A stretch of DNA of 49,340 bases from an uncultured Clostridia bacterium (lineage in GTDB: Bacteria > Bacillota > Clostridia > UMGS1883), in assembly GCA_947629005.1 (NCBI GenBank), contig CANRCD010000013.1, positions 1 through 49,340 on the forward strand, written 5' to 3'. Below the pieces are notes generated by a model. It saw only the letters and a program-made list of their open reading frames with translations. It searched no databases and had not been told where the DNA came from. This document shows, piece by piece, positions 1 through 49,340 of this stretch; the stretch's first letter is position 1; each line of letters begins with the position of its first letter. A program made the position numbers and the translations under genes.

Positions 1-27
1 TCAAAAGGAGGAGACTTTTATGATCCC

Positions 28-1377
28 TTAATACTTTTTTCTCTCTTTTTTGTCTACTTTATTGACATTGATCCAGACGCTTTCTTCGTTTATCGTCAGT
101 GATACTCCATAGTTATCATCTGACACCTTGCCCGATATGGTTATTTCCTTGGTCGTGACGTTTGTCGGGCATTGGGTGATTGTCAGCTTCGGCCCGCCTA
201 CGCTGAAGGTTACAGTCCTTTCCTCTGTAACGGTTTTACCGGCGGTATTAGTGGCAACAAATACAAACTTGTTCTCGCCCTCATTCAGTATATAACTCTG
301 CGACCAACTCCCGCTAGAGGAAACATAGACGCTTTCTCCGTCTATCGTCAGCGATACGTCATATTTTTCATCTGTCGCTTTTCCCGATATGGTTATTTCC
401 TTAGTCGATACATTTGTCGGGCACTGGGTTATCGTCAAAACAGGAGCGGATATTTCATATTTCGCGGTGACTTCGACAGTTTTCGATTTGCCCTGCTTCG
501 TCGCCCGAACTTCAAAATCCATTTTGCCTTCGTCGTCGAACGTGTAGACATAAGCGCCTTCGTATTTACCGTAGCCGTTGTTTGAAACAGACACACTTTC
601 CCCATTTACGGCAACGGAAGCGCCTTCCTCGGTTTCGATATGAATAGTCGCGGTTTTTCCGTCCTTGCTGTAGCTTACGCTCGCGGAAAGCTCAAGCTCG
701 GAATTAATCGTGCTTACGGCAGACTTGGTAGCACGGTTGAGCAGCGAAACCGCCTCCGCTCGCGTTATGCCGCGATATGGGCCGAACGTGCCGTCGGGGT
801 AGCCATTAATCAGCCCCCTCTCACACGCAAGGCTGACATACGGCAAAAGAGCGGGTGAAATGCTGCCGCCGTCATCAAAGGCCCGCGCCGCGTAATTGGG
901 GTTATTTGCGTCCTTTTCGGTGAGTCCCATCATTCTTACAAGAGCGACGGCAATATCCTCTCTGGTCGCATACTCGGTGGGGTGAAATGCCGGAAGCCCG
1001 CCGAATGGATTGGCGTAGCCCGTCATAAAATCCTTACAAACCTCGACGTAAGCATAGGACCAACTGTTTTCATCAACATCGCTGAAGCTTGGGCTGTTCG
1101 GCGTTTCCAACGCGGCGTTGAAGGCAAGCACGAGCATTTTGCAAAATTGTTCCCTTGTGACTCCTCCGTCGGGCGAAAAGGTGCCATCTCCGTTGCCGGA
1201 AACAATTCCGCGCGACGCGAAATACTCTATGTCGTTCCTTGCCCAGTGGTTTTGCGGAACGTCAACAAAAACAACGACGTTTCCGTCACCGATAATCTGG
1301 CTTACATTGTCGGCAAAAGCAGGTAATGCGGTTAGCGCGACAACAAGAGCCATCAAAACACAGATACATTTTTTCAT
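28..1377 (-). CDS. SLH-domain surface protein, C-terminus truncated
   Basis: Secreted protein with a signal peptide (lysines, hydrophobic core, cleavage near PAFA-D) and three S-layer homology domains at about residues 37-88, 97-150 and 166-217. The third has the ITRAE motif that binds pyruvylated wall polysaccharide. A beta-rich middle region and two copies of an Ig-like repeat beginning LTITQCPTNV follow. The first copy is about 90 residues. The second breaks off after about 40 and ends in a lysine-rich, low-complexity tail, so the 3' end seems replaced. The ATG at 1377 is chosen because AAGGGAAGG lies 7 nt upstream; a TTG two codons earlier would sit on that site. A consensus promoter lies at 1418-1446. 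CsaB, which modifies the SLH ligand, is encoded at 30.5-31.6 kb. It probably binds non-covalently to the cell wall; the repeat function is unknown. Confidence 0.88.
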   Translation of the reverse strand: MKKCICVLMALVVALTALPAFADNVSQIIGDGNVVVFVDVPQNHWARNDIEYFASRGIVSGNGDGTFSPDGGVTREQFCKMLVLAFNAALETPNSPSFSDVDENSWSYAYVEVCKDFMTGYANPFGGLPAFHPTEYATREDIAVALVRMMGLTEKDANNPNYAARAFDDGGSISPALLPYVSLACERGLINGYPDGTFGPYRGITRAEAVSLLNRATKSAVSTINSELELSASVSYSKDGKTATIHIETEEGASVAVNGESVSVSNNGYGKYEGAYVYTFDDEGKMDFEVRATKQGKSKTVEVTAKYEISAPVLTITQCPTNVSTKEITISGKATDEKYDVSLTIDGESVYVSSSGSWSQSYILNEGENKFVFVATNTAGKTVTEERTVTFSVGGPKLTITQCPTNVTTKEITISGKVSDDNYGVSLTINEESVWINVNKVDKKERKKY

Positions 1378-1417
1378 AATCAAACCTTCCCTTCTGTATT
1401 ATCAGTTTTCAACTGTC

Positions 1418-1446
1418 ATTATACTGCAATGCTCGCATTTTGTCAA
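1418..1446 (-). promoter_or_regulatory. Consensus promoter for the SLH gene
   Basis: Reading the minus strand, TTGACA (1441-1446), a 17-nt spacer and TATAAT (1418-1423) form a perfect sigma-A promoter about 41 nt before the start codon. Its -35 box overlaps the -35 box of the divergent repressor promoter, so the two polymerases should compete. The leader carries a 13-bp palindrome, CAGTT-TTC-AACTG, at 1403-1415 that could bind a regulator. Confidence 0.85.
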
Positions 1447-1468
1447 GTATAAATATCATTTATGATAA
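1440..1468 (+). promoter_or_regulatory. Promoter for the XRE repressor
   Basis: TTGTCA (1440-1445), a 17-nt spacer and TGATAA (1463-1468) precede the repressor start codon at 1515. The first operator-like palindrome lies over the spacer and -10 box and the second over the expected start site, which is the geometry of an autoregulated repressor promoter. Confidence 0.75.
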
Positions 1469-1487
1469 AGTATTATCATTTGTGGTA
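1454..1487. promoter_or_regulatory. Tandem operator-like inverted repeats
   Basis: Site 1, TATCATTTATGATA at 1454-1467, has perfect 6-bp arms around TT. Site 2, TATCATTTGTGGTA at 1474-1487, is an imperfect copy. Their centres are 20 bp apart, about two helical turns, so dimers would bind on the same DNA face. The obvious candidate binder is the adjacent XRE protein (inference). Confidence 0.7.
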
Positions 1488-1514
1488 AGCTATACTGAAA
1501 TCAGAGGTGGTATT

Positions 1515-1823
1515 ATGGAAAAAAATATGTTTGGTTTTTCCGATAGGCTAAAAGACCTGCGCGACAAGGCCGGTATTACTCAGTCCGAGCTCGCGAGGCG
1601 GCTGTCGCTGACGCGCGCCGGCGTCAACGCTTGGGAAATGGGGCTTTCGGCCCCGTCCACCCCGCTGATAGTCGAGCTGGCGGAGCTTTTCCATGTAACT
1701 ACCGACTACCTTCTCGGGCTGGAAACCGACATGATTATTCGCACCGACGGCTTAAACGACAAGGAAATAGCCGCCGTCATGGGCGTTGTGGACTGTTTTT
1801 TGGCAAACAAAAAAACGCCATAG
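1515..1823 (+). CDS. XRE-family transcriptional regulator
   Basis: DNA-binding protein of 102 residues. A Cro/C1-type helix-turn-helix spans about residues 9-65, with the pattern LRDKAGITQSELARRL and the recognition helix around TRAGVNAWEMG. The family signature YLLGLE follows, then a short C-terminal helix. There is no enzymatic or sensor domain, so it is a minimal repressor. The ATG at 1515 is chosen because AGAGGTGG lies just upstream; earlier in-frame starts would fall inside the operators. Tandem palindromes over its own promoter suggest autoregulation and probable control of the back-to-back SLH gene. Small stand-alone XRE proteins like this are common in Clostridia and often mobile; no phage genes are visible next to it. 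Confidence 0.88.
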   Translation: MEKNMFGFSDRLKDLRDKAGITQSELARRLSLTRAGVNAWEMGLSAPSTPLIVELAELFHVTTDYLLGLETDMIIRTDGLNDKEIAAVMGVVDCFLANKKTP

Positions 1824-1862
1824 AGCGCAAAACGGGCGGCCTCAAGGGCCGTCCCGCAAGCT

Positions 1863-1964
1863 TTATTATGCGTCGCTTTTGAAATAAACCGTATATACCC
1901 GGTCGCCGTCAACGGTGAACGGCAAATCCTTGTCCTCGTACCACCACAGCTTTTCCCGGGAAAT
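1863..1964 (-). pseudogene. In-frame remnant downstream of the LRR gene stop
   Basis: Directly after the TAA that ends the leucine-rich-repeat gene, the same frame stays open for about 32 codons and ends at a double TAA (1863-1868). The encoded segment contains KLWWYEDKDLPFTVDG and looks like genuine protein (aromatic, charged, no low complexity). It has no start codon or ribosome binding site of its own. The simplest reading is that the gene once extended to here and a nonsense mutation cut it. Confidence 0.5.
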
Positions 1965-2453
1965 TTATTCCGTTTCGTCAATCTCGCGGAGGTTCATATC
2001 CGCGCGCAGGGCGACATTCCACACTGCGGAGTCGCGCGGGCAGGCAACGGTAGCCCCCGCGTGGCCGCTGAAGGCGTCGTCGGCGCAGGTTCCGTCCGGC
2101 GAAAGCGAAACTATGCTTTTAAGGCGCGGGCAGTCGGCAAAAGCCTCTGCGGAAACGTCGCAGGCTTGCTCCAAAACCACGGTTTCGAGGTTGGTACAGT
2201 TATAAAATGCCCTCTCGCCTATTGCCGTCTCGCCCTTAATAACCACAGTGTGAAACTCTATTCGGCCGGCGAAGGCCTCAGCCTCAATAGTATCGTAATC
2301 ATCCGTAATAGTCAGCACGCCGTTTTCGCCCTCCATATTTTCAGCACGGACAAAATTCAGCACGTTTTTCGGGGTATACTGCGTGGCAAAAAGTATTATA
2401 AGTCCCGCGAGTACAACCGCCGCGGCGGCGCCCACGGCTACTTTGAATTTCAT
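1965..2453 (-). CDS. Membrane-anchored leucine-rich-repeat protein (BspA-like)
   Basis: A 162-residue protein with an N-terminal membrane anchor at about residues 5-23 and an exported remainder. Residues 55-115 carry BspA-type (LRR_5) repeats: AFAGRIEFHTVVIKG, then AIGERAFYNCTNLETVVL, then AEAFADCPRLKSI. Such repeats form short solenoids used for adhesion or protein contact on the cell surface. AAAGGAGG lies 7 nt before the ATG, and the gene has its own promoter at 2475-2503. The reading frame continues past the TAA stop with protein-like sequence, so this may be a truncated version. The binding partner is unknown. Confidence 0.75.
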   Translation of the reverse strand: MKFKVAVGAAAAVVLAGLIILFATQYTPKNVLNFVRAENMEGENGVLTITDDYDTIEAEAFAGRIEFHTVVIKGETAIGERAFYNCTNLETVVLEQACDVSAEAFADCPRLKSIVSLSPDGTCADDAFSGHAGATVACPRDSAVWNVALRADMNLREIDETE

Positions 2454-2474
2454 AAGGAGACCTCCTTTTATTTT

Positions 2475-2503
2475 ATTCTACCATGAACGCGAAAGAAAGT
2501 CAA
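2475..2503 (-). promoter_or_regulatory. Promoter of the LRR gene
   Basis: On the minus strand, TTGACT (2498-2503), 17 nt and TAGAAT (2475-2480) lie just beyond the terminator of the ribosomal operon and 21 nt before the LRR start codon. The LRR gene is therefore a separate transcription unit. Confidence 0.75.
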
Positions 2504-2524
2504 CTCCCCGCGCCGTGCGCATAC

Positions 2525-2549
2525 AAAAAACCGGCGCTCTCGCACCGGT
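2525..2549 (-). terminator. Terminator of the ribosomal protein superoperon
   Basis: On the minus strand an 8-bp stem (arms ACCGGTGC and GCGCCGGT, one G-U pair) with a GAGA tetraloop is followed by six T residues, about 30 nt after the rplQ stop. It is a typical intrinsic terminator ending the 15-kb transcript. Confidence 0.9.
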
Positions 2550-2577
2550 AATTCGTAAAAAACATTGCGGCGTGCCG

Positions 2578-2922
2578 TTAGTCAACCAACCTGATAACGG
2601 CCATAGGGGCGCAGTCACCGCGACGGACGCCCGTCTTGATTATCTGCGTGTATCCGCCCTGACGTTCTGCGTATTTGGGGGCAATCTCATCGAAAACCTT
2701 CTTAACGACATCCTCTTTGGTAATGAAGGCAAGAGCCTGCCTTCTGGCGTGGAGGTCGTTGCGCTTGCCGAGGGTGATCATATTCTCGGCGAGGGCGCGA
2801 ACCTCCTTCGCGCGGGTGACGGTGGTTTCGATTTTACCGTATTCCAAAAGAGCAGTTACCTGGCCGCGGAGCATAGACATTCTGTGGTCGGTCGGACGAC
2901 CGAGCTTTCTTGTTCCAGCCAT
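2578..2922 (-). CDS. rplQ: 50S ribosomal protein L17
   Basis: Large-subunit protein near the exit tunnel rim. At 114 residues it has the usual bacterial length and starts with the family hallmark [20 protein letters not shown]. The conserved core [18 protein letters not shown] and the C-terminal Gly-Gly-Tyr-Thr segment are present, without the long tail seen in some bacteria. It is the last gene of the superoperon, 52 nt after rpoA. A small hairpin (arms GGTCC and GGACC) lies in that gap, and the operon terminator follows. The start is fixed by an AAGGAGG a few nucleotides upstream. Confidence 0.98.
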
Positions 2923-2974
2923 TGATATTTCCTCCTTATGTTGGGTCCGTGGGACCTCGTTGATTTAAATAGCC

Positions 2975-3931
2975 CTAATCTTCCTCGGGTGCGAAGCTGA
3001 GACCGAGCGTCTGGAGCTTGTTGCATACCTCGTCAAGCGACTTGCGGCCCAGATTGCGTACCTTCATCATTTCTTCCTCGCGGCGCTGAGTGAGGTCCTC
3101 AACGGTATTGATACCCGCGCGCTTGAGGCAATTGTAAGAACGCACGGAAAGGTCGAGCTCCTCAATAGTCATTTCAAGGACCTTTTCCTTCTTGGTTTCT
3201 TCCTTCTCCACCATGGTTTCGAGGTTTATGGCCTCGTCGGTGAGCTGGATGAAGAGCATCATGTGATCGTTGATTATCTTGGCCGCAAGGCTGATAGCGT
3301 CGTCGGCCGTTTTGGTGCCGTTCGTCCACACCTCGATGGTGAGCTTGTCGTAGTCGGTATTTTGGCCAACGCGGGTGTTCTCTACAGAGTAGTTCACCTT
3401 ATGGACGGGCGTATAAATGGAATCCACGGGGATAAGGCCGATAAAAGGCTGGCTCATTGCCTTGTTCTTCTCGGAAGAAACATAGCCGCGGCCCTTGTTC
3501 ACAGTTAGCTCCATGTAGAGCTTGGCATCCTCGTTGAGGGTGGCAAGGTGCAAATCGCCGTTCACTATCTCCATATCGCTGTCGCAGCGGATGTCGCGGG
3601 CACAAAGCTCGCCCGCGCCCTCTGCGTCGATATAGACGGTCTTGGGGCCGTCGCCGTGGAGCTTGATGATGACCTGCTTGATGTTGAGCACAATCTCGCT
3701 GACGTCCTCCTTAACGCCGGGGATCGTAGAAAACTCGTGCTGTATTCCGTCAATCTTGATTGATGTGATAGCCGCACCCTCAAGAGAGGAAAGCATCATT
3801 CTGCGAAGGGAATTTCCAAGGGTAGTAGCGTAACCCCGCTGAAGGGGGGCCACAGTATACTTTCCGTAGGAACCGTCCTCACTGAACTCAGTGCGTTCAA
3901 GATGAGGTTTTTCAAATCTTAAATCTGCCAT
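2975..3931 (-). CDS. rpoA: RNA polymerase subunit alpha
   Basis: Alpha subunit, 318 residues, full length. The N-terminal domain (about 1-230) dimerises and scaffolds beta and beta-prime; it shows [20 protein letters not shown] and the [14 protein letters not shown] block. A charged linker rich in Lys and Glu (about 238-250) leads to the C-terminal domain (about 251-318), which contacts UP elements and activators. That domain shows [22 protein letters not shown] and the helix-hairpin-helix [11 protein letters not shown]. It lies between rpsD and rplQ as in the alpha operon. GGAGG precedes the ATG. All expected segments are intact. Confidence 0.99.
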
Positions 3932-3988
3932 TGTTAAACCCTCCTACATTATTTACTTTTATGTGAATAAGTCGGTCGAGGGATACTA

Positions 3989-4585
3989 TTACTTGGAGTA
4001 CAGCTCGACGATCAGCGTCTCGTTGATATCGTAGTCGATATCATCCCTCTTGGGAACATCGGCAATGGTGCCCTCGAGGGCGTCCTTGTTGGCGGTTATC
4101 CACTTGGGAACGGCGCGGGACGCGTTACGGTCGGCCACGTTTTTAATCCAATCGGCAGCGGAGGCTCCGCCCTTCATGGAAACGACCTCACCGGGTTTAA
4201 CAAGATAAGAAGGAATGTTCACACGCTTGCCGTTTACCAGCACATGACCGTGGGTAACGATCTGGCGGGCCTGACGGCGGGTGTCGGCAAAGCCGAGACG
4301 GAAGATGACGTTGTCGAGTCTGCTTTCAAGGATGGAAAGCAGGTTTTCGCCGGTTACGCCTTTCTTCTTTTCGGCCATGTCAAAGTATCTTCTGAACTGC
4401 TTTTCCAGAACGCCGTAGATGAATTTGGCCTTCTGTTTTTCATTTTGCTGAATAGCGTACTCAGAGGGCTTTCTTCTTTGGCCGGCGCCGGGGTTGCGTC
4501 TGCTCTTTTTGCTGATGCCCATAACGCCGGGCTCAATGCCCAAAGTGCGGCATCGCTTCAGAACGGGTTGCATATTTTTAGCCAT
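3989..4585 (-). CDS. rpsD: 30S ribosomal protein S4
   Basis: Primary 16S rRNA-binding protein of the small-subunit body, 198 residues. It has the conserved GQRRKPSEYAIQQNEKQK region and an S4-type RNA-binding fold around RLDNVIFRLGFADTRRQARQ followed by THGHVLVNGKRVNIPSY. The N-terminus has a single cysteine, so this is the zinc-free form. It sits within the alpha operon between rpsK and rpoA, unlike in B. subtilis, where rpsD is separate. S4 is the classic translational repressor of this operon in enterobacteria, which is relevant to the long leader before rpsM (inference). Confidence 0.98.
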   Translation of the reverse strand: MAKNMQPVLKRCRTLGIEPGVMGISKKSRRNPGAGQRRKPSEYAIQQNEKQKAKFIYGVLEKQFRRYFDMAEKKKGVTGENLLSILESRLDNVIFRLGFADTRRQARQIVTHGHVLVNGKRVNIPSYLVKPGEVVSMKGGASAADWIKNVADRNASRAVPKWITANKDALEGTIADVPKRDDIDYDINETLIVELYSK

Positions 4586-4606
4586 TTTGGTAACCTCCTT
4601 CTAAAA

Positions 4607-5002
4607 TCAGACTCTTCTTCTCTTGGGGGGACGGCAGCCATTGTGAGGAATGGGGGTGACGTCCTTTATGAGAGTTACCTCAAGACCGGCGGCCTGAAGC
4701 GCGCGGATAGCGGCCTCGCGGCCCGCGCCGGGGCCTTTGACAAACACTTCAACCACCTTCAGGCCATGCTCCATAGCGGCCTTGGCGGCGGTTTCCGCCG
4801 CGGACTGAGCCGCGAAGGGAGTGCTCTTTCTGCTGCCGCGGAAGCCGAGTCCGCCGGCGCTGGCCCAGGAAAGAGCGTTGCCGTTAACGTCGGTGATGGT
4901 CACGATGGTGTTGTTGAAGGTGCTGCTGATATGAGCGGCGCCGCGCTCGATATTCTTGCGCTCTCTGCGCTTTCTGACCGTTCTTTTAACTGTCTTAGCC
5001 AT
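4607..5002 (-). CDS. rpsK: 30S ribosomal protein S11
   Basis: Platform protein of the small subunit that contacts mRNA near the E site, 131 residues. Family hallmarks are [54 protein letters not shown] and the arginine-rich end [18 protein letters not shown]. The length and both ends match the family. It starts 12 nt after rpsM and is followed by rpsD, the standard alpha operon order. Confidence 0.99.
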
Positions 5003-5014
5003 GCTCTCTCCTCC

Positions 5015-5383
5015 TTACTTCTTCTTATTAGCAATCGTGCGCTTGGGGCCCTTGCGGGTTCTGGCGTTCGTCTTAGTCCTTTGGCCGCGGCAGGGAAGGC
5101 CCTTTCTGTGACGTGTTCCGCGGTAGGAACCGATTTCTATAAGACGCTTGATATTAAGGGCCACGTCGCGGCGGAGGTCGCCCTCCACAACGTATTCCTT
5201 ATCAATAGCGTCCCTTATTTTGGCAACCTCGTCCTCGGTCAAATCCTTGACGCGGGTGTCGGGGTTTACGCCTGTTTCTGCGAGGATTTTGTTTGCACTG
5301 CTTCTGCCTATGCCGTAAACGTATGTGAGACCTATCTCCACACGCTTCTCTCTGGGCAAGTCAACACCGGCTATTCTCGCCAT
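5015..5383 (-). CDS. rpsM: 30S ribosomal protein S13
   Basis: Small-subunit head protein that forms bridges to the 50S and contacts P-site tRNA with its basic tail, 122 residues. It has [20 protein letters not shown], the helix-hairpin-helix [14 protein letters not shown] and the tail [19 protein letters not shown] 210-nt non-coding stretch with hairpins precedes it, long for this tightly packed cluster and in the place where the alpha operon leader lies in enterobacteria. GGAGG lies 11 nt before the ATG. Confidence 0.98.
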
Positions 5384-5593
5384 CCTTTAATACACCTCCA
5401 AAGTTAGTTAAAAAACATTTTTTATTGGTATAAGGGTGATAAATTCGCGTTCCTTGGGCAGCCGCCGGACCCCAATGGATAAGTCCTGCTTACCCGGGGC
5501 TCGGTTTTCCTTACAGCGCCGAGTTGAACAAACTGAGCGGAGCCTTGGGGAAAACGTTGCCGCGGCTTCAGCCGCGCCCGCAGCGGCAAACAA
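5384..5593 (-). promoter_or_regulatory. Candidate regulatory leader before rpsM
   Basis: This 210-nt gap holds no plausible gene on either strand. On the minus strand it begins with a GC-rich hairpin at 5561-5576 (arms CGCGGC and GCCGCG, loop TGAA) followed by a short T run. Further pairings occur, such as CTCGG with CCGAG and GGAC with GTCC, and the region ends AT-rich. Its place between rpmJ and rpsM suggests an attenuator or a ribosomal-protein-binding leader controlling the alpha genes (inference). No convincing promoter was found inside it. Confidence 0.45.
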
Positions 5594-5707
5594 TCAGCCC
5601 TGCTTCTGCTTATGCTTGGGATTCTCGCAGATCACCATAATCCTGCCTTTTCTCTTGATGATCTTGCACTTTTCGCAAATAGGTTTAACAGAGGGTCTTA
5701 CCTTCAT
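5594..5707 (-). CDS. rpmJ: 50S ribosomal protein L36
   Basis: Tiny zinc-binding large-subunit protein of 37 residues. It starts [20 protein letters not shown], continues [17 protein letters not shown] and ends in TGA. The zinc ligands are the CxxC pair, a later Cys and a His (CENPKH), so this is the zinc-binding form. An AGGAGG lies about 7 nt upstream of the ATG at 5707. It sits between infA and rpsM, its conserved place. Confidence 0.97.
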
Positions 5708-5746
5708 TTTAATTACCTCCTATATATTTTCACTCGGGTGAAAAAA

Positions 5747-5965
5747 CTACTTAGCTCTCCATGTAATTCTCCCGCGGGTGAGGTCGTAGGGGGAAAGCTC
5801 CACCGTAACCTTGTCGCCGGGTAAAATCCTGATGAAATTCATACGAAGCTTGCCGGAAATGTGGGCCAAAATCTGATGGCCGTTAGGCAGCTCTACCTGA
5901 AACATCGCGTTTGGGAGCGCCTCCAGAACCGTGCCTTCAAGCTCAATCGCATCGTCCTTAGCCAA
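5747..5965 (-). CDS. infA: Translation initiation factor IF-1
   Basis: OB-fold initiation factor that occupies the ribosomal A site during initiation, 72 residues, the standard length. It has [21 protein letters not shown], the core [20 protein letters not shown] and [20 protein letters not shown]. The start codon is TTG; no ATG or GTG exists at the conserved N-terminus. AGGAGG lies 8-9 nt upstream. The start lies inside the last codons of the KOW gene (8-nt overlap), so the two are probably translationally coupled. The weak start codon may limit IF-1 synthesis. Confidence 0.98.
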
Positions 5966-6242
5966 GGTGACAACCTCCTTCGGATTTGATTTTCATAAAA
6001 TGCTTTATAGCCTTCCTCACATGGGCGTCGCAGGTGATTTCGGAAAGGTCCGCCCTTCCGCCCTGCGGCTGCATATGGCTGAGGTTTTTCTTTTTAGGCT
6101 TCGCGAGGCCGCGGCGCTTTCCGTCGCACAAAAGGGCAAAGCCCTCCCGTTCGCATAGGACGAGATATACCCGCCCTGTGTCGTGGCCCGCCGTGGAAAC
6201 GACTATCTCTCCGGGAGCAAGCCCGGCCCCTTCGCCGCCCAC
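5958..6242 (-). CDS. KOW-domain RNA-binding protein
   Basis: A 94-residue basic protein with an N-terminal KOW-type motif (about 8-45: [19 protein letters not shown], then [17 protein letters not shown]), related to the archaeal and eukaryotic L14e/L27e fold, and a helical C-terminus ([12 protein letters not shown]). Genes of this type sit between map and infA in many Clostridia and are thought to bind ribosomal RNA; the precise role is not established. It starts with GTG a few nucleotides after the map stop with a weak ribosome binding site, implying coupling. It ends by overlapping infA by 8 nt. Confidence 0.85.
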
Positions 6243-6246
6243 GGTC

Positions 6247-6999
6247 TCAGACGAGAGTCAGGTAAACGGGCCCGTTGTCCGTTACCACAACAGTGTTCTC
6301 GTAGTGTGCCGCGAGGCTTTTATCAACGGTTCGTACCGTCCAGCCGTCGTTTTCGTCAAAGCTGACCTTATATCCGCCGGCGGTTATCATAGGCTCGATA
6401 GCGATAACCATATTCCTCACCAGCCGGACGCCATGGCCCGCATGGCCGAAGTTCGGCACGTCGGGAGCCTCATGCAGGTTTTTGCCAACGCCATGGCCCA
6501 CCAGCTCGCGGACGACTCCGCAGCCGTTACCCTCGGCGTATTCCTGCACGGCGGCGCTTATGTCGCCGATGCGGTTGCCGCTGACGGCCTTTGCCGCGCC
6601 TCTGAAGAAGCATTCCTTTGTTATGTCAATGAGCCTTTGCGCCTCATCGCTTATCTTTCCCACGGGGAAGGTGCGCGCCGCGTCCGCGTGATACCCCTTG
6701 TAGAAGGCGCCCACGTCAACGCTGACGATGTCGCCGTCCTTAAGGACCGTCTTGCCGGAGGGTATGCCGTGAACTACGACCTCGTTCGGAGATATGCAGC
6801 AGCTTGCCGGAAAGCCCCGGTAGCCCTTAAACGAAGGCTTAGCATGATGGGAAATTATCACTTTCTCAACCGAGGCGTTAAGCTCGGCAGTGGTCATGCC
6901 GGGCCTAACGGCCTCTTCGGCTCGGCTCAAGGCATCGGCCACGATTTTCCCGGACTCGGCCATGAGCTCTATTTCTGCCTTGGTTTTTATAATGATCAT
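6247..6999 (-). CDS. map: Methionine aminopeptidase, type I
   Basis: Removes the initiator methionine from new proteins in the cytoplasm. It has 250 residues and the pita-bread fold. Every metal ligand and key histidine is visible: His77 (VVVHG), Asp95 (SVDVGAFY), Asp106 (HADAART), His169 (VGHGVG), Glu202 (AIEPM) and Glu234 (HYENTV). It has no N-terminal zinc-finger extension. It overlaps the adk stop by 4 nt (ATGA) and is followed by the KOW gene, the usual Clostridia order. Confidence 0.98.
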   Translation of the reverse strand: MIIIKTKAEIELMAESGKIVADALSRAEEAVRPGMTTAELNASVEKVIISHHAKPSFKGYRGFPASCCISPNEVVVHGIPSGKTVLKDGDIVSVDVGAFYKGYHADAARTFPVGKISDEAQRLIDITKECFFRGAAKAVSGNRIGDISAAVQEYAEGNGCGVVRELVGHGVGKNLHEAPDVPNFGHAGHGVRLVRNMVIAIEPMITAGGYKVSFDENDGWTVRTVDKSLAAHYENTVVVTDNGPVYLTLV

Positions 7000-7634
7000 T
7001 GCTCAACACCCACAGCCTTCATAACGTTTCGGGTGGTGTCGCTGAGTTCCTCGCAGCCCTTGGCCACACGGAGCAGGCCCTTATTCCGATAGAATTCCTC
7101 CAGCGGCTCGGTCTGCTCGTGATAGACCCTGAGCCTTTCGCGGATGGTTTCGGGCACGTCGTCGCTTCGGAGTATGAGCTCGCCGCCGCACTTATCGCAT
7201 ACGCCTTCCTTGCGGGGAGGATTGTACTTGATATGGTACGACGCGGCGCAGTTCTTACACTCGCGCCTGCCGCTAAGACGCTCTACGATGGAATCATCCT
7301 CCACGTCGATGCAGAGAACACAGTCGGGGGTAACGCCCATTTTGTCCAGAGCCTCGGCCTGAGGTATGGTTCTTGGAAAGCCGTCGAGAATATAACCCTT
7401 TTTACAGTCCTCCTCGCCGAGCCTTTCCTTCACCATGGCAATGACTATATCGTCGGGGACAAGGTGGCCTTCGGCTATATAATTCTCGGCCCTGAGTCCA
7501 AGAGGAGTTTTTTCGCTTATGGCTTTACGGATTATGGCTCCGGTGGAGATGTGCGGAATGAGAAGCGTATCGCGGAGGTTTTCCGCCTGAGTTCCCTTTC
7601 CTCCCCCCGGAGGCCCCATTATGATCATTCTCAT
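6996..7634 (-). CDS. adk: Adenylate kinase
   Basis: Interconverts ATP plus AMP with two ADP, 212 residues. The P-loop GPPGGGKGTQ is at residues 7-16, the AMP-binding part includes ISTGAIIR and GFPRTIPQA, and the long LID carries four zinc cysteines (CKNC and CDKC), the usual Gram-positive type. It lies between secY and map, 12 nt after secY, with a 4-nt overlap into map. The start may be this ATG or the one two codons later. Confidence 0.98.
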   Translation of the reverse strand: MRMIIMGPPGGGKGTQAENLRDTLLIPHISTGAIIRKAISEKTPLGLRAENYIAEGHLVPDDIVIAMVKERLGEEDCKKGYILDGFPRTIPQAEALDKMGVTPDCVLCIDVEDDSIVERLSGRRECKNCAASYHIKYNPPRKEGVCDKCGGELILRSDDVPETIRERLRVYHEQTEPLEEFYRNKGLLRVAKGCEELSDTTRNVMKAVGVEQ

Positions 7635-7646
7635 ACCGCTCGCCTC

Positions 7647-8963
7647 TTACTCAAGGAAGCCCTTATAATGACGCATGAGCATCTGGCTTTCTATCTGCTT
7701 AACGGTCTCAAGGGCAACGCCTACGACGATGAGCAGGCTGGTACCGGTGAGGGCAAGCGAGCTGAGAGAGCCAAGGCTCGGGATACATTCGCTTATCACG
7801 ATGGGAAGCACGGCCACTATGCCCAAGAAGATGGCGCCCACAAGCGTAATTCTGCCGAGAACCTTATTGATATACTCGATGGTGGGCCTGCCGGGACGAA
7901 GGCCGGGAACCATGCCGTTGTTCTTCTTGATGTTGTTGGCCACCTCTACGGGGTTAAAGGTTATCGAGGTGTAGAAATAGGTGAAGCCAACAATCAGCAG
8001 GAAGTAGGCAAGGGGATAGAATATTCTGCTGACAAGTCCGCCGCCGCCGGTGATAAACCTTGCAACCGTCGCGAGCGCGCCCTGCTGGCGGCCGAACAGT
8101 GTGGCGATGGTAGCGGGGAACGTCATTATAGACATAGCGAAGATGATGGGGATAACGCCGGCCATAGCGACCTTTATCGGAATAAAGGTGCTCTGTCCGC
8201 CGTACATCTTCCTTCCGACAACGCGCTTGGCGTACTGTACGGGTATCCTGCGCTCAGCCTCGTTGACAAGCACAACGAAGGCGATAGAGGCGATAACGTA
8301 TATGGCGAGGGCGATAAGCCACCACCACTGGTTTTGACCGCCCGACATGAAGGACCTCCACGCGGAAACTATCATCGAAGGAATACGGCTTACAATACCG
8401 GCGAAAATCAGCATGGATATACCGTTGCCAATGCCCTTGCCGGTAATCTGCTCACCCAGCCACATAAGGAAGGATGTGCCGGCCGTAAAGGACACGATTA
8501 CCGTGAGCATAACAAGCCAGTTGGGGATACCGTCCACACTCATGAGAGCGCCGGCATTCTTCAGCGTCAGAGTCATGCCCCAAGACTGAAGGGCGGCAAG
8601 CGCAACCGTAAGGTAGCGGGTTATCTGAGTGATTTTCTTCCTTCCCTCCTCGCCTTCCTTGCTCATTCTTTCAAGAGCAGGGATGGCGACACAGAGAAGC
8701 TGCATAATAATTGAGCTGTTGATATAGGGCGTGATGGACATCGCGAAGATGGTCGCCTGAGAAAGGGCACCGCCGCCGAAAATATCCATCAGATTAAACA
8801 GGGTGTTCCCGCCCTGAGTGAGCGCGTCGCGAACCACGGCGGGATCAAGCCACGGAACGGGAATCACGCTGCCGAAGCGGAAAACGACAAGAAGGAACAG
8901 GGTGTAGAGGATCTTTTTGCGAAGATCGGGTATCTTCCACGCATTACGTATAGTTTCCAGCAC
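7647..8963 (-). CDS. secY: Preprotein translocase channel subunit SecY
   Basis: The channel of the Sec translocon, 438 residues with about ten membrane helices. It begins LETIRNAWKIPDLRKKILYT, has the plug-region pattern around NLMDIFGGGALSQATIFAMS and GITPYINSSIIMQLL-type residues in helix 2, and the conserved cytoplasmic loop near GLRPGRPTIEYINKVL. The start is GTG, one nucleotide after the rplO stop; GGAGGTG lies about 8 nt upstream, overlapping the end of rplO. It exports the signal-peptide proteins of this window, such as the PLC and SLH proteins. Confidence 0.98.
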   Translation of the reverse strand: MLETIRNAWKIPDLRKKILYTLFLLVVFRFGSVIPVPWLDPAVVRDALTQGGNTLFNLMDIFGGGALSQATIFAMSITPYINSSIIMQLLCVAIPALERMSKEGEEGRKKITQITRYLTVALAALQSWGMTLTLKNAGALMSVDGIPNWLVMLTVIVSFTAGTSFLMWLGEQITGKGIGNGISMLIFAGIVSRIPSMIVSAWRSFMSGGQNQWWWLIALAIYVIASIAFVVLVNEAERRIPVQYAKRVVGRKMYGGQSTFIPIKVAMAGVIPIIFAMSIMTFPATIATLFGRQQGALATVARFITGGGGLVSRIFYPLAYFLLIVGFTYFYTSITFNPVEVANNIKKNNGMVPGLRPGRPTIEYINKVLGRITLVGAIFLGIVAVLPIVISECIPSLGSLSSLALTGTSLLIVVGVALETVKQIESQMLMRHYKGFLE

Positions 8964-8964
8964 C

Positions 8965-9405
8965 TCAAAGCACCTCCACCTTACCGCCGGCAGCCGCTAT
9001 CTTATCGGCGGCGCCCTTGGTTACGCGGGCAACCTTGACAGTTACCTTCTTGGTTATCTCCCCTCTTCCGAGAACGACAACGCCGTCCTGAATTTTGGAG
9101 ATAACGCCGGCCTCCTTGAGGGCCGCGGCGTCAACGACGGCGCCGTCCTCAAAGCGGTTAAGCTCGGAAACGTTCACCTCGGTGTATTTCTTTGCGAAGA
9201 TATTCTTAAAGCCTCTCTTAGGCAAACGTCTGTATAAAGGCATCTGGCCGCCTTCAAAGCCGGGGCGTACTCCGCCGCCGCTGCGGGCGTTCTGGCCCTT
9301 GTGGCCGCGGCCGGCCGTTTTGCCGTTGCCCGTACCGGCGCCTCTGCCCTTTCTTTTAGCCTCGGTCTTGCTGCCGGGTGCGGGGCTAAGCTCATAGAGT
9401 TTCAT
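8965..9405 (-). CDS. rplO: 50S ribosomal protein L15
   Basis: Large-subunit assembly protein, 146 residues. The N-terminal extension that threads into 23S rRNA is clear: [20 protein letters not shown], then the Gly-rich [20 protein letters not shown] and [18 protein letters not shown]. The C-terminal globular part ends [20 protein letters not shown]. The ATG at 9405 follows AAGGAGGTG by 6 nt; an in-frame GTG three codons earlier lies inside that site. It lies between rpmD and secY. Confidence 0.98.
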
Positions 9406-9419
9406 TTGCCACACCTCCT

Positions 9420-9599
9420 TCAGTTTTCTTCAACGGTTACAAGGTGGCATACCTTGTTTAACATACCCCTGATCTGGGGAGTGTCGTTCATCACTTTCAC
9501 GTCGCGGATCTTTTTAAGACCAAGAGCCTTAACGGTAGCGATCTGATCGGCTTTGCGGCCGATGGTGCTTTTCACAAGCGTAACTTTAAGCTGTGCCAC
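9420..9599 (-). CDS. rpmD: 50S ribosomal protein L30
   Basis: Small large-subunit protein of 59 residues read from a GTG start. It begins (M)[18 protein letters not shown] and has the family core [20 protein letters not shown], then [15 protein letters not shown] and TGA. GGAGGAG lies about 7 nt upstream. It is in its canonical place between rpsE and rplO. There is no plausible ATG in frame, so GTG is the start. Confidence 0.96.
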
Positions 9600-9612
9600 G
9601 TCGATCTCCTCC

Positions 9613-10131
9613 TTACAGCTCTTCTACGGCCTTGCCCCTGAGACGAGCCACTTCTTCGGCGTTCTTAAGGGTCGAAAGACCGGTTATGGTTGCTCTTACA
9701 ACATTGGTAGGGTTGTTGCTGCGCAGGCACTTTGTGCGGACATTCTTAATGCCGCAGGCCTCCATGACCGCACGCACGCTGCCGCCGGCGATAACGCCGG
9801 TACCTTCCTTGGCGGGCTTAAGGAGAACTCTCCCCGCGCCGTACTCGCCGATTATATCATGAGGTATGGTACCCTCGACAAGGGGGACGGAAATCATATT
9901 TTTCTTCGCGTCCTCAATTCCCTTGCGAATGGCGTCGGGAACCTCGGTGGCCTTGCCAAGGCCGCAGCCAACCTTGCCCTTGCCGTCGCCTACGACAACC
10001 AACGCGCTGAAGCGCATGGTGCGGCCGCCCTTGACGGTCTTGGCAACACGGTTGATCCTTACGACTTTTTCAATTATGTCCATGTCCGCAGCGTCTCTCC
10101 TGCGGTCGTTTCTTTCTGAACGCTCTGCCAT
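9613..10131 (-). CDS. rpsE: 30S ribosomal protein S5
   Basis: Small-subunit protein at the mRNA entry site, important for decoding accuracy, 172 residues. The double-stranded-RNA-binding-like N domain shows [20 protein letters not shown], then [19 protein letters not shown]. The C domain shows [20 protein letters not shown] and [16 protein letters not shown]. The spectinomycin-contact loop (residues near Val-Lys-Gly-Gly) has the usual sequence. The acidic, arginine-rich N-terminus is typical. It is in the standard spc order, between rplR and rpmD. Confidence 0.98.
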
Positions 10132-10149
10132 TGTTTCCTTCCTCCTTTC

Positions 10150-10506
10150 TTAGAACTCAAGTCCGCCCTCGCGGGCGCCGGCGGCCAGCTCGGCCACACG
10201 TCCGTGGTAGATATAGCCGCCGCGGTCAAATACGACCTCGGTTATGCCGGCGGCCTTAGCCTTTTCGGCCACCATTTTGCCTACCTTGTTGGCGGCTTCC
10301 TTGTTGCCGCCGTATTCACCCTTGAGCTCAAGACTGGAGGCGGACACAAGAGTCGTGCCCTTTTCGTCGTCGATGATCTGGGCATATATATTGTTAAGAC
10401 TTCTAAACACGTTAAGACGAGGCCGCTGAGCGGTTCCCGCAACCTTGTTGCGAATGCGGCGATGTCTTTTTAATCTTGCCTTATTGCTGTTGGGCTTATT
10501 AATCAT
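10150..10506 (-). CDS. rplR: 50S ribosomal protein L18
   Basis: Binds 5S rRNA together with L5, 118 residues. The basic N-terminus [20 protein letters not shown] is followed by the fold with [20 protein letters not shown] and the C-terminal signature [23 protein letters not shown]. Length and both ends match the family. It starts 17 nt after rplF. Confidence 0.98.
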
Positions 10507-10523
10507 CTCGCCAATCTCCTCTC

Positions 10524-11072
10524 TTACTTCTTAGCCTTGCCGGCCTTGCCTTCCTTGCGGATAATGTGCTCGGAAACGTACTTTATGCCCTTGCCCTTGT
10601 AAGGCTCGGGAGGTCTCTTTTCGCGAATTTCGGCGGCCACCTGACCGACCACCTGCTTATCCGCGCCCTTAACGATTATGCTTGTCTGAGAGGGGCACTC
10701 GATGGTTATGCCCTCGACGGGAGCATACTCAACATTGTGCGAATAGCCGAGGTTCATAACGAGGGTTTTGCCCTGCATCTGAGCCCTGTAGCCTACGCCG
10801 TTGATCTCAAGTTCCTTGGAAAAGCCGTTGGTTACGCCCTCGACCATGTTGTGCAGCAGGCTTCTGGTGAGGCCGTGCAGGCTCTTGTGAGCCTTGTCCT
10901 CGCTTGGACGCTGAACAACCAGCTCGGAGCCCTCCTGCTTGATAATCATATCAGCGTGAAGCTGCTTCTGAAGCGTGCCCTTGGGGCCCTTGACCGTAAC
11001 CAGATTGCCGTCGGCTATCTCAACGGTAACGCCGGCGGGGACTGTTATAGGCATTCTTCCTATTCTTGACAT
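10524..11072 (-). CDS. rplF: 50S ribosomal protein L6
   Basis: Large-subunit protein near the sarcin-ricin loop and factor-binding site, 182 residues. The start [19 protein letters not shown] is typical. Two related alpha-beta domains follow, the second ending in the signature [20 protein letters not shown], with a lysine-rich tail. It is positioned between rpsH and rplR. Confidence 0.98.
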
Positions 11073-11096
11073 AATTTCACCACCTAATTCCCTTTC

Positions 11097-11495
11097 TTAC
11101 CAAACAAATGCGAGCACTTCGCCGCCGACCTGTTCGGCCCTTGCCCTTTTGTCTGTCATAACGCCCTTGGACGTTGAAACTATCGCTATGCCGAGGCCCT
11201 TGTATACGGAGGGAATCTCCTCCTTGCCGGCGTAAACCCTGAGGCCGGGCTTGGAAATCCTCCTGAGGCCGGAAATTACCTTTTCGTTATTGGCGCCGTA
11301 CTTGAGGACGATGTGTATCATGCCCTGCTTTCCGTCGTCTACTATCTCATAGCTTTTGATGTAGCCCTCGTCCAGAAGAATCTGCGCAATGGCCTTCTTC
11401 ATATTGGAAACGGGAACATCGACAGCCTTATGCTTCGCCGAGTTGGCGTTACGTATTCTCGTAAGCATGTCGGCGATAGGATCTGTGATTTGCAT
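11097..11495 (-). CDS. rpsH: 30S ribosomal protein S8
   Basis: Primary 16S rRNA-binding protein in the central domain, 132 residues. It has the N-terminal [20 protein letters not shown] and the C-terminal signature [20 protein letters not shown], then GEVLAFVW. In enterobacteria S8 represses the spc operon through a site near rplE; no equivalent hairpin was recognised here. It lies between rpsN and rplF, with AGGAGG just before the ATG. Confidence 0.98.
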
Positions 11496-11524
11496 GAGTA
11501 AACCTCCTTTTCCAAAAGCTTATT

Positions 11525-11710
11525 TTACCAGCTTGCCTTTTTCACGCCGGGGATTTGTCCCTTATAGGCCAGCTCGCGGAAGCAGATACGGCACACGCCG
11601 TACTTACGAAGATAACCGTGGGGCCTTCCGCAGATTTTGCACCTGTTGTAGGAGCGAGTGCTGAACTTGGGCGCTTTCTGCTGCTTTAATACCATAGATT
11701 TTCTTGCCAT
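11525..11710 (-). CDS. rpsN: 30S ribosomal protein S14, zinc-binding type Z
   Basis: Short zinc-ribbon form of S14, 61 residues, with ligands CKIC at about residues 24-27 and CRIC at about 40-43. The C-terminus [18 protein letters not shown] is the family signature. This zinc-dependent form is normally encoded in the spc operon of Gram-positive bacteria, and a zinc-free paralogue may exist elsewhere. It lies between rplE and rpsH. Confidence 0.98.
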
Positions 11711-11724
11711 CTTCTTTTACCTCC

Positions 11725-12267
11725 TTAGCTTCTGGTAAAGGGCGCGCCGAGAAGAGTGAGCAGCTCGCGGGCCTCTTCGTCTGTGTTAGCCGTGGTAACA
11801 AATATGATATCCATACCCCTGATCTTGTCAATCTTGTCGTAGTCTATCTCAGGGAAGATGAGCTGTTCCTTGATGCCCATGGAGTAGTTTCCGCGGCCGT
11901 CAAAGGAATTGGGGTTTATGCCCCTGAAGTCGCGCACGCGGGGGAGCGCAACATTGAAAAGGCGGTCAAGAAATTCGTACATCTTATCGCCGCGCAGCGT
12001 CACCTTAACGCCTATGCTCATGCCCTGACGAATCTTAAAGTTGGCAACGCTCTTCTTTGCCTTCGTCACAACGGGCTTTTGGCCGGTGATAGCCGCAAGG
12101 TCGCTCATGGCGGCGTCGATAACCTTGGGGTTATCCTTCGCCTCGCCCAGACCTATATTCAAAACTATTTTTTCAAGCTTGGGGATTTGCATTACGCTCT
12201 TGTAGCCGAACTTCTTAAAGAGAGCGGGTGCAACTTCCTCGGTATAAAGCGTTTTTAATGTGGACAT
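11725..12267 (-). CDS. rplE: 50S ribosomal protein L5
   Basis: 5S rRNA-binding protein of the central protuberance that contacts P-site tRNA, 180 residues. It shows [20 protein letters not shown], the [19 protein letters not shown] segment, [13 protein letters not shown] and the C-terminal [20 protein letters not shown]. All are standard. It lies between rplX and rpsN with AGGAGG upstream. Confidence 0.98.
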
Positions 12268-12284
12268 ATAAGCTGCCTCCTTTC

Positions 12285-12611
12285 TTACTTATCGAAGTTT
12301 TCGCCGCACTTCTTGCAAACCCTTACCTTGCTGCCGTCGCTCAGAACGGTGTAGCCGATTCTGGTGGGCTTTTGGCACTTGTCGCATACGTGCATAACAT
12401 TGGTGGCGTTTATGGCGGCTTCCTGATGGATTATTCCGCCAATATCGCCTTGGCGGCGGGGCTTTTTGTGCTTTGTCGCCATATTGACGCCTTCAATCAC
12501 AACGCGGCCTTTTGCGGTGTCCACGCTGAGCACCTTGCCCTTTTTGCCCTTATCCTCGCCGGTCACGACCATGACGACGTCATTCTTCTTTATATGAATG
12601 TTCTTACTCAT
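12285..12611 (-). CDS. rplX: 50S ribosomal protein L24
   Basis: Assembly initiator of the large subunit, 108 residues. The KOW motif [14 protein letters not shown] is near the N-terminus, followed by the family core [20 protein letters not shown]. The C-terminal half carries two CxxC pairs (CDKC and CKKC), a zinc-ribbon arrangement seen in some bacterial L24. The ATG at 12611 is preceded by GGAGGAAAGG; an earlier in-frame ATG lies within that site and is rejected. Confidence 0.97.
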
Positions 12612-12625
12612 TGCCTTTCCTCCCA

Positions 12626-12994
12626 TTAAAGAACCTCGGGGGCAAGGGAAAGGATCTTCATATATTCGTGATCTCTCAATTCTCTTGCGACCGGTCCGAA
12701 AATACGGGTGCCTCTGGGGTTTTTGTCCTCGCGGATGATGACCGCGGCGTTTTCGTCGAACTTAATGTAGGTGCCGTCGGCTCTGTGCACGCCCTTCTTG
12801 CTGCGCACGATCACGGCCTTGACCACATCGCCCTTCTTTACCATGCCGCCGGGAGCTGCCTTCTTAACGGAAGCAACTATAACATCACCAATATTGCCAT
12901 ATCTCCTAAGGGAGCCGCCCAGCACGCGGATGCACATAAGCTCCTTCGCGCCGGTGTTGTCGGCAACCTTCAACATAGTCTGCTGTTGGATCAT
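12626..12994 (-). CDS. rplN: 50S ribosomal protein L14
   Basis: Large-subunit protein at the subunit interface, 122 residues, the standard length. It has [20 protein letters not shown], the core [20 protein letters not shown] and the end [20 protein letters not shown]. It lies between rpsQ and rplX, 31 nt after rpsQ. Confidence 0.99.
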
Positions 12995-13028
12995 GTATTA
13001 TTCACTCCTTCTTAACCGAGAAACGCGC

Positions 13029-13286
13029 TTACTTCGCCTTCTCAACTATTTCCACAAGTCTCCATCTCTTGTCGCGGCTGAGGGGACGTGTCTCCATAAC
13101 GCGAACGCGGTCGCCCACGCCGCAGGCGTTCTCCTCGTCGTGCGCCTTGAGCTTAACGGTTCTCTTAACTACCTTACCGTAGAGAGGGTGCTTAACGCTG
13201 TCCTGAATTGCCACAACGATGGTCTTATCCATCTTGTCGCTGACAACAGTGCCGATCCTTACCTTGCGATAATTTCTTTCGGACAT
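13029..13286 (-). CDS. rpsQ: 30S ribosomal protein S17
   Basis: Early-assembling 16S rRNA-binding protein with an OB fold, 85 residues. It has [20 protein letters not shown], the basic [20 protein letters not shown] and the end [19 protein letters not shown]. Length and motifs are typical. It is placed between rpmC and rplN. Confidence 0.98.
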
Positions 13287-13307
13287 AATATCTTCTCCTT
13301 TCTACGC

Positions 13308-13508
13308 TTACTGCCGCTCCGCGAGCTGCTTCTCGCGGATGACCGTGCTTACTCTGGCTATATCCTTCTTTGTGAGCGCGATTTTCATGGGGTTATCGAG
13401 TTGATTTGTCGCGTGCTGGAATCTGAGGTTGAAAAGCTCCTTTTTGAGGTCCGCGAGCTTCGCCTGCAATTCCTCCGCGGTCAAATCACGGATTTCGTTA
13501 ATTTTCAT
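13308..13508 (-). CDS. rpmC: 50S ribosomal protein L29
   Basis: Small helical protein near the exit tunnel that helps dock trigger factor and SRP, 66 residues. It has [20 protein letters not shown], the signature [20 protein letters not shown] and the C-terminal helix [19 protein letters not shown]. Its start overlaps the end of rplP by 11 nt, suggesting translational coupling. Confidence 0.98.
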
Positions 13509-13938
13509 TAGCTTCAGCCTCCGTTTCCTGGTTTTCGCGGGCGACGAACTTGCACTTCACGGGAAGCTTGTGCATGGCCAGACGGAGCGCTTCGCGGGCA
13601 ATATCCTCGCTGACGCCACCTATCTCGAACATTACCCTGCCGGGCTTTACTACCGCCACCCAATACTCGGGAGAGCCCTTACCGGAGCCCATTCGCGTTT
13701 CGGCGGGCTTTTCGGTGATGGGCTTGTCGGGGAATATCTTTATCCAAACCTGACCGCCGCGCTTGGTGTAACGCGTCATGGCGATACGGGCGGCCTCAAT
13801 CTGATTGCTGGTAATCCACGCGGGCTCCAGCGCCTGAAGGCCGTACTCGCCGTAGGTCACGGTGTTGCCGCGGCTGGCCTTGCCGGTCATGCGGCCGCGG
13901 AACTGCTTTCTGTGCTTAACTCTTTTGGGCATTAACAT
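13498..13938 (-). CDS. rplP: 50S ribosomal protein L16
   Basis: Large-subunit protein at the base of the A-site finger, 146 residues. It begins [20 protein letters not shown] and has the core [20 protein letters not shown] and the end [19 protein letters not shown]. An acidic tail (ETEAEANEN) makes it slightly longer than average. The ATG at 13938 shares a nucleotide with the rpsC stop (TAATG), so the genes are coupled; the upstream in-frame extension lies inside rpsC and is rejected. Confidence 0.97.
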
Positions 13939-14603
13939 TACTTGCGTCCCCCTTCCTTGGACTGCTTCTTGCTTTCGGGGAGAATTTCGCCCTTGTATAT
14001 CCAAACCTTGCAGCCGATTTTGCCGTAGGTGGTGTTAGCCTCGGCAAAGCCGTAGTCGATATCGGCGCGAAGCGTTTGCAGGGGAATCGTACCCTCGTGA
14101 TACTGCTCTACTCTGGCGATCTCGGCGCCGCCCAGACGGCCAGAGCACATCGTCTTGATACCCTTGGCGCCAAATCTCATGCTTCCGCGCATAGCGCCCT
14201 TCATGGCGCGGCGGAAGGAAACGCGCTTCTCAAGCTGAGCCGCTATGCCCTCGGCAACAAGCTGAGCGCTGAGCTCGGGCTGCTTAATCTCGGCAATGTT
14301 GATATACACCTGCTTGTCGGTCAGCTTCTGAACTTCCTTCTTCAGCTTCTCGATGTTCTCGCCCTTGGGGCCTATAACAAGGCCGGGCTTGGCGGTGTGA
14401 ATGGTTATGCGTATGGTGTTGGCCTTCTTTTCAATCTCGGTCCTTGAAACGCCTACGCTGTAAAGCTTTTTCTTAAGGAACTCGCGGATTCTGTAGTCCT
14501 CAACGAGGTTATCGCCGAATGCGCCGTCGGCGGCGTACCATCTGGAGTCCCAATCCTTGATAATACCTACTCTTATACCGTGGGGATTAACTTTCTGACC
14601 CAT
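13938..14603 (-). CDS. rpsC: 30S ribosomal protein S3
   Basis: Small-subunit head protein at the mRNA entry tunnel with helicase activity, 221 residues. It begins [20 protein letters not shown]. The KH-type RNA-binding domain shows [14 protein letters not shown] with GPKG as the GxxG loop, and the C-terminal domain shows [20 protein letters not shown]. The family pattern is complete, with a short basic tail. It lies between rplV and rplP. Confidence 0.99.
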
Positions 14604-14616
14604 AACTACGCCTCCC

Positions 14617-14964
14617 TTACTCTTTCTCTTTTACAACGACTGTAATGTGACTGGTTCGCTTCATGATGCGGTACGCGCGGCCCTTGTCTCTGGGGCGGAT
14701 ACGCTTGAGAGTGGGGCCCTCGTTGGCGTAGATCTCGGATATATAAAGATCGTCCCTGCTCATGCCGAAATTGTTTTCGGCATTGGCCACGGCGCTGCCG
14801 AGAAGCTTTATCAAAAGCTCGCTGGCGGCCTTGGGGGTGTTATAGAGAATACCCATAGCTTCGGCGACAGGCTTATTTCTGATAAGGTCGTTTACAATGT
14901 TGACTTTTCTGGGCGAGATACGCGCGTAGCGCAGCACGGCCCTGGCTTCTTTCTTAGCCTCCAT
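14617..14964 (-). CDS. rplV: 50S ribosomal protein L22
   Basis: Large-subunit protein whose beta hairpin lines the exit tunnel, 115 residues. It has [20 protein letters not shown], the helix region [20 protein letters not shown] and the C-terminal [20 protein letters not shown], which forms the tunnel loop. The ATG at 14964 follows AAGGAGG by about 8 nt; in-frame sequence further upstream overlaps rpsS and is rejected. Confidence 0.98.
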
Positions 14965-14992
14965 GTGTTTATCCTCCTTACTAATTTCGCTC

Positions 14993-15265
14993 TCACTTAG
15001 AGCTCTTGGAGCCCTGATGCCCCTTGAAGGTTCTGGTGGGGGCAAATTCGCCGAGCTTGTGGCCCACCATGTCTTCGGTAACGTAAACGGGAACGTGCTT
15101 GCGCCCGTCGTGAACCGCTATAGTGTGGCCGACGAATTCGGGGAATATGGTGGAGCTGCGGGACCATGTTTTGAGGACGCGCTTCTCGCCCGCTTCGTTC
15201 ATAGCCTCAACTCTTGCCAAAAGCTTGGGCTCCACAAAGGGGCCTTTCTTCAAAGATCTGCTCAT
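14993..15265 (-). CDS. rpsS: 30S ribosomal protein S19
   Basis: Small-subunit head protein that forms a complex with S13, 90 residues. It begins [20 protein letters not shown] and has [20 protein letters not shown] and the end [19 protein letters not shown]. It is of standard length, between rplB and rplV. Confidence 0.99.
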
Positions 15266-15282
15266 ATTCTCATTCCTTTCCG

Positions 15283-16116
15283 TTACTTCTGCTTGCGGCT
15301 CTTAACGATGAACTTGTTGGAAGCCTTCTTATGCTTTCTCGTCTTAAGACCGAGCGCCGGCTTACCCCAAGGGGTAACGGGAGAAGGCATACCGACGGGC
15401 GACTTGCCCTCGCCGCCGCCGTGGGGATGGTCGTTGGGATTCATAACAACGCCGCGTACGGTGGGTCTCCAGCCCATGTGGCGCTTGCGGCCGGCGCTGC
15501 CGAGATTGATGTTCTCGTGGTCAAGATTGCCGACCTGCCCTACCGTAGCCTTGCACACAAGGCTTATCATGCGAACCTCGCCGCTGGGAAGGCGAACCTG
15601 AGCGTACTTGCCCTCCTTCGCCATGAGCTGGGCCGCCGCGCCCGCCGCGCGGACAAGCTGAGCGCCCTTACCGGGCTGAATCTCGATGTTGTGGATGATG
15701 GTGCCGACGGGAATATTGGCGAGGGGAAGGGAGTTGCCGGGACGGATGTCCGCGTGCTCGCCGTTTTCAATAACGTCGCCGACCTTAATTCCCTCGGGGG
15801 CGATGATGTATTTCTTCTCGCCGTCGTCATAGAGCACAAGGGCGATGTTGGCGCTTCTGTTGGGGTCGTACTCGATGGTCTGAACCGTGGCGTTCACGCC
15901 CGCCTTGCCGCGCTTAAAGTCGATGACTCTGTACTTTCTTTTAACGCCGCCGCCGCGGTGACGAACGGTTATCCTGCCGTAGCTGTTGCGGCCGGCCTTG
16001 CTCTTGAGGGGCTCAAGGAGAGAGCGCTCGGGGGTGGAGGCGGTTATCTCCTCGAAGGTGGAAACCGTCATGCCTCTGCGAGCGGGCGATGTGGGTTTAT
16101 ACTTCTTTATTGCCAT
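15283..16116 (-). CDS. rplB: 50S ribosomal protein L2
   Basis: Largest core protein of the 50S subunit, needed for subunit joining and peptidyl transfer, 277 residues. It begins [20 protein letters not shown] and has the RNA-binding segment [20 protein letters not shown]. The C-terminal region carries the invariant histidine in [18 protein letters not shown] and the tail SRKQK. The organisation is typical and complete, between rplW and rpsS. Confidence 0.99.
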
Positions 16117-16136
16117 TGTGTGTCACTCTCCTTTTC

Positions 16137-16427
16137 TTACATAAGGCCGTCAAAGAATTCGATGGTCTTGCTGTTTTCGGTCAGCTTGACTATCGCTTTC
16201 TTCCAGTCGGGCCTTTTGCCGGAGTTGACGCCCATGCGCTTGATCTTGCCAAGCATACGCATAGTCGTCACCTTCTCGACCTTTACGCCGAAGATCTCCT
16301 CTACGGCCTTCTTTATCTCGATTTTGTTGGCGTCCGCGGCCACCTCGAAGGTATACTTGCGGTCGGCCATCTGGTCCATGGATTTTTCTGTTATTATCGG
16401 CTTTTTAACGATTTCGTAAGCATTCAT
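16137..16427 (-). CDS. rplW: 50S ribosomal protein L23
   Basis: Tunnel-exit protein that docks trigger factor and SRP, 96 residues from the ATG at 16427. It has [20 protein letters not shown], the family core [20 protein letters not shown] and the region [20 protein letters not shown]. The ATG overlaps the rplD stop (TGATG). A GTG one codon earlier (16430) is also possible and has better spacing from AGGAGG, so the N-terminus is uncertain by one residue. Confidence 0.96.
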
Positions 16428-17050
16428 CACGCATATACCTCCTCAAGCTTCTGGAGGGCGTCCTTAGCGAGCACCAGCTTGTCATGGCCGAGAATCGCGT
16501 ATACGTTCAGCATACCAACATAGGAGGCGTCGACGCCGGCGATGTTTCTGGCGGAAAGATACACGTTCTTTTCCATATCGGCTGTCACGATAAGAGCCTT
16601 TTCGCTGACCTCCATGCCCTTGAGCATGGCGGCTATGGTCTTGGTCTTGGCTTCGTCCATTTTGAGCTCGTCCACAACAAGTACGGCGTCTTCGGCGGCT
16701 TTGCTGCTGAGTGCGCTCACCATGGCGAGCCTTTTTACCTTCTTATTAAGGGTGTAGGAATAATCTCTGGGCTTGGGGCCGAGGGCTACGCCGCCCTTCG
16801 TCCACTGAGGAGCCCTTGTGGAGCCCTGTCTCGCGCGGCCGGTGCCCTTCTGGCGGTAAGGCTTTTTGCCGCCGCCGCTGACCTCGGTGCGGGTCTTGGT
16901 GCTCTGGGTGCCCTGCCGCTGGTTGGCAAGGTAATTGACAACGGTGTCGTGAAGGACGTACTTGTTTACCTCGGCGCCAAAGATAGCTTCGTTAAGCTCT
17001 ACTTCGCCGATTTTGCCGCCCTGCATATTATACAATGCTGCTTTAGGCAT
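16427..17050 (-). CDS. rplD: 50S ribosomal protein L4
   Basis: Large-subunit protein with a long loop lining the tunnel constriction, 207 residues. The loop is visible as [20 protein letters not shown] then [20 protein letters not shown]. The C-terminal part shows the usual [20 protein letters not shown]. In enterobacteria L4 represses the S10 operon through its leader; this operon also has a long structured leader, though its sequence does not resemble the E. coli one. It overlaps rplW. Confidence 0.98.
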
Positions 17051-17076
17051 TTATAAGCATCTCCTTTCCGTGGCAC

Positions 17077-17709
17077 TTAAGCCTTAACTGTGTTCTTAAC
17101 GGTAACGATCCCGCCTCTGGGGCCGGGAACAGCGCCGCGAACCAGGATGAGATTTCTCTCGGTATCAACCTTAACGACGTCAAGGTTCAGAACGGTAACT
17201 CTTTCGGCGCCCATGTGACCGGGCAGCTTCTTGCCCTTCATAACTCTCGAAGGAGTTGAGCATGCGCCCATGGAGCCGGGATGGCGGTGAACCGGACCGG
17301 TACCGTGGGTTTCCTTCAGGCGGTGTGTGCCCCAGCGCTTGATAACGCCGGCGTAGCCCTTACCTTTGCTGGTGCCCGTAACATCAACCTTGTCTCCCTC
17401 GGCAAAAACGTCGCACTTGATTTCGTCGCCGGGGTTAAGGGCGCTCACGTCGTCGAGGCGCAGCTCCTTAAGCACCTTGCGCACGCTCACGCCGCTCTTT
17501 TTGAAGTGGCCGAGCTCGGGCTTGTTGGAGCGGCGTTCCTTTTTCTCGCCGAAGCCCACCTGAACGGCCTCATAGCCGTCGATTTCAAGGGTTTTCTTCT
17601 GAACCACGGGGCAGGGGCCGGCCTCGATAACGGTAACCGGAACAAGCCTTCCCGCAGCGTCGAAAATCTGTGTCATACCGATTTTCTTGCCAATGATTGC
17701 CTTCTGCAT
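17077..17709 (-). CDS. rplC: 50S ribosomal protein L3
   Basis: Large-subunit assembly protein reaching towards the peptidyl transferase centre, 210 residues. It begins [20 protein letters not shown] and has the signature region around [20 protein letters not shown]. The central loop is slightly unusual: [20 protein letters not shown] stands where most bacteria have a THGS-type sequence. The end GRVRN-like region is replaced by [15 protein letters not shown]. An 87-nt gap with two hairpins separates it from rpsJ. Confidence 0.97.
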
Positions 17710-17796
17710 ATAATTGTCCTCCTTTATGGTTATTGGTTGACCGCACCGCGGCCAACATCACCCGACAAGTCCCTTGGGACTTAAATCAAAGGTTTT
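17710..17796 (-). promoter_or_regulatory. Hairpin-bearing spacer between rpsJ and rplC
   Basis: This 87-nt spacer is one of the longer gaps in the superoperon. It contains a perfect hairpin at 17767-17782 (arms AAGTCCC and GGGACTT) and a second stem (arms GTTGGCCGC and GCGGTCAAC, one G-U pair). Neither has a T run. They could stabilise or process the transcript or bind a ribosomal protein (inference). Confidence 0.4.
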
Positions 17797-18123
17797 TTAC
17801 TTCTTTTTATCAATAAGCTTGACGTCAATGCTTATACCGGCGGGAACGTCCAGCTTACCGAGAGCCTCCATCGTCTTGGGCGTGGGGCTGAGGATGTCGA
17901 TAAGTCTCTTGTGAGTTCTCTGCTCAAACTGCTCGCGGCTGTCCTTATACTTGTGTACCGCGCGGAGAATGGTGACAATCTCCTTTTCTGTGGGAAGCGG
18001 GATGGGGCCCGAGACCGTAGAGCCTGTTCTCTTGGCTGTTTCCACAATTTTCTCTGCGGACTGGTCAAGCAGAACGTGGTCGTAACCCTTGATCCTGATT
18101 CTCATTTTTTGCTTTGCTGCCAT
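17797..18123 (-). CDS. rpsJ: 30S ribosomal protein S10
   Basis: First gene of the superoperon, 108 residues. It is a small-subunit head protein that also binds NusB in antitermination. It has [20 protein letters not shown], the segment [20 protein letters not shown] and the signature [20 protein letters not shown]. It is a few residues longer than average at the N-terminus (MAAKQK). AGGAGG lies 7 nt before this ATG; another ATG in a different frame lies between them. Confidence 0.98.
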
Positions 18124-18406
18124 ACATGTGCCTCCTAAAAATAAAATATTTTTTATTGTGACTCATGCGGCTCCTGTACATGGCGCCGGGCGTTTCACCC
18201 TTTGCCACACTAAAACCCGGAACCTGTTTTACCCGCGGACGCGGGGCTGTTCCGGGTACTACATGAAGGTGGGCGTCGCTAAGTGCGCGCAAAGCTTTAT
18301 CATGTTGTACAGTGACTGCCGCCCGGCTTCGTGAGCCGGACATTCTCCACGGAAAAACCCGGCTCAAGTCCGGCAACCTCCCGCTTCATCGTATGTCATG
18401 TCACAG
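18124..18406 (-). promoter_or_regulatory. Long structured leader of the S10 superoperon
   Basis: About 280 nt of untranslated RNA separate the promoter from rpsJ. Near the 5' end three GC-rich segments can pair in alternative ways: GCCGGAC and GAGCCGG (within 18358-18375) can each pair with GTCCGGCTC, or that segment can instead pair with AGCCGGGC (18321-18341). Further on, CCCGGAAC and GTTCCGGG enclose an inner CCCGCG/CGCGGG hairpin followed by TTTTAG, which resembles a weak terminator. Mutually exclusive stems plus a terminator-like hairpin suggest attenuation (inference). Confidence 0.55.
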
Positions 18407-18413
18407 CCTCCAA

Positions 18414-18442
18414 ATTATACCACAGCGGCCTCGGGATTGCAA
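18414..18442 (-). promoter_or_regulatory. Promoter of the S10-spc-alpha superoperon
   Basis: Minus-strand TTGCAA (18437-18442), a 17-nt spacer and TATAAT (18414-18419). The AT-rich stretch just upstream of the -35 box (18443-18540) could serve as an UP element. It is the only strong promoter seen ahead of the 32-gene cluster. Confidence 0.85.
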
Positions 18443-18542
18443 GCGTTTTGAGAATTTTTTTTGTGAATTTTCAAATTTCGTTAAAACTGCACAAATTTGC
18501 CCCACATTTTATTGTGCAATTATACAAAATTCACGTATACGA

Positions 18543-18571
18543 TTGACTATACTACTCGCGGGTGGTATAAT
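18543..18571 (+). promoter_or_regulatory. Promoter of the PLC-peptide operon
   Basis: TTGACT (18543-18548), 17 nt and TATAAT (18566-18571). It points away from the ribosomal promoter, with about 100 AT-rich base pairs between the two -35 boxes, and is about 120 nt upstream of the PLC start codon. Confidence 0.85.
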
Positions 18572-18589
18572 TACTTTACGGCGTGAAAT

Positions 18590-18609
18590 GGCCGCTTGGC
18601 GGCCTTTTG
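18590..18609 (+). terminator. Possible attenuator hairpin in the PLC leader
   Basis: A perfect 6-bp stem (arms GGCCGC and GCGGCC, loop TTG) followed by TTTTG begins only about 12 nt after the expected transcription start. It could terminate early transcripts unless relieved, or simply protect the 5' end. The T run is short, so termination is uncertain. Confidence 0.4.
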
Positions 18610-18693
18610 TAGCTATAGAAGCGAAAAACCACGGTAAAAAACGAAAAAGAAATCATTATATATAAAATTATATAAAAAAGGAAGGGAAATGAA

Positions 18694-21600
18694 ATGAAAA
18701 AGCTTTTGACCTTGATAACGGCCCTTGCTATGGTGCTGGCCCTTGTTCCCGGGATGGCATTATCCGCCGCAGCCGAAGTAGGGGCTGCCTACGCCTTTTA
18801 CACGGTTGAGGGGCTCACAAGCGCTGCTCCGGACGCTTCGTATAAGTTTATCGGCGATCAGCTCGGCAACAGCTGGACGCCATATCCCTGGAACAGCGAC
18901 AGAGTTCGCAATTCGAACTGGAACGGCTGGAACGGCGCCGCGCAGCTTTATTCCTGCTATGACGACAACGGAACGATAATTGACTGCGGAAATACGGACG
19001 GCACAATCAATGCCAACAACGTCGTTAAAAACGGCACAAAAGGCAAGGATTATTTCGTCCTCACCTGGAAGGCCGAATCTCAAAACAATGCGCTTGAACA
19101 AGGCATAAGTAAGCCGGGGAAAGTAAACTATTCCATACTGGCTTCGGACGGCAATACCGTTGTTGACTCTTTCAGCGTTTGGGGCAGCAACGCTGAGGGA
19201 CTTAACCCCAACGCGGGCAGCGCTTCCCCGGCGGGCTTCAGCTATGAGGACAACGGCGCGGCTGCAAACGGCGCGGCGGCCATTAAAACGCAATACTACA
19301 TGGTATATGCCAACAATGCTGATAAGAGCGGATACAAGGTATTCTACTACTACAAAGAGCCTTCCGCCAAATCGGCTGTGTGGATAGGAACAAAATCCTT
19401 CAGCGGTAAGAGTATAGACGGTTTCGGCGGCTTTACCCTCGGTCGTGGAGAAGGCGGCTGGTCGCGTATGTTCAACTTCGAGGTATATGCGGGTATGTAT
19501 TCCGACCTTAAAAGCTATACCGTAAAATACCTTTGCGCCGGCGCTCCGCAGCCGGAAAAAACTCTCCTTGTCTCCGGTAGCGACGCTATGCGCCTCGGCT
19601 ACAATAAGGACGTCGTATTACCTCTTCTCGATATTCCTTATTTTAGCGGCTATGTTTTTAAAAACAAAACCGTGTCCGGCAATGAAGTAACCCTCAATTA
19701 TGAGCAGACAAATCCCGACGCGCTGTTTTTTGACAACGTGAGGGGGAAAAATCCCAACGAAAAATTTATAAACCTTAATATGCTCGGCGCTCACGATGCG
19801 TTTACCGCCGGCATGACCGATAAAAAAGATGCGGCGGGAACCGTCATGGACGATGGGGCAAAAGCCGCTGCGTATAGTCCCGGCACCGCCCTGCCGATAA
19901 GTAAGGCTCAAAGCGGCGACGCGCTCACCCTTCTTAACAGCGGAGTAAGGTATTTTGATATACGACTGTCCCGCTCCACTGTTGCCGCAAGTGGGAGATA
20001 TCTTCTTTTTATGAGTTACGAGGCTCCTCACACAAACGGCGTGTTCTACACCACTCACGGCCTTTTGGGCGATGAGTTTGCCCCGGTTATGTTTACCATA
20101 GCTCAGTGGGCAAAGGAGCACCCGGGTGAAATAATCGTGCTCGATTTCCAGGAGTGCTATGACTATAACGGCGATAAAGGCGACTCCACCGCCGATACCT
20201 GGCGCGACATTGATAAAATCCTCGCCGGCACCGGCGTAAAAGAATTTGTCACCCTAGACAAGAATTCCGATATTGCAGCCCAGACCTATGCGGGGCTTAC
20301 GGCCAACGGCACAAGGTCAAACATCGTGCTTTTCGGCAGATATGTTGCCACCAATGCGGGTGTCGGGAATTTCATTCTGCGCGGCGACTTAAACGGCGCC
20401 TTCAACGGCAAGGTATATTCCAACTATGATAAAACCGGCGTAAACATAACGAGCAAATATAATCCGACATACATACAGTCCCAGGTTGACACAGGGCATA
20501 CAGACGCCAGGTTTTCCGAAATGTACCGCGTTATGCAGGCGCAGAGCGGAGGCGCTACCGTCAATCTTATAAATCAGGCCGCAAGTGACCACGAAGCTTT
20601 GCTTGCCGACCTTAAAGGAGATAAATCAGCGTGGCTTGAACAGCTCCCCGTTGTTATGGTTGACGACGCGGCGGTTGGCACGGAGGAGCTTCTCGCCCTG
20701 TTGAAGAGCAGTAACGAAAATGTGAATATAACCTATACTCTTGACGGCAAAACTATAAAAACGGATACGCGTAAAAAGAATGTGGCTTATGATTTCAGCT
20801 ATAGAAGGGGCTACACGGGCAACACGCTCTATATGGCCGACCCGTCCAACAGCAGACCTTCGGGCGATGTTTCAGATGTGACTGTACCCCTTGTTTCCGT
20901 GAAGAACGCAGACGTTAATGGCATAAAAAAGAACAGTATTATCGAGCGCGAAGGGAAAAAATACATTGTTGCCAGCGATAACCTGATTCCCAACGGTGAT
21001 TTTGCATTTGGAACCGCAGGCTTTTACACCGGAAATGATGGCAACGTCCCGATAAAATTTTCCGCTTCAGACAACAAAATAACCAATCTCGGAAACACGG
21101 GGAAGGCCGGCGAATATTCATTCTATTCCGTATTTGACATTGAAAAAGGCAAAACCTATCTAACCACTATTGATATTGACACTACCAATGAAAAAGGAAC
21201 ACTTGACAATAGCAACAACAACTATACGCTGTTCGGTGTCTACGACAGCATTAAAGACAGCGCCGGTGACGCCCAGGGCGGCGACAATAACGCTTTTAAG
21301 CTTACCGCAAAGACAAACGGCTTTACAACGAAGGAGGCCATAGTCCATAACGCCAACGGAAAATATATGGCTTACAGCTTCCGCTGGATAGGCAATGCCG
21401 GAACAACCTCATACAAAAATTTCGGTCTTTATGAGCTTGCCGAAATACCCACACCGACCCCCGCTTTGGGTTGGGACGGCAGCAACTTTACGATCGACTT
21501 CCTTCTCGGCGATAAGGCCGTCAGCGGAATAACCTATGACGTTGAGGTATACCGCGGAGAGGAGCTTGCGGGAGAAGCCGATGTGACCGTGAGCGACAGC

Positions 21601-22113
21601 ATCAACGGCATTCCCTTTGCCCCCGGCTCCACAAACGCCGTATATACGGCTAAGATTGAGGGCGGCGACAGCTCCGCCAAAGTTAGCGTTTACAGCCTTG
21701 TTGCCGAGGCCATAGAGAACGGCAACTTTGGCGAGGGCAAGGCCATGAAAAAGGCGCAGGCCGACGCGGCGGCGAAGGTTATAACCGCGGGCGGTATCTA
21801 TATGAGGAACGGTCAGCTCAACGAATACACCGCAAAGGTGCTTGATCCCACCGAAAACGGCGTAAAAATCAAGGATGAACTTTTCGCCGCAGGGCTGAAA
21901 TTTGCCGCCGGAACCGCAAAATACGAGACCGACTCCGGCGAAAAACATGATATAACCATTGAGGCCGGAGCCAAGAGCATAGATATTCCGAACTTCAACG
22001 CGCAGGAGGCCGAAACCTTCATTCTGCACGAGATAGAGTTCGTTTTCGAGCCTGAGGGCATTTCCGAAACTGATACCGACTCCGGCGAAATCGACTTTGT
22101 GGAAGAAATATAA
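18694..22113 (+). CDS. Secreted PLC-X-type phosphodiesterase, large
   Basis: Exported 1139-residue protein with a clear signal peptide (MKKLLTLITALAMVLALVPG, cleavage near SAAA). Residues about 40-290 are beta-rich. The catalytic domain, about 355-680, has the PI-PLC-X pattern: His367 in LGAHDAFT, Asp422 and Arg424 in YFDIRLSR, His455 in YTTHGLLGDEF and Asp484 in EIIVLDFQE. The two histidines are the expected general base and acid. A carbohydrate-binding-like module (about 760-900) and two smaller beta domains follow. There is no LPXTG, SLH or dockerin motif, so it is probably released. The substrate is unknown: phosphatidylinositol, a glycolipid or another phosphodiester is possible. AAGGAAGGG precedes the ATG. 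The next gene starts in the ribosome binding site overlapping its stop, so the two are co-translated. Its GC content looks lower than that of its neighbours. Confidence 0.85.
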   Translation: MKKLLTLITALAMVLALVPGMALSAAAEVGAAYAFYTVEGLTSAAPDASYKFIGDQLGNSWTPYPWNSDRVRNSNWNGWNGAAQLYSCYDDNGTIIDCGNTDGTINANNVVKNGTKGKDYFVLTWKAESQNNALEQGISKPGKVNYSILASDGNTVVDSFSVWGSNAEGLNPNAGSASPAGFSYEDNGAAANGAAAIKTQYYMVYANNADKSGYKVFYYYKEPSAKSAVWIGTKSFSGKSIDGFGGFTLGRGEGGWSRMFNFEVYAGMYSDLKSYTVKYLCAGAPQPEKTLLVSGSDAMRLGYNKDVVLPLLDIPYFSGYVFKNKTVSGNEVTLNYEQTNPDALFFDNVRGKNPNEKFINLNMLGAHDAFTAGMTDKKDAAGTVMDDGAKAAAYSPGTALPISKAQSGDALTLLNSGVRYFDIRLSRSTVAASGRYLLFMSYEAPHTNGVFYTTHGLLGDEFAPVMFTIAQWAKEHPGEIIVLDFQECYDYNGDKGDSTADTWRDIDKILAGTGVKEFVTLDKNSDIAAQTYAGLTANGTRSNIVLFGRYVATNAGVGNFILRGDLNGAFNGKVYSNYDKTGVNITSKYNPTYIQSQVDTGHTDARFSEMYRVMQAQSGGATVNLINQAASDHEALLADLKGDKSAWLEQLPVVMVDDAAVGTEELLALLKSSNENVNITYTLDGKTIKTDTRKKNVAYDFSYRRGYTGNTLYMADPSNSRPSGDVSDVTVPLVSVKNADVNGIKKNSIIEREGKKYIVASDNLIPNGDFAFGTAGFYTGNDGNVPIKFSASDNKITNLGNTGKAGEYSFYSVFDIEKGKTYLTTIDIDTTNEKGTLDNSNNNYTLFGVYDSIKDSAGDAQGGDNNAFKLTAKTNGFTTKEAIVHNANGKYMAYSFRWIGNAGTTSYKNFGLYELAEIPTPTPALGWDGSNFTIDFLLGDKAVSGITYDVEVYRGEELAGEADVTVSDSINGIPFAPGSTNAVYTAKIEGGDSSAKVSVYSLVAEAIENGNFGEGKAMKKAQADAAAKVITAGGIYMRNGQLNEYTAKVLDPTENGVKIKDELFAAGLKFAAGTAKYETDSGEKHDITIEAGAKSIDIPNFNAQEAETFILHEIEFVFEPEGISETDTDSGEIDFVEEI

Positions 22114-22126
22114 GGAGGGCAAGGCG

Positions 22127-22297
22127 ATGAAAAAGGAATTTATTATACCCGCCGTCGAAGCGGCAGATCTCGGCGCGGCTGACGCCATTATGTTGTCGGA
22201 AAACTTTGCTGAGCCCAACAAAGTAAACTATACCACGATAATTCAAGATTCGCTCCCTGTCACCGACGAGTACGAAATCTGGAAAGGCATGAATTAA
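22127..22297 (+). CDS. Small peptide of unknown function (56 residues)
   Basis: Encoded immediately after the PLC gene; its AAGGAGG overlaps the PLC stop (TAAGGAGG), which ties translation of the two. The peptide starts MKKEFIIPAVEAADL and ends EYEIWKGMN. It has no cysteine, no signal peptide and no membrane segment, and it is acidic. The start resembles a loose pattern seen in many short Clostridia peptides: two lysines, an aromatic, two residues and a proline, then an acidic stretch and an Asp-x-Ile before a Ser. Those peptides are of unknown function and are sometimes suspected to be precursors or exported signals. No modifying enzyme or peptidase is encoded nearby, so no class is assigned. 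A strong terminator follows at once. Confidence 0.75.
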   Translation: MKKEFIIPAVEAADLGAADAIMLSENFAEPNKVNYTTIIQDSLPVTDEYEIWKGMN

Positions 22298-22305
22298 GCC
22301 CCAAA

Positions 22306-22332
22306 GGGCCGGCCGCTGGCCGGCCCTTTTTT
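22306..22332 (+). terminator. Terminator of the PLC-peptide operon
   Basis: A perfect 9-bp stem (arms GGGCCGGCC and GGCCGGCCC) with a GCT loop is followed by six T residues, 9 nt after the peptide stop codon. It insulates the operon from the strong promoter that begins 2 nt later. Confidence 0.95.
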
Positions 22333-22333
22333 G

Positions 22334-22362
22334 TTGACAAGCGCTTGTTTTTCGTGTATAAT
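22334..22362 (+). promoter_or_regulatory. Perfect consensus promoter of the GTPase-Rae1 gene, with a palindrome
   Basis: TTGACA (22334-22339), 17 nt and TATAAT (22357-22362). A perfect 12-bp palindrome, ACAAGCGCTTGT (22337-22348), covers the end of the -35 box and half the spacer. A central CG in such a palindrome is typical of LacI-family operators (family knowledge), so repression at this site is plausible. The leader to the ATG is only about 25 nt. Confidence 0.85.
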
Positions 22363-22394
22363 AAAAATCATCTTAACCGAAGGGAGGCCGCGCA

Positions 22395-25004
22395 ATGGCG
22401 AAAAAGATTGTTATCGGAATGCTCGCACACGTTGACGCGGGCAAAACCACCCTTTCCGAGGGACTGCTCTATACCGCAGGGGAGCTCCGCCGCGTGGGCC
22501 GCGTGGATCACCGCGACGCATACCTAGACAACCACGCCATTGAGCGCGAAAAGGGCATAACCGTCTTTTCCAAGCAGGCGACGCTTACGCTTGGCGGCCT
22601 TGACATAACCCTGATGGACACCCCCGGCCACGCGGATTTTTCCGCCGAAACCGAGCGCGCCCTGAGCGTGCTTGACTGCGCCGTTCTCGTCGTCAGCGGG
22701 GTAGACGGCGTGCAAAGCCACACCGAAACTCTGTGGCGGCTGCTGAGGCGGATGAACATTCCGGCCTTTGTGTTCGTGAACAAGATGGACATCTCGCGCC
22801 GCACCCGCGCCGATCTTACCGCCGAGCTGAACAACCGCCTCGGCCCCGGGTTTACGGACTTTACCGCCGATGAGGGAGACGCCTTTTACGAGTCGCTTTC
22901 CCTCACAGATGACAATATAATGGAAAAATTTCTCGAGGGCAAGCCCGTTGACTGCGCCGACGTCGCCGCCGCCATAGCCGCGGGGCGCGTGTTCCCCTGC
23001 CGCTTCGGGTCGGCTCTTAAAATGGAGGGCGTGCGCGAATTCGTGGATACTCTCGTCCAATATATAACTGTACCTGAGCGCGGCGCGGAGTTTGGCGCAC
23101 GGGTTTTCAAAATATCCGAGGACGCGCAGGGAGGCCGCCTTACCCACATGAAAATAACCGGCGGCAGTCTGCGGGTGCGCTCGCCGCTTGCCGAAACGGG
23201 TGAAAAAATAACGCAGCTGCGCGTCTATTCCGGCGCGAAATATAAAACCGTTGACGAGGCAGAGGCCGGCTGCGTCGTGGCCGCGCTGGGGCTTGCCTCG
23301 GTGCCCGCCGGAGCAGCGCTCGGGGCGGAAAAAGCGTCGGCCCCGCCAGTGCTGGAGCCGATACTCAGCTACAGCGTCGTTTTGCCGCCGGGACTCGACA
23401 GCGCCGAGGCCCTTAAAAGCCTGCGCCGCCTTGAGCAGGAGGAGCCGGAGCTAAGCGTGGTTTGGGACGAGCGTCTGCGCGAGATTCGCGTCCGCGTCAT
23501 GGGCAAGGTTCAGCTTGAGGTGCTGGCCCGCCTCGCCAAGGACCGCTTCGGCATGGAGCTGGCTTTTGGCCTCGGCAGCATAGCCTACAAGGAGACTATC
23601 GCCGCGCCCGCCGTGGGCGTTGGGCATTACGAGCCTCTGCGCCACTACGCCGAGGTGCATTTGCTGCTGGAGCCCACCGTTCGCGGCAGCGGGCTCAGCT
23701 TTGAGACCGATTGCTCCGAGGACGTGCTCGACAAAAACTGGCAGCGGCTGATACTTACGCATTTGCGGGAAAAGGCGCATTTGGGCGTGCTGACCGGCTC
23801 GCCCATAACCGACATGAGGATAACGCTGACAGCGGGCCGCGCCCACAAAAAGCACACCGAGGGCGGCGACTTTCGCCAAGCGACATATCGCGCGGTGCGT
23901 CAGGGACTGCGCTCGGCGCAGAGCCTGCTGCTCGAGCCGTGGTACAGCTTCACCCTCGAGGTTCCGCCTGAAAGCTTGGGCCGAGCGATGAACGACGTGC
24001 GGCTCATGGGCGGCAGCGTTTCCCCGCCGGAAACCGGCGAAACCGCCGTGCTGCGGGGGCGCGCGCCCGTGGCCGGTATGTGGGATTACGCCGCCGAGGT
24101 TTTGAGCTACACGAAGGGCGCGGGGCGGCTTAGCCTGTTGCCCGACGGCTATGAGGTCTGCGCGGACAGCGATAAGGTCATAGCGGAAATCGGCTACGAC
24201 TGCGACGCCGACACCGCCAACACCGCCGATTCCGTGTTCTGCGCGGGCGGCGCGGGCTTTGTGGTGCCTTGGTACGAGGCCCCCTCGCGTATGCACATCG
24301 AGAGCGGCTATTCCTTCGGCGGCGAGAAAAAGGTGGGCGGCGCGGAGCTAAAAGCGATGGCGGCGGACTACGTTCGCCGCGCCGCCGACGACGCGGAGCT
24401 GATGAGGATATTCGAGCGCACCTACGGCCCTATCCGCCGCGAAGCACGCCAAGCCGAGCGTAGGGAGCCCGTCACCCCCGCCGCACGCACGGCGGCGAAA
24501 AAACAGCCGCCCGCGCCCACCGGCCCCGAATACCTGATGGTGGACGGCTACAACGTGATTTTCGCGTGGGACGATTTGCGCGCGGAGGCTGAGGAAAGCC
24601 TCGAGGCCGCACGGAGCGCCCTCATCGACATGCTGTCAAATTACAAGGGCTTTTCCGGACTTGAGATTATTGTTGTGTTCGACGCCTACCGCGTCAAGGG
24701 CAGCCGCCGCGAGATCGAAAGGGTCGGCAGCGTCGATGTGGTATACACCAAGGAGGCCGAAACCGCCGATATGTATATAGAGAAGGTGACGCATAAGCTG
24801 AGCCGCGACCACCGCGTGCGCGTGGCCACGAGCGACAACACCGAGCAGGTGATAATTCTCGGCGGGGGCGCGCTCCGCCTGCCCGCGGCGGAGCTTCGCG
24901 CGGAGATAGACCGTGCCGGCGCCGCCATTCGCGAGATTTTGCGCGAGGCCGAGCTCGACCGCCCCGTGGAGCATATAAGTTGGGACGGCGGTAATAGCAA
25001 ATAA
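22395..25004 (+). CDS. Tet(M)/EF-G-like translational GTPase fused to a Rae1 (YacP) NYN nuclease domain
   Basis: An 869-residue fusion. Residues 1 to about 620 are an EF-G-type GTPase of the ribosomal-protection class: P-loop AHVDAGKTT (11-19), switch-I REKGIT, DTPGH (75-79), NKMD (129-132) and a GSALK G5 motif, then domains II to V. The tip loop of domain IV reads HKKHTEGGDF (484-493), not the YSPVST motif of Tet(M). A linker (about 620-712) rich in Ala and Arg follows. Residues 713-855 match Rae1/YacP from VDGYNVIFAWDDL on: Asp717, VVFDAYRVKG (Asp763), KEAETADMYIE (Asp792) and ATSDNTEQ (Asp814). Rae1 of B. subtilis is an endonuclease that cuts mRNA in the ribosomal A site (known). The GTPase part would dock the same site, so the protein probably combines ribosome binding or clearing with mRNA cleavage (inference). 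It is monocistronic, with a consensus promoter and terminators on both sides. Tetracycline resistance is possible but not supported by the loop. Confidence 0.9.
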   Translation: MAKKIVIGMLAHVDAGKTTLSEGLLYTAGELRRVGRVDHRDAYLDNHAIEREKGITVFSKQATLTLGGLDITLMDTPGHADFSAETERALSVLDCAVLVVSGVDGVQSHTETLWRLLRRMNIPAFVFVNKMDISRRTRADLTAELNNRLGPGFTDFTADEGDAFYESLSLTDDNIMEKFLEGKPVDCADVAAAIAAGRVFPCRFGSALKMEGVREFVDTLVQYITVPERGAEFGARVFKISEDAQGGRLTHMKITGGSLRVRSPLAETGEKITQLRVYSGAKYKTVDEAEAGCVVAALGLASVPAGAALGAEKASAPPVLEPILSYSVVLPPGLDSAEALKSLRRLEQEEPELSVVWDERLREIRVRVMGKVQLEVLARLAKDRFGMELAFGLGSIAYKETIAAPAVGVGHYEPLRHYAEVHLLLEPTVRGSGLSFETDCSEDVLDKNWQRLILTHLREKAHLGVLTGSPITDMRITLTAGRAHKKHTEGGDFRQATYRAVRQGLRSAQSLLLEPWYSFTLEVPPESLGRAMNDVRLMGGSVSPPETGETAVLRGRAPVAGMWDYAAEVLSYTKGAGRLSLLPDGYEVCADSDKVIAEIGYDCDADTANTADSVFCAGGAGFVVPWYEAPSRMHIESGYSFGGEKKVGGAELKAMAADYVRRAADDAELMRIFERTYGPIRREARQAERREPVTPAARTAAKKQPPAPTGPEYLMVDGYNVIFAWDDLRAEAEESLEAARSALIDMLSNYKGFSGLEIIVVFDAYRVKGSRREIERVGSVDVVYTKEAETADMYIEKVTHKLSRDHRVRVATSDNTEQVIILGGGALRLPAAELRAEIDRAGAAIREILREAELDRPVEHISWDGGNSK

Positions 25005-25027
25005 AAAAGGGCCTTGCGGCCCTTTTT
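25004..25027. terminator. Bidirectional terminator
   Basis: A 10-bp stem (arms AAAAAGGGCC and GGCCCTTTTT, loop TTGC) between convergent genes. A runs on the left and T runs on the right make it work in both directions, ending the GTPase-Rae1 gene and the sigma/anti-sigma operon. Confidence 0.92.
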
Positions 25028-25035
25028 GTTTTGGC

Positions 25036-25917
25036 TTACTTTACGCTTTCGCCGATCTTGATAATCTCGTCGCGTCCAACGCCGCCGTTTATGCCGACGG
25101 AAACGTCGCCGTCCTCCCAATCGAGGTTTCTGTCGCCGGAAAGCACGGCCTTGTGACCGTTTATTTCAAGCTCCTCAATCTCTTCGTCGGTACCCATGGA
25201 GAACGCGGTTTCGTCGTTGATAAGCCTCTCGTTCACATAGATATACTTATCGCCGTTCTTATAGATAACGGTCAGGTAATAGCGGCTGGTATCGAAATAG
25301 GCCGCGCCGTAGAAGCCGTAGCCCTTGGGCAGATATTCGGGAAGCCGGGGCGCGAAGTCCAGAGCGTCGTTCAGCTTAGCCATATCGGCCTCGTTGTCGA
25401 TTATGCTGTATCCGCTTTCTTCATAGCGCTTGAGGGGATCCTCGTCCTTATTGTAGCTTATGGTAATCTCCCCATTACCGTCCTCGGTGACATAGTCGGT
25501 AACGCCGTTATCGCGGAGGTACTGCCTCATGTCCTCCGGCTTTAACTCGTTGCCGTCCTTGTCGTAGAACACCTGTCCGTCGTGGTAGGTGGTGATAAGC
25601 TTGCCGTTTTCGTCATAGAAAATCTGAAGCTCTTCGGGCATTTCGGCCTCGTCCAAATCGACCTGATAAAACTTGTTGGTGCCGGTGGACAGCGTTTTTA
25701 TAATGTTGTCGATAAACTCCTTGGCGAAGGACGTCTGGCCGACGGCGGCCACAAGCCCCACGCAGGCGGCTATTGCGCCGACGCGGGCAAGCACGCGCTT
25801 TTTGGGCGTTTTGATTACGTTTTTCATGGCGTTTAACTCCTTTTCATTTAACTCTGAAACTTCGTAGGCTGAGAAATCAACAGTCGCGTCGTTTAGAATG
25901 TCGTACTGGTTTTTCAT
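25036..25917 (-). CDS. Membrane anti-sigma-type protein with DUF4367-like domain
   Basis: A 293-residue protein. The N-terminal 40 residues are cytoplasmic and lysine-rich, one membrane helix spans about 44-61, and the rest is outside. An acidic middle part (about 85-170) with repeated YDENGK/YDKDGN segments precedes a C-terminal domain (about 185-293). Its DFAPRLPEYLPKGYGFYGA and closing DVSVGINGGVGRDEIIKIGE patterns fit the DUF4367 family common in Clostridia next to sigma factors. It overlaps the sigma gene by 4 nt. Role by context: it holds the sigma factor at the membrane and releases it on an envelope signal (inference). No zinc-finger anti-sigma motif is present. Confidence 0.78.
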   Translation of the reverse strand: MKNQYDILNDATVDFSAYEVSELNEKELNAMKNVIKTPKKRVLARVGAIAACVGLVAAVGQTSFAKEFIDNIIKTLSTGTNKFYQVDLDEAEMPEELQIFYDENGKLITTYHDGQVFYDKDGNELKPEDMRQYLRDNGVTDYVTEDGNGEITISYNKDEDPLKRYEESGYSIIDNEADMAKLNDALDFAPRLPEYLPKGYGFYGAAYFDTSRYYLTVIYKNGDKYIYVNERLINDETAFSMGTDEEIEELEINGHKAVLSGDRNLDWEDGDVSVGINGGVGRDEIIKIGESVK

Positions 25918-26432
25918 TGTGATCGCTCCTTGAATATACTTCTTAGCCTTTTGCGGCCAAGAGAAAGACGGTTATACAGCAGGGCCGGACTTTTGTTTTC
26001 CTCGCGGGCTATGTCGCCCACGGGGCGGCCCATCAGGTAATGCTCGCGGAAGAGCCGCCTGTCGTCGGGCTTGAGGTTCATCAGCAGGCTTTCCACCAGC
26101 TCGGTCAGATCCTCGGGCTCCTCGAAGGGTACGTCGTCGGGCAGCGGCTCGGTGCGGGCCTCGCGGTAGTGGCGGCGCAGATAGTCGGCGCATTTGTACT
26201 TGCATACGGCTCCTATCCAGTTTTTAAGGCTGTTTTTGCTTTCGTCGTAGCGGCTCATATTCTGCCATAGGGAAAGCAGAATGTCGTTTTCGCACTCCTC
26301 GGCGTAGGCCGTGCCGGATAGGTGGCGGCGCACTATTGCGCGTATCAGCGCGCCGTAGTCCTCCACCAGCGCGGCGAAGGCCTTCTGGTTCTTTTTGATA
26401 ACGCCGCTCACTATGTATTTGTCCCTGTCCAT
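25914..26432 (-). CDS. ECF-like RNA polymerase sigma factor
   Basis: Alternative sigma factor of 172 residues. Region 2 (about 15-85) shows FAALVEDYGALIRAIVRRHL and the -10-recognising part NSLKNWIGAVCKYKCADYLR. Region 4 (about 115-165) has a helix-turn-helix, LKPDDRRLFREHYLMGRPVG with DIAREENKSPALLYNRLSLG. Regions 1 and 3 are missing, as in ECF sigma factors. The gene is followed by its probable anti-sigma factor with a 4-nt overlap. A perfect cre-like palindrome lies 26 nt before the ATG, implying carbon control. Target genes are unknown; no second copy of a distinctive promoter was recognised in the window. Confidence 0.88.
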   Translation of the reverse strand: MDRDKYIVSGVIKKNQKAFAALVEDYGALIRAIVRRHLSGTAYAEECENDILLSLWQNMSRYDESKNSLKNWIGAVCKYKCADYLRRHYREARTEPLPDDVPFEEPEDLTELVESLLMNLKPDDRRLFREHYLMGRPVGDIAREENKSPALLYNRLSLGRKRLRSIFKERSQ

Positions 26433-26457
26433 GCTGTCGCCTCCTCTCGGCGGTCAT

Positions 26458-26471
26458 TGAAAACGTTTTCA
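26458..26471. promoter_or_regulatory. Cre-like palindrome (candidate CcpA site) upstream of the sigma factor
   Basis: TGAAAACGTTTTCA is a perfect 14-bp palindrome and fits the catabolite-responsive element consensus with its central CG. It lies between the sigma gene's AT-rich promoter region and the start codon, a position where CcpA binding would block transcription. A self-recognised regulator is the alternative. Confidence 0.7.
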
Positions 26472-26533
26472 CTCCATAGTTCGACCGAAAACAGAAAAAC
26501 CTATAATTTTTTTAAAATCTTTTTGAAAACCGT

Positions 26534-26561
26534 AAAAAATCCGCTCTATACGAGCGGATTT
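26534..26561 (-). terminator. Terminator of the csaB-SBP operon
   Basis: On the minus strand a 10-bp stem (arms AAATCCGCTC and GAGCGGATTT, loop GTATA) is followed by a T run, about 20 nt after the solute-binding protein stop. Its stem sequence also appears in the terminator after glgA. Confidence 0.92.
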
Positions 26562-26581
26562 GAGCGGGCTTTTGCTGGCCG

Positions 26582-28144
26582 CTATTTGCTGAAAAACCAC
26601 CTGCCCACATTGCCGAAAGGCGAGCCGAAAAGCGGCGTAGTGCCTCCGGCAATGGTTTTGGACACGATTATGCTGTCGTCCAGGAAGGCAAGACCGATGA
26701 GCGGCTGCTCGCGGGTAAAGACCTCCTGCACGATGGAGCAGGCGTTGACAAAGGCCTCCTCGTCCGGCGCGGAGGCCAGCGAGGCCAGCGCCGAATCCAT
26801 GTACTCGCTGGAGTAGCCTGAGTAGTTCAGCGAGCCGTCCGAGGCAAGCAGAAACTCCAAATCGTAAAGGTTTCCTATGTCCGCCCCGCCGAGGTAGGCG
26901 TCATAGTCGCCGGCCTCAATACGAGCGAGATAATCGTCAAATCCGGACTCTTCGACCGTGACCTCTATGCCCGATTCCTTGAGCTGGGCCGAGATTATGT
27001 TGGCAGTCACTGCGCGGCGGGGATTTTCGCTGTTCACAAGCAGGCGAAAAGCGAGTCTGCGGCTAACGCCGCCTTCCTCATCGTCACGGACGGTCTTTGA
27101 GAGCACACCGTCGCCGCCGTCTGTCCAGCCGTCATAGAACAGGGCCTCGCGGGCGCCGGCGGAGTTGTAGTCCACCAGCGAAAGGGATGGACTGTAGCGC
27201 AGCGAGCGCGGGTGCATTGGCAGATTGGCCGCCACGGCGTTAATACCGTAGCCGTCGGCCACTATTTCCTCGCGGTCGATGGCGCTGCTGAGGGCGGAGC
27301 GCACCGCCGCCGAGGCAAAAATCGGATTGTCATAGTTGAGGCCGATATACTCAAACGCCGCTCCGCAGGCGCGCTTGACCTCGCAGTTGTCGCGGACGGC
27401 GAATTCGTCAAAGTCATAAACGCGGCTTTGCACGGCGTTTGTCACGCCGGTGGAAAAGGCCGAGGCCATAGCCAGCTGTTCCCGCACTATGCTGAAAACC
27501 ACCTTGTCAAAGCCGGCCGCCCCGTCTCGGTAGCCGTCAAAGCGCGTCAACGTCAGGCTTTGGCCCTCGTTGTAGCTTTCAAACATAAAAGGGCCTGTAC
27601 CGACGGCAGCCGAATCAAGGCTGCCCGCGCCGAGCGGTATAATCGGGAAATACAGCGAGCTTAAAATCTGACTGTAGCTGCGGCTGAGGTTCAGCGTCAC
27701 GCTGTGGGCGCCGGTTTCGACAGCGGCGTTCACATAGCGCAGCAGGTCGGAATACGGGCCGTCCTTTTCGCCCTTGATGGTGTTCACAGTGTATACCACG
27801 TCCTTGGCGGTCAGCTCCGTGCCGTCGTGCCAGAGCACGCCCCTGCGCAGGTTCAGCGTAAGAGCGGTGGCGTCGGAATTGAAGGCCCAGCTTTCGGCAA
27901 GCACGGGGCGCAGCTCCTGTTCGGCCGTAACGGCGATGAGCGGCTCGTACACGGCAAAAAGAGCGTCCCGAGCGGTGGGCGACTTGGTGAGCAATGGGTT
28001 CAGGGTATCGGTGGCGCACATGGTGAGGTTCAGCGTTCCGCCGTAAACCACCGACGTTTCGGAAGTCACTACGCCCTCGCCGTCTCCGTCGCAGGCTGCA
28101 AGCCAAAGCGCCGCGGCGAGGATAAGGGCCAAAAGTCTTTTCAA
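26582..28144 (-). CDS. Peptide/nickel-type ABC solute-binding lipoprotein (orphan)
   Basis: Extracellular SBP_bac_5 (DppA/OppA-like) protein, 520 residues from a TTG start at 28144. The signal peptide LKRLLALILAAALWLAAC ends in a lipobox with Cys18. Family features: GGTLNLTMCATDTLNPLLTK, then LRPVLAESWAFNSDATALTL, LRRGVLWHDGTELTAKDVVY, and GTGPFMFESYNEGQSLTL. The TTG overlaps the pgeF stop (TTGA), and GAGGAGGGAG lies about 8 nt upstream; earlier in-frame codons are inside pgeF and arginine-rich, hence rejected. No permease or ATPase gene is next to it, so it either works with a transporter encoded elsewhere or is a receptor. It is the last gene of the csaB operon. Confidence 0.88.
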   Translation of the reverse strand: MKRLLALILAAALWLAACDGDGEGVVTSETSVVYGGTLNLTMCATDTLNPLLTKSPTARDALFAVYEPLIAVTAEQELRPVLAESWAFNSDATALTLNLRRGVLWHDGTELTAKDVVYTVNTIKGEKDGPYSDLLRYVNAAVETGAHSVTLNLSRSYSQILSSLYFPIIPLGAGSLDSAAVGTGPFMFESYNEGQSLTLTRFDGYRDGAAGFDKVVFSIVREQLAMASAFSTGVTNAVQSRVYDFDEFAVRDNCEVKRACGAAFEYIGLNYDNPIFASAAVRSALSSAIDREEIVADGYGINAVAANLPMHPRSLRYSPSLSLVDYNSAGAREALFYDGWTDGGDGVLSKTVRDDEEGGVSRRLAFRLLVNSENPRRAVTANIISAQLKESGIEVTVEESGFDDYLARIEAGDYDAYLGGADIGNLYDLEFLLASDGSLNYSGYSSEYMDSALASLASAPDEEAFVNACSIVQEVFTREQPLIGLAFLDDSIIVSKTIAGGTTPLFGSPFGNVGRWFFSK

Positions 28145-28926
28145 GGCCGCTCCCTCCTCTCTATAACGGCGGCGAGAGTACCGCTTTTTCCGCCTTGGCC
28201 TCGGTGCGAGAAAAACATTTCGTTCTCGCACTTGGTGCAGGGAGCGGAATTGTCAATTTTAACGAGGCCGAGGCCGCGAAGCATCAACTCGTTTGCGAGC
28301 TTAAGGTCAAGCATATATTTTCCGCCGCCCTTTGCCGAACGGCAGCTTTCCGGAAAGCGCAGGGCCACATCCTCGCTGACCTCGTAGCAGCAAGCTCCGA
28401 TGGCCGGTCCTATGGCGGCCAGCATGGATTTTGCGTCCGCGCCGAGCGAAATCAGTCTTTTGGCGGTCTTTTCGGCAATGCGGGCCTCGGTGCCGCGCCA
28501 GCCGCTGTGTACGGCGGCCACCGCGCCTATGTCGGGAGCGTAGAGCAAAATCGGCACGCAGTCAGCTGCAAAGGCCATGAGCGGCACATTGGGCAGCAGA
28601 GTTATCACGGCGTCCACGCCGCCGTCCCACGCCGAGGATACGCCGCGACCCACGTTTTCGCTGTCAATTATCTCCACCCTGTCGGTGTGTTCCTGATTTG
28701 TAGAGCTTAAATTCGCCTCGGTAAATCCCGCCTCGCGGCAGAGAATAGCGCGGTTTTGCGCCACAAGGGCAGGGTCGTCGCCCCGCCGCGGGCTCATGGA
28801 AAGAGAGGCGTAAGGCCCGCGGCTGACGCCGCCCTTACGCCCCGTAAAGCCGTGTATGAGCTCCGTTCTCTCCGCGAGCAGGGGCGACTGCCACAGCTCC
28901 ACGGAGCCTATTTTCCGTATCGGCAT
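28141..28926 (-). CDS. pgeF: PgeF/YfiH family (laccase-domain) protein
   Basis: Cytoplasmic metal-dependent protein of 261 residues. Homologues are reported to act as purine nucleoside phosphorylase/adenosine deaminase or to correct mis-incorporated L-serine in peptidoglycan precursors (PgeF in E. coli). The zinc ligands are visible in their conserved contexts: QEHTDR (His), FAADCVPILLY (Cys) and AAVHSGWRGTEARI (His). The C-terminal region DLKLANELMLRGLG and CTKCENEMFFSHRG also match. It overlaps the upstream phosphodiesterase by 19 nt and the downstream lipoprotein by 4 nt, so it is part of the csaB operon, which supports an envelope-related role. Confidence 0.9.
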   Translation of the reverse strand: MPIRKIGSVELWQSPLLAERTELIHGFTGRKGGVSRGPYASLSMSPRRGDDPALVAQNRAILCREAGFTEANLSSTNQEHTDRVEIIDSENVGRGVSSAWDGGVDAVITLLPNVPLMAFAADCVPILLYAPDIGAVAAVHSGWRGTEARIAEKTAKRLISLGADAKSMLAAIGPAIGACCYEVSEDVALRFPESCRSAKGGGKYMLDLKLANELMLRGLGLVKIDNSAPCTKCENEMFFSHRGQGGKSGTLAAVIERRERP

Positions 28927-29699
28927 ATTCGGGTTATCTCCTTTGCCATGCCTGTTTCGTCGTCAATATCCACCAACGCTCCCGACAGCATATACTGCCC
29001 CGTCGCCACCTTAAAGCGGGGCCTCTTGCCCTCGCTCTCGGTAAAGCGGGCGATAGAGGCGTCCTTGTCGAGCCCCAGCACGCTGTGTACCGCGCCGGTG
29101 CGGCCGGCGTCAGTCATATAGGCCGTGCCGTGCGGCAGCACGCGCGCGTCGGCCGTCTGCACATGGGTGTGGGTGCCGATGACGGCGGAAACAAGGCCGT
29201 CCATATAATAGCCGAGGGCCTCCTTTTCGCTGGTGGCCTCGGCGTGAAAATCTATTAAAATAACGGGGGTTTTCTCCCTCGCCTTCTCGGCGAGCTCCCT
29301 TGCCATAAAAAAGGGATTAAGGTCGTTCTCGTCCATAAACGCTCGGCCTATGAGGTTAATCACCGCGATTTTGCGGCCCTTTTTGTCGGCCGTAACGGCC
29401 AGCCCCTCCCCGGGACAGTCGATGTGCAGATTGGCGGGCCGCACCAAATTTTCGCCCTCCTGAAACAGGGTGCAGATCTCCTTTTTTCCAAAGGTATGGT
29501 TACCCATTGTGAAAAAATCCACTCCTGCGCGTCGCAGCTCGTCGTAGCCGTTGCGGTTCATGCCTATCCCGCCGGAGGCGTTTTCCCCGTTGGCGACGCA
29601 GAAGTCCACGCCAAGCTCGTACTTAAGCTCCGGCAGCAACGCGAAAACCGCGTCCCGTCCTGTGCGGCCCATGACGTCGCCAATAAAAAGCAGCTTCAT
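28908..29699 (-). CDS. YmdB-type metallophosphoesterase
   Basis: A 263-residue metallophosphoesterase of the TIGR00282/YmdB group. The B. subtilis YmdB hydrolyses 2',3'-cyclic AMP and affects biofilm and motility decisions (family knowledge). The metal ligands sit in GDVMGRTGRDAV (Asp8), ANGENASGG, MGNHTFGKKE, DFHAEATSEKEA and GTHTHVQTADARVL. No signal peptide is present, so it is cytosolic. It lies 24 nt after the coiled-coil membrane protein and overlaps pgeF. The symbol is not given because orthology to ymdB cannot be proved here. Confidence 0.92.
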   Translation of the reverse strand: MKLLFIGDVMGRTGRDAVFALLPELKYELGVDFCVANGENASGGIGMNRNGYDELRRAGVDFFTMGNHTFGKKEICTLFQEGENLVRPANLHIDCPGEGLAVTADKKGRKIAVINLIGRAFMDENDLNPFFMARELAEKAREKTPVILIDFHAEATSEKEALGYYMDGLVSAVIGTHTHVQTADARVLPHGTAYMTDAGRTGAVHSVLGLDKDASIARFTESEGKRPRFKVATGQYMLSGALVDIDDETGMAKEITRICRYGK

Positions 29700-29723
29700 T
29701 TGTTTTCCTTTCTCGGCTTCCTC

Positions 29724-30518
29724 TCAAAGTTTGTCCGCGTACTTCTTCACATAAGCGGCCTTCTGGGCCGCCTTTTCGTTTTCGTAGGCGGTGCGTATGG
29801 TCGAAATTATGGATTTATCCGCCCCTCGGGCGTCCAGCTCGGCGGAGAGATTTGAAAGTATGCCCTCCACCTCAGCGTCGCACTGGGTCTGGAGCGAGTT
29901 CACATCACCTATTAGCTTGCTTAGCGCGTTGGACTGCGCCGCCGCCTTGCTGGTAACGGTCTTTTGCTGGTCGTAGTATGCCTTGGCGTTTTTCACCGCT
30001 CCGTCTATCCTGCCCATGTAGCTTGATTGAAGGGCCGAAAGCTGCGCCACGGTTTCCGCCACTATCTGGTCGGCGGTCTTTGCGGGCGCGGGGGTCTCTC
30101 CCTTCGGGGCAGAGGGCTTGGCAGCGGGTTCGGGCTCTTGCTCGGGCTTCGACGGAGAATCGGGCTTCGGCGCTTCCTCGGGCGCGACGGTCTGCCCCGC
30201 GTCAGCCTCCGGCGCGGAAGCCTCGGGCAGAGCCTCGGCGAAAATCTGTGCCATAACGGCGGTCTGCGAGAGCTCGCCGCTGGCGATCTTCTGCTTTTCC
30301 TCCTCGGTCATTTCGCGCAGCTCCACCGAAACCTGACTGTTCATGTCGGCAAGTGTGCTTTCCGCGTTTGAAACATTTATCTCGGCAAGCTCCTCATCAC
30401 TGTAGCGCATACCGCTGATGAGCGCGCTGATGTTCTTCCACTGCCACACCGCCAGCGCGGCGGCTACGGCCACAAGCACAAGGATGACTACCGCCGCTAT
30501 TTTAAGCGCTTTTTTCAT
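29724..30518 (-). CDS. Membrane-anchored coiled-coil protein, unknown function
   Basis: A 264-residue protein not recognised as a known family. A single membrane helix (about 7-26) anchors it, with the bulk outside. Residues 38-95 contain an acidic helix; about 95-150 are a Pro/Glu/Ala/Lys-rich linker (EAPKPDSPSKPEQEPEP-like). Residues 150-264 are predicted helical with heptad-like spacing, including LSALQSSYMGRIDGAVKNAK. The pattern suggests a wall-spanning stalk with a coiled-coil end. It overlaps csaB by 4 nt and precedes the YmdB-type gene, so an envelope role is likely. The proline-rich region has repeat-like composition that could vary between strains. Confidence 0.72.
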   Translation of the reverse strand: MKKALKIAAVVILVLVAVAAALAVWQWKNISALISGMRYSDEELAEINVSNAESTLADMNSQVSVELREMTEEEKQKIASGELSQTAVMAQIFAEALPEASAPEADAGQTVAPEEAPKPDSPSKPEQEPEPAAKPSAPKGETPAPAKTADQIVAETVAQLSALQSSYMGRIDGAVKNAKAYYDQQKTVTSKAAAQSNALSKLIGDVNSLQTQCDAEVEGILSNLSAELDARGADKSIISTIRTAYENEKAAQKAAYVKKYADKL

Positions 30519-31603
30519 TTTTTATCACTACTCCTAAGCAACTCTAAGGCCAGCTCCGCGTTTCTGGCCGCCTTAGCGCGAAGGGCGGCGTTTTCGCCGT
30601 CCAGACGGGCGCGTATCTCATCGCCGTTTGCAAGACAGTCACGGGCTATTTTGTAGAGCTCGCCGGCGTTGACGCTGGCGGCCTCTACATAACGGCGCTG
30701 GTTCATATAGTCCATTGTTCCCCTAATTTTTGGGTCGTAGACAATGCCGAGCATGGGCACGCCCGCCGCCGAAGCGAAAATCAGCGTATGCAGCCGCATA
30801 CCTATGGCCATACGGCAAAGGCCGATAACCCCCAGCATTTCCGAAACCGAAAGCTCGCGGTCAATTATGACCGAAGGCGACTCCATCTTTGCGGCTATGC
30901 GGCGGGATATGGCGAGGTCTCTGCTGAGCTGCATGGGGAAAAACAGCGGAAGATAGCCGTCGGCCGAAAGCATATCGGCGGCGCGGGCTATCTCGTCCTC
31001 AAAATTCGGGGCGGAGCCCTTCCATTCGCGGACCGAAAACGCCACCATCGGTCTGCCGCCCGCGTCGATTATCTCCCTCGCCCTCTCCTCGGAGCAGGGC
31101 CTCAGCAGATAAGCCGGATCGGCCGTCACCTCCACCCGCGGACGGGTGATATTGCAGCGGCGTATTTCGTTCATTGATACGTTCTCACGCAGGGTGATAA
31201 GGTCCACCTTATTGAGCGCCCGCGTGACCTTTTTCACGTTTTTGTCGGATATGGGGCCAAGGCCGTTGGCGTAGAGCATGACCTTCAGGCCAAGCAGCTT
31301 CGCCGCACGGATTATGGCCAGATAGTAGAGCAGGCTTTTGGTGCTGGTGGCGTCCTGAATAAGGCTGCCGCCGCCGCTGATGAGAAGCCTGCCGCGCATC
31401 AGCGCCCAGAGCACGGCAAAGGGATTAAAGCGGTTTACCGTATTTATGCCGTAGGCCCTGCGCGTGTGCTCGGCGTCGCCCGAAAGGGCCGTTATGCTCA
31501 CGTTAGGGTCGAGGGCGCGCAGATTATCGACTATGCTCTTGAGCAGGGCCTCGTCGCCGCTGTTGCCAAGCCCGTAGTATCCCGATATGATTATATCCGC
31601 CAC
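30515..31603 (-). CDS. csaB: CsaB-type polysaccharide pyruvyl transferase
   Basis: Adds pyruvate ketals to secondary cell-wall polysaccharide, creating the ligand for SLH domains (known for B. anthracis CsaB). 362 residues. Family markers: IISGYYGLGNSGDEALLKSI at the N-terminus, ISGGGSLIQDATSTKSLLYY, GPISDKNVKKVTRALNKVDL, VTADPAYLL and the C-terminal IGMRLHTLIFASAAGVPMLG. It is the first gene of a five-gene operon driven by the promoter at 31628-31656. The window also encodes an SLH protein at 28-1377, so substrate and reader of the modification are both present. Confidence 0.92.
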   Translation of the reverse strand: MADIIISGYYGLGNSGDEALLKSIVDNLRALDPNVSITALSGDAEHTRRAYGINTVNRFNPFAVLWALMRGRLLISGGGSLIQDATSTKSLLYYLAIIRAAKLLGLKVMLYANGLGPISDKNVKKVTRALNKVDLITLRENVSMNEIRRCNITRPRVEVTADPAYLLRPCSEERAREIIDAGGRPMVAFSVREWKGSAPNFEDEIARAADMLSADGYLPLFFPMQLSRDLAISRRIAAKMESPSVIIDRELSVSEMLGVIGLCRMAIGMRLHTLIFASAAGVPMLGIVYDPKIRGTMDYMNQRRYVEAASVNAGELYKIARDCLANGDEIRARLDGENAALRAKAARNAELALELLRSSDKK

Positions 31604-31627
31604 GTTGCCGCCTCCTCCCAGCTTTTG

Positions 31628-31656
31628 ATTATATCACATTAATTTTATTTTGTAAA
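31628..31656 (-). promoter_or_regulatory. Promoter of the csaB operon
   Basis: Minus-strand TTTACA (31651-31656), 17 nt and TATAAT (31628-31633), within a very AT-rich stretch that may act as an UP element, about 25 nt before csaB. Confidence 0.8.
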
Positions 31657-31694
31657 TACAAATTAAAAATACAACTAAAAAATTTAACAAATAA

Positions 31695-31723
31695 TAGAAG
31701 AAATGGGAGCGCAATGCACTCCC
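31695..31723 (-). terminator. Terminator of the ABC exporter-GNAT operon
   Basis: On the minus strand an 8-bp stem (arms GGGAGTGC and GCGCTCCC, one G-U pair, loop ATT) is followed by a T-rich tract (ATTTCTTCTATTATTTG), about 40 nt after the GNAT stop. It lies between that operon and the csaB promoter. Confidence 0.75.
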
Positions 31724-31763
31724 CGCGGCCCGTGCGTTTATCGCGGACAGCGCGTCGAAGGCG

Positions 31764-32201
31764 TCACGGAGCCTTTTCCATTTTTACATGAGGCGCGCCC
31801 GCTTCGATAAACTCCCCGGACGCGCGGGCATAGCCGCATTTTTCATAAAAGGGCGCGGCGCCGAGCTTTGCGTCAAGCGCTATTTTTTCGGCTCTGCCGC
31901 GGTAAAGCTCCTCCGTCGCGGCGAGCATGGCGCGGCCGATTCCTCTGCCCCGATACTCTCTCAGCACGCAAAAACGCTGGAGCACGGCCTCGCCGCCGCG
32001 CAAGACGCAGCGCAGGGCTCCCGCCGGTCTGCCGTCCCAAAAAGCGAGAAAATGATCGCAGCGTCCAAGCACGTCAAGCCCATCGCGCTCAATTTCCTCC
32101 GGCACGCCCATTTCCTCGGTGAATACCTCGCGGCGCACCCTCAGGCACTCGGCGATAAGCTCGGAGGTGTCGGCCAAAATCAGCTCAAAATTTCCGTTCA
32201 T
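31764..32201 (-). CDS. GNAT family N-acetyltransferase
   Basis: A 145-residue acetyltransferase of the GNAT fold. The acetyl-CoA-binding motif A is LQRFCVLREYRGRGIGRAML (R-G-R-G-I-G at about residues 84-89), followed by the C-terminal LDAKLGAAPFYEKCGYARAS, typical of the ElaA/YjcF-type subgroup. The acceptor is unknown. It overlaps the GH25 gene by 4 nt and is the last gene of the ABC exporter operon. Confidence 0.88.
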   Translation of the reverse strand: MNGNFELILADTSELIAECLRVRREVFTEEMGVPEEIERDGLDVLGRCDHFLAFWDGRPAGALRCVLRGGEAVLQRFCVLREYRGRGIGRAMLAATEELYRGRAEKIALDAKLGAAPFYEKCGYARASGEFIEAGAPHVKMEKAP

Positions 32202-32923
32202 TTTCCATACCTCTTAAACTGCCGCTTGGTGCCGTTAAACACGTTCATATCTATAAACCTCTCATCGCCGGAGTAGCCCTCAAGCGTCTCTCTGTCGGTG
32301 TACTGCCAGAAGGTCCAGTCCCGCTCGTCGGAAAGGGTTGGCTTCGTATATACGCTCCTTATCCAGATGTCGCAGTCCTCAAAATCTCCCGCAACGTACA
32401 TATCGTAGACACGGGCAGTCGTGTAGATGATCGGCCGCTTGCCGTAATAACCGCGCAGCTCGGAGATGAGGGCCTTGATTTCGGCCAGAGTCTCCTCCCT
32501 GTCGGGGAGCCGCTCGTCAATATCACCGTAAAACTCGAAATCCACCACCGGCGGGAGCAGCCCCTCGCCCTTTCCCACGGCGTTTATGTAGTTCTGCGCT
32601 TGAGTGCGGCCGGGGCTTTCAAAGCTGAAAAAGTGGTAGGCCCCGACGCGAAGCTTCGTTTTGAGCGCCCCCTCCATGTTTATCCCGAAGTTTTCATCGG
32701 TGTGAGAGCTGCCCTCGGTGGCCTTGATAAAGGCGAAGTCTATGCCCTGCTCCGCCAGAACCTCCCAGTCTATATCCCCTTGATAGTGGGAAACGTCCAC
32801 CCCGCGGACAGGGTAATCCGCGGGGGAGTTGAGCCGCACCGTTCCGTTAAAAAAGAGCGCGAGCAACACTATGGCTATGATTATTGTTATCACGGCGGCT
32901 GCCGCCGCTGTCCGTTTTTTCAT
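32198..32923 (-). CDS. Membrane-anchored GH25 lysozyme (muramidase)
   Basis: Cleaves the MurNAc-GlcNAc bond of peptidoglycan (GH25, known). 241 residues with an uncleaved N-terminal helix (about 7-25) that anchors it outside the membrane. The catalytic domain (about 40-241) starts VRGVDVSHYQGDIDWEVLAE, has the acidic pair in VVDFEFYGDIDERLP and FAFIKATEGSS, and ends with FWQYTDRETLEGYSG. The start at 32923 overlaps the exporter stop by one nucleotide (TGATG); upstream in-frame sequence lies within the exporter gene and is rejected. It is translationally coupled to the ABC transporter and the GNAT. Confidence 0.92.
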   Translation of the reverse strand: MKKRTAAAAAVITIIIAIVLLALFFNGTVRLNSPADYPVRGVDVSHYQGDIDWEVLAEQGIDFAFIKATEGSSHTDENFGINMEGALKTKLRVGAYHFFSFESPGRTQAQNYINAVGKGEGLLPPVVDFEFYGDIDERLPDREETLAEIKALISELRGYYGKRPIIYTTARVYDMYVAGDFEDCDIWIRSVYTKPTLSDERDWTFWQYTDRETLEGYSGDERFIDMNVFNGTKRQFKRYGK

Positions 32924-34677
32924 CACTCCGCCTCCGCGTACTGGCTGTTGTAGAGCTCGCTGTAAAAACCGCCTCGGGCAAGAAGCTCGTCGTGGCTGCC
33001 CTGCTCGATTATGTTGCCGTCCTTCATCACGAGAATAAGGTCGGCGTCCTTTATCGTCGACAGCCTGTGCGCTATAATAAAGCTCGTGCGGCCCCGCATC
33101 ATTTTGGCAAAAGCCCGCTGAACGCGCAGCTCGGTGCGAGCGTCGATTGACGAGGTGGCCTCGTCCAGTATAAGCATGGGCGGCAGGCAGAGCATGACGC
33201 GGCTTATGCACAAAAGCTGCTTTTGTCCCTGGCTGAGGCTGCCGCCGTCGGGGCCGATAACGGTGTCGTAGCCATGCGGAAGGCGGCGGATGAAGCTGTC
33301 GGCGTGGCTCGCCTTCGCCGCCGCCACGATCTCACTGTCGGAAGCGTCGGGGCGGCCCATAGCGATGTTATCTCGTATTGTGCCCTCTTTAAGCCACACC
33401 TCTTGAAGCACCATGCCGTAGCTGCGGCGCAGACTGGCGCGGGTTATATTCCGTATATCCGTTCCGCTGACGCGTATCTCGCCGCCGCATGGCTCGTAAA
33501 AACGCATAAGCAGGTTGATAAGCGTGGTCTTGCCGCAGCCGGTGGGGCCGACGATGGCCGTGCGCTGTCCGGGGCGGACGCTTACGCAGACGTTTTCGAG
33601 CAGCCGCTGCTCAGGTCTGTAGGAAAAGCTGACGCCGTCGAGCTCCACCGAGCCGTCGGGCGCGGTGAGGACGAGGGCTCCCGCGGCGTCCGGCGTCTGC
33701 GGCGCTTCGTCGATGAGTTCAAACAGTCTCGCCGCGCAGGCGAGGGCGTTCTGAAGCTCGGTCACAACGCCGGAAATCTCGTTAAAAGGCTTTGTGTACT
33801 GGTTGGCATAGCTCAAAAAGCAAGTGAGCTGTCCAACGCTGAGCCCGCCGCGCATGACGGCCACCGCGCCGGTAAAGGCCACGCCCATGTATACAAGGCT
33901 GTTTACAAAACGGGTGGCGGGGTTGGTTATCGACGAAAAGAATATGGCCTTGAGCGAGCAGCGGCGCAGTCTTTCGTTTACCTCGTCGAACTCCTTCATG
34001 CACTCGCCGCCGCGGTCAAAGGCCTGAACCACCTTCTGCCCGCCGATGAACTCATTCACCATGGCCGTCTGCTCGCCGCGGGCCTCGCCCTGAAGCTTGA
34101 ACATGGAAAACGTACTCTTGGCGATATAGGCCGCCACTATGAGCGACACCGGAGTTATGAGTATCACCACAAGGGCGATGGCGGCGTTTTCACGCAACAT
34201 GAACAGCAGCGCGCCGAAAATGGTCGCCACGCCGGTGAAAAGCTGCGTAAAGCCCATCAGCAGCCCGTCGGCAAGCTGGTCTGCGTCAGCGATGACGCGG
34301 CTGACAAGCTCTCCGTGAGGGTGAGAGTCGATGTACGAAAGCGGCAGACATTCGATTTTGGCGAAAGCGTCCCTCCGAAGGTCACGGACGGCATTATATG
34401 TCAGCCGGTTGCCGCAGAGGCTCATCAGCCATTGCAAAAGAGCCGTGGCCGCCGCCGCAGCGGCTATGCCCGCAAGTATGCGTCCTATGCCCGCGAAGTC
34501 CACCCTGCCGCGGGCGATTATGAGGTCCACCGCCCTGCCGGTCAGGACGGGAATGTACAGCGTCAGCGCGACGCTGGCCGCGGCGAAAATTATTGAGGCA
34601 GCAAGGTAAATTTTGTATATTCCTATGTAGCTCAGCACGCGCCGGAGGGCTGCCGTTCCGTTTTTCGGCTTTTTCAT
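32923..34677 (-). CDS. ABC exporter half-transporter, canonical ATP site
   Basis: 584 residues: six membrane helices (about 18-310) and an ATPase domain (about 345-575). Walker A GPTGCGKTT, Q-loop MVLQEVWLKEG, signature LSQGQKQ, Walker B MLILDEATSSID with the catalytic Glu, and H-loop IIAHRLSTIKDAD are all intact. It overlaps its partner gene by 4 nt. As the partner lacks the catalytic Glu and His, the pair is a heterodimer with one active and one degenerate ATP site, like LmrCD or TM287/288 (known). The substrate (drug, lipid or peptide) cannot be told from sequence. Confidence 0.93.
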   Translation of the reverse strand: MKKPKNGTAALRRVLSYIGIYKIYLAASIIFAAASVALTLYIPVLTGRAVDLIIARGRVDFAGIGRILAGIAAAAAATALLQWLMSLCGNRLTYNAVRDLRRDAFAKIECLPLSYIDSHPHGELVSRVIADADQLADGLLMGFTQLFTGVATIFGALLFMLRENAAIALVVILITPVSLIVAAYIAKSTFSMFKLQGEARGEQTAMVNEFIGGQKVVQAFDRGGECMKEFDEVNERLRRCSLKAIFFSSITNPATRFVNSLVYMGVAFTGAVAVMRGGLSVGQLTCFLSYANQYTKPFNEISGVVTELQNALACAARLFELIDEAPQTPDAAGALVLTAPDGSVELDGVSFSYRPEQRLLENVCVSVRPGQRTAIVGPTGCGKTTLINLLMRFYEPCGGEIRVSGTDIRNITRASLRRSYGMVLQEVWLKEGTIRDNIAMGRPDASDSEIVAAAKASHADSFIRRLPHGYDTVIGPDGGSLSQGQKQLLCISRVMLCLPPMLILDEATSSIDARTELRVQRAFAKMMRGRTSFIIAHRLSTIKDADLILVMKDGNIIEQGSHDELLARGGFYSELYNSQYAEAE

Positions 34678-36401
34678 ACCGCAGTCCCCTTTCCCTGCTG
34701 AATTTCGTAAATTTCCCTGTAAACGGCGCAGCTCTTAAGGAGCTCCTCATGAGCGCCCATGGCGGCCACACATCCGTCGTCCAGCACAATTATAAGGTCG
34801 GCATACTGAATAGACGAGGTTCGTTGAGACACAATAAATATGGTGGTATCTCCGCCGAGGCTGCGGAGCGCTTTCCGAAGCCTCGCGTCGGTTGCGTAGT
34901 CCAACGCCGAGGCGCTGTCGTCAAGTATGAGTATTTCGGGCTTTTTGACGAGGGCGCGGGCAATGGTGAGCCGCTGGCGCTGCCCTCCCGAAAAGTTGCG
35001 GCCGCCCTGCTCGACCTCCGCGTCGAGGCCCTCCTCCTTGGAGGCAACAACGTCCGAGGCCTGCGCCAGCTCAAGCGCGGCGAAAAGCTCCTCGTCCGTA
35101 GCGTTCTCCCTGCCCCAGAGCAGATTGGAGCGCACGGTGCCTTTGAACAGCACGGCCCGCTGCGGCACAACGCCTATCTTGCCGCGCAGGGCCGAAAGCG
35201 GGTAGTCCCGCACGTCGTGACCGTCAATAAGCACGCTGCCCTCCGTTGCGTCATAAAAGCGAGGGATCAGGTTCACAAGCGTGGTCTTACCGCTGCCGGT
35301 CCCGCCGATTATGCCGATAATGTCGCCCTTTCCGGCCTTAAAGCTCACGTCCGAAAGAGCCGGCGCTCCGCCTCCCTTGTAGGCAAAGCTCACGTTCCTG
35401 AATTCCACGCGGCAGCCGCCGTCGCCTTCAGGCGCGGACGGGGCGGAATCGGGCATGGAGGTCTCCGTCTCGAACATGGCCTGAATGCGGTTTCCGCAGG
35501 CGATGGAGCGCGTCACCGTTACGATCAGGTTCGCCAGCTTCACAAGCTCCACCAGAATCTGCGACATATAGTTGACAAGCGCGACGACCTGTCCCTGCGT
35601 GAGTATACCGCTGTCCACGCGAACCGCGCCCACATAAATAAGGGCCGCCGTAGCGAGGTTCACCACCACGTATGTCACGGGGTTCATCAGGGCCGAGAGT
35701 TTGCCCACGAAGCGCTGCAACGCCGCGTGAGAATCGTTCTTTTCGTTAAATTCGCGGGTCTCCTTTTCCTCGAGGGCAAAGGCGCGAATGACGCGTGAGC
35801 CCTCCAACGCCTCGCGCACCGCGCCGAGCACGGCGTCCAGCGCGGCCTGCGCCTTTTTATAGAGCGGTATTGTAACGGCCATAACGCCGAAAACCACCGC
35901 GGAAAGGGCAGGTATCGTCACGGCGAACACCGCCGCCGAGGGCGCGTCCACGGTGAAGGCCATTATCATCGCGCCGAAAACCACCACCGGAGAGCGCAAA
36001 AACAGGCGCAGCACGAGGTTCACGCCGCTCTGCACCTGATTGACGTCGCTCGTCATAGCGGTTATGAGCCGGCTTTCGCCGAGCCGGTCCAGCTCGGCGT
36101 ATGAGAGCGACTGCACATGAGCGAGGAGCGCGCGTCTGAGCTTTGCCCCGAACCCCACCGCCGCCCTCGCCGCGAAGAACTGCGCCGTTATAGAGCAGAT
36201 CAGGCCAATAACGCCGAGCGCGGCCAGTAATCCGCACAGCCGCGCCACGTATGGGAAATCGTTGTTTTTTATGCCGCCGTCTATCATGGACGCCATAACC
36301 AGCGGCACAAGCAGCTCGAAAAAGGCCTCCAGCATTTTAAAGAGCGGGGCCAGCGCTATTTCCTTTTTGTATTCTTTTATGTATCGGAGCAATTTAAACA
36401 T
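34674..36401 (-). CDS. ABC exporter half-transporter, degenerate ATP site
   Basis: 575 residues from the ATG at 36401, with six membrane helices (about 15-300) and an ATPase domain (about 335-570). Walker A GGTGSGKTT and signature FSGGQRQ are intact, but Walker B is LILDDSASALD (Asp in place of the catalytic Glu) and the switch region is FIVSQRTSSI (Gln in place of His). These are the hallmarks of the degenerate partner in heterodimeric exporters. The start overlaps the C_GCAxxG gene by 8 nt, and GGAGG lies about 9 nt upstream. It is co-translated with the neighbouring exporter gene. Confidence 0.93.
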   Translation of the reverse strand: MFKLLRYIKEYKKEIALAPLFKMLEAFFELLVPLVMASMIDGGIKNNDFPYVARLCGLLAALGVIGLICSITAQFFAARAAVGFGAKLRRALLAHVQSLSYAELDRLGESRLITAMTSDVNQVQSGVNLVLRLFLRSPVVVFGAMIMAFTVDAPSAAVFAVTIPALSAVVFGVMAVTIPLYKKAQAALDAVLGAVREALEGSRVIRAFALEEKETREFNEKNDSHAALQRFVGKLSALMNPVTYVVVNLATAALIYVGAVRVDSGILTQGQVVALVNYMSQILVELVKLANLIVTVTRSIACGNRIQAMFETETSMPDSAPSAPEGDGGCRVEFRNVSFAYKGGGAPALSDVSFKAGKGDIIGIIGGTGSGKTTLVNLIPRFYDATEGSVLIDGHDVRDYPLSALRGKIGVVPQRAVLFKGTVRSNLLWGRENATDEELFAALELAQASDVVASKEEGLDAEVEQGGRNFSGGQRQRLTIARALVKKPEILILDDSASALDYATDARLRKALRSLGGDTTIFIVSQRTSSIQYADLIIVLDDGCVAAMGAHEELLKSCAVYREIYEIQQGKGTAV

Positions 36402-36837
36402 TAAATGTTTCCTCCAAAATTTCCGCGGCAAGGCGAATACAGCCGGCGCAGGGACGGCGGCGGTAGTAGTCGGCGGTGCGCTCCTCGGGGACGTAACCGC
36501 CGCCGGCGGCCCTCGCCCCCAAAATTTCGCGGCAGATTATGGAGCCCTGCTTTTCCTTGAATTTTGCGGCCAAGTCCTGAATAAGCTTATAGTGCGCTGC
36601 CTTTGATTCCCTGTCGGCGGGGCTCTCGGGGCCGGCTATAAGTCCGGCCGCCATGAACATCCCCGTCACCGCTCCGCAGACCTCGCGCAGGCGGCCCATG
36701 CCGCCCCCGAAGGACGAAGCCAGCCGCATAAGGGCGGCGGTGTCGGCGTCCAGCACGTCGGCGTAGGCCAAAAGCACGGACTGGGCGCAGCTGTAGCCCT
36801 CGTAAAAAGCCTGCTCGGCCCTATCCGCTCTGTTCAT
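36394..36837 (-). CDS. C_GCAxxG_C_C family protein
   Basis: A 147-residue protein of the C_GCAxxG_C_C family, common in anaerobes and thought to be redox-active, possibly binding metal. The diagnostic cysteines are visible: YSCAQSVLLAY, REVCGAVTGMFMAAGL, SIICREILG, and RRPCAGCIRLAAEIL. There are also FGGGMGR and no signal peptide. The function is not established; families like this often sit beside transporters and redox genes. It starts 1 nt after the zinc-ribbon gene and overlaps the exporter by 8 nt, so it belongs to the same operon. Confidence 0.85.
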   Translation of the reverse strand: MNRADRAEQAFYEGYSCAQSVLLAYADVLDADTAALMRLASSFGGGMGRLREVCGAVTGMFMAAGLIAGPESPADRESKAAHYKLIQDLAAKFKEKQGSIICREILGARAAGGGYVPEERTADYYRRRPCAGCIRLAAEILEETFNV

Positions 36838-36838
36838 A

Positions 36839-37168
36839 TCAAAAGCCTCCCTTCCCGAGGAACGTCATCAGCCCCATAAAAGCCCACAGGGCAGCGCACA
36901 GCGCTCCTCCCACCAGCGAAAAGGTCAGCGCACGGCGCGAGAACCGCGCGGCGACGGCCCGCTGGCCGTTTTCGGCGGCAAGCTCGCACTCCCGGGCAAA
37001 GACTATAGCCGGTATGCCGAATATCCAGTTGCCGAGAATCACCGTTGTCAGCACGGCGAGCGTCATGTGGCTTTTTAGCTTTTTCGGCGGAAGCGGGGCG
37101 GCCGCCCCGCAGGACGGACAGAATTTATTTTCGGACGAGAGCTCTCTCCCGCAGGAAGGACAGTTCAT
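36839..37168 (-). CDS. Zinc-ribbon and CD225/dispanin-like membrane protein
   Basis: A 109-residue protein with a zinc ribbon (MNCPSCGRELSSENKFCPSC) at the N-terminus and two membrane helices (about 35-58 and 82-105). The loop FARECELAAENGQRAVAARF with FSRRALTF resembles the CD225/dispanin pattern (re-entrant helix, a loop with repeated Ala and a basic end). Bacterial CD225 proteins are of unknown function. The ATG at 37168 is preceded by GAGGAGG; an upstream in-frame ATG lacks one. It heads the operon that ends with the GNAT. Confidence 0.75.
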   Translation of the reverse strand: MNCPSCGRELSSENKFCPSCGAAAPLPPKKLKSHMTLAVLTTVILGNWIFGIPAIVFARECELAAENGQRAVAARFSRRALTFSLVGGALCAALWAFMGLMTFLGKGGF

Positions 37169-37216
37169 GGCGAAGCCTCCTCTTGAAAAATGCGTAATAA
37201 AAAATGACAAATTACC

Positions 37217-37244
37217 ATTTTATTTATTCTGCGAAAAAAGACAA
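37217..37244 (-). promoter_or_regulatory. Probable promoter of the zinc-ribbon/ABC operon
   Basis: Minus-strand TTGTCT (37239-37244), 16 nt and TAAAAT (37217-37222), 49 nt before the ATG. A perfect inverted repeat CCTTC-CGC-GAAGG (37248-37260) lies just upstream of the -35 box and may bind a regulator. Spacing is one short of the optimum, so this is a moderate call. Confidence 0.5.
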
Positions 37245-37341
37245 AATCCTTCCGCGAAGGCAAATTTAGGCCCAATATTTGGCGGTTTATAAAAATACAG
37301 ATAAAATTTCAAAAAAATTGTGCAAAATCTATTAAAAACAT

Positions 37342-37370
37342 TTGACTAATCGGAAAATATTTGGTAAAAT
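37342..37370 (+). promoter_or_regulatory. Promoter of the glycogen operon with shared 14-bp motif
   Basis: TTGACT (37342-37347), 17 nt and TAAAAT (37365-37370). The segment GACTAATCGGAAAA (37344-37357), spanning the end of the -35 box and half the spacer, also occurs at the same place in the promoter of the NahK-like kinase gene (44879-44892). Confidence 0.8.
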
Positions 37371-37432
37371 AGTAGTATAAGGATTTATACGCTGCTGTTT
37401 TGCCGGCAGCCGCCGCGAAAGGACCGTCACAA

Positions 37433-39391
37433 ATGAACAAGAACACAGACGCAAAAACTCCCGCAAACCCCTACCTCGACAGCTTTTCGCTCTACCTTTA
37501 TAACGAGGGAAAGAGCTTTAACTGCTATGACCATCTCGGCGCGCACCCCTCGGACCTTTTCGGGGCCGCGGGCTACAGCTTTGCGGTCTGGGCGCCCAAC
37601 GCCGAGGCTGTGAGCGTGGTTGGCGACTTCAACGGCTGGGACGCGGGCGCAAACCCGATGAACCCACAGGGTGAAACCGGTATATGGCACGCCTTTATAA
37701 AAGGCGTCGGCGAGGGCGAAAACTATAAATACTGCATCAAAACCAAGGACGGAGAGCTGCTCTATAAGGCGGATCCCTGCGGCTTCCGCTGTCAGCTCCG
37801 GCCCGAGACCGCCAGCCGAACCTGTAATCTTGACGGCTTCGAGTGGAGCGACAGCAAATGGATAGAAAAAAAGCTGACCACACCGCCTTACGACAAGCCT
37901 ATGCTGATATACGAAATGCACGCCGGCAGCTGGAAGCAGCATGAGGATGGCAGCTTTTACAGCTTCCGCGAGCTGGCCGACGAGCTGGCCCCCTACCTCA
38001 AGGAGATGGGCTATACCCACGTGGAGCTTATGCCCATATCCGAATACCCCTTCGACGGCAGCTGGGGTTATCAGGTGACGGGATATTTTGCCGTCACCGC
38101 CCGCTACGGCGAGCCGAAGGACTTCATGTACTTCGTCAACCGCCTCCACGAGGAGGGCATAGCCGTCATCCTCGACTGGGTTCCGGCCCACTTCCCCCGC
38201 GACGCCCACGGCCTTCGGCTGTTCGACGGTACCCCCACATACGAATACGCCGACCCAAGGCTCGGGGAGCATAAGGAATGGGGTACGCTGGTTTTCGATT
38301 ACGGCAAGACGCAGGTGGTGTCCTTCCTGATATCCAGCGCGATGTTCTGGCTTGACAAATACCATGTGGACGGGCTTCGTGTGGACGCCGTCAGCAGTAT
38401 GCTTTATCTCGACTACTCCCGCACCGAGTGGGTGCGCAACAAATATGGCAAAAATGAAAACCTCGAGGCCATTGAGTTCCTTAAGACCCTGAATAAAGAG
38501 GTGTTCAGGCGCTTTCCCAACACGCTTATGGTGGCTGAGGAATCCACCGCTTGGCCGCTGGTGACAAAACCGGCCCACGAGGGAGGCCTCGGCTTCAACT
38601 ACAAGTGGAACATGGGCTGGATGAACGATATGCTCCGCTACATGGCCATGGACCCCTTTTTCCGCAGGGGCAACCACTCGATTCTGACCTTCTCGATGAT
38701 GTACGCCTTCAGCGAGAACTACATCCTCCCCTTCTCGCATGACGAGGTCGTCCACGGGAAGGCCAGCCTCATCGGCAAAATGTCAGGGCTCGAGGGTCAG
38801 AAATTCGACTCTCTGCGCACGCTGATGATGTATAAAATGGCCCACCCCGGCAAAAAGCTGGACTTCATGGGCAGCGAGTTTGCCCAGTTCATCGAGTGGC
38901 GCTTTTACGAGGGGCTGGAGTGGCACCTTCTGAATCTTCCCGCACACAAGCAGTACCACGAATTCATAAAGCAGCTAAACGCCTTCTATCTCAAAAATAA
39001 GGCATTCTATGAAATCGAGAACAGTTGGGACGGCTTTCAGTGGATAAACGCCAACGACGCCGACCGCAGCGTTATCTCATTTATCCGTCGGGGAACGAAG
39101 AAGCGTGACGAAGTCGTCGTTATCTGCAACTTCACCCCCGTGGCTTACGAAAAATACCGCGTGGGCGTGCCCAAGCGCGGCGACTATAAAGAGGTGTTCT
39201 CCTCGGCATGGGCCGAATTTGGCGGCTGCGGCCGGAGCGTAGGCACAGTCAGGGCTTACAAAAAGCCCATAGACAACATGGAGTTTTCCATAGACGTAGA
39301 TTTACCGCCGATGAGCGCCGTTTACCTAAAGCGCACGGCGCCGGCAGGCAATAAAACAAGCACTTCAAAAGGAAAGGATGATATTGAATGA
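37433..39391 (+). CDS. glgB: 1,4-alpha-glucan branching enzyme
   Basis: Makes alpha-1,6 branches in glycogen (GH13). 652 residues from the ATG at 37433. The N-terminal CBM48 domain shows [20 protein letters not shown] and GWD. The catalytic barrel has the nucleophile Asp in [20 protein letters not shown], the acid Glu in [11 protein letters not shown] and [19 protein letters not shown], and the conserved [20 protein letters not shown] near its start. A C-terminal all-beta domain follows, with a Lys/Thr-rich tail. GAAAGGA precedes the ATG at a rather long spacing, so a start slightly upstream is not excluded. It overlaps glgC by 4 nt. Confidence 0.95.
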
Positions 39392-40599
39392 TATCAACAG
39401 ACTGCGTTGCAATGATACTCGCGGGCGGACAGGGCAGCCGTCTGGGCGTGCTTACGACAACCGTCGCCAAGCCGGCCGTCCCCTTCGGCGGCAAGTACCG
39501 CATAATCGACTTTGCGCTCAGCAACTGCGCCCACTCGGGCATCGACACAGTGGGCGTGCTGACACAGTATCAGCCGCTTGAGCTGAACACCTATATCGGC
39601 AGCGGCAACCCATGGGACCTCAACCGCAACTCCGGCGGCATATATGTGCTGCCCCCTTACCAGAAGGCCGAAAGCGGCGAGTGGTACAAGGGCACGGCCA
39701 ACGCCATATACCAGAACATCGAGTTCATTGACAAGTTCAGCCCCAAGTATGTGCTCATACTCTCGGGCGACCACATCTATAAGATGAACTATGACAACAT
39801 GATAAAATACCATGAGCAAAAGGGCGCGGACGCGACTATCGCCGTCATCGAGGTGCCGTGGGAAGAGGCCAGCCGCTTCGGCATAATGACCGCCGACGAG
39901 AACGGCCATATAGTGGAGTTCGCCGAAAAACCGGCCGAGCCCAAGAGCAATCTCGCCTCAATGGGCGTTTACGTGTTCAGTTGGCCGGTGTTAAAGCGCT
40001 ACCTTACTATGGACGAACGCGACCCCCAGAGCAGCAACGACTTCGGCAAGAATATTATTCCCTCCATGCTGAACAACAGCGAGGCGCTTTATGCCTACGG
40101 CTTCGAGGGATACTGGAAGGACGTGGGAACCGTTCAGAGCCTTTGGGAGGCCAACATGGACATCATTGCCGACCCGCCCGTCTTTGAAATTGACGACAGC
40201 TCGTGGCGCATTTTCTCACGCAACCCCGTCAAGCCCCCTCACTATGCCGCCAAGGGCGCAAAAATCTCCAACTCCGCCATCACCGAGGGCTGCGAGATTT
40301 ACGGCACCGTCAAGCACTCGATTCTGTTCGAGGGCGTAACGGTGGGCCGCGGCGCGATAGTCGAGGACTCCATTCTCTTCCCCGGCGCCGTCATCGGCGA
40401 AAACTGCACCATATCCAAAACCATAATCGGCAACGACACCGTCATCTCCAACAGCTGCACCATCGGCGATAAATCCATCGGCGAGGATCAGTTCAAGAGC
40501 AAGTACTGCTCGGCCGACATAAGCCTTATCGGCGGCGGGCTCGTCATCTCCGAGGGGACGAAAATCGGCGTCAATGCGATGGTCAAGGAATCCATATAA
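39388..40599 (+). CDS. glgC: Glucose-1-phosphate adenylyltransferase, catalytic subunit
   Basis: Makes ADP-glucose, the glucosyl donor for glycogen. 403 residues. The nucleotide loop [20 protein letters not shown] is intact, followed by [18 protein letters not shown], the substrate region [15 protein letters not shown] and [11 protein letters not shown], then [18 protein letters not shown]. The C-terminal left-handed beta-helix (about 290-400) shows the hexapeptide rhythm ([23 protein letters not shown]). It overlaps glgB (ATGA) and is followed by glgD, its partner in Gram-positive bacteria. Confidence 0.97.
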
Positions 40600-40618
40600 C
40601 GGAAGGGAGAGGATAACA

Positions 40619-41740
40619 ATGAAGGATACAATGGGTATCATACTGGCGGAAAACGCCGACATCCGCCTAAATGAGCTTACCGATATACGTTCCGTGGCGG
40701 CCCTGCCCTTCGCGGGCCGGTACAGGCTGATAGACTTCATCCTGTCGAACATGGTCAACTCGGGGATAATAAACGTCGGCATTACCACGCTGTTCAACTA
40801 CTCGTCGCTGATGGATCATGTCGGCAACGGCAACGCTTGGGATCTCAACCGCAAAACCTATGGCCTGTTTTTCCTGCCGCCCTATATCAGGGGCGGCAAC
40901 GCGGCCGGGCTTTCCGGCGGCAATGTGGATATGCTCTACAGCATACTCACCCACCTGCGCCGCAGCCCCCAAACCTACGTTTTAATAGCGGGCGGCAACC
41001 TCGTTTTCAATATGACGTTCGAGGACCTTTTGAGCTTCCACCGCGATACCGACGCAGACTTAACGGTGGTTTACCACCGCCTGAACGACAATCCCGAGCA
41101 GCTGCGCCGCACAACGGTTTACGAAATTAACGCCGAGGGCCGCGTTACGGGTATCGAGCACAACCCCATGAACCCCAAGAGCAATTTCAGCGGCATGGAC
41201 ATATACATAGTTGAGCGCACCCGCCTGATTGCCATGATAGAGGAGGCCCACGCCAAGGGCAAACACGACTTTATCAAGGATATGCTCCTCGCCAACATCG
41301 ACAGTCTCAACATCTCGGCCTACGAGTTTAAGGGCTTTGTCGGCAGGGTGGACAGCATTAAGAGCTATTACGACAACAGTATGCTCATGCTTAACGAGAA
41401 TATTCGCCGTGAGCTTTTCGGCGGCGAAAACCTCATCTATACCAAGGTAAAGGACCAGGTGCCCACCCGCTTCGGCGAGAATGCCGGCGTGTCGGATTCG
41501 CTTATCGCCGACGGCTGCCGCATAGACGGCACGGTTGAAAACTCCATCATCTTCCGCGGCGTAAGCATAGGCAAGGGTTCGGTGGTGCGCAACAGCATAA
41601 TCATGCAGAATTCCGTAATAAACGAAAACTGCGACCTTGAGAACGTCGTTATTGACAAAGAGTGCACGCTGCGCTCTACCAAGAGGCTCATCGGGCAGCC
41701 CAACTATCCCGTCATTCTGCCCAAGCGCACGATGATATAG
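40619..41740 (+). CDS. glgD: ADP-glucose pyrophosphorylase regulatory subunit
   Basis: GlgC paralogue of 373 residues that lacks the catalytic loop: where GlgC has [11 protein letters not shown] this protein has IILAENADIRLNELTDIRS, without the glycines and Arg needed for catalysis. It keeps the fold, including RYRLIDFILSNMVNSGIINV and the beta-helix end. In Bacillota GlgD forms heterotetramers with GlgC and raises its activity (known). The ATG at 40619 is preceded by GGGAGAGG, while an upstream in-frame start lies inside glgC. The gap to glgC is 19 nt. Confidence 0.95.
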   Translation: MKDTMGIILAENADIRLNELTDIRSVAALPFAGRYRLIDFILSNMVNSGIINVGITTLFNYSSLMDHVGNGNAWDLNRKTYGLFFLPPYIRGGNAAGLSGGNVDMLYSILTHLRRSPQTYVLIAGGNLVFNMTFEDLLSFHRDTDADLTVVYHRLNDNPEQLRRTTVYEINAEGRVTGIEHNPMNPKSNFSGMDIYIVERTRLIAMIEEAHAKGKHDFIKDMLLANIDSLNISAYEFKGFVGRVDSIKSYYDNSMLMLNENIRRELFGGENLIYTKVKDQVPTRFGENAGVSDSLIADGCRIDGTVENSIIFRGVSIGKGSVVRNSIIMQNSVINENCDLENVVIDKECTLRSTKRLIGQPNYPVILPKRTMI

Positions 41741-41756
41741 CGTCAGGAGTGTCAGT

Positions 41757-43196
41757 ATGAAAAAAATTCTGTTTGTTACCAGCGAGTGCGTTCCCTTTGT
41801 CAAAACCGGCGGCTTGGCCGACGTTGTGGGAGCTCTGCCCAAGGTGCTGAACGAAAAGGGCTGCGACGCCCGCGTCATTCTGCCAAAGTACGGCGCTATC
41901 CCGCAGCAGTATAAGGACGAGATGCGCTATATCGACCACATCTACATAAAAATGAACTGGCGCAGTCAGTACTGCGGCATATTTGAGTTCAAGCACGACG
42001 GAGTGATCTACTACTTTATCGACAACGAGTTCTATTTCGGCGGGCCCACGATATACGGCCCCATTCATGAGGACATAGAGCGCTTTGCCTTCTTTGACAA
42101 GGCTGTGCTCGCGGCCCTTCAGGTCGTTGATTTCTTCCCCGACGTGCTCCACTGCAACGACTGGCAGTCGGGCATGGTGCCGGTGCTGCTGCGCGCGCAC
42201 TACGGCTACGATGGGCGTTACAACGCCATGAAGTCTGTAATGACGATACACAACCTTAAGTTTCAGGGCGTTTACGACAAAAAGACCATCGCCGACGTGT
42301 GCGAGCTGAGCATGGACTACTTCACTCCTGACAAGCTGGAATTCTACCGAGACGCCAGCTTTCTCAAGGGCGGCATGGTTTACGCCGACTTTATCACCAC
42401 CGTCAGCCCCACCTACGCCGAGGAAATAAAGACCGACTACTTTGGCGAGCGGCTGAACGGTCTGCTCAACGCCCGCTCTGCCAGCCTAATGGGTATTGTA
42501 AACGGTATCAGCTACGACGACTGGAATCCCGCCACCGACAAACTCATCTACCATAACTACACCGTCAAAAAGCTGACCGAGGGGAAAAAGGTCAACAAAC
42601 GCGCCCTCCAGCACGATCTGCACTTTGACGAGAACCCCGACAAGCTCCTAATCGGTATGGTTACGCGCCTGACGGCCCAAAAGGGCATGGATTTGGTGGA
42701 ATGTGTGCTGGACAGCATACTTGCCAACCCCAACATACAGATGGTGTTCCTTGGCACGGGCGAGCAGCGCTACGAGGATGTGCTCCGTTTCTTTGAGTGG
42801 AAGTACAGCGGCCGCGTCAGCGCGCAGATAAAGTTCGACAACGCGCTTTCCCACAAGGTTTACGCCGGCTGCGACGCCTTTCTCATGCCCTCACAGTTTG
42901 AGCCCTGCGGCCTCAGCCAGATGATATCCATGCGCTACGGTACTCTGCCCATCGTCCGCGAGACCGGCGGACTTAAGGACACTGTGGAGCCATATAACGA
43001 GTATGAGCATACGGGCACGGGCTACAGCTTCCGCAACTATAACGCCCACGAAATGCTTAACCGTATTGAAAACGCCTACCTCACTTTCGCTCTGCATAGG
43101 GACGACTGGGAGGCCATGCAGAAGCGCGCCATGGAGAAGGATTTCTCGTGGAACGCCAGCGCGGATAAGTATATCGAGCTGTATAATAGGCTGTGA
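41757..43196 (+). CDS. glgA: Glycogen synthase (ADP-glucose)
   Basis: Adds glucose from ADP-glucose to the growing alpha-1,4 chain (GT5). 479 residues. The ADP-binding start MKKILFVTSECVPFVKTGGL, then ADVVGALPKVL, carries the KTGGL motif. The C-terminal domain has MPSQFEPCGLSQMISMRYGT with the Glu-x7 catalytic pattern and IVRETGGLKDTV. It is the last gene of the glgBCDA operon; a strong hairpin terminator follows at 43226-43258. CAGGAG lies just before the ATG. Confidence 0.97.
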   Translation: MKKILFVTSECVPFVKTGGLADVVGALPKVLNEKGCDARVILPKYGAIPQQYKDEMRYIDHIYIKMNWRSQYCGIFEFKHDGVIYYFIDNEFYFGGPTIYGPIHEDIERFAFFDKAVLAALQVVDFFPDVLHCNDWQSGMVPVLLRAHYGYDGRYNAMKSVMTIHNLKFQGVYDKKTIADVCELSMDYFTPDKLEFYRDASFLKGGMVYADFITTVSPTYAEEIKTDYFGERLNGLLNARSASLMGIVNGISYDDWNPATDKLIYHNYTVKKLTEGKKVNKRALQHDLHFDENPDKLLIGMVTRLTAQKGMDLVECVLDSILANPNIQMVFLGTGEQRYEDVLRFFEWKYSGRVSAQIKFDNALSHKVYAGCDAFLMPSQFEPCGLSQMISMRYGTLPIVRETGGLKDTVEPYNEYEHTGTGYSFRNYNAHEMLNRIENAYLTFALHRDDWEAMQKRAMEKDFSWNASADKYIELYNRL

Positions 43197-43225
43197 ACGC
43201 CGCGCCAAATCTTTGGCTTAATAAT

Positions 43226-43258
43226 GCAAAAATCCGCTCGCAACGAGCGGATTTTTGC
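43226..43258. terminator. Bidirectional terminator after glgA
   Basis: A perfect 14-bp stem (arms GCAAAAATCCGCTC and GAGCGGATTTTTGC, loop GCAAC) between glgA and the convergent HAD gene. Five-residue A and T runs on the two sides fit function in both directions. The stem core matches the terminator at 26534-26561. Confidence 0.9.
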
Positions 43259-43330
43259 TTGTATGGCCCCGCGGTTTAATGTGGCGCGGCAAGTTTTTTA
43301 CTGCCCTTTTTCGGAAGCAACTTTGTCAAT

Positions 43331-43933
43331 CTATTCCACCCCGAGGCGCCTAAGCCCCTCAACAGTGGCGGCGTGATCGGTGACAAGCACGGTCTTAAAG
43401 CCCAGCGCTTCCGCTGCGGCAAGATTTTCCGGCAAATCGTCAAGAAACACCGTCCTCTCCGGAGTAAGGCCGTATCGCCCGATAAGCTCCTTGTAAATAT
43501 CGGGGTCGGGCTTGATTTTGTTCACCGCATAGCTCACCACTCCGCCGTCAAGGTGCTTAAGAAAACCAAAATGCTCCTTGGCATATCCGAACATGGTGCG
43601 CCCGTAATTCGACAGCACGTACACCCTGTAGCCCTTCTCCCTGAGTCCCCGTACCCATTCTTCGGCAAAGGGGTACTCCGTCACGGAGTACTGCCACGCC
43701 TCAAAAACGCGGCGTATCTCAGCCGCGAGGCGGGGCGCGTTGGCTGTAAACGCCGCGACGAGCTCCTCATCGCTCATAAGGCCAAGGTCCACCTGCTTCC
43801 ACTGATCGCTCATGAACACCGCCCGCGCCATGCCCTCCCGCACCTGAGGCTCAAGCCCCAGCCCGTGCAGGAAGCCGTCCCAGTCGAAAGCGGCCAGCAC
43901 GTTTCCTATGTCAAAAACCACAGCCTCAATCAA
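43331..43933 (-). CDS. HAD-family hydrolase (phosphatase-like)
   Basis: A 200-residue haloacid dehalogenase-type hydrolase. Motif I is VVFDIGNVLAAFDWD (nucleophile Asp in FDIGN), motif II is VYVLSNYGRTMF, motif III is the Lys in NKIKPDPDIYKEL, and motif IV is TVFLDDLPENLAAAEALGF. It has a helical cap domain. The start is TTG at 43933: GGAGGA lies 8 nt upstream, and longer in-frame starts would lie in the upstream gene. The start overlaps the stop of the SGNH-like gene by 8 nt, so the two are coupled. The substrate is unknown; the GNV signature resembles YihX or alpha-glucose-1-phosphatase-like HADs. Confidence 0.88.
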   Translation of the reverse strand: MIEAVVFDIGNVLAAFDWDGFLHGLGLEPQVREGMARAVFMSDQWKQVDLGLMSDEELVAAFTANAPRLAAEIRRVFEAWQYSVTEYPFAEEWVRGLREKGYRVYVLSNYGRTMFGYAKEHFGFLKHLDGGVVSYAVNKIKPDPDIYKELIGRYGLTPERTVFLDDLPENLAAAEALGFKTVLVTDHAATVEGLRRLGVE

Positions 43934-44765
43934 GACCGGCGTCCTCCGTTTCCTTGTCATATTTTTGAACGGTTTTAACGACCTCGTCAAAATACCCAAG
44001 TTCAGTCATCCTGTCGTATGTCAGAAAGGCCGCCAGCTTGTAGCCCGTCGCATTGAGCGTCACGCCGTCCTCCATAAGCAGTCCGGGCGGCACGCGGCCT
44101 TCGGCCATGGCGGCCTCGTCCTCGGGATAGACAGTAAGTCCGAGGCTGGCCATACCGTCGGTGCTCAGATACTCGCGCAGATTTATGTATTTATCGCCGT
44201 ACTCGGCGGCCATGGCAGCTTCAAGGGCCTGCATTTCCTCGCGCGTACCGTTTGGCACGCCCAGCACGATATAGCGATCCCGACCGGCGATTAGCTCCTT
44301 CTGGCTTGCCAAAAAGGCCTCGACGTCGCCGGTGAGGCCGCAGTCGCTCTCAAAAAAGACAACTGGCAGATAGGTCTTTTGCAGAACGGTCTCGTGGGGG
44401 TCGTTCAGGTCAACAACATTTACAACGGTATCCAGCACGTTCTGGTCTATCAGGGTTTCAACTATCAGTGGCAGGTAGCCGCCCATATCCGTTTCATTTA
44501 TTTTTCTGCCATAAAATACTACGCCCGGAAGGTTCACCATAGCCGTCAAGTTGATGTCCTCCGCGGCGGCCTTTTCCTTGGCGGCCTGCTCGATATAGGC
44601 CTCGTCGCGGGCCTTTTGCTGCTCCTTGAGGCGCTGCGAGGCGGCCTCGTACTCGCCGGCCTTCTCCTCCGCTCGGTCACGGTTCACAAAGAATATCGCA
44701 GCCATAGCGGCCGCGAGAACGATTATCATCGCTAAGGCTATTAACTGCTTCTTTTCTCTGAACAT
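43926..44765 (-). CDS. Membrane-anchored SGNH-hydrolase-like protein, catalytic residues altered
   Basis: A 279-residue protein with one N-terminal membrane helix (about 7-27), a coiled-coil stem (about 28-70) and an exported SGNH-like domain. Recognisable parts are DRYIVLGVPNGTREEMQALE, KYINLREYLSTDGM and the C-terminal DGVTLNATGYKLAAFLTYDR. In active relatives the last motif reads DGxHxN with a catalytic His; here Thr stands in its place. The usual Gly-Asp-Ser block is replaced by PGVVFYGRK. It may be an inactive scaffold or use another site (inference). It is transcribed from a consensus promoter, and the HAD gene overlaps its end. Confidence 0.7.
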   Translation of the reverse strand: MFREKKQLIALAMIIVLAAAMAAIFFVNRDRAEEKAGEYEAASQRLKEQQKARDEAYIEQAAKEKAAAEDINLTAMVNLPGVVFYGRKINETDMGGYLPLIVETLIDQNVLDTVVNVVDLNDPHETVLQKTYLPVVFFESDCGLTGDVEAFLASQKELIAGRDRYIVLGVPNGTREEMQALEAAMAAEYGDKYINLREYLSTDGMASLGLTVYPEDEAAMAEGRVPPGLLMEDGVTLNATGYKLAAFLTYDRMTELGYFDEVVKTVQKYDKETEDAGLD

Positions 44766-44798
44766 GGCTTTCCCCCACTTTTTGTCGCTTATTAATAT

Positions 44799-44827
44799 AT
44801 TATATCATCTGCCGTCCGCCTTGTCAA
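44799..44827 (-). promoter_or_regulatory. Consensus promoter of the SGNH-HAD operon
   Basis: Minus-strand TTGACA (44822-44827), 17 nt and TATAAT (44799-44804), both perfect, 34 nt before the start codon. About 50 bp separate it from the opposing -35 box of the kinase promoter. Confidence 0.88.
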
Positions 44828-44876
44828 TAGAAGGGAACGGCAGTAAAGCTCAAAAAATAAATTTACAATTTTACTA

Positions 44877-44905
44877 TGGACTAATCGGAAAAAATGTGAT
44901 ATTAT
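44877..44905 (+). promoter_or_regulatory. Promoter of the NahK-like kinase with shared 14-bp motif
   Basis: TGGACT (44877-44882), 17 nt and TATTAT (44900-44905). GACTAATCGGAAAA (44879-44892) is identical to the glycogen operon promoter and sits at the same distance from the -10 box. The -35 box is poor (TGGACT), fitting a need for an activator. Confidence 0.7.
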
Positions 44906-44938
44906 GATTGTGTATAAATATCGGAGGGGGCCGGCGGC

Positions 44939-45937
44939 ATGGATATAACCGAAATTGCGCGAGAGTTCGCCATCGACGGCGAGCCGTTGTCGGCCGTTCC
45001 CCTGAGCGGTGGCCACATCAACGACACCTGCCGTATATCCACGCGCGGCTCGCGCTACGTGCTTCAGCGGATAAACGGCCGAGTACTGAAAAATCCGCCG
45101 CTGGTAATGGAAAATATCGCCGCCGTGACGGCCCATCTAAGGGCCAAGGGCGTCGAAACTCTGACCATAATCCCCACCCTGAAGGGCGAACTGCTCCACA
45201 GGCAGGGCGAGGACTACTACCGTATGTACGCCTACATCGAGAACGCCGAAAGCCGGCTTTCGCCGCTGTCGGCCGAGGATTTCCGCGCGGCGGGGGAGGC
45301 TTTTGGCTCGTTTGTGGAAGCGCTGGGCGATATGCCCGTCGGCAAAGTACATCAAATACCCAAGGCCTCGCACGACACCGCTTTTCACCTTTCGGAGCTG
45401 AAAAAGGCCGCCCGCGCCGATGCCTTCGGACGCGCCAAATATGCCGGCAGGGAGATAGAGCGGGCCATGGAAAAAAGCCGCTACGCCTCTCTGCTGAGAC
45501 CGCTGCTTATATCGGGCGAGCTGCCGCTGCGCATTGTCCATAACGACACAAAATATAGTAATATCATGGTCGACACCGTCACCCACAAGGCCCGCTGCGT
45601 GCTCGATCTCGACAACGTAATGCCCGGCTCGGCGCTTACCGACTACGGAGACGCCATACGCAGCGGCTGCGATGACGGAGGCCGCTTCCGAGCCGAGCTG
45701 CTGCCGCCCTATAGGGCGGGCTTCCTCGGGGCAGTGGATCTGAACGCGCTCGAGATGGAGCTTCTGCCCGCCGCGCCGCTCATAATTACATACGAAAACG
45801 CCATACGCTATCTGACGGACTATCTGTCGGGAGACGTGTATTTCAAAACAAGCTATCCGGGGCACAATCTTGAAAAATTCCGCGCCCGTATGCGGCTTCT
45901 GGAGGATATGGAGGCCAGCCCCCTCTGCGGCATATAA
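44939..45937 (+). CDS. NahK-like sugar 1-kinase (aminoglycoside phosphotransferase fold)
   Basis: A 332-residue small-molecule kinase. The nucleotide-binding start LSGGHINDTCRI (residues 22-33) and YVLQRINGRVLKNPPLVMEN match the N-acetylhexosamine 1-kinase (NahK) group. Catalytic motifs are VHNDTKYSNIM (Brenner Asp) and LDLDNVMPGSALTDYGDAIR (Mg-binding Asp). NahK makes sugar 1-phosphates from N-acetylhexosamine or related sugars (known); here a hexose such as glucose is a plausible substrate because the promoter shares a motif with the glycogen operon. GGAGGGGG lies about 8 nt before the ATG. There is no resistance context, so antibiotic modification is unlikely. Confidence 0.83.
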   Translation: MDITEIAREFAIDGEPLSAVPLSGGHINDTCRISTRGSRYVLQRINGRVLKNPPLVMENIAAVTAHLRAKGVETLTIIPTLKGELLHRQGEDYYRMYAYIENAESRLSPLSAEDFRAAGEAFGSFVEALGDMPVGKVHQIPKASHDTAFHLSELKKAARADAFGRAKYAGREIERAMEKSRYASLLRPLLISGELPLRIVHNDTKYSNIMVDTVTHKARCVLDLDNVMPGSALTDYGDAIRSGCDDGGRFRAELLPPYRAGFLGAVDLNALEMELLPAAPLIITYENAIRYLTDYLSGDVYFKTSYPGHNLEKFRARMRLLEDMEASPLCGI

Positions 45938-45976
45938 AGGGCGGGGCGGTAATTTCAGATTTATAAATATTTCCTC

Positions 45977-46005
45977 TTCTCAAACGGGGATTTTTATGCT
46001 ACAAT
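45977..46005 (+). promoter_or_regulatory. Probable promoter of mecA
   Basis: TTCTCA (45977-45982), 17 nt and TACAAT (46000-46005), 21 nt before the start codon. The -35 box fits the consensus in four of six positions. Confidence 0.5.
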
Positions 46006-46025
46006 TAAAACAGGAGGCGAGATAT

Positions 46026-46637
46026 ATGAAGCTGGAGCTGATCCGTCAGAACAAGCTTAAAATAACGCTCTGTCAGGAGGATTTAAACTCCTACGGGGTG
46101 AATGTTGAAAGCATATCGAAGAAAACCAGCGAGGCGCAGGCCATGTTTTTCTCGGTGCTGAGAAAGGCCGAGGCCGAGGTAGGCTTCGATTACGCCAATT
46201 CGCGCCTTGTGGTGGAGGCTATGCCATCCTCGGGCGATTTGGTGATATTTGTCACAAAAGTTGATAACGAGGCTGAACAGCGGCTGTTTGAGCGAATATC
46301 CTCACGTCAGGAGAATATGTCCCCGCGGGAAGCGGGGCCGCAGCTTAGGAGCGAGGCCGAACGCCGCCGCGAGGAAGGGCGCGCCAGCTTTATGGTAGAG
46401 CTTTCGTCCTTTGACGATGTGGTGGAAATGTGCCACGCCATTCCTACATATTTTGGCGGCACCCTTTACAGTAATGAGGAAAAATACTACGTCGCCGTCG
46501 GCGCCGGCATGGAGAAGCTGGCAGCGGAATACGGCCGCCTGCTGGACGAGGGCGCTCAGAGTATTATCGAGGAGCACGGAGTGCCCATCATCTACCGCAG
46601 AACATTTGATATAATACGCAATCGGTTTAAGGCATAG
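46026..46637 (+). CDS. mecA: MecA-type ClpC adaptor protein
   Basis: Adaptor that delivers substrates such as competence and stress regulators to the ClpC ATPase. 203 residues. The N-terminal substrate domain starts MKLELIRQNKLKITLCQEDL, and the C-terminal ClpC-binding domain shows RASFMVELSSFDDVVEMCHA, LYSNEEKYYVAV and ILEE-like IIEEHGVPIIYRRTFDII. A charged linker (about 100-120) joins them. The ATG at 46026 is preceded by AGGAGG by 8 nt. Upstream in-frame sequence overlaps the kinase gene and is rejected. It is followed by a 586-nt AT-rich spacer. Confidence 0.9.
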   Translation: MKLELIRQNKLKITLCQEDLNSYGVNVESISKKTSEAQAMFFSVLRKAEAEVGFDYANSRLVVEAMPSSGDLVIFVTKVDNEAEQRLFERISSRQENMSPREAGPQLRSEAERRREEGRASFMVELSSFDDVVEMCHAIPTYFGGTLYSNEEKYYVAVGAGMEKLAAEYGRLLDEGAQSIIEEHGVPIIYRRTFDIIRNRFKA

Positions 46638-47078
46638 AAGATTTGAGCAGTAAAAATAACCCTCAGTAGTAAAACGTGAACTACCACAAAAAATACGGGC
46701 AGTACAAAAAACAGTCAATATAGTAGAAAAATAAGTTATTAAGCACTGAACTGGCACCTATTTTCAAGTGGTGTCAGTTTTGTGTTGGGCTGAATTTTTT
46801 TGTGGTTAGAGCCGTGAAATTTTTTTATAAAAACAAGACCTTTCATAATAAAAAACATAGTATGCCTTTGTCAAAAAAGAAGGTGTAGATTTTTCAAAAA
46901 TGTGTTACATCTTAAAAAGATTTCTCCGTTATGCACAAAAATGGAAGCATAATCCTGTGGAGAATTCCACGAAGCTGCCCAATGTCGAAATTTGTTTTTG
47001 ACATATTTATTGGGGCTATTTGTAACACGTCTATTGCAAACCTACACATATACATCCGCGTCATTCAGGCAGAAAATA
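46638..47078. other. AT-rich non-coding spacer
   Basis: No convincing gene is seen on either strand. The stretch is much more AT-rich than its surroundings, with poly-A/T tracts and loose CAGTAnAAAAA-like repeats near 46650-46730. It contains one long inverted repeat (46749-46779), listed separately. It could be a decayed insertion element or a horizontally acquired scar; there is no transposase gene or clear remnant. Confidence 0.6.
46749..46779. repeat. Inverted repeat, possible terminator or IS end
   Basis: Arms AACTGGCACC (46749-46758) and GGTGTCAGTT (46770-46779) pair over 10 bp, with one G-U pair, around an 11-nt loop. T-rich sequence follows but not a clean T run. It could end the mecA transcript or be a mobile-element terminus. 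Confidence 0.45.
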
Positions 47079-47107
47079 TTGACACGCCTCAAAAATCATA
47101 GTATAAT
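47079..47107 (+). promoter_or_regulatory. Consensus promoter of the ECF transporter operon
   Basis: TTGACA (47079-47084), 17 nt and TATAAT (47102-47107), both perfect, with a 110-nt leader before the first gene. Confidence 0.88.
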
Positions 47108-47108
47108 T

Positions 47109-47171
47109 AAAGCGGAGGCAAAATCAGGGAAGGTTTGTGGCAACGAGCCGCCCGCGATTTATGGCCGCTTT
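47109..47171 (+). ncRNA. Compact structured leader RNA of the ECF transporter gene
   Basis: AAAGCGG (47109-47115) pairs with CCGCTTT (47165-47171) to close a stem. Inside, AAATC (47121-47125) pairs with GATTT (47156-47160) and a hairpin GTGGC-AACGA-GCCGC lies in the middle. Nested stems of this kind in front of a vitamin-type transporter gene suggest a small riboswitch or other cis-regulator (inference). It matches none of the well-known classes I can recall, and it begins almost at the transcription start, which excludes the larger TPP and cobalamin classes. Confidence 0.45.
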
Positions 47172-47223
47172 TCAGATCTATATTAATCCCAGTACACCAT
47201 AACAGGGGTAAGGAGGAACCGGA

Positions 47224-47784
47224 ATGAAGGATAAAATCAAAAAGCTCACACTTTCGGCCATGTTTATGGCTATAGGGCTGGCACTGCCATTCCTGACAGG
47301 ACAGATAAAGACCGTGGGCAATATGCTTTGCCCAATGCACATTCCCGTGCTGCTGTGCGGGCTTATATGCGGCTGGCAGTACGGCGCTGCGGTGGGACTT
47401 ATTTTGCCGCTGCTGCGCTCGGCTACGTTCGGTATGCCGCCGATGTATCCTACGGCCATAGCGATGGCCTTTGAGCTCATGACGTACGGCCTTGTGATTG
47501 GCGTTCTCTACAGCCGCTCGCGTTGGAAGTGCGTTATCGCGCTTTACCGTTCGCTCATTGCGGCGATGCTTGCGGGCCGCGCCGTGTGGGGCATAGTGCA
47601 GATAGTTCTGCTGGGCCTCGGCGGAAGCGTGTTCACTTTCAGAGCCTTTATGGTTGGCGCTTTCCTTAACGCAATCCCGGGCATAATTCTTCAGCTTGTA
47701 CTTATTCCCGCCGTGATGGTGGCCCTTAACCGCACCGGACTGGTGCGCTTCACTCCTGCGCCGAAGACTCCCGAAGAGGCCTGA
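47224..47784 (+). CDS. ECF transporter S component
   Basis: Substrate-binding membrane subunit of an energy-coupling-factor transporter. 186 residues with about six helices: first helix KKLTLSAMFMAIGLALPFLT, then CPMHIPVLLCGLICGWQYGA and GLILPLLRSATFGMPPMYPT. These short helices and the small-residue-rich first helix that binds the T subunit are typical of the ECF S family. The A and T components must be encoded elsewhere, as in group II ECF systems. The vitamin is not identifiable from sequence. The downstream P-loop kinase, 1 nt away, may phosphorylate the imported compound. AAGGAGG precedes the ATG. Confidence 0.85.
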   Translation: MKDKIKKLTLSAMFMAIGLALPFLTGQIKTVGNMLCPMHIPVLLCGLICGWQYGAAVGLILPLLRSATFGMPPMYPTAIAMAFELMTYGLVIGVLYSRSRWKCVIALYRSLIAAMLAGRAVWGIVQIVLLGLGGSVFTFRAFMVGAFLNAIPGIILQLVLIPAVMVALNRTGLVRFTPAPKTPEEA

Positions 47785-47785
47785 A

Positions 47786-48361
47786 ATGGATAGGCTCTCC
47801 CTCGAGCTTGCGCGGAGAATATCCGCGCTCAAAAAACCGGACAGGCCGACTATAGTTGCCATAGACGGCCGCTGCGCCTCCGGCAAGACCACTTTGGCGG
47901 CCCGTCTGGAGGAAATTCTCGGCTGCACCGTTGTACATTTGGACGACTATTTTCTCCGTCCAGAGCAGCGCACGCCCGAGCGGCTGGCCGCTGCCGGTGG
48001 GAATATAGATTACGAGCGATTCCTCGCCGAGGCGCTTTTGCCATTGCGCTCCGGCATAAAAGAGTTGAGCCTTCGCCGCTTCGACTGCCATTTAATGGAG
48101 CTTATTCCGCCCGAGCGGCTGCGGCCCGCGCCCATTGTCGTGGCGGAGGGCTCATACAGCTGCCACCCGGCTTTGTGGGACAGCTACGACCTCCGCGTGT
48201 TTCTGACGGTCTCGCCAAAGGAGCAGCTGCGGCGTATAGCCCTGCGGGGCGGCGAAAGCGCCCTCGCGGCCTTTCGCGAGCGTTGGATACCGCTGGAGGA
48301 GGCGTACTTCAAGGCTTTCGATATTGCGGCCCGCTGCGATGCTGTGTTTGAAAACGAATAA
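47786..48361 (+). CDS. Uridine kinase-like P-loop kinase
   Basis: A 191-residue P-loop kinase with IVAIDGRCASGKTTLAARLE (Walker A GRCASGKTT), a VVHLDDYFLRPEQRTPERLA motif typical of uridine/phosphoribulokinase-type enzymes, FDCHLM and VVAEGSYSCHPALWDSYDLR, and the LID-like arginines RRIALRGGESALAAFRERWI. It starts 1 nt after the ECF S gene, so it is coupled to it. Candidate substrates are nucleosides or vitamin nucleosides such as a riboside (inference). Its stop codon lies at the edge of the palindromic element that follows. Confidence 0.83.
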   Translation: MDRLSLELARRISALKKPDRPTIVAIDGRCASGKTTLAARLEEILGCTVVHLDDYFLRPEQRTPERLAAAGGNIDYERFLAEALLPLRSGIKELSLRRFDCHLMELIPPERLRPAPIVVAEGSYSCHPALWDSYDLRVFLTVSPKEQLRRIALRGGESALAAFRERWIPLEEAYFKAFDIAARCDAVFENE

Positions 48362-48520
48362 TACTAATCCTCAACTAAAATCAGACATTCGCGACGGTCT
48401 TTTTCGCGTCATACTTCGTTAGGCAGCTTGAAAATACGCCAGTATTCCCTGCGCCGCCTTTCTTGCCTGACGCGAAAGATCCTCGCCGCTTGGTGCCTTA
48501 TTTTAATTAAGGATTAGTAT
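48361..48520. mobile_element. Palindromic MITE-like element
   Basis: About 160 bp bounded by 21-bp inverted repeats (48361-48381 and 48500-48520, 19 of 21 positions complementary, starting ATACTAATCCT). TA dinucleotides lie at both edges (48362-48363 and 48518-48519), as in IS630/Tc1-mariner-type target duplications. A second inverted repeat, TTTCGCGTCA (48402-48411) and TGACGCGAAA (48468-48477), lies inside, so a single strand would fold into a long hairpin. No coding sequence is present. Confidence 0.7.
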
Positions 48521-48554
48521 AAAAAAGCCCCGCGGGAGCTGCCCGCGGGGCTTT
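48521..48554 (-). terminator. Terminator of the collagen-like gene
   Basis: On the minus strand a 13-bp stem (arms AAAGCCCCGCGGG and CCCGCGGGGCTTT, 5-nt loop) is followed by a T run, 12 nt after the stop codon. Confidence 0.93.
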
Positions 48555-48566
48555 GCTGTGGTGTTG

Positions 48567-49340
48567 TCAGCGGAGCCTGGTTATAACAAGGTGAGCCGAC
48601 GCCGGCCGAGTACCGCCTGCGTATGGCGTAACGGTAAGCGCCGTTGAGTTGCCGGCCGGGTTGCGGACGGTAAGAACGGAATTTACCGAGGTGGTTTCCA
48701 CGATGGCCATGCCGATAATGGGCGATGTCCCAGTGGCGCGGCCAACTACCGTATAGGCGAGGTCTTCGCCGTTGAGCGTCAGCAGAAGCTGACCGGCCTC
48801 GTCGACAGTGACCTGAAACAGTACCTGATAGGCGCCGATTTCGGCCAGATTAAAGGAATCGGGGCCGAGCCTTGTGATGCCCGCGCCGCTCGTGGGGCCG
48901 TTCTGCGGGAAGCTGACGTCAGTTCCGGCGGCTACCGTGGCCGAATTGTTGGGCGGGGCCAGAGCGTAGAAGTCAGCATAGCTCAGCACTCCGCCGGGCA
49001 GACCTTGGGGCCCGGCCGGGCCTGCGGGGCCGGTCGCGCCTTGTGGACCGGCGGGGCCTGTTGGGCCGGTTTCGCCTGGAATACCCTGCGGGCCCATGGG
49101 TCCGGCCTCTCCGGGAACGCCCTGCGGGCCCATGGGGCCGGTCGCACCGGCGGGACCGGCGGGACCTACCGGGCCGGCTTCGCCTGGAATGCCCTGCGGG
49201 CCCATGGGTCCGGCTTCGCCGGGAATACCCTGCGGGCCCATGGGGCCGGCCTCTCCGGGAACGCCCTGCGGGCCTGCGGGGCCGGTCGCACCGGCGGGGC
49301 CTGCGGGGCCTACGGGTCCGGCTTCGCCGGGAATACCCTG
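48567..49340 (-). CDS. Collagen-like repeat protein with BclA-like C-terminal domain (partial)
   Basis: Only the 3' part lies in the window; the reading frame is open to the edge and continues N-terminally beyond it. About 115 residues of Gly-x-y triplets in 12-residue blocks ([12 protein letters not shown] and close variants) form a collagen-type triple helix, encoded by near-identical 36-bp DNA repeats. A 140-residue C-terminal domain ([20 protein letters not shown] to VITRLR) with a beta-rich jelly-roll pattern resembles the BclA C-terminal domain of exosporium proteins (inference). It may be a spore-surface or adhesive filament. Codon repeats could slip between strains. Confidence 0.85.

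Follow-up and report, generated by a model that had tools for sequence, protein, structure and literature searches.

A gene of a gut bacterium encodes, in one reading frame, a translational GTPase of the EF-G fold followed by a nuclease domain of the Rae1/YacP type, and comparison across genomes indicates that this fusion has taken the place of stand-alone Rae1. The gene occupies positions 22395-25004 (+) of the window, by which we mean the whole 49,340-nucleotide stretch of DNA that was analyzed. We think it rather likely that its product is a Rae1 orthologue carried to the ribosome, and probably gated there, by its own GTPase.

The gene is single and intact, with an ATG at 22395, a stop codon at 25002-25004, and no internal stop. 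The original prediction had described an intact 869-residue GTPase with a C-terminal NYN domain; its coordinates, frame, and length proved exact, and the motifs it quoted are all present. Pfam recovered five EF-G domains together with NYN_YacP, each above its own curated cut-off. The G domain (aa 5-224, 22407-23066, PF00009 (GTP_EFTU), 2.1e-47) carries AHVDAGKT, T56, DTPGH, NKMD, and GSALK, and the catalytic H79 is invariant in the alignment columns. Domains II and III (aa 233-391, 23091-23567) were recognized by PF22042 (EF-G_D2, 233-305) and PF14492 (EFG_III, 321-391), and domain IV (aa 395-509, 23577-23921) by PF03764 (EFG_IV) and by loop comparison with Tet(M/O/W/S), OtrA, and EF-G. Domain V (aa 512-591, PF00679, EFG_C) and a clade-specific extension placed by alignment (aa 592-634) together span 23928-24296. 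Fused and unfused members alike conserve C589, C616, and H634 (window 24159-24296) in the region of this extension, residues that could together bind a metal.

A flexible linker of about 75 residues (aa 635-711, 24297-24527) leads to the NYN/PIN nuclease domain (aa 714-852, 24534-24950, PF05991 (NYN_YacP), 1.2e-46), and comparison of profiles and protein ends shows that the C-terminal 17 residues (24951-25001) lack the L...R tail conserved in stand-alone Rae1. All of these features lie on the + strand. The linker includes a helix, ELxxIFERTYG, at aa 666-677, with conserved E668, I672, and T676, and the motif was recognized in 75 of 97 fusions. In the AF2 model (mean pLDDT 86, pTM 0.67), the linker is disordered, mostly with pLDDT <50, and the NYN domain is given no confident placement relative to the GTPase. 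The structure search with the whole model was filled with EF-G-type matches (ribosome-bound EF-G at Z ~42, TetM at Z 32.7), and the NYN half was identified by sequence, not by fold. The proposal that the two domains share one active site region is not supported by this model, in which the G-domain switch and the nuclease site are predicted to belong to separate folded units connected by a long, low-confidence linker.

A perfect sigma-A-type promoter, TTGACA-17-TATAAT, was read from the sequence upstream of the gene (22334-22362, +, 12/12 match), in a region with five promoter-like sites against 0.8 in shuffles. It leaves a leader of about 25 nucleotides, in which a good ribosome binding site, AAGGGAGG (22380-22387, +), could be read directly. 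A terminator-like hairpin usable from both strands (25004-25027) lies between the fusion gene and a convergent gene at 25036-25917. A tet(M)-type attenuator leader was looked for and none is present in the window, the short leader leaving no room for one. Relatives of the gene showed no evident promoter pattern in common, and in 97 fusion loci no neighbor family recurred dominantly as an operon partner, the largest group comprising 16 loci in mixed positions. Upstream of the promoter, a 1139-residue protein with a signal-peptide-like start (18694-22113, +) adjoins the ribosomal S10 operon, and its motifs LGAHDAF and FDIR resemble a PI-specific phospholipase C domain. Just 3' of it, a small open frame of 56 residues (MKKEFIIPAVEAADLGAADAIMLSENFAEPNKVNYTTIIQDSLPVTDEYEIWKGMN, 22127-22297, +) has a strong ribosome binding site.

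The C-terminal domain aligned over its length with B. subtilis YacP/Rae1 (PDB 5mq8 and 5mq9, E 4e-27) and scored 159 bits against an NYN_YacP cut-off of 24.6, which places it within the Rae1/YacP domain family. All 40 fused and all 27 stand-alone domains compared carry the aspartates D717, D763, D792, and D814, as do all 70 alignment rows. N720, R740, T785, T790, and E796 are likewise identical in all fused and free domains examined, and Q818 is kept in 39/40 fused ones. The predicted Rae1 identity with an intact active site, including alignment at the four Asp positions, is therefore upheld. Rae1 attacks mRNA in the ribosomal A site (PMC12320835).

The end of the domain differs between the two forms. 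Counted from the start of the domain slice, all 27 free Rae1 proteins extend for 166-169 residues, with an invariant Leu and Arg close to the C-terminus. The ends of fused NYN domains are scattered between positions 129 and 189, and 57 of the 97 fusions match the free-Rae1 profile no further than about position 148 of 167. Many fused domains have shed a C-terminal tail that every sampled free Rae1 keeps, as would be expected if delivery to the ribosome had passed to the GTPase. A B. subtilis Rae1 variant altered close to the C-terminus, R166P, turned up among loss-of-function suppressors (PMC6613710); by approximate numbering, the change lies near the lost tail.

The architecture is widespread. 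The bacterium's own genome (97% complete) contains no YacP domain besides that of the fusion, and two more EF-G-type genes lie elsewhere. Among 14 genomes of the same order, 11 contain a single YacP domain, mostly in frames of 843-890 residues; two short frames, of 451 and 295 residues, may have been cut by contig ends or frameshifts. Across the class Clostridia, YacP was detected in 249 of 393 genomes, and the 150 listed YacP frames comprised 80 fusions, 65 stand-alone proteins (169-216 aa), and 5 of intermediate length. At least 590 loci encoding the protein were found in named genome contigs; among the best 80 of these, 76 hold a long intact frame and all 76 are fusions, from Lachnospiraceae, Oscillospiraceae, Ruminococcus, Intestinimonas, Anaerovorax, Fusibacter, and others. 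The Monoglobus fusion (862 aa) is named by NCBI as a translation factor GTPase family protein, and the phylum sample contained fusions in several further families. The search for the two-domain architecture across Clostridia that had been put forward as a check was thus answered positively, and an assembly or frameshift artefact joining two genes is excluded, the frame being open in at least 80 genomes and in the 76 named loci. Carriage by phage was considered and set aside: the two "Bacteriophage sp." records with a fusion (L073, MT835563.1; L074, MT835514.1) are unverified metagenome contigs, and L074 is most likely mislabeled bacterial DNA because its flanks look like feoB, gltX, glpK, and greA.

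Fused and free forms almost never occur together. With 80 fusions and 65 stand-alone genes, one genome with both was observed against 18.3 expected, with a p value (6e-10) that is too small because the test ignores shared ancestry. Exactly one YacP match was found in 244 of the 249 genomes, a pattern that repeats in the phylum sample. Among the remaining five, three have a fusion and a sub-cut-off match, one has a fusion and a broken copy, and one (G283; loci L206 and L207) is the sole sampled genome with a complete fusion and a complete stand-alone rae1, so that the two forms coexist there. Its free gene is still in the slot between rlmB and sigH. Of the 27 stand-alone rae1 loci read, most have the gene flanked by rlmB and a sigH-like gene. 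Seven of 20 fusion genomes retain an rlmB-sigH cluster from which rae1 is absent, and in the bacterium's own genome the cluster is dispersed. The mutual exclusion and the rlmB-sigH clusters that lack rae1 together argue that the fusion replaces Rae1, and they agree with the expectation that genomes with the fusion would lack the stand-alone gene.

GTPases of the same clade also exist without the nuclease. The closest NYN-less relatives are about 650 residues long and 41-47% identical, and such GTPases occur in 17 of the 60 genomes that carry stand-alone rae1 and in 2 of the 20 that lack YacP (G037 and G040). A Rosetta-stone link in unfused genomes was examined and rejected, as these counts represent loose co-occurrence only and the free genes lie apart where both exist. 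A Ligilactobacillus salivarius plasmid gene (L071:5983-7917) is also an NYN-less member of the clade, with 46% identity to the GTPase of the window; it adjoins rpsN and is annotated as a Tet-family protection protein. In the GTPase tree without long branches, the fused members form one group with a support of 78, which is not strong, and the fused members plus L. salivarius are grouped with a support of 100. A single clade of fused NYN domains was not rejected (p-AU 0.70). A single common origin of the fusion is thus compatible with both the GTPase and the NYN trees, and the simplest reading of them would be one ancient fusion followed by loss of the NYN domain toward L. salivarius. In one genome (G212), a stand-alone NYN domain (L211:5787-6308) falls among the fused ones in the tree and lies outside the rlmB cluster, with an unfused clade GTPase elsewhere; this arrangement could have survived from the donor of the fusion or have arisen when a fusion later split.

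The identity of the GTPase bears on what the fusion does. Atkinson 2015 (PMC4342817) filed such proteins under Tet and tied them to resistance, and according to that suggestion the GTPase would act like Tet(M) in clearing a drug from the A site, and the nuclease would add to resistance. In agreement with this, the best NCBIfam model is tet_protect (NF012153), and TetO and TetM are among the nearest solved factors. However, the score of 379 bits is half of the curated cut-off of 775, and a Tet(M) control reached 877. The tip of domain IV reads HKKHTEG in place of YSPVS, a motif absent throughout the clade, and K486 stands in the column of Tet(M) Pro509, the residue that lies in the drug site and contacts C1054 (PMC8161019). 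The clade has tip loops of its own, GHxEPLRHYAEV (aa 410-421) and GRAHxKHTxGGDFR (aa 481-494); fused and unfused members share GHFEPLRHYAEV and GRAHxKHTxGGDFR as well as the domain V extension (SVFCxxGAG...MH), and the alignment showed neither these loops nor the extension in Tet(M), Tet(O), Tet(W), Tet(S), OtrA, or EF-G. In the tree, Tet(M/O/W/S) occupy a branch of their own (support 96) and the fusion GTPase clade another (97 to 100), with OtrA as a long branch. The gene is also widespread in genome contigs, and the copy in the window has no attenuator leader. Drug protection is thus improbable as the role of the fusion, and tetracycline resistance by it is unsupported. The tip loops, K486, the low Tet score, and the separate branch mark the GTPase as a distinct EF-G-fold factor that shows no specific hint of drug protection. 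The "EF-G/Tet(M)-class" of the original prediction therefore stands as to the EF-G fold and its five domains, but not in the drug-protection sense of Tet(M).

Two further explanations leave the Tet question aside. The NYN domain might perform ordinary Rae1 work and the GTPase an unrelated job in translation, the fusion merely fixing their stoichiometry and location. The unfused clade GTPases, some of them in the two genomes devoid of any YacP, imply that the GTPase functions without NYN, and the NYN-less L. salivarius member inside or beside the fused clade points the same way. Against this, a single old fusion appears to have persisted in many families, where a second YacP copy hardly ever accompanies it, and the fused proteins have a conserved linker helix and have lost the tail of free Rae1; we regard two independent functions as rather unlikely, although less so than drug protection. 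Alternatively, the nuclease might cut rRNA or tRNA in maturation or quality control while the GTPase monitors the state of the ribosome. Processing of rRNA and tRNA was the first prediction for NYN/YacP, as cited in the passage of PMC4342817 on these proteins, but the domain keeps the catalytic and most other conserved residues of free Rae1, whose reported activity is A-site mRNA cleavage, and cutting of rRNA or tRNA seems very improbable.

The reading that we favor, delivery of a Rae1 orthologue by its own GTPase, would combine the known behavior of the two halves. In EF-G and Tet proteins, it is domain IV that enters the A site. The EF-G-fold GTPase, of a clade other than that of Tet(M), would bind the factor site of the ribosome with domain IV toward a vacant or stalled A site. 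The GTP cycle and release would then let the NYN domain, on its tether behind domain V, reach and cleave the A-site mRNA, and decay enzymes and tmRNA could then clear the ribosome. The GTPase would act first and the nuclease second, since domain IV and the Rae1 domain could hardly share the A site, and the tether would be long enough for the nuclease to swing over. That the fusion binds the ribosome, cleaves in the A site, and has its cut controlled by GTP is what we infer; the docking and subsequent cutting put forward in the original prediction are plausible. Several points count against delivery. Free Rae1 reaches the A site unaided, the model leaves the placement of the nuclease uncertain, and a clade GTPase is missing from about 43 of the 60 genomes that have free rae1, so that Rae1 needs no such partner in general. 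More tentatively, and with somewhat less than even confidence, we suggest that the GTPase senses a stalled or empty A site and that GTP hydrolysis hands the site to the tethered nuclease, licensing Rae1-type cutting. If true, a ribosome-state sensor would license mRNA cutting by Rae1 in a large part of gut Clostridia.

In the course of evolution, the nuclease has become attached to a single ribosomal factor; many Clostridial families have kept the pair and discarded the free enzyme. The fusion therefore makes the route of Rae1 to the A site, and its choice of ribosomes, directly testable. For an abundant gut-bacterial gene, the common annotation "Tet-family ribosomal protection protein" is probably mistaken, a point of importance for resistance-gene surveys.

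Among known systems, the closest are the Tet-NYN proteins of Clostridiales, which have the same architecture of an EF-G/Tet-like GTPase with a C-terminal YacP NYN domain and almost certainly belong to the same family as the protein described here. The passage that introduces them reports YacP-NYN on "Tet proteins" of ten Clostridiales in two sentences, which contain no functional or distribution work, and its resistance reading is unsupported by the tip loops, the curated cut-off, and the tree (PMC4342817). The original claim that no protein of this architecture had been characterized thus holds for function, as no functional study of any fused protein was found in the literature searched, but the architecture itself was published in 2015. 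The present work adds the evidence that the fusion replaces Rae1, the loss of the tail, and the arguments against a Tet function, although Condon 2018, on Rae1 distribution, could already describe the fusion. Tet(M) and Tet(O) resemble the fusion GTPase as EF-G-fold GTPases of similar length with ~29% identity, but they have the YYSPVS tip loop with Pro509, and the domain V extension and the NYN domain are features of the fusion only. EF-G shares the five domains and the GTPase motifs, and H484 keeps the histidine at what we take to be the tip position of EF-G His583. However, the fusion scores 270 bits against the TIGR00484 (EF-G) cut-off of 659, misses part of the G' insertion (134 to 160 in the query versus 140 to 210 in S. 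aureus EF-G), and differs in loop I, and the genome has its two separate EF-G-type genes. Rae1/YacP of B. subtilis is a free protein of ~170 residues with a conserved tail, encoded in the rlmB operon, whereas the fusion adds a GTPase and a linker, is often tailless (as in the window), and lies at a locus other than rlmB-rae1-sigH. Nevertheless, the two share the catalytic and conserved residues of the NYN domain, and the fusion fills the slot of Rae1 in the genome inventory.
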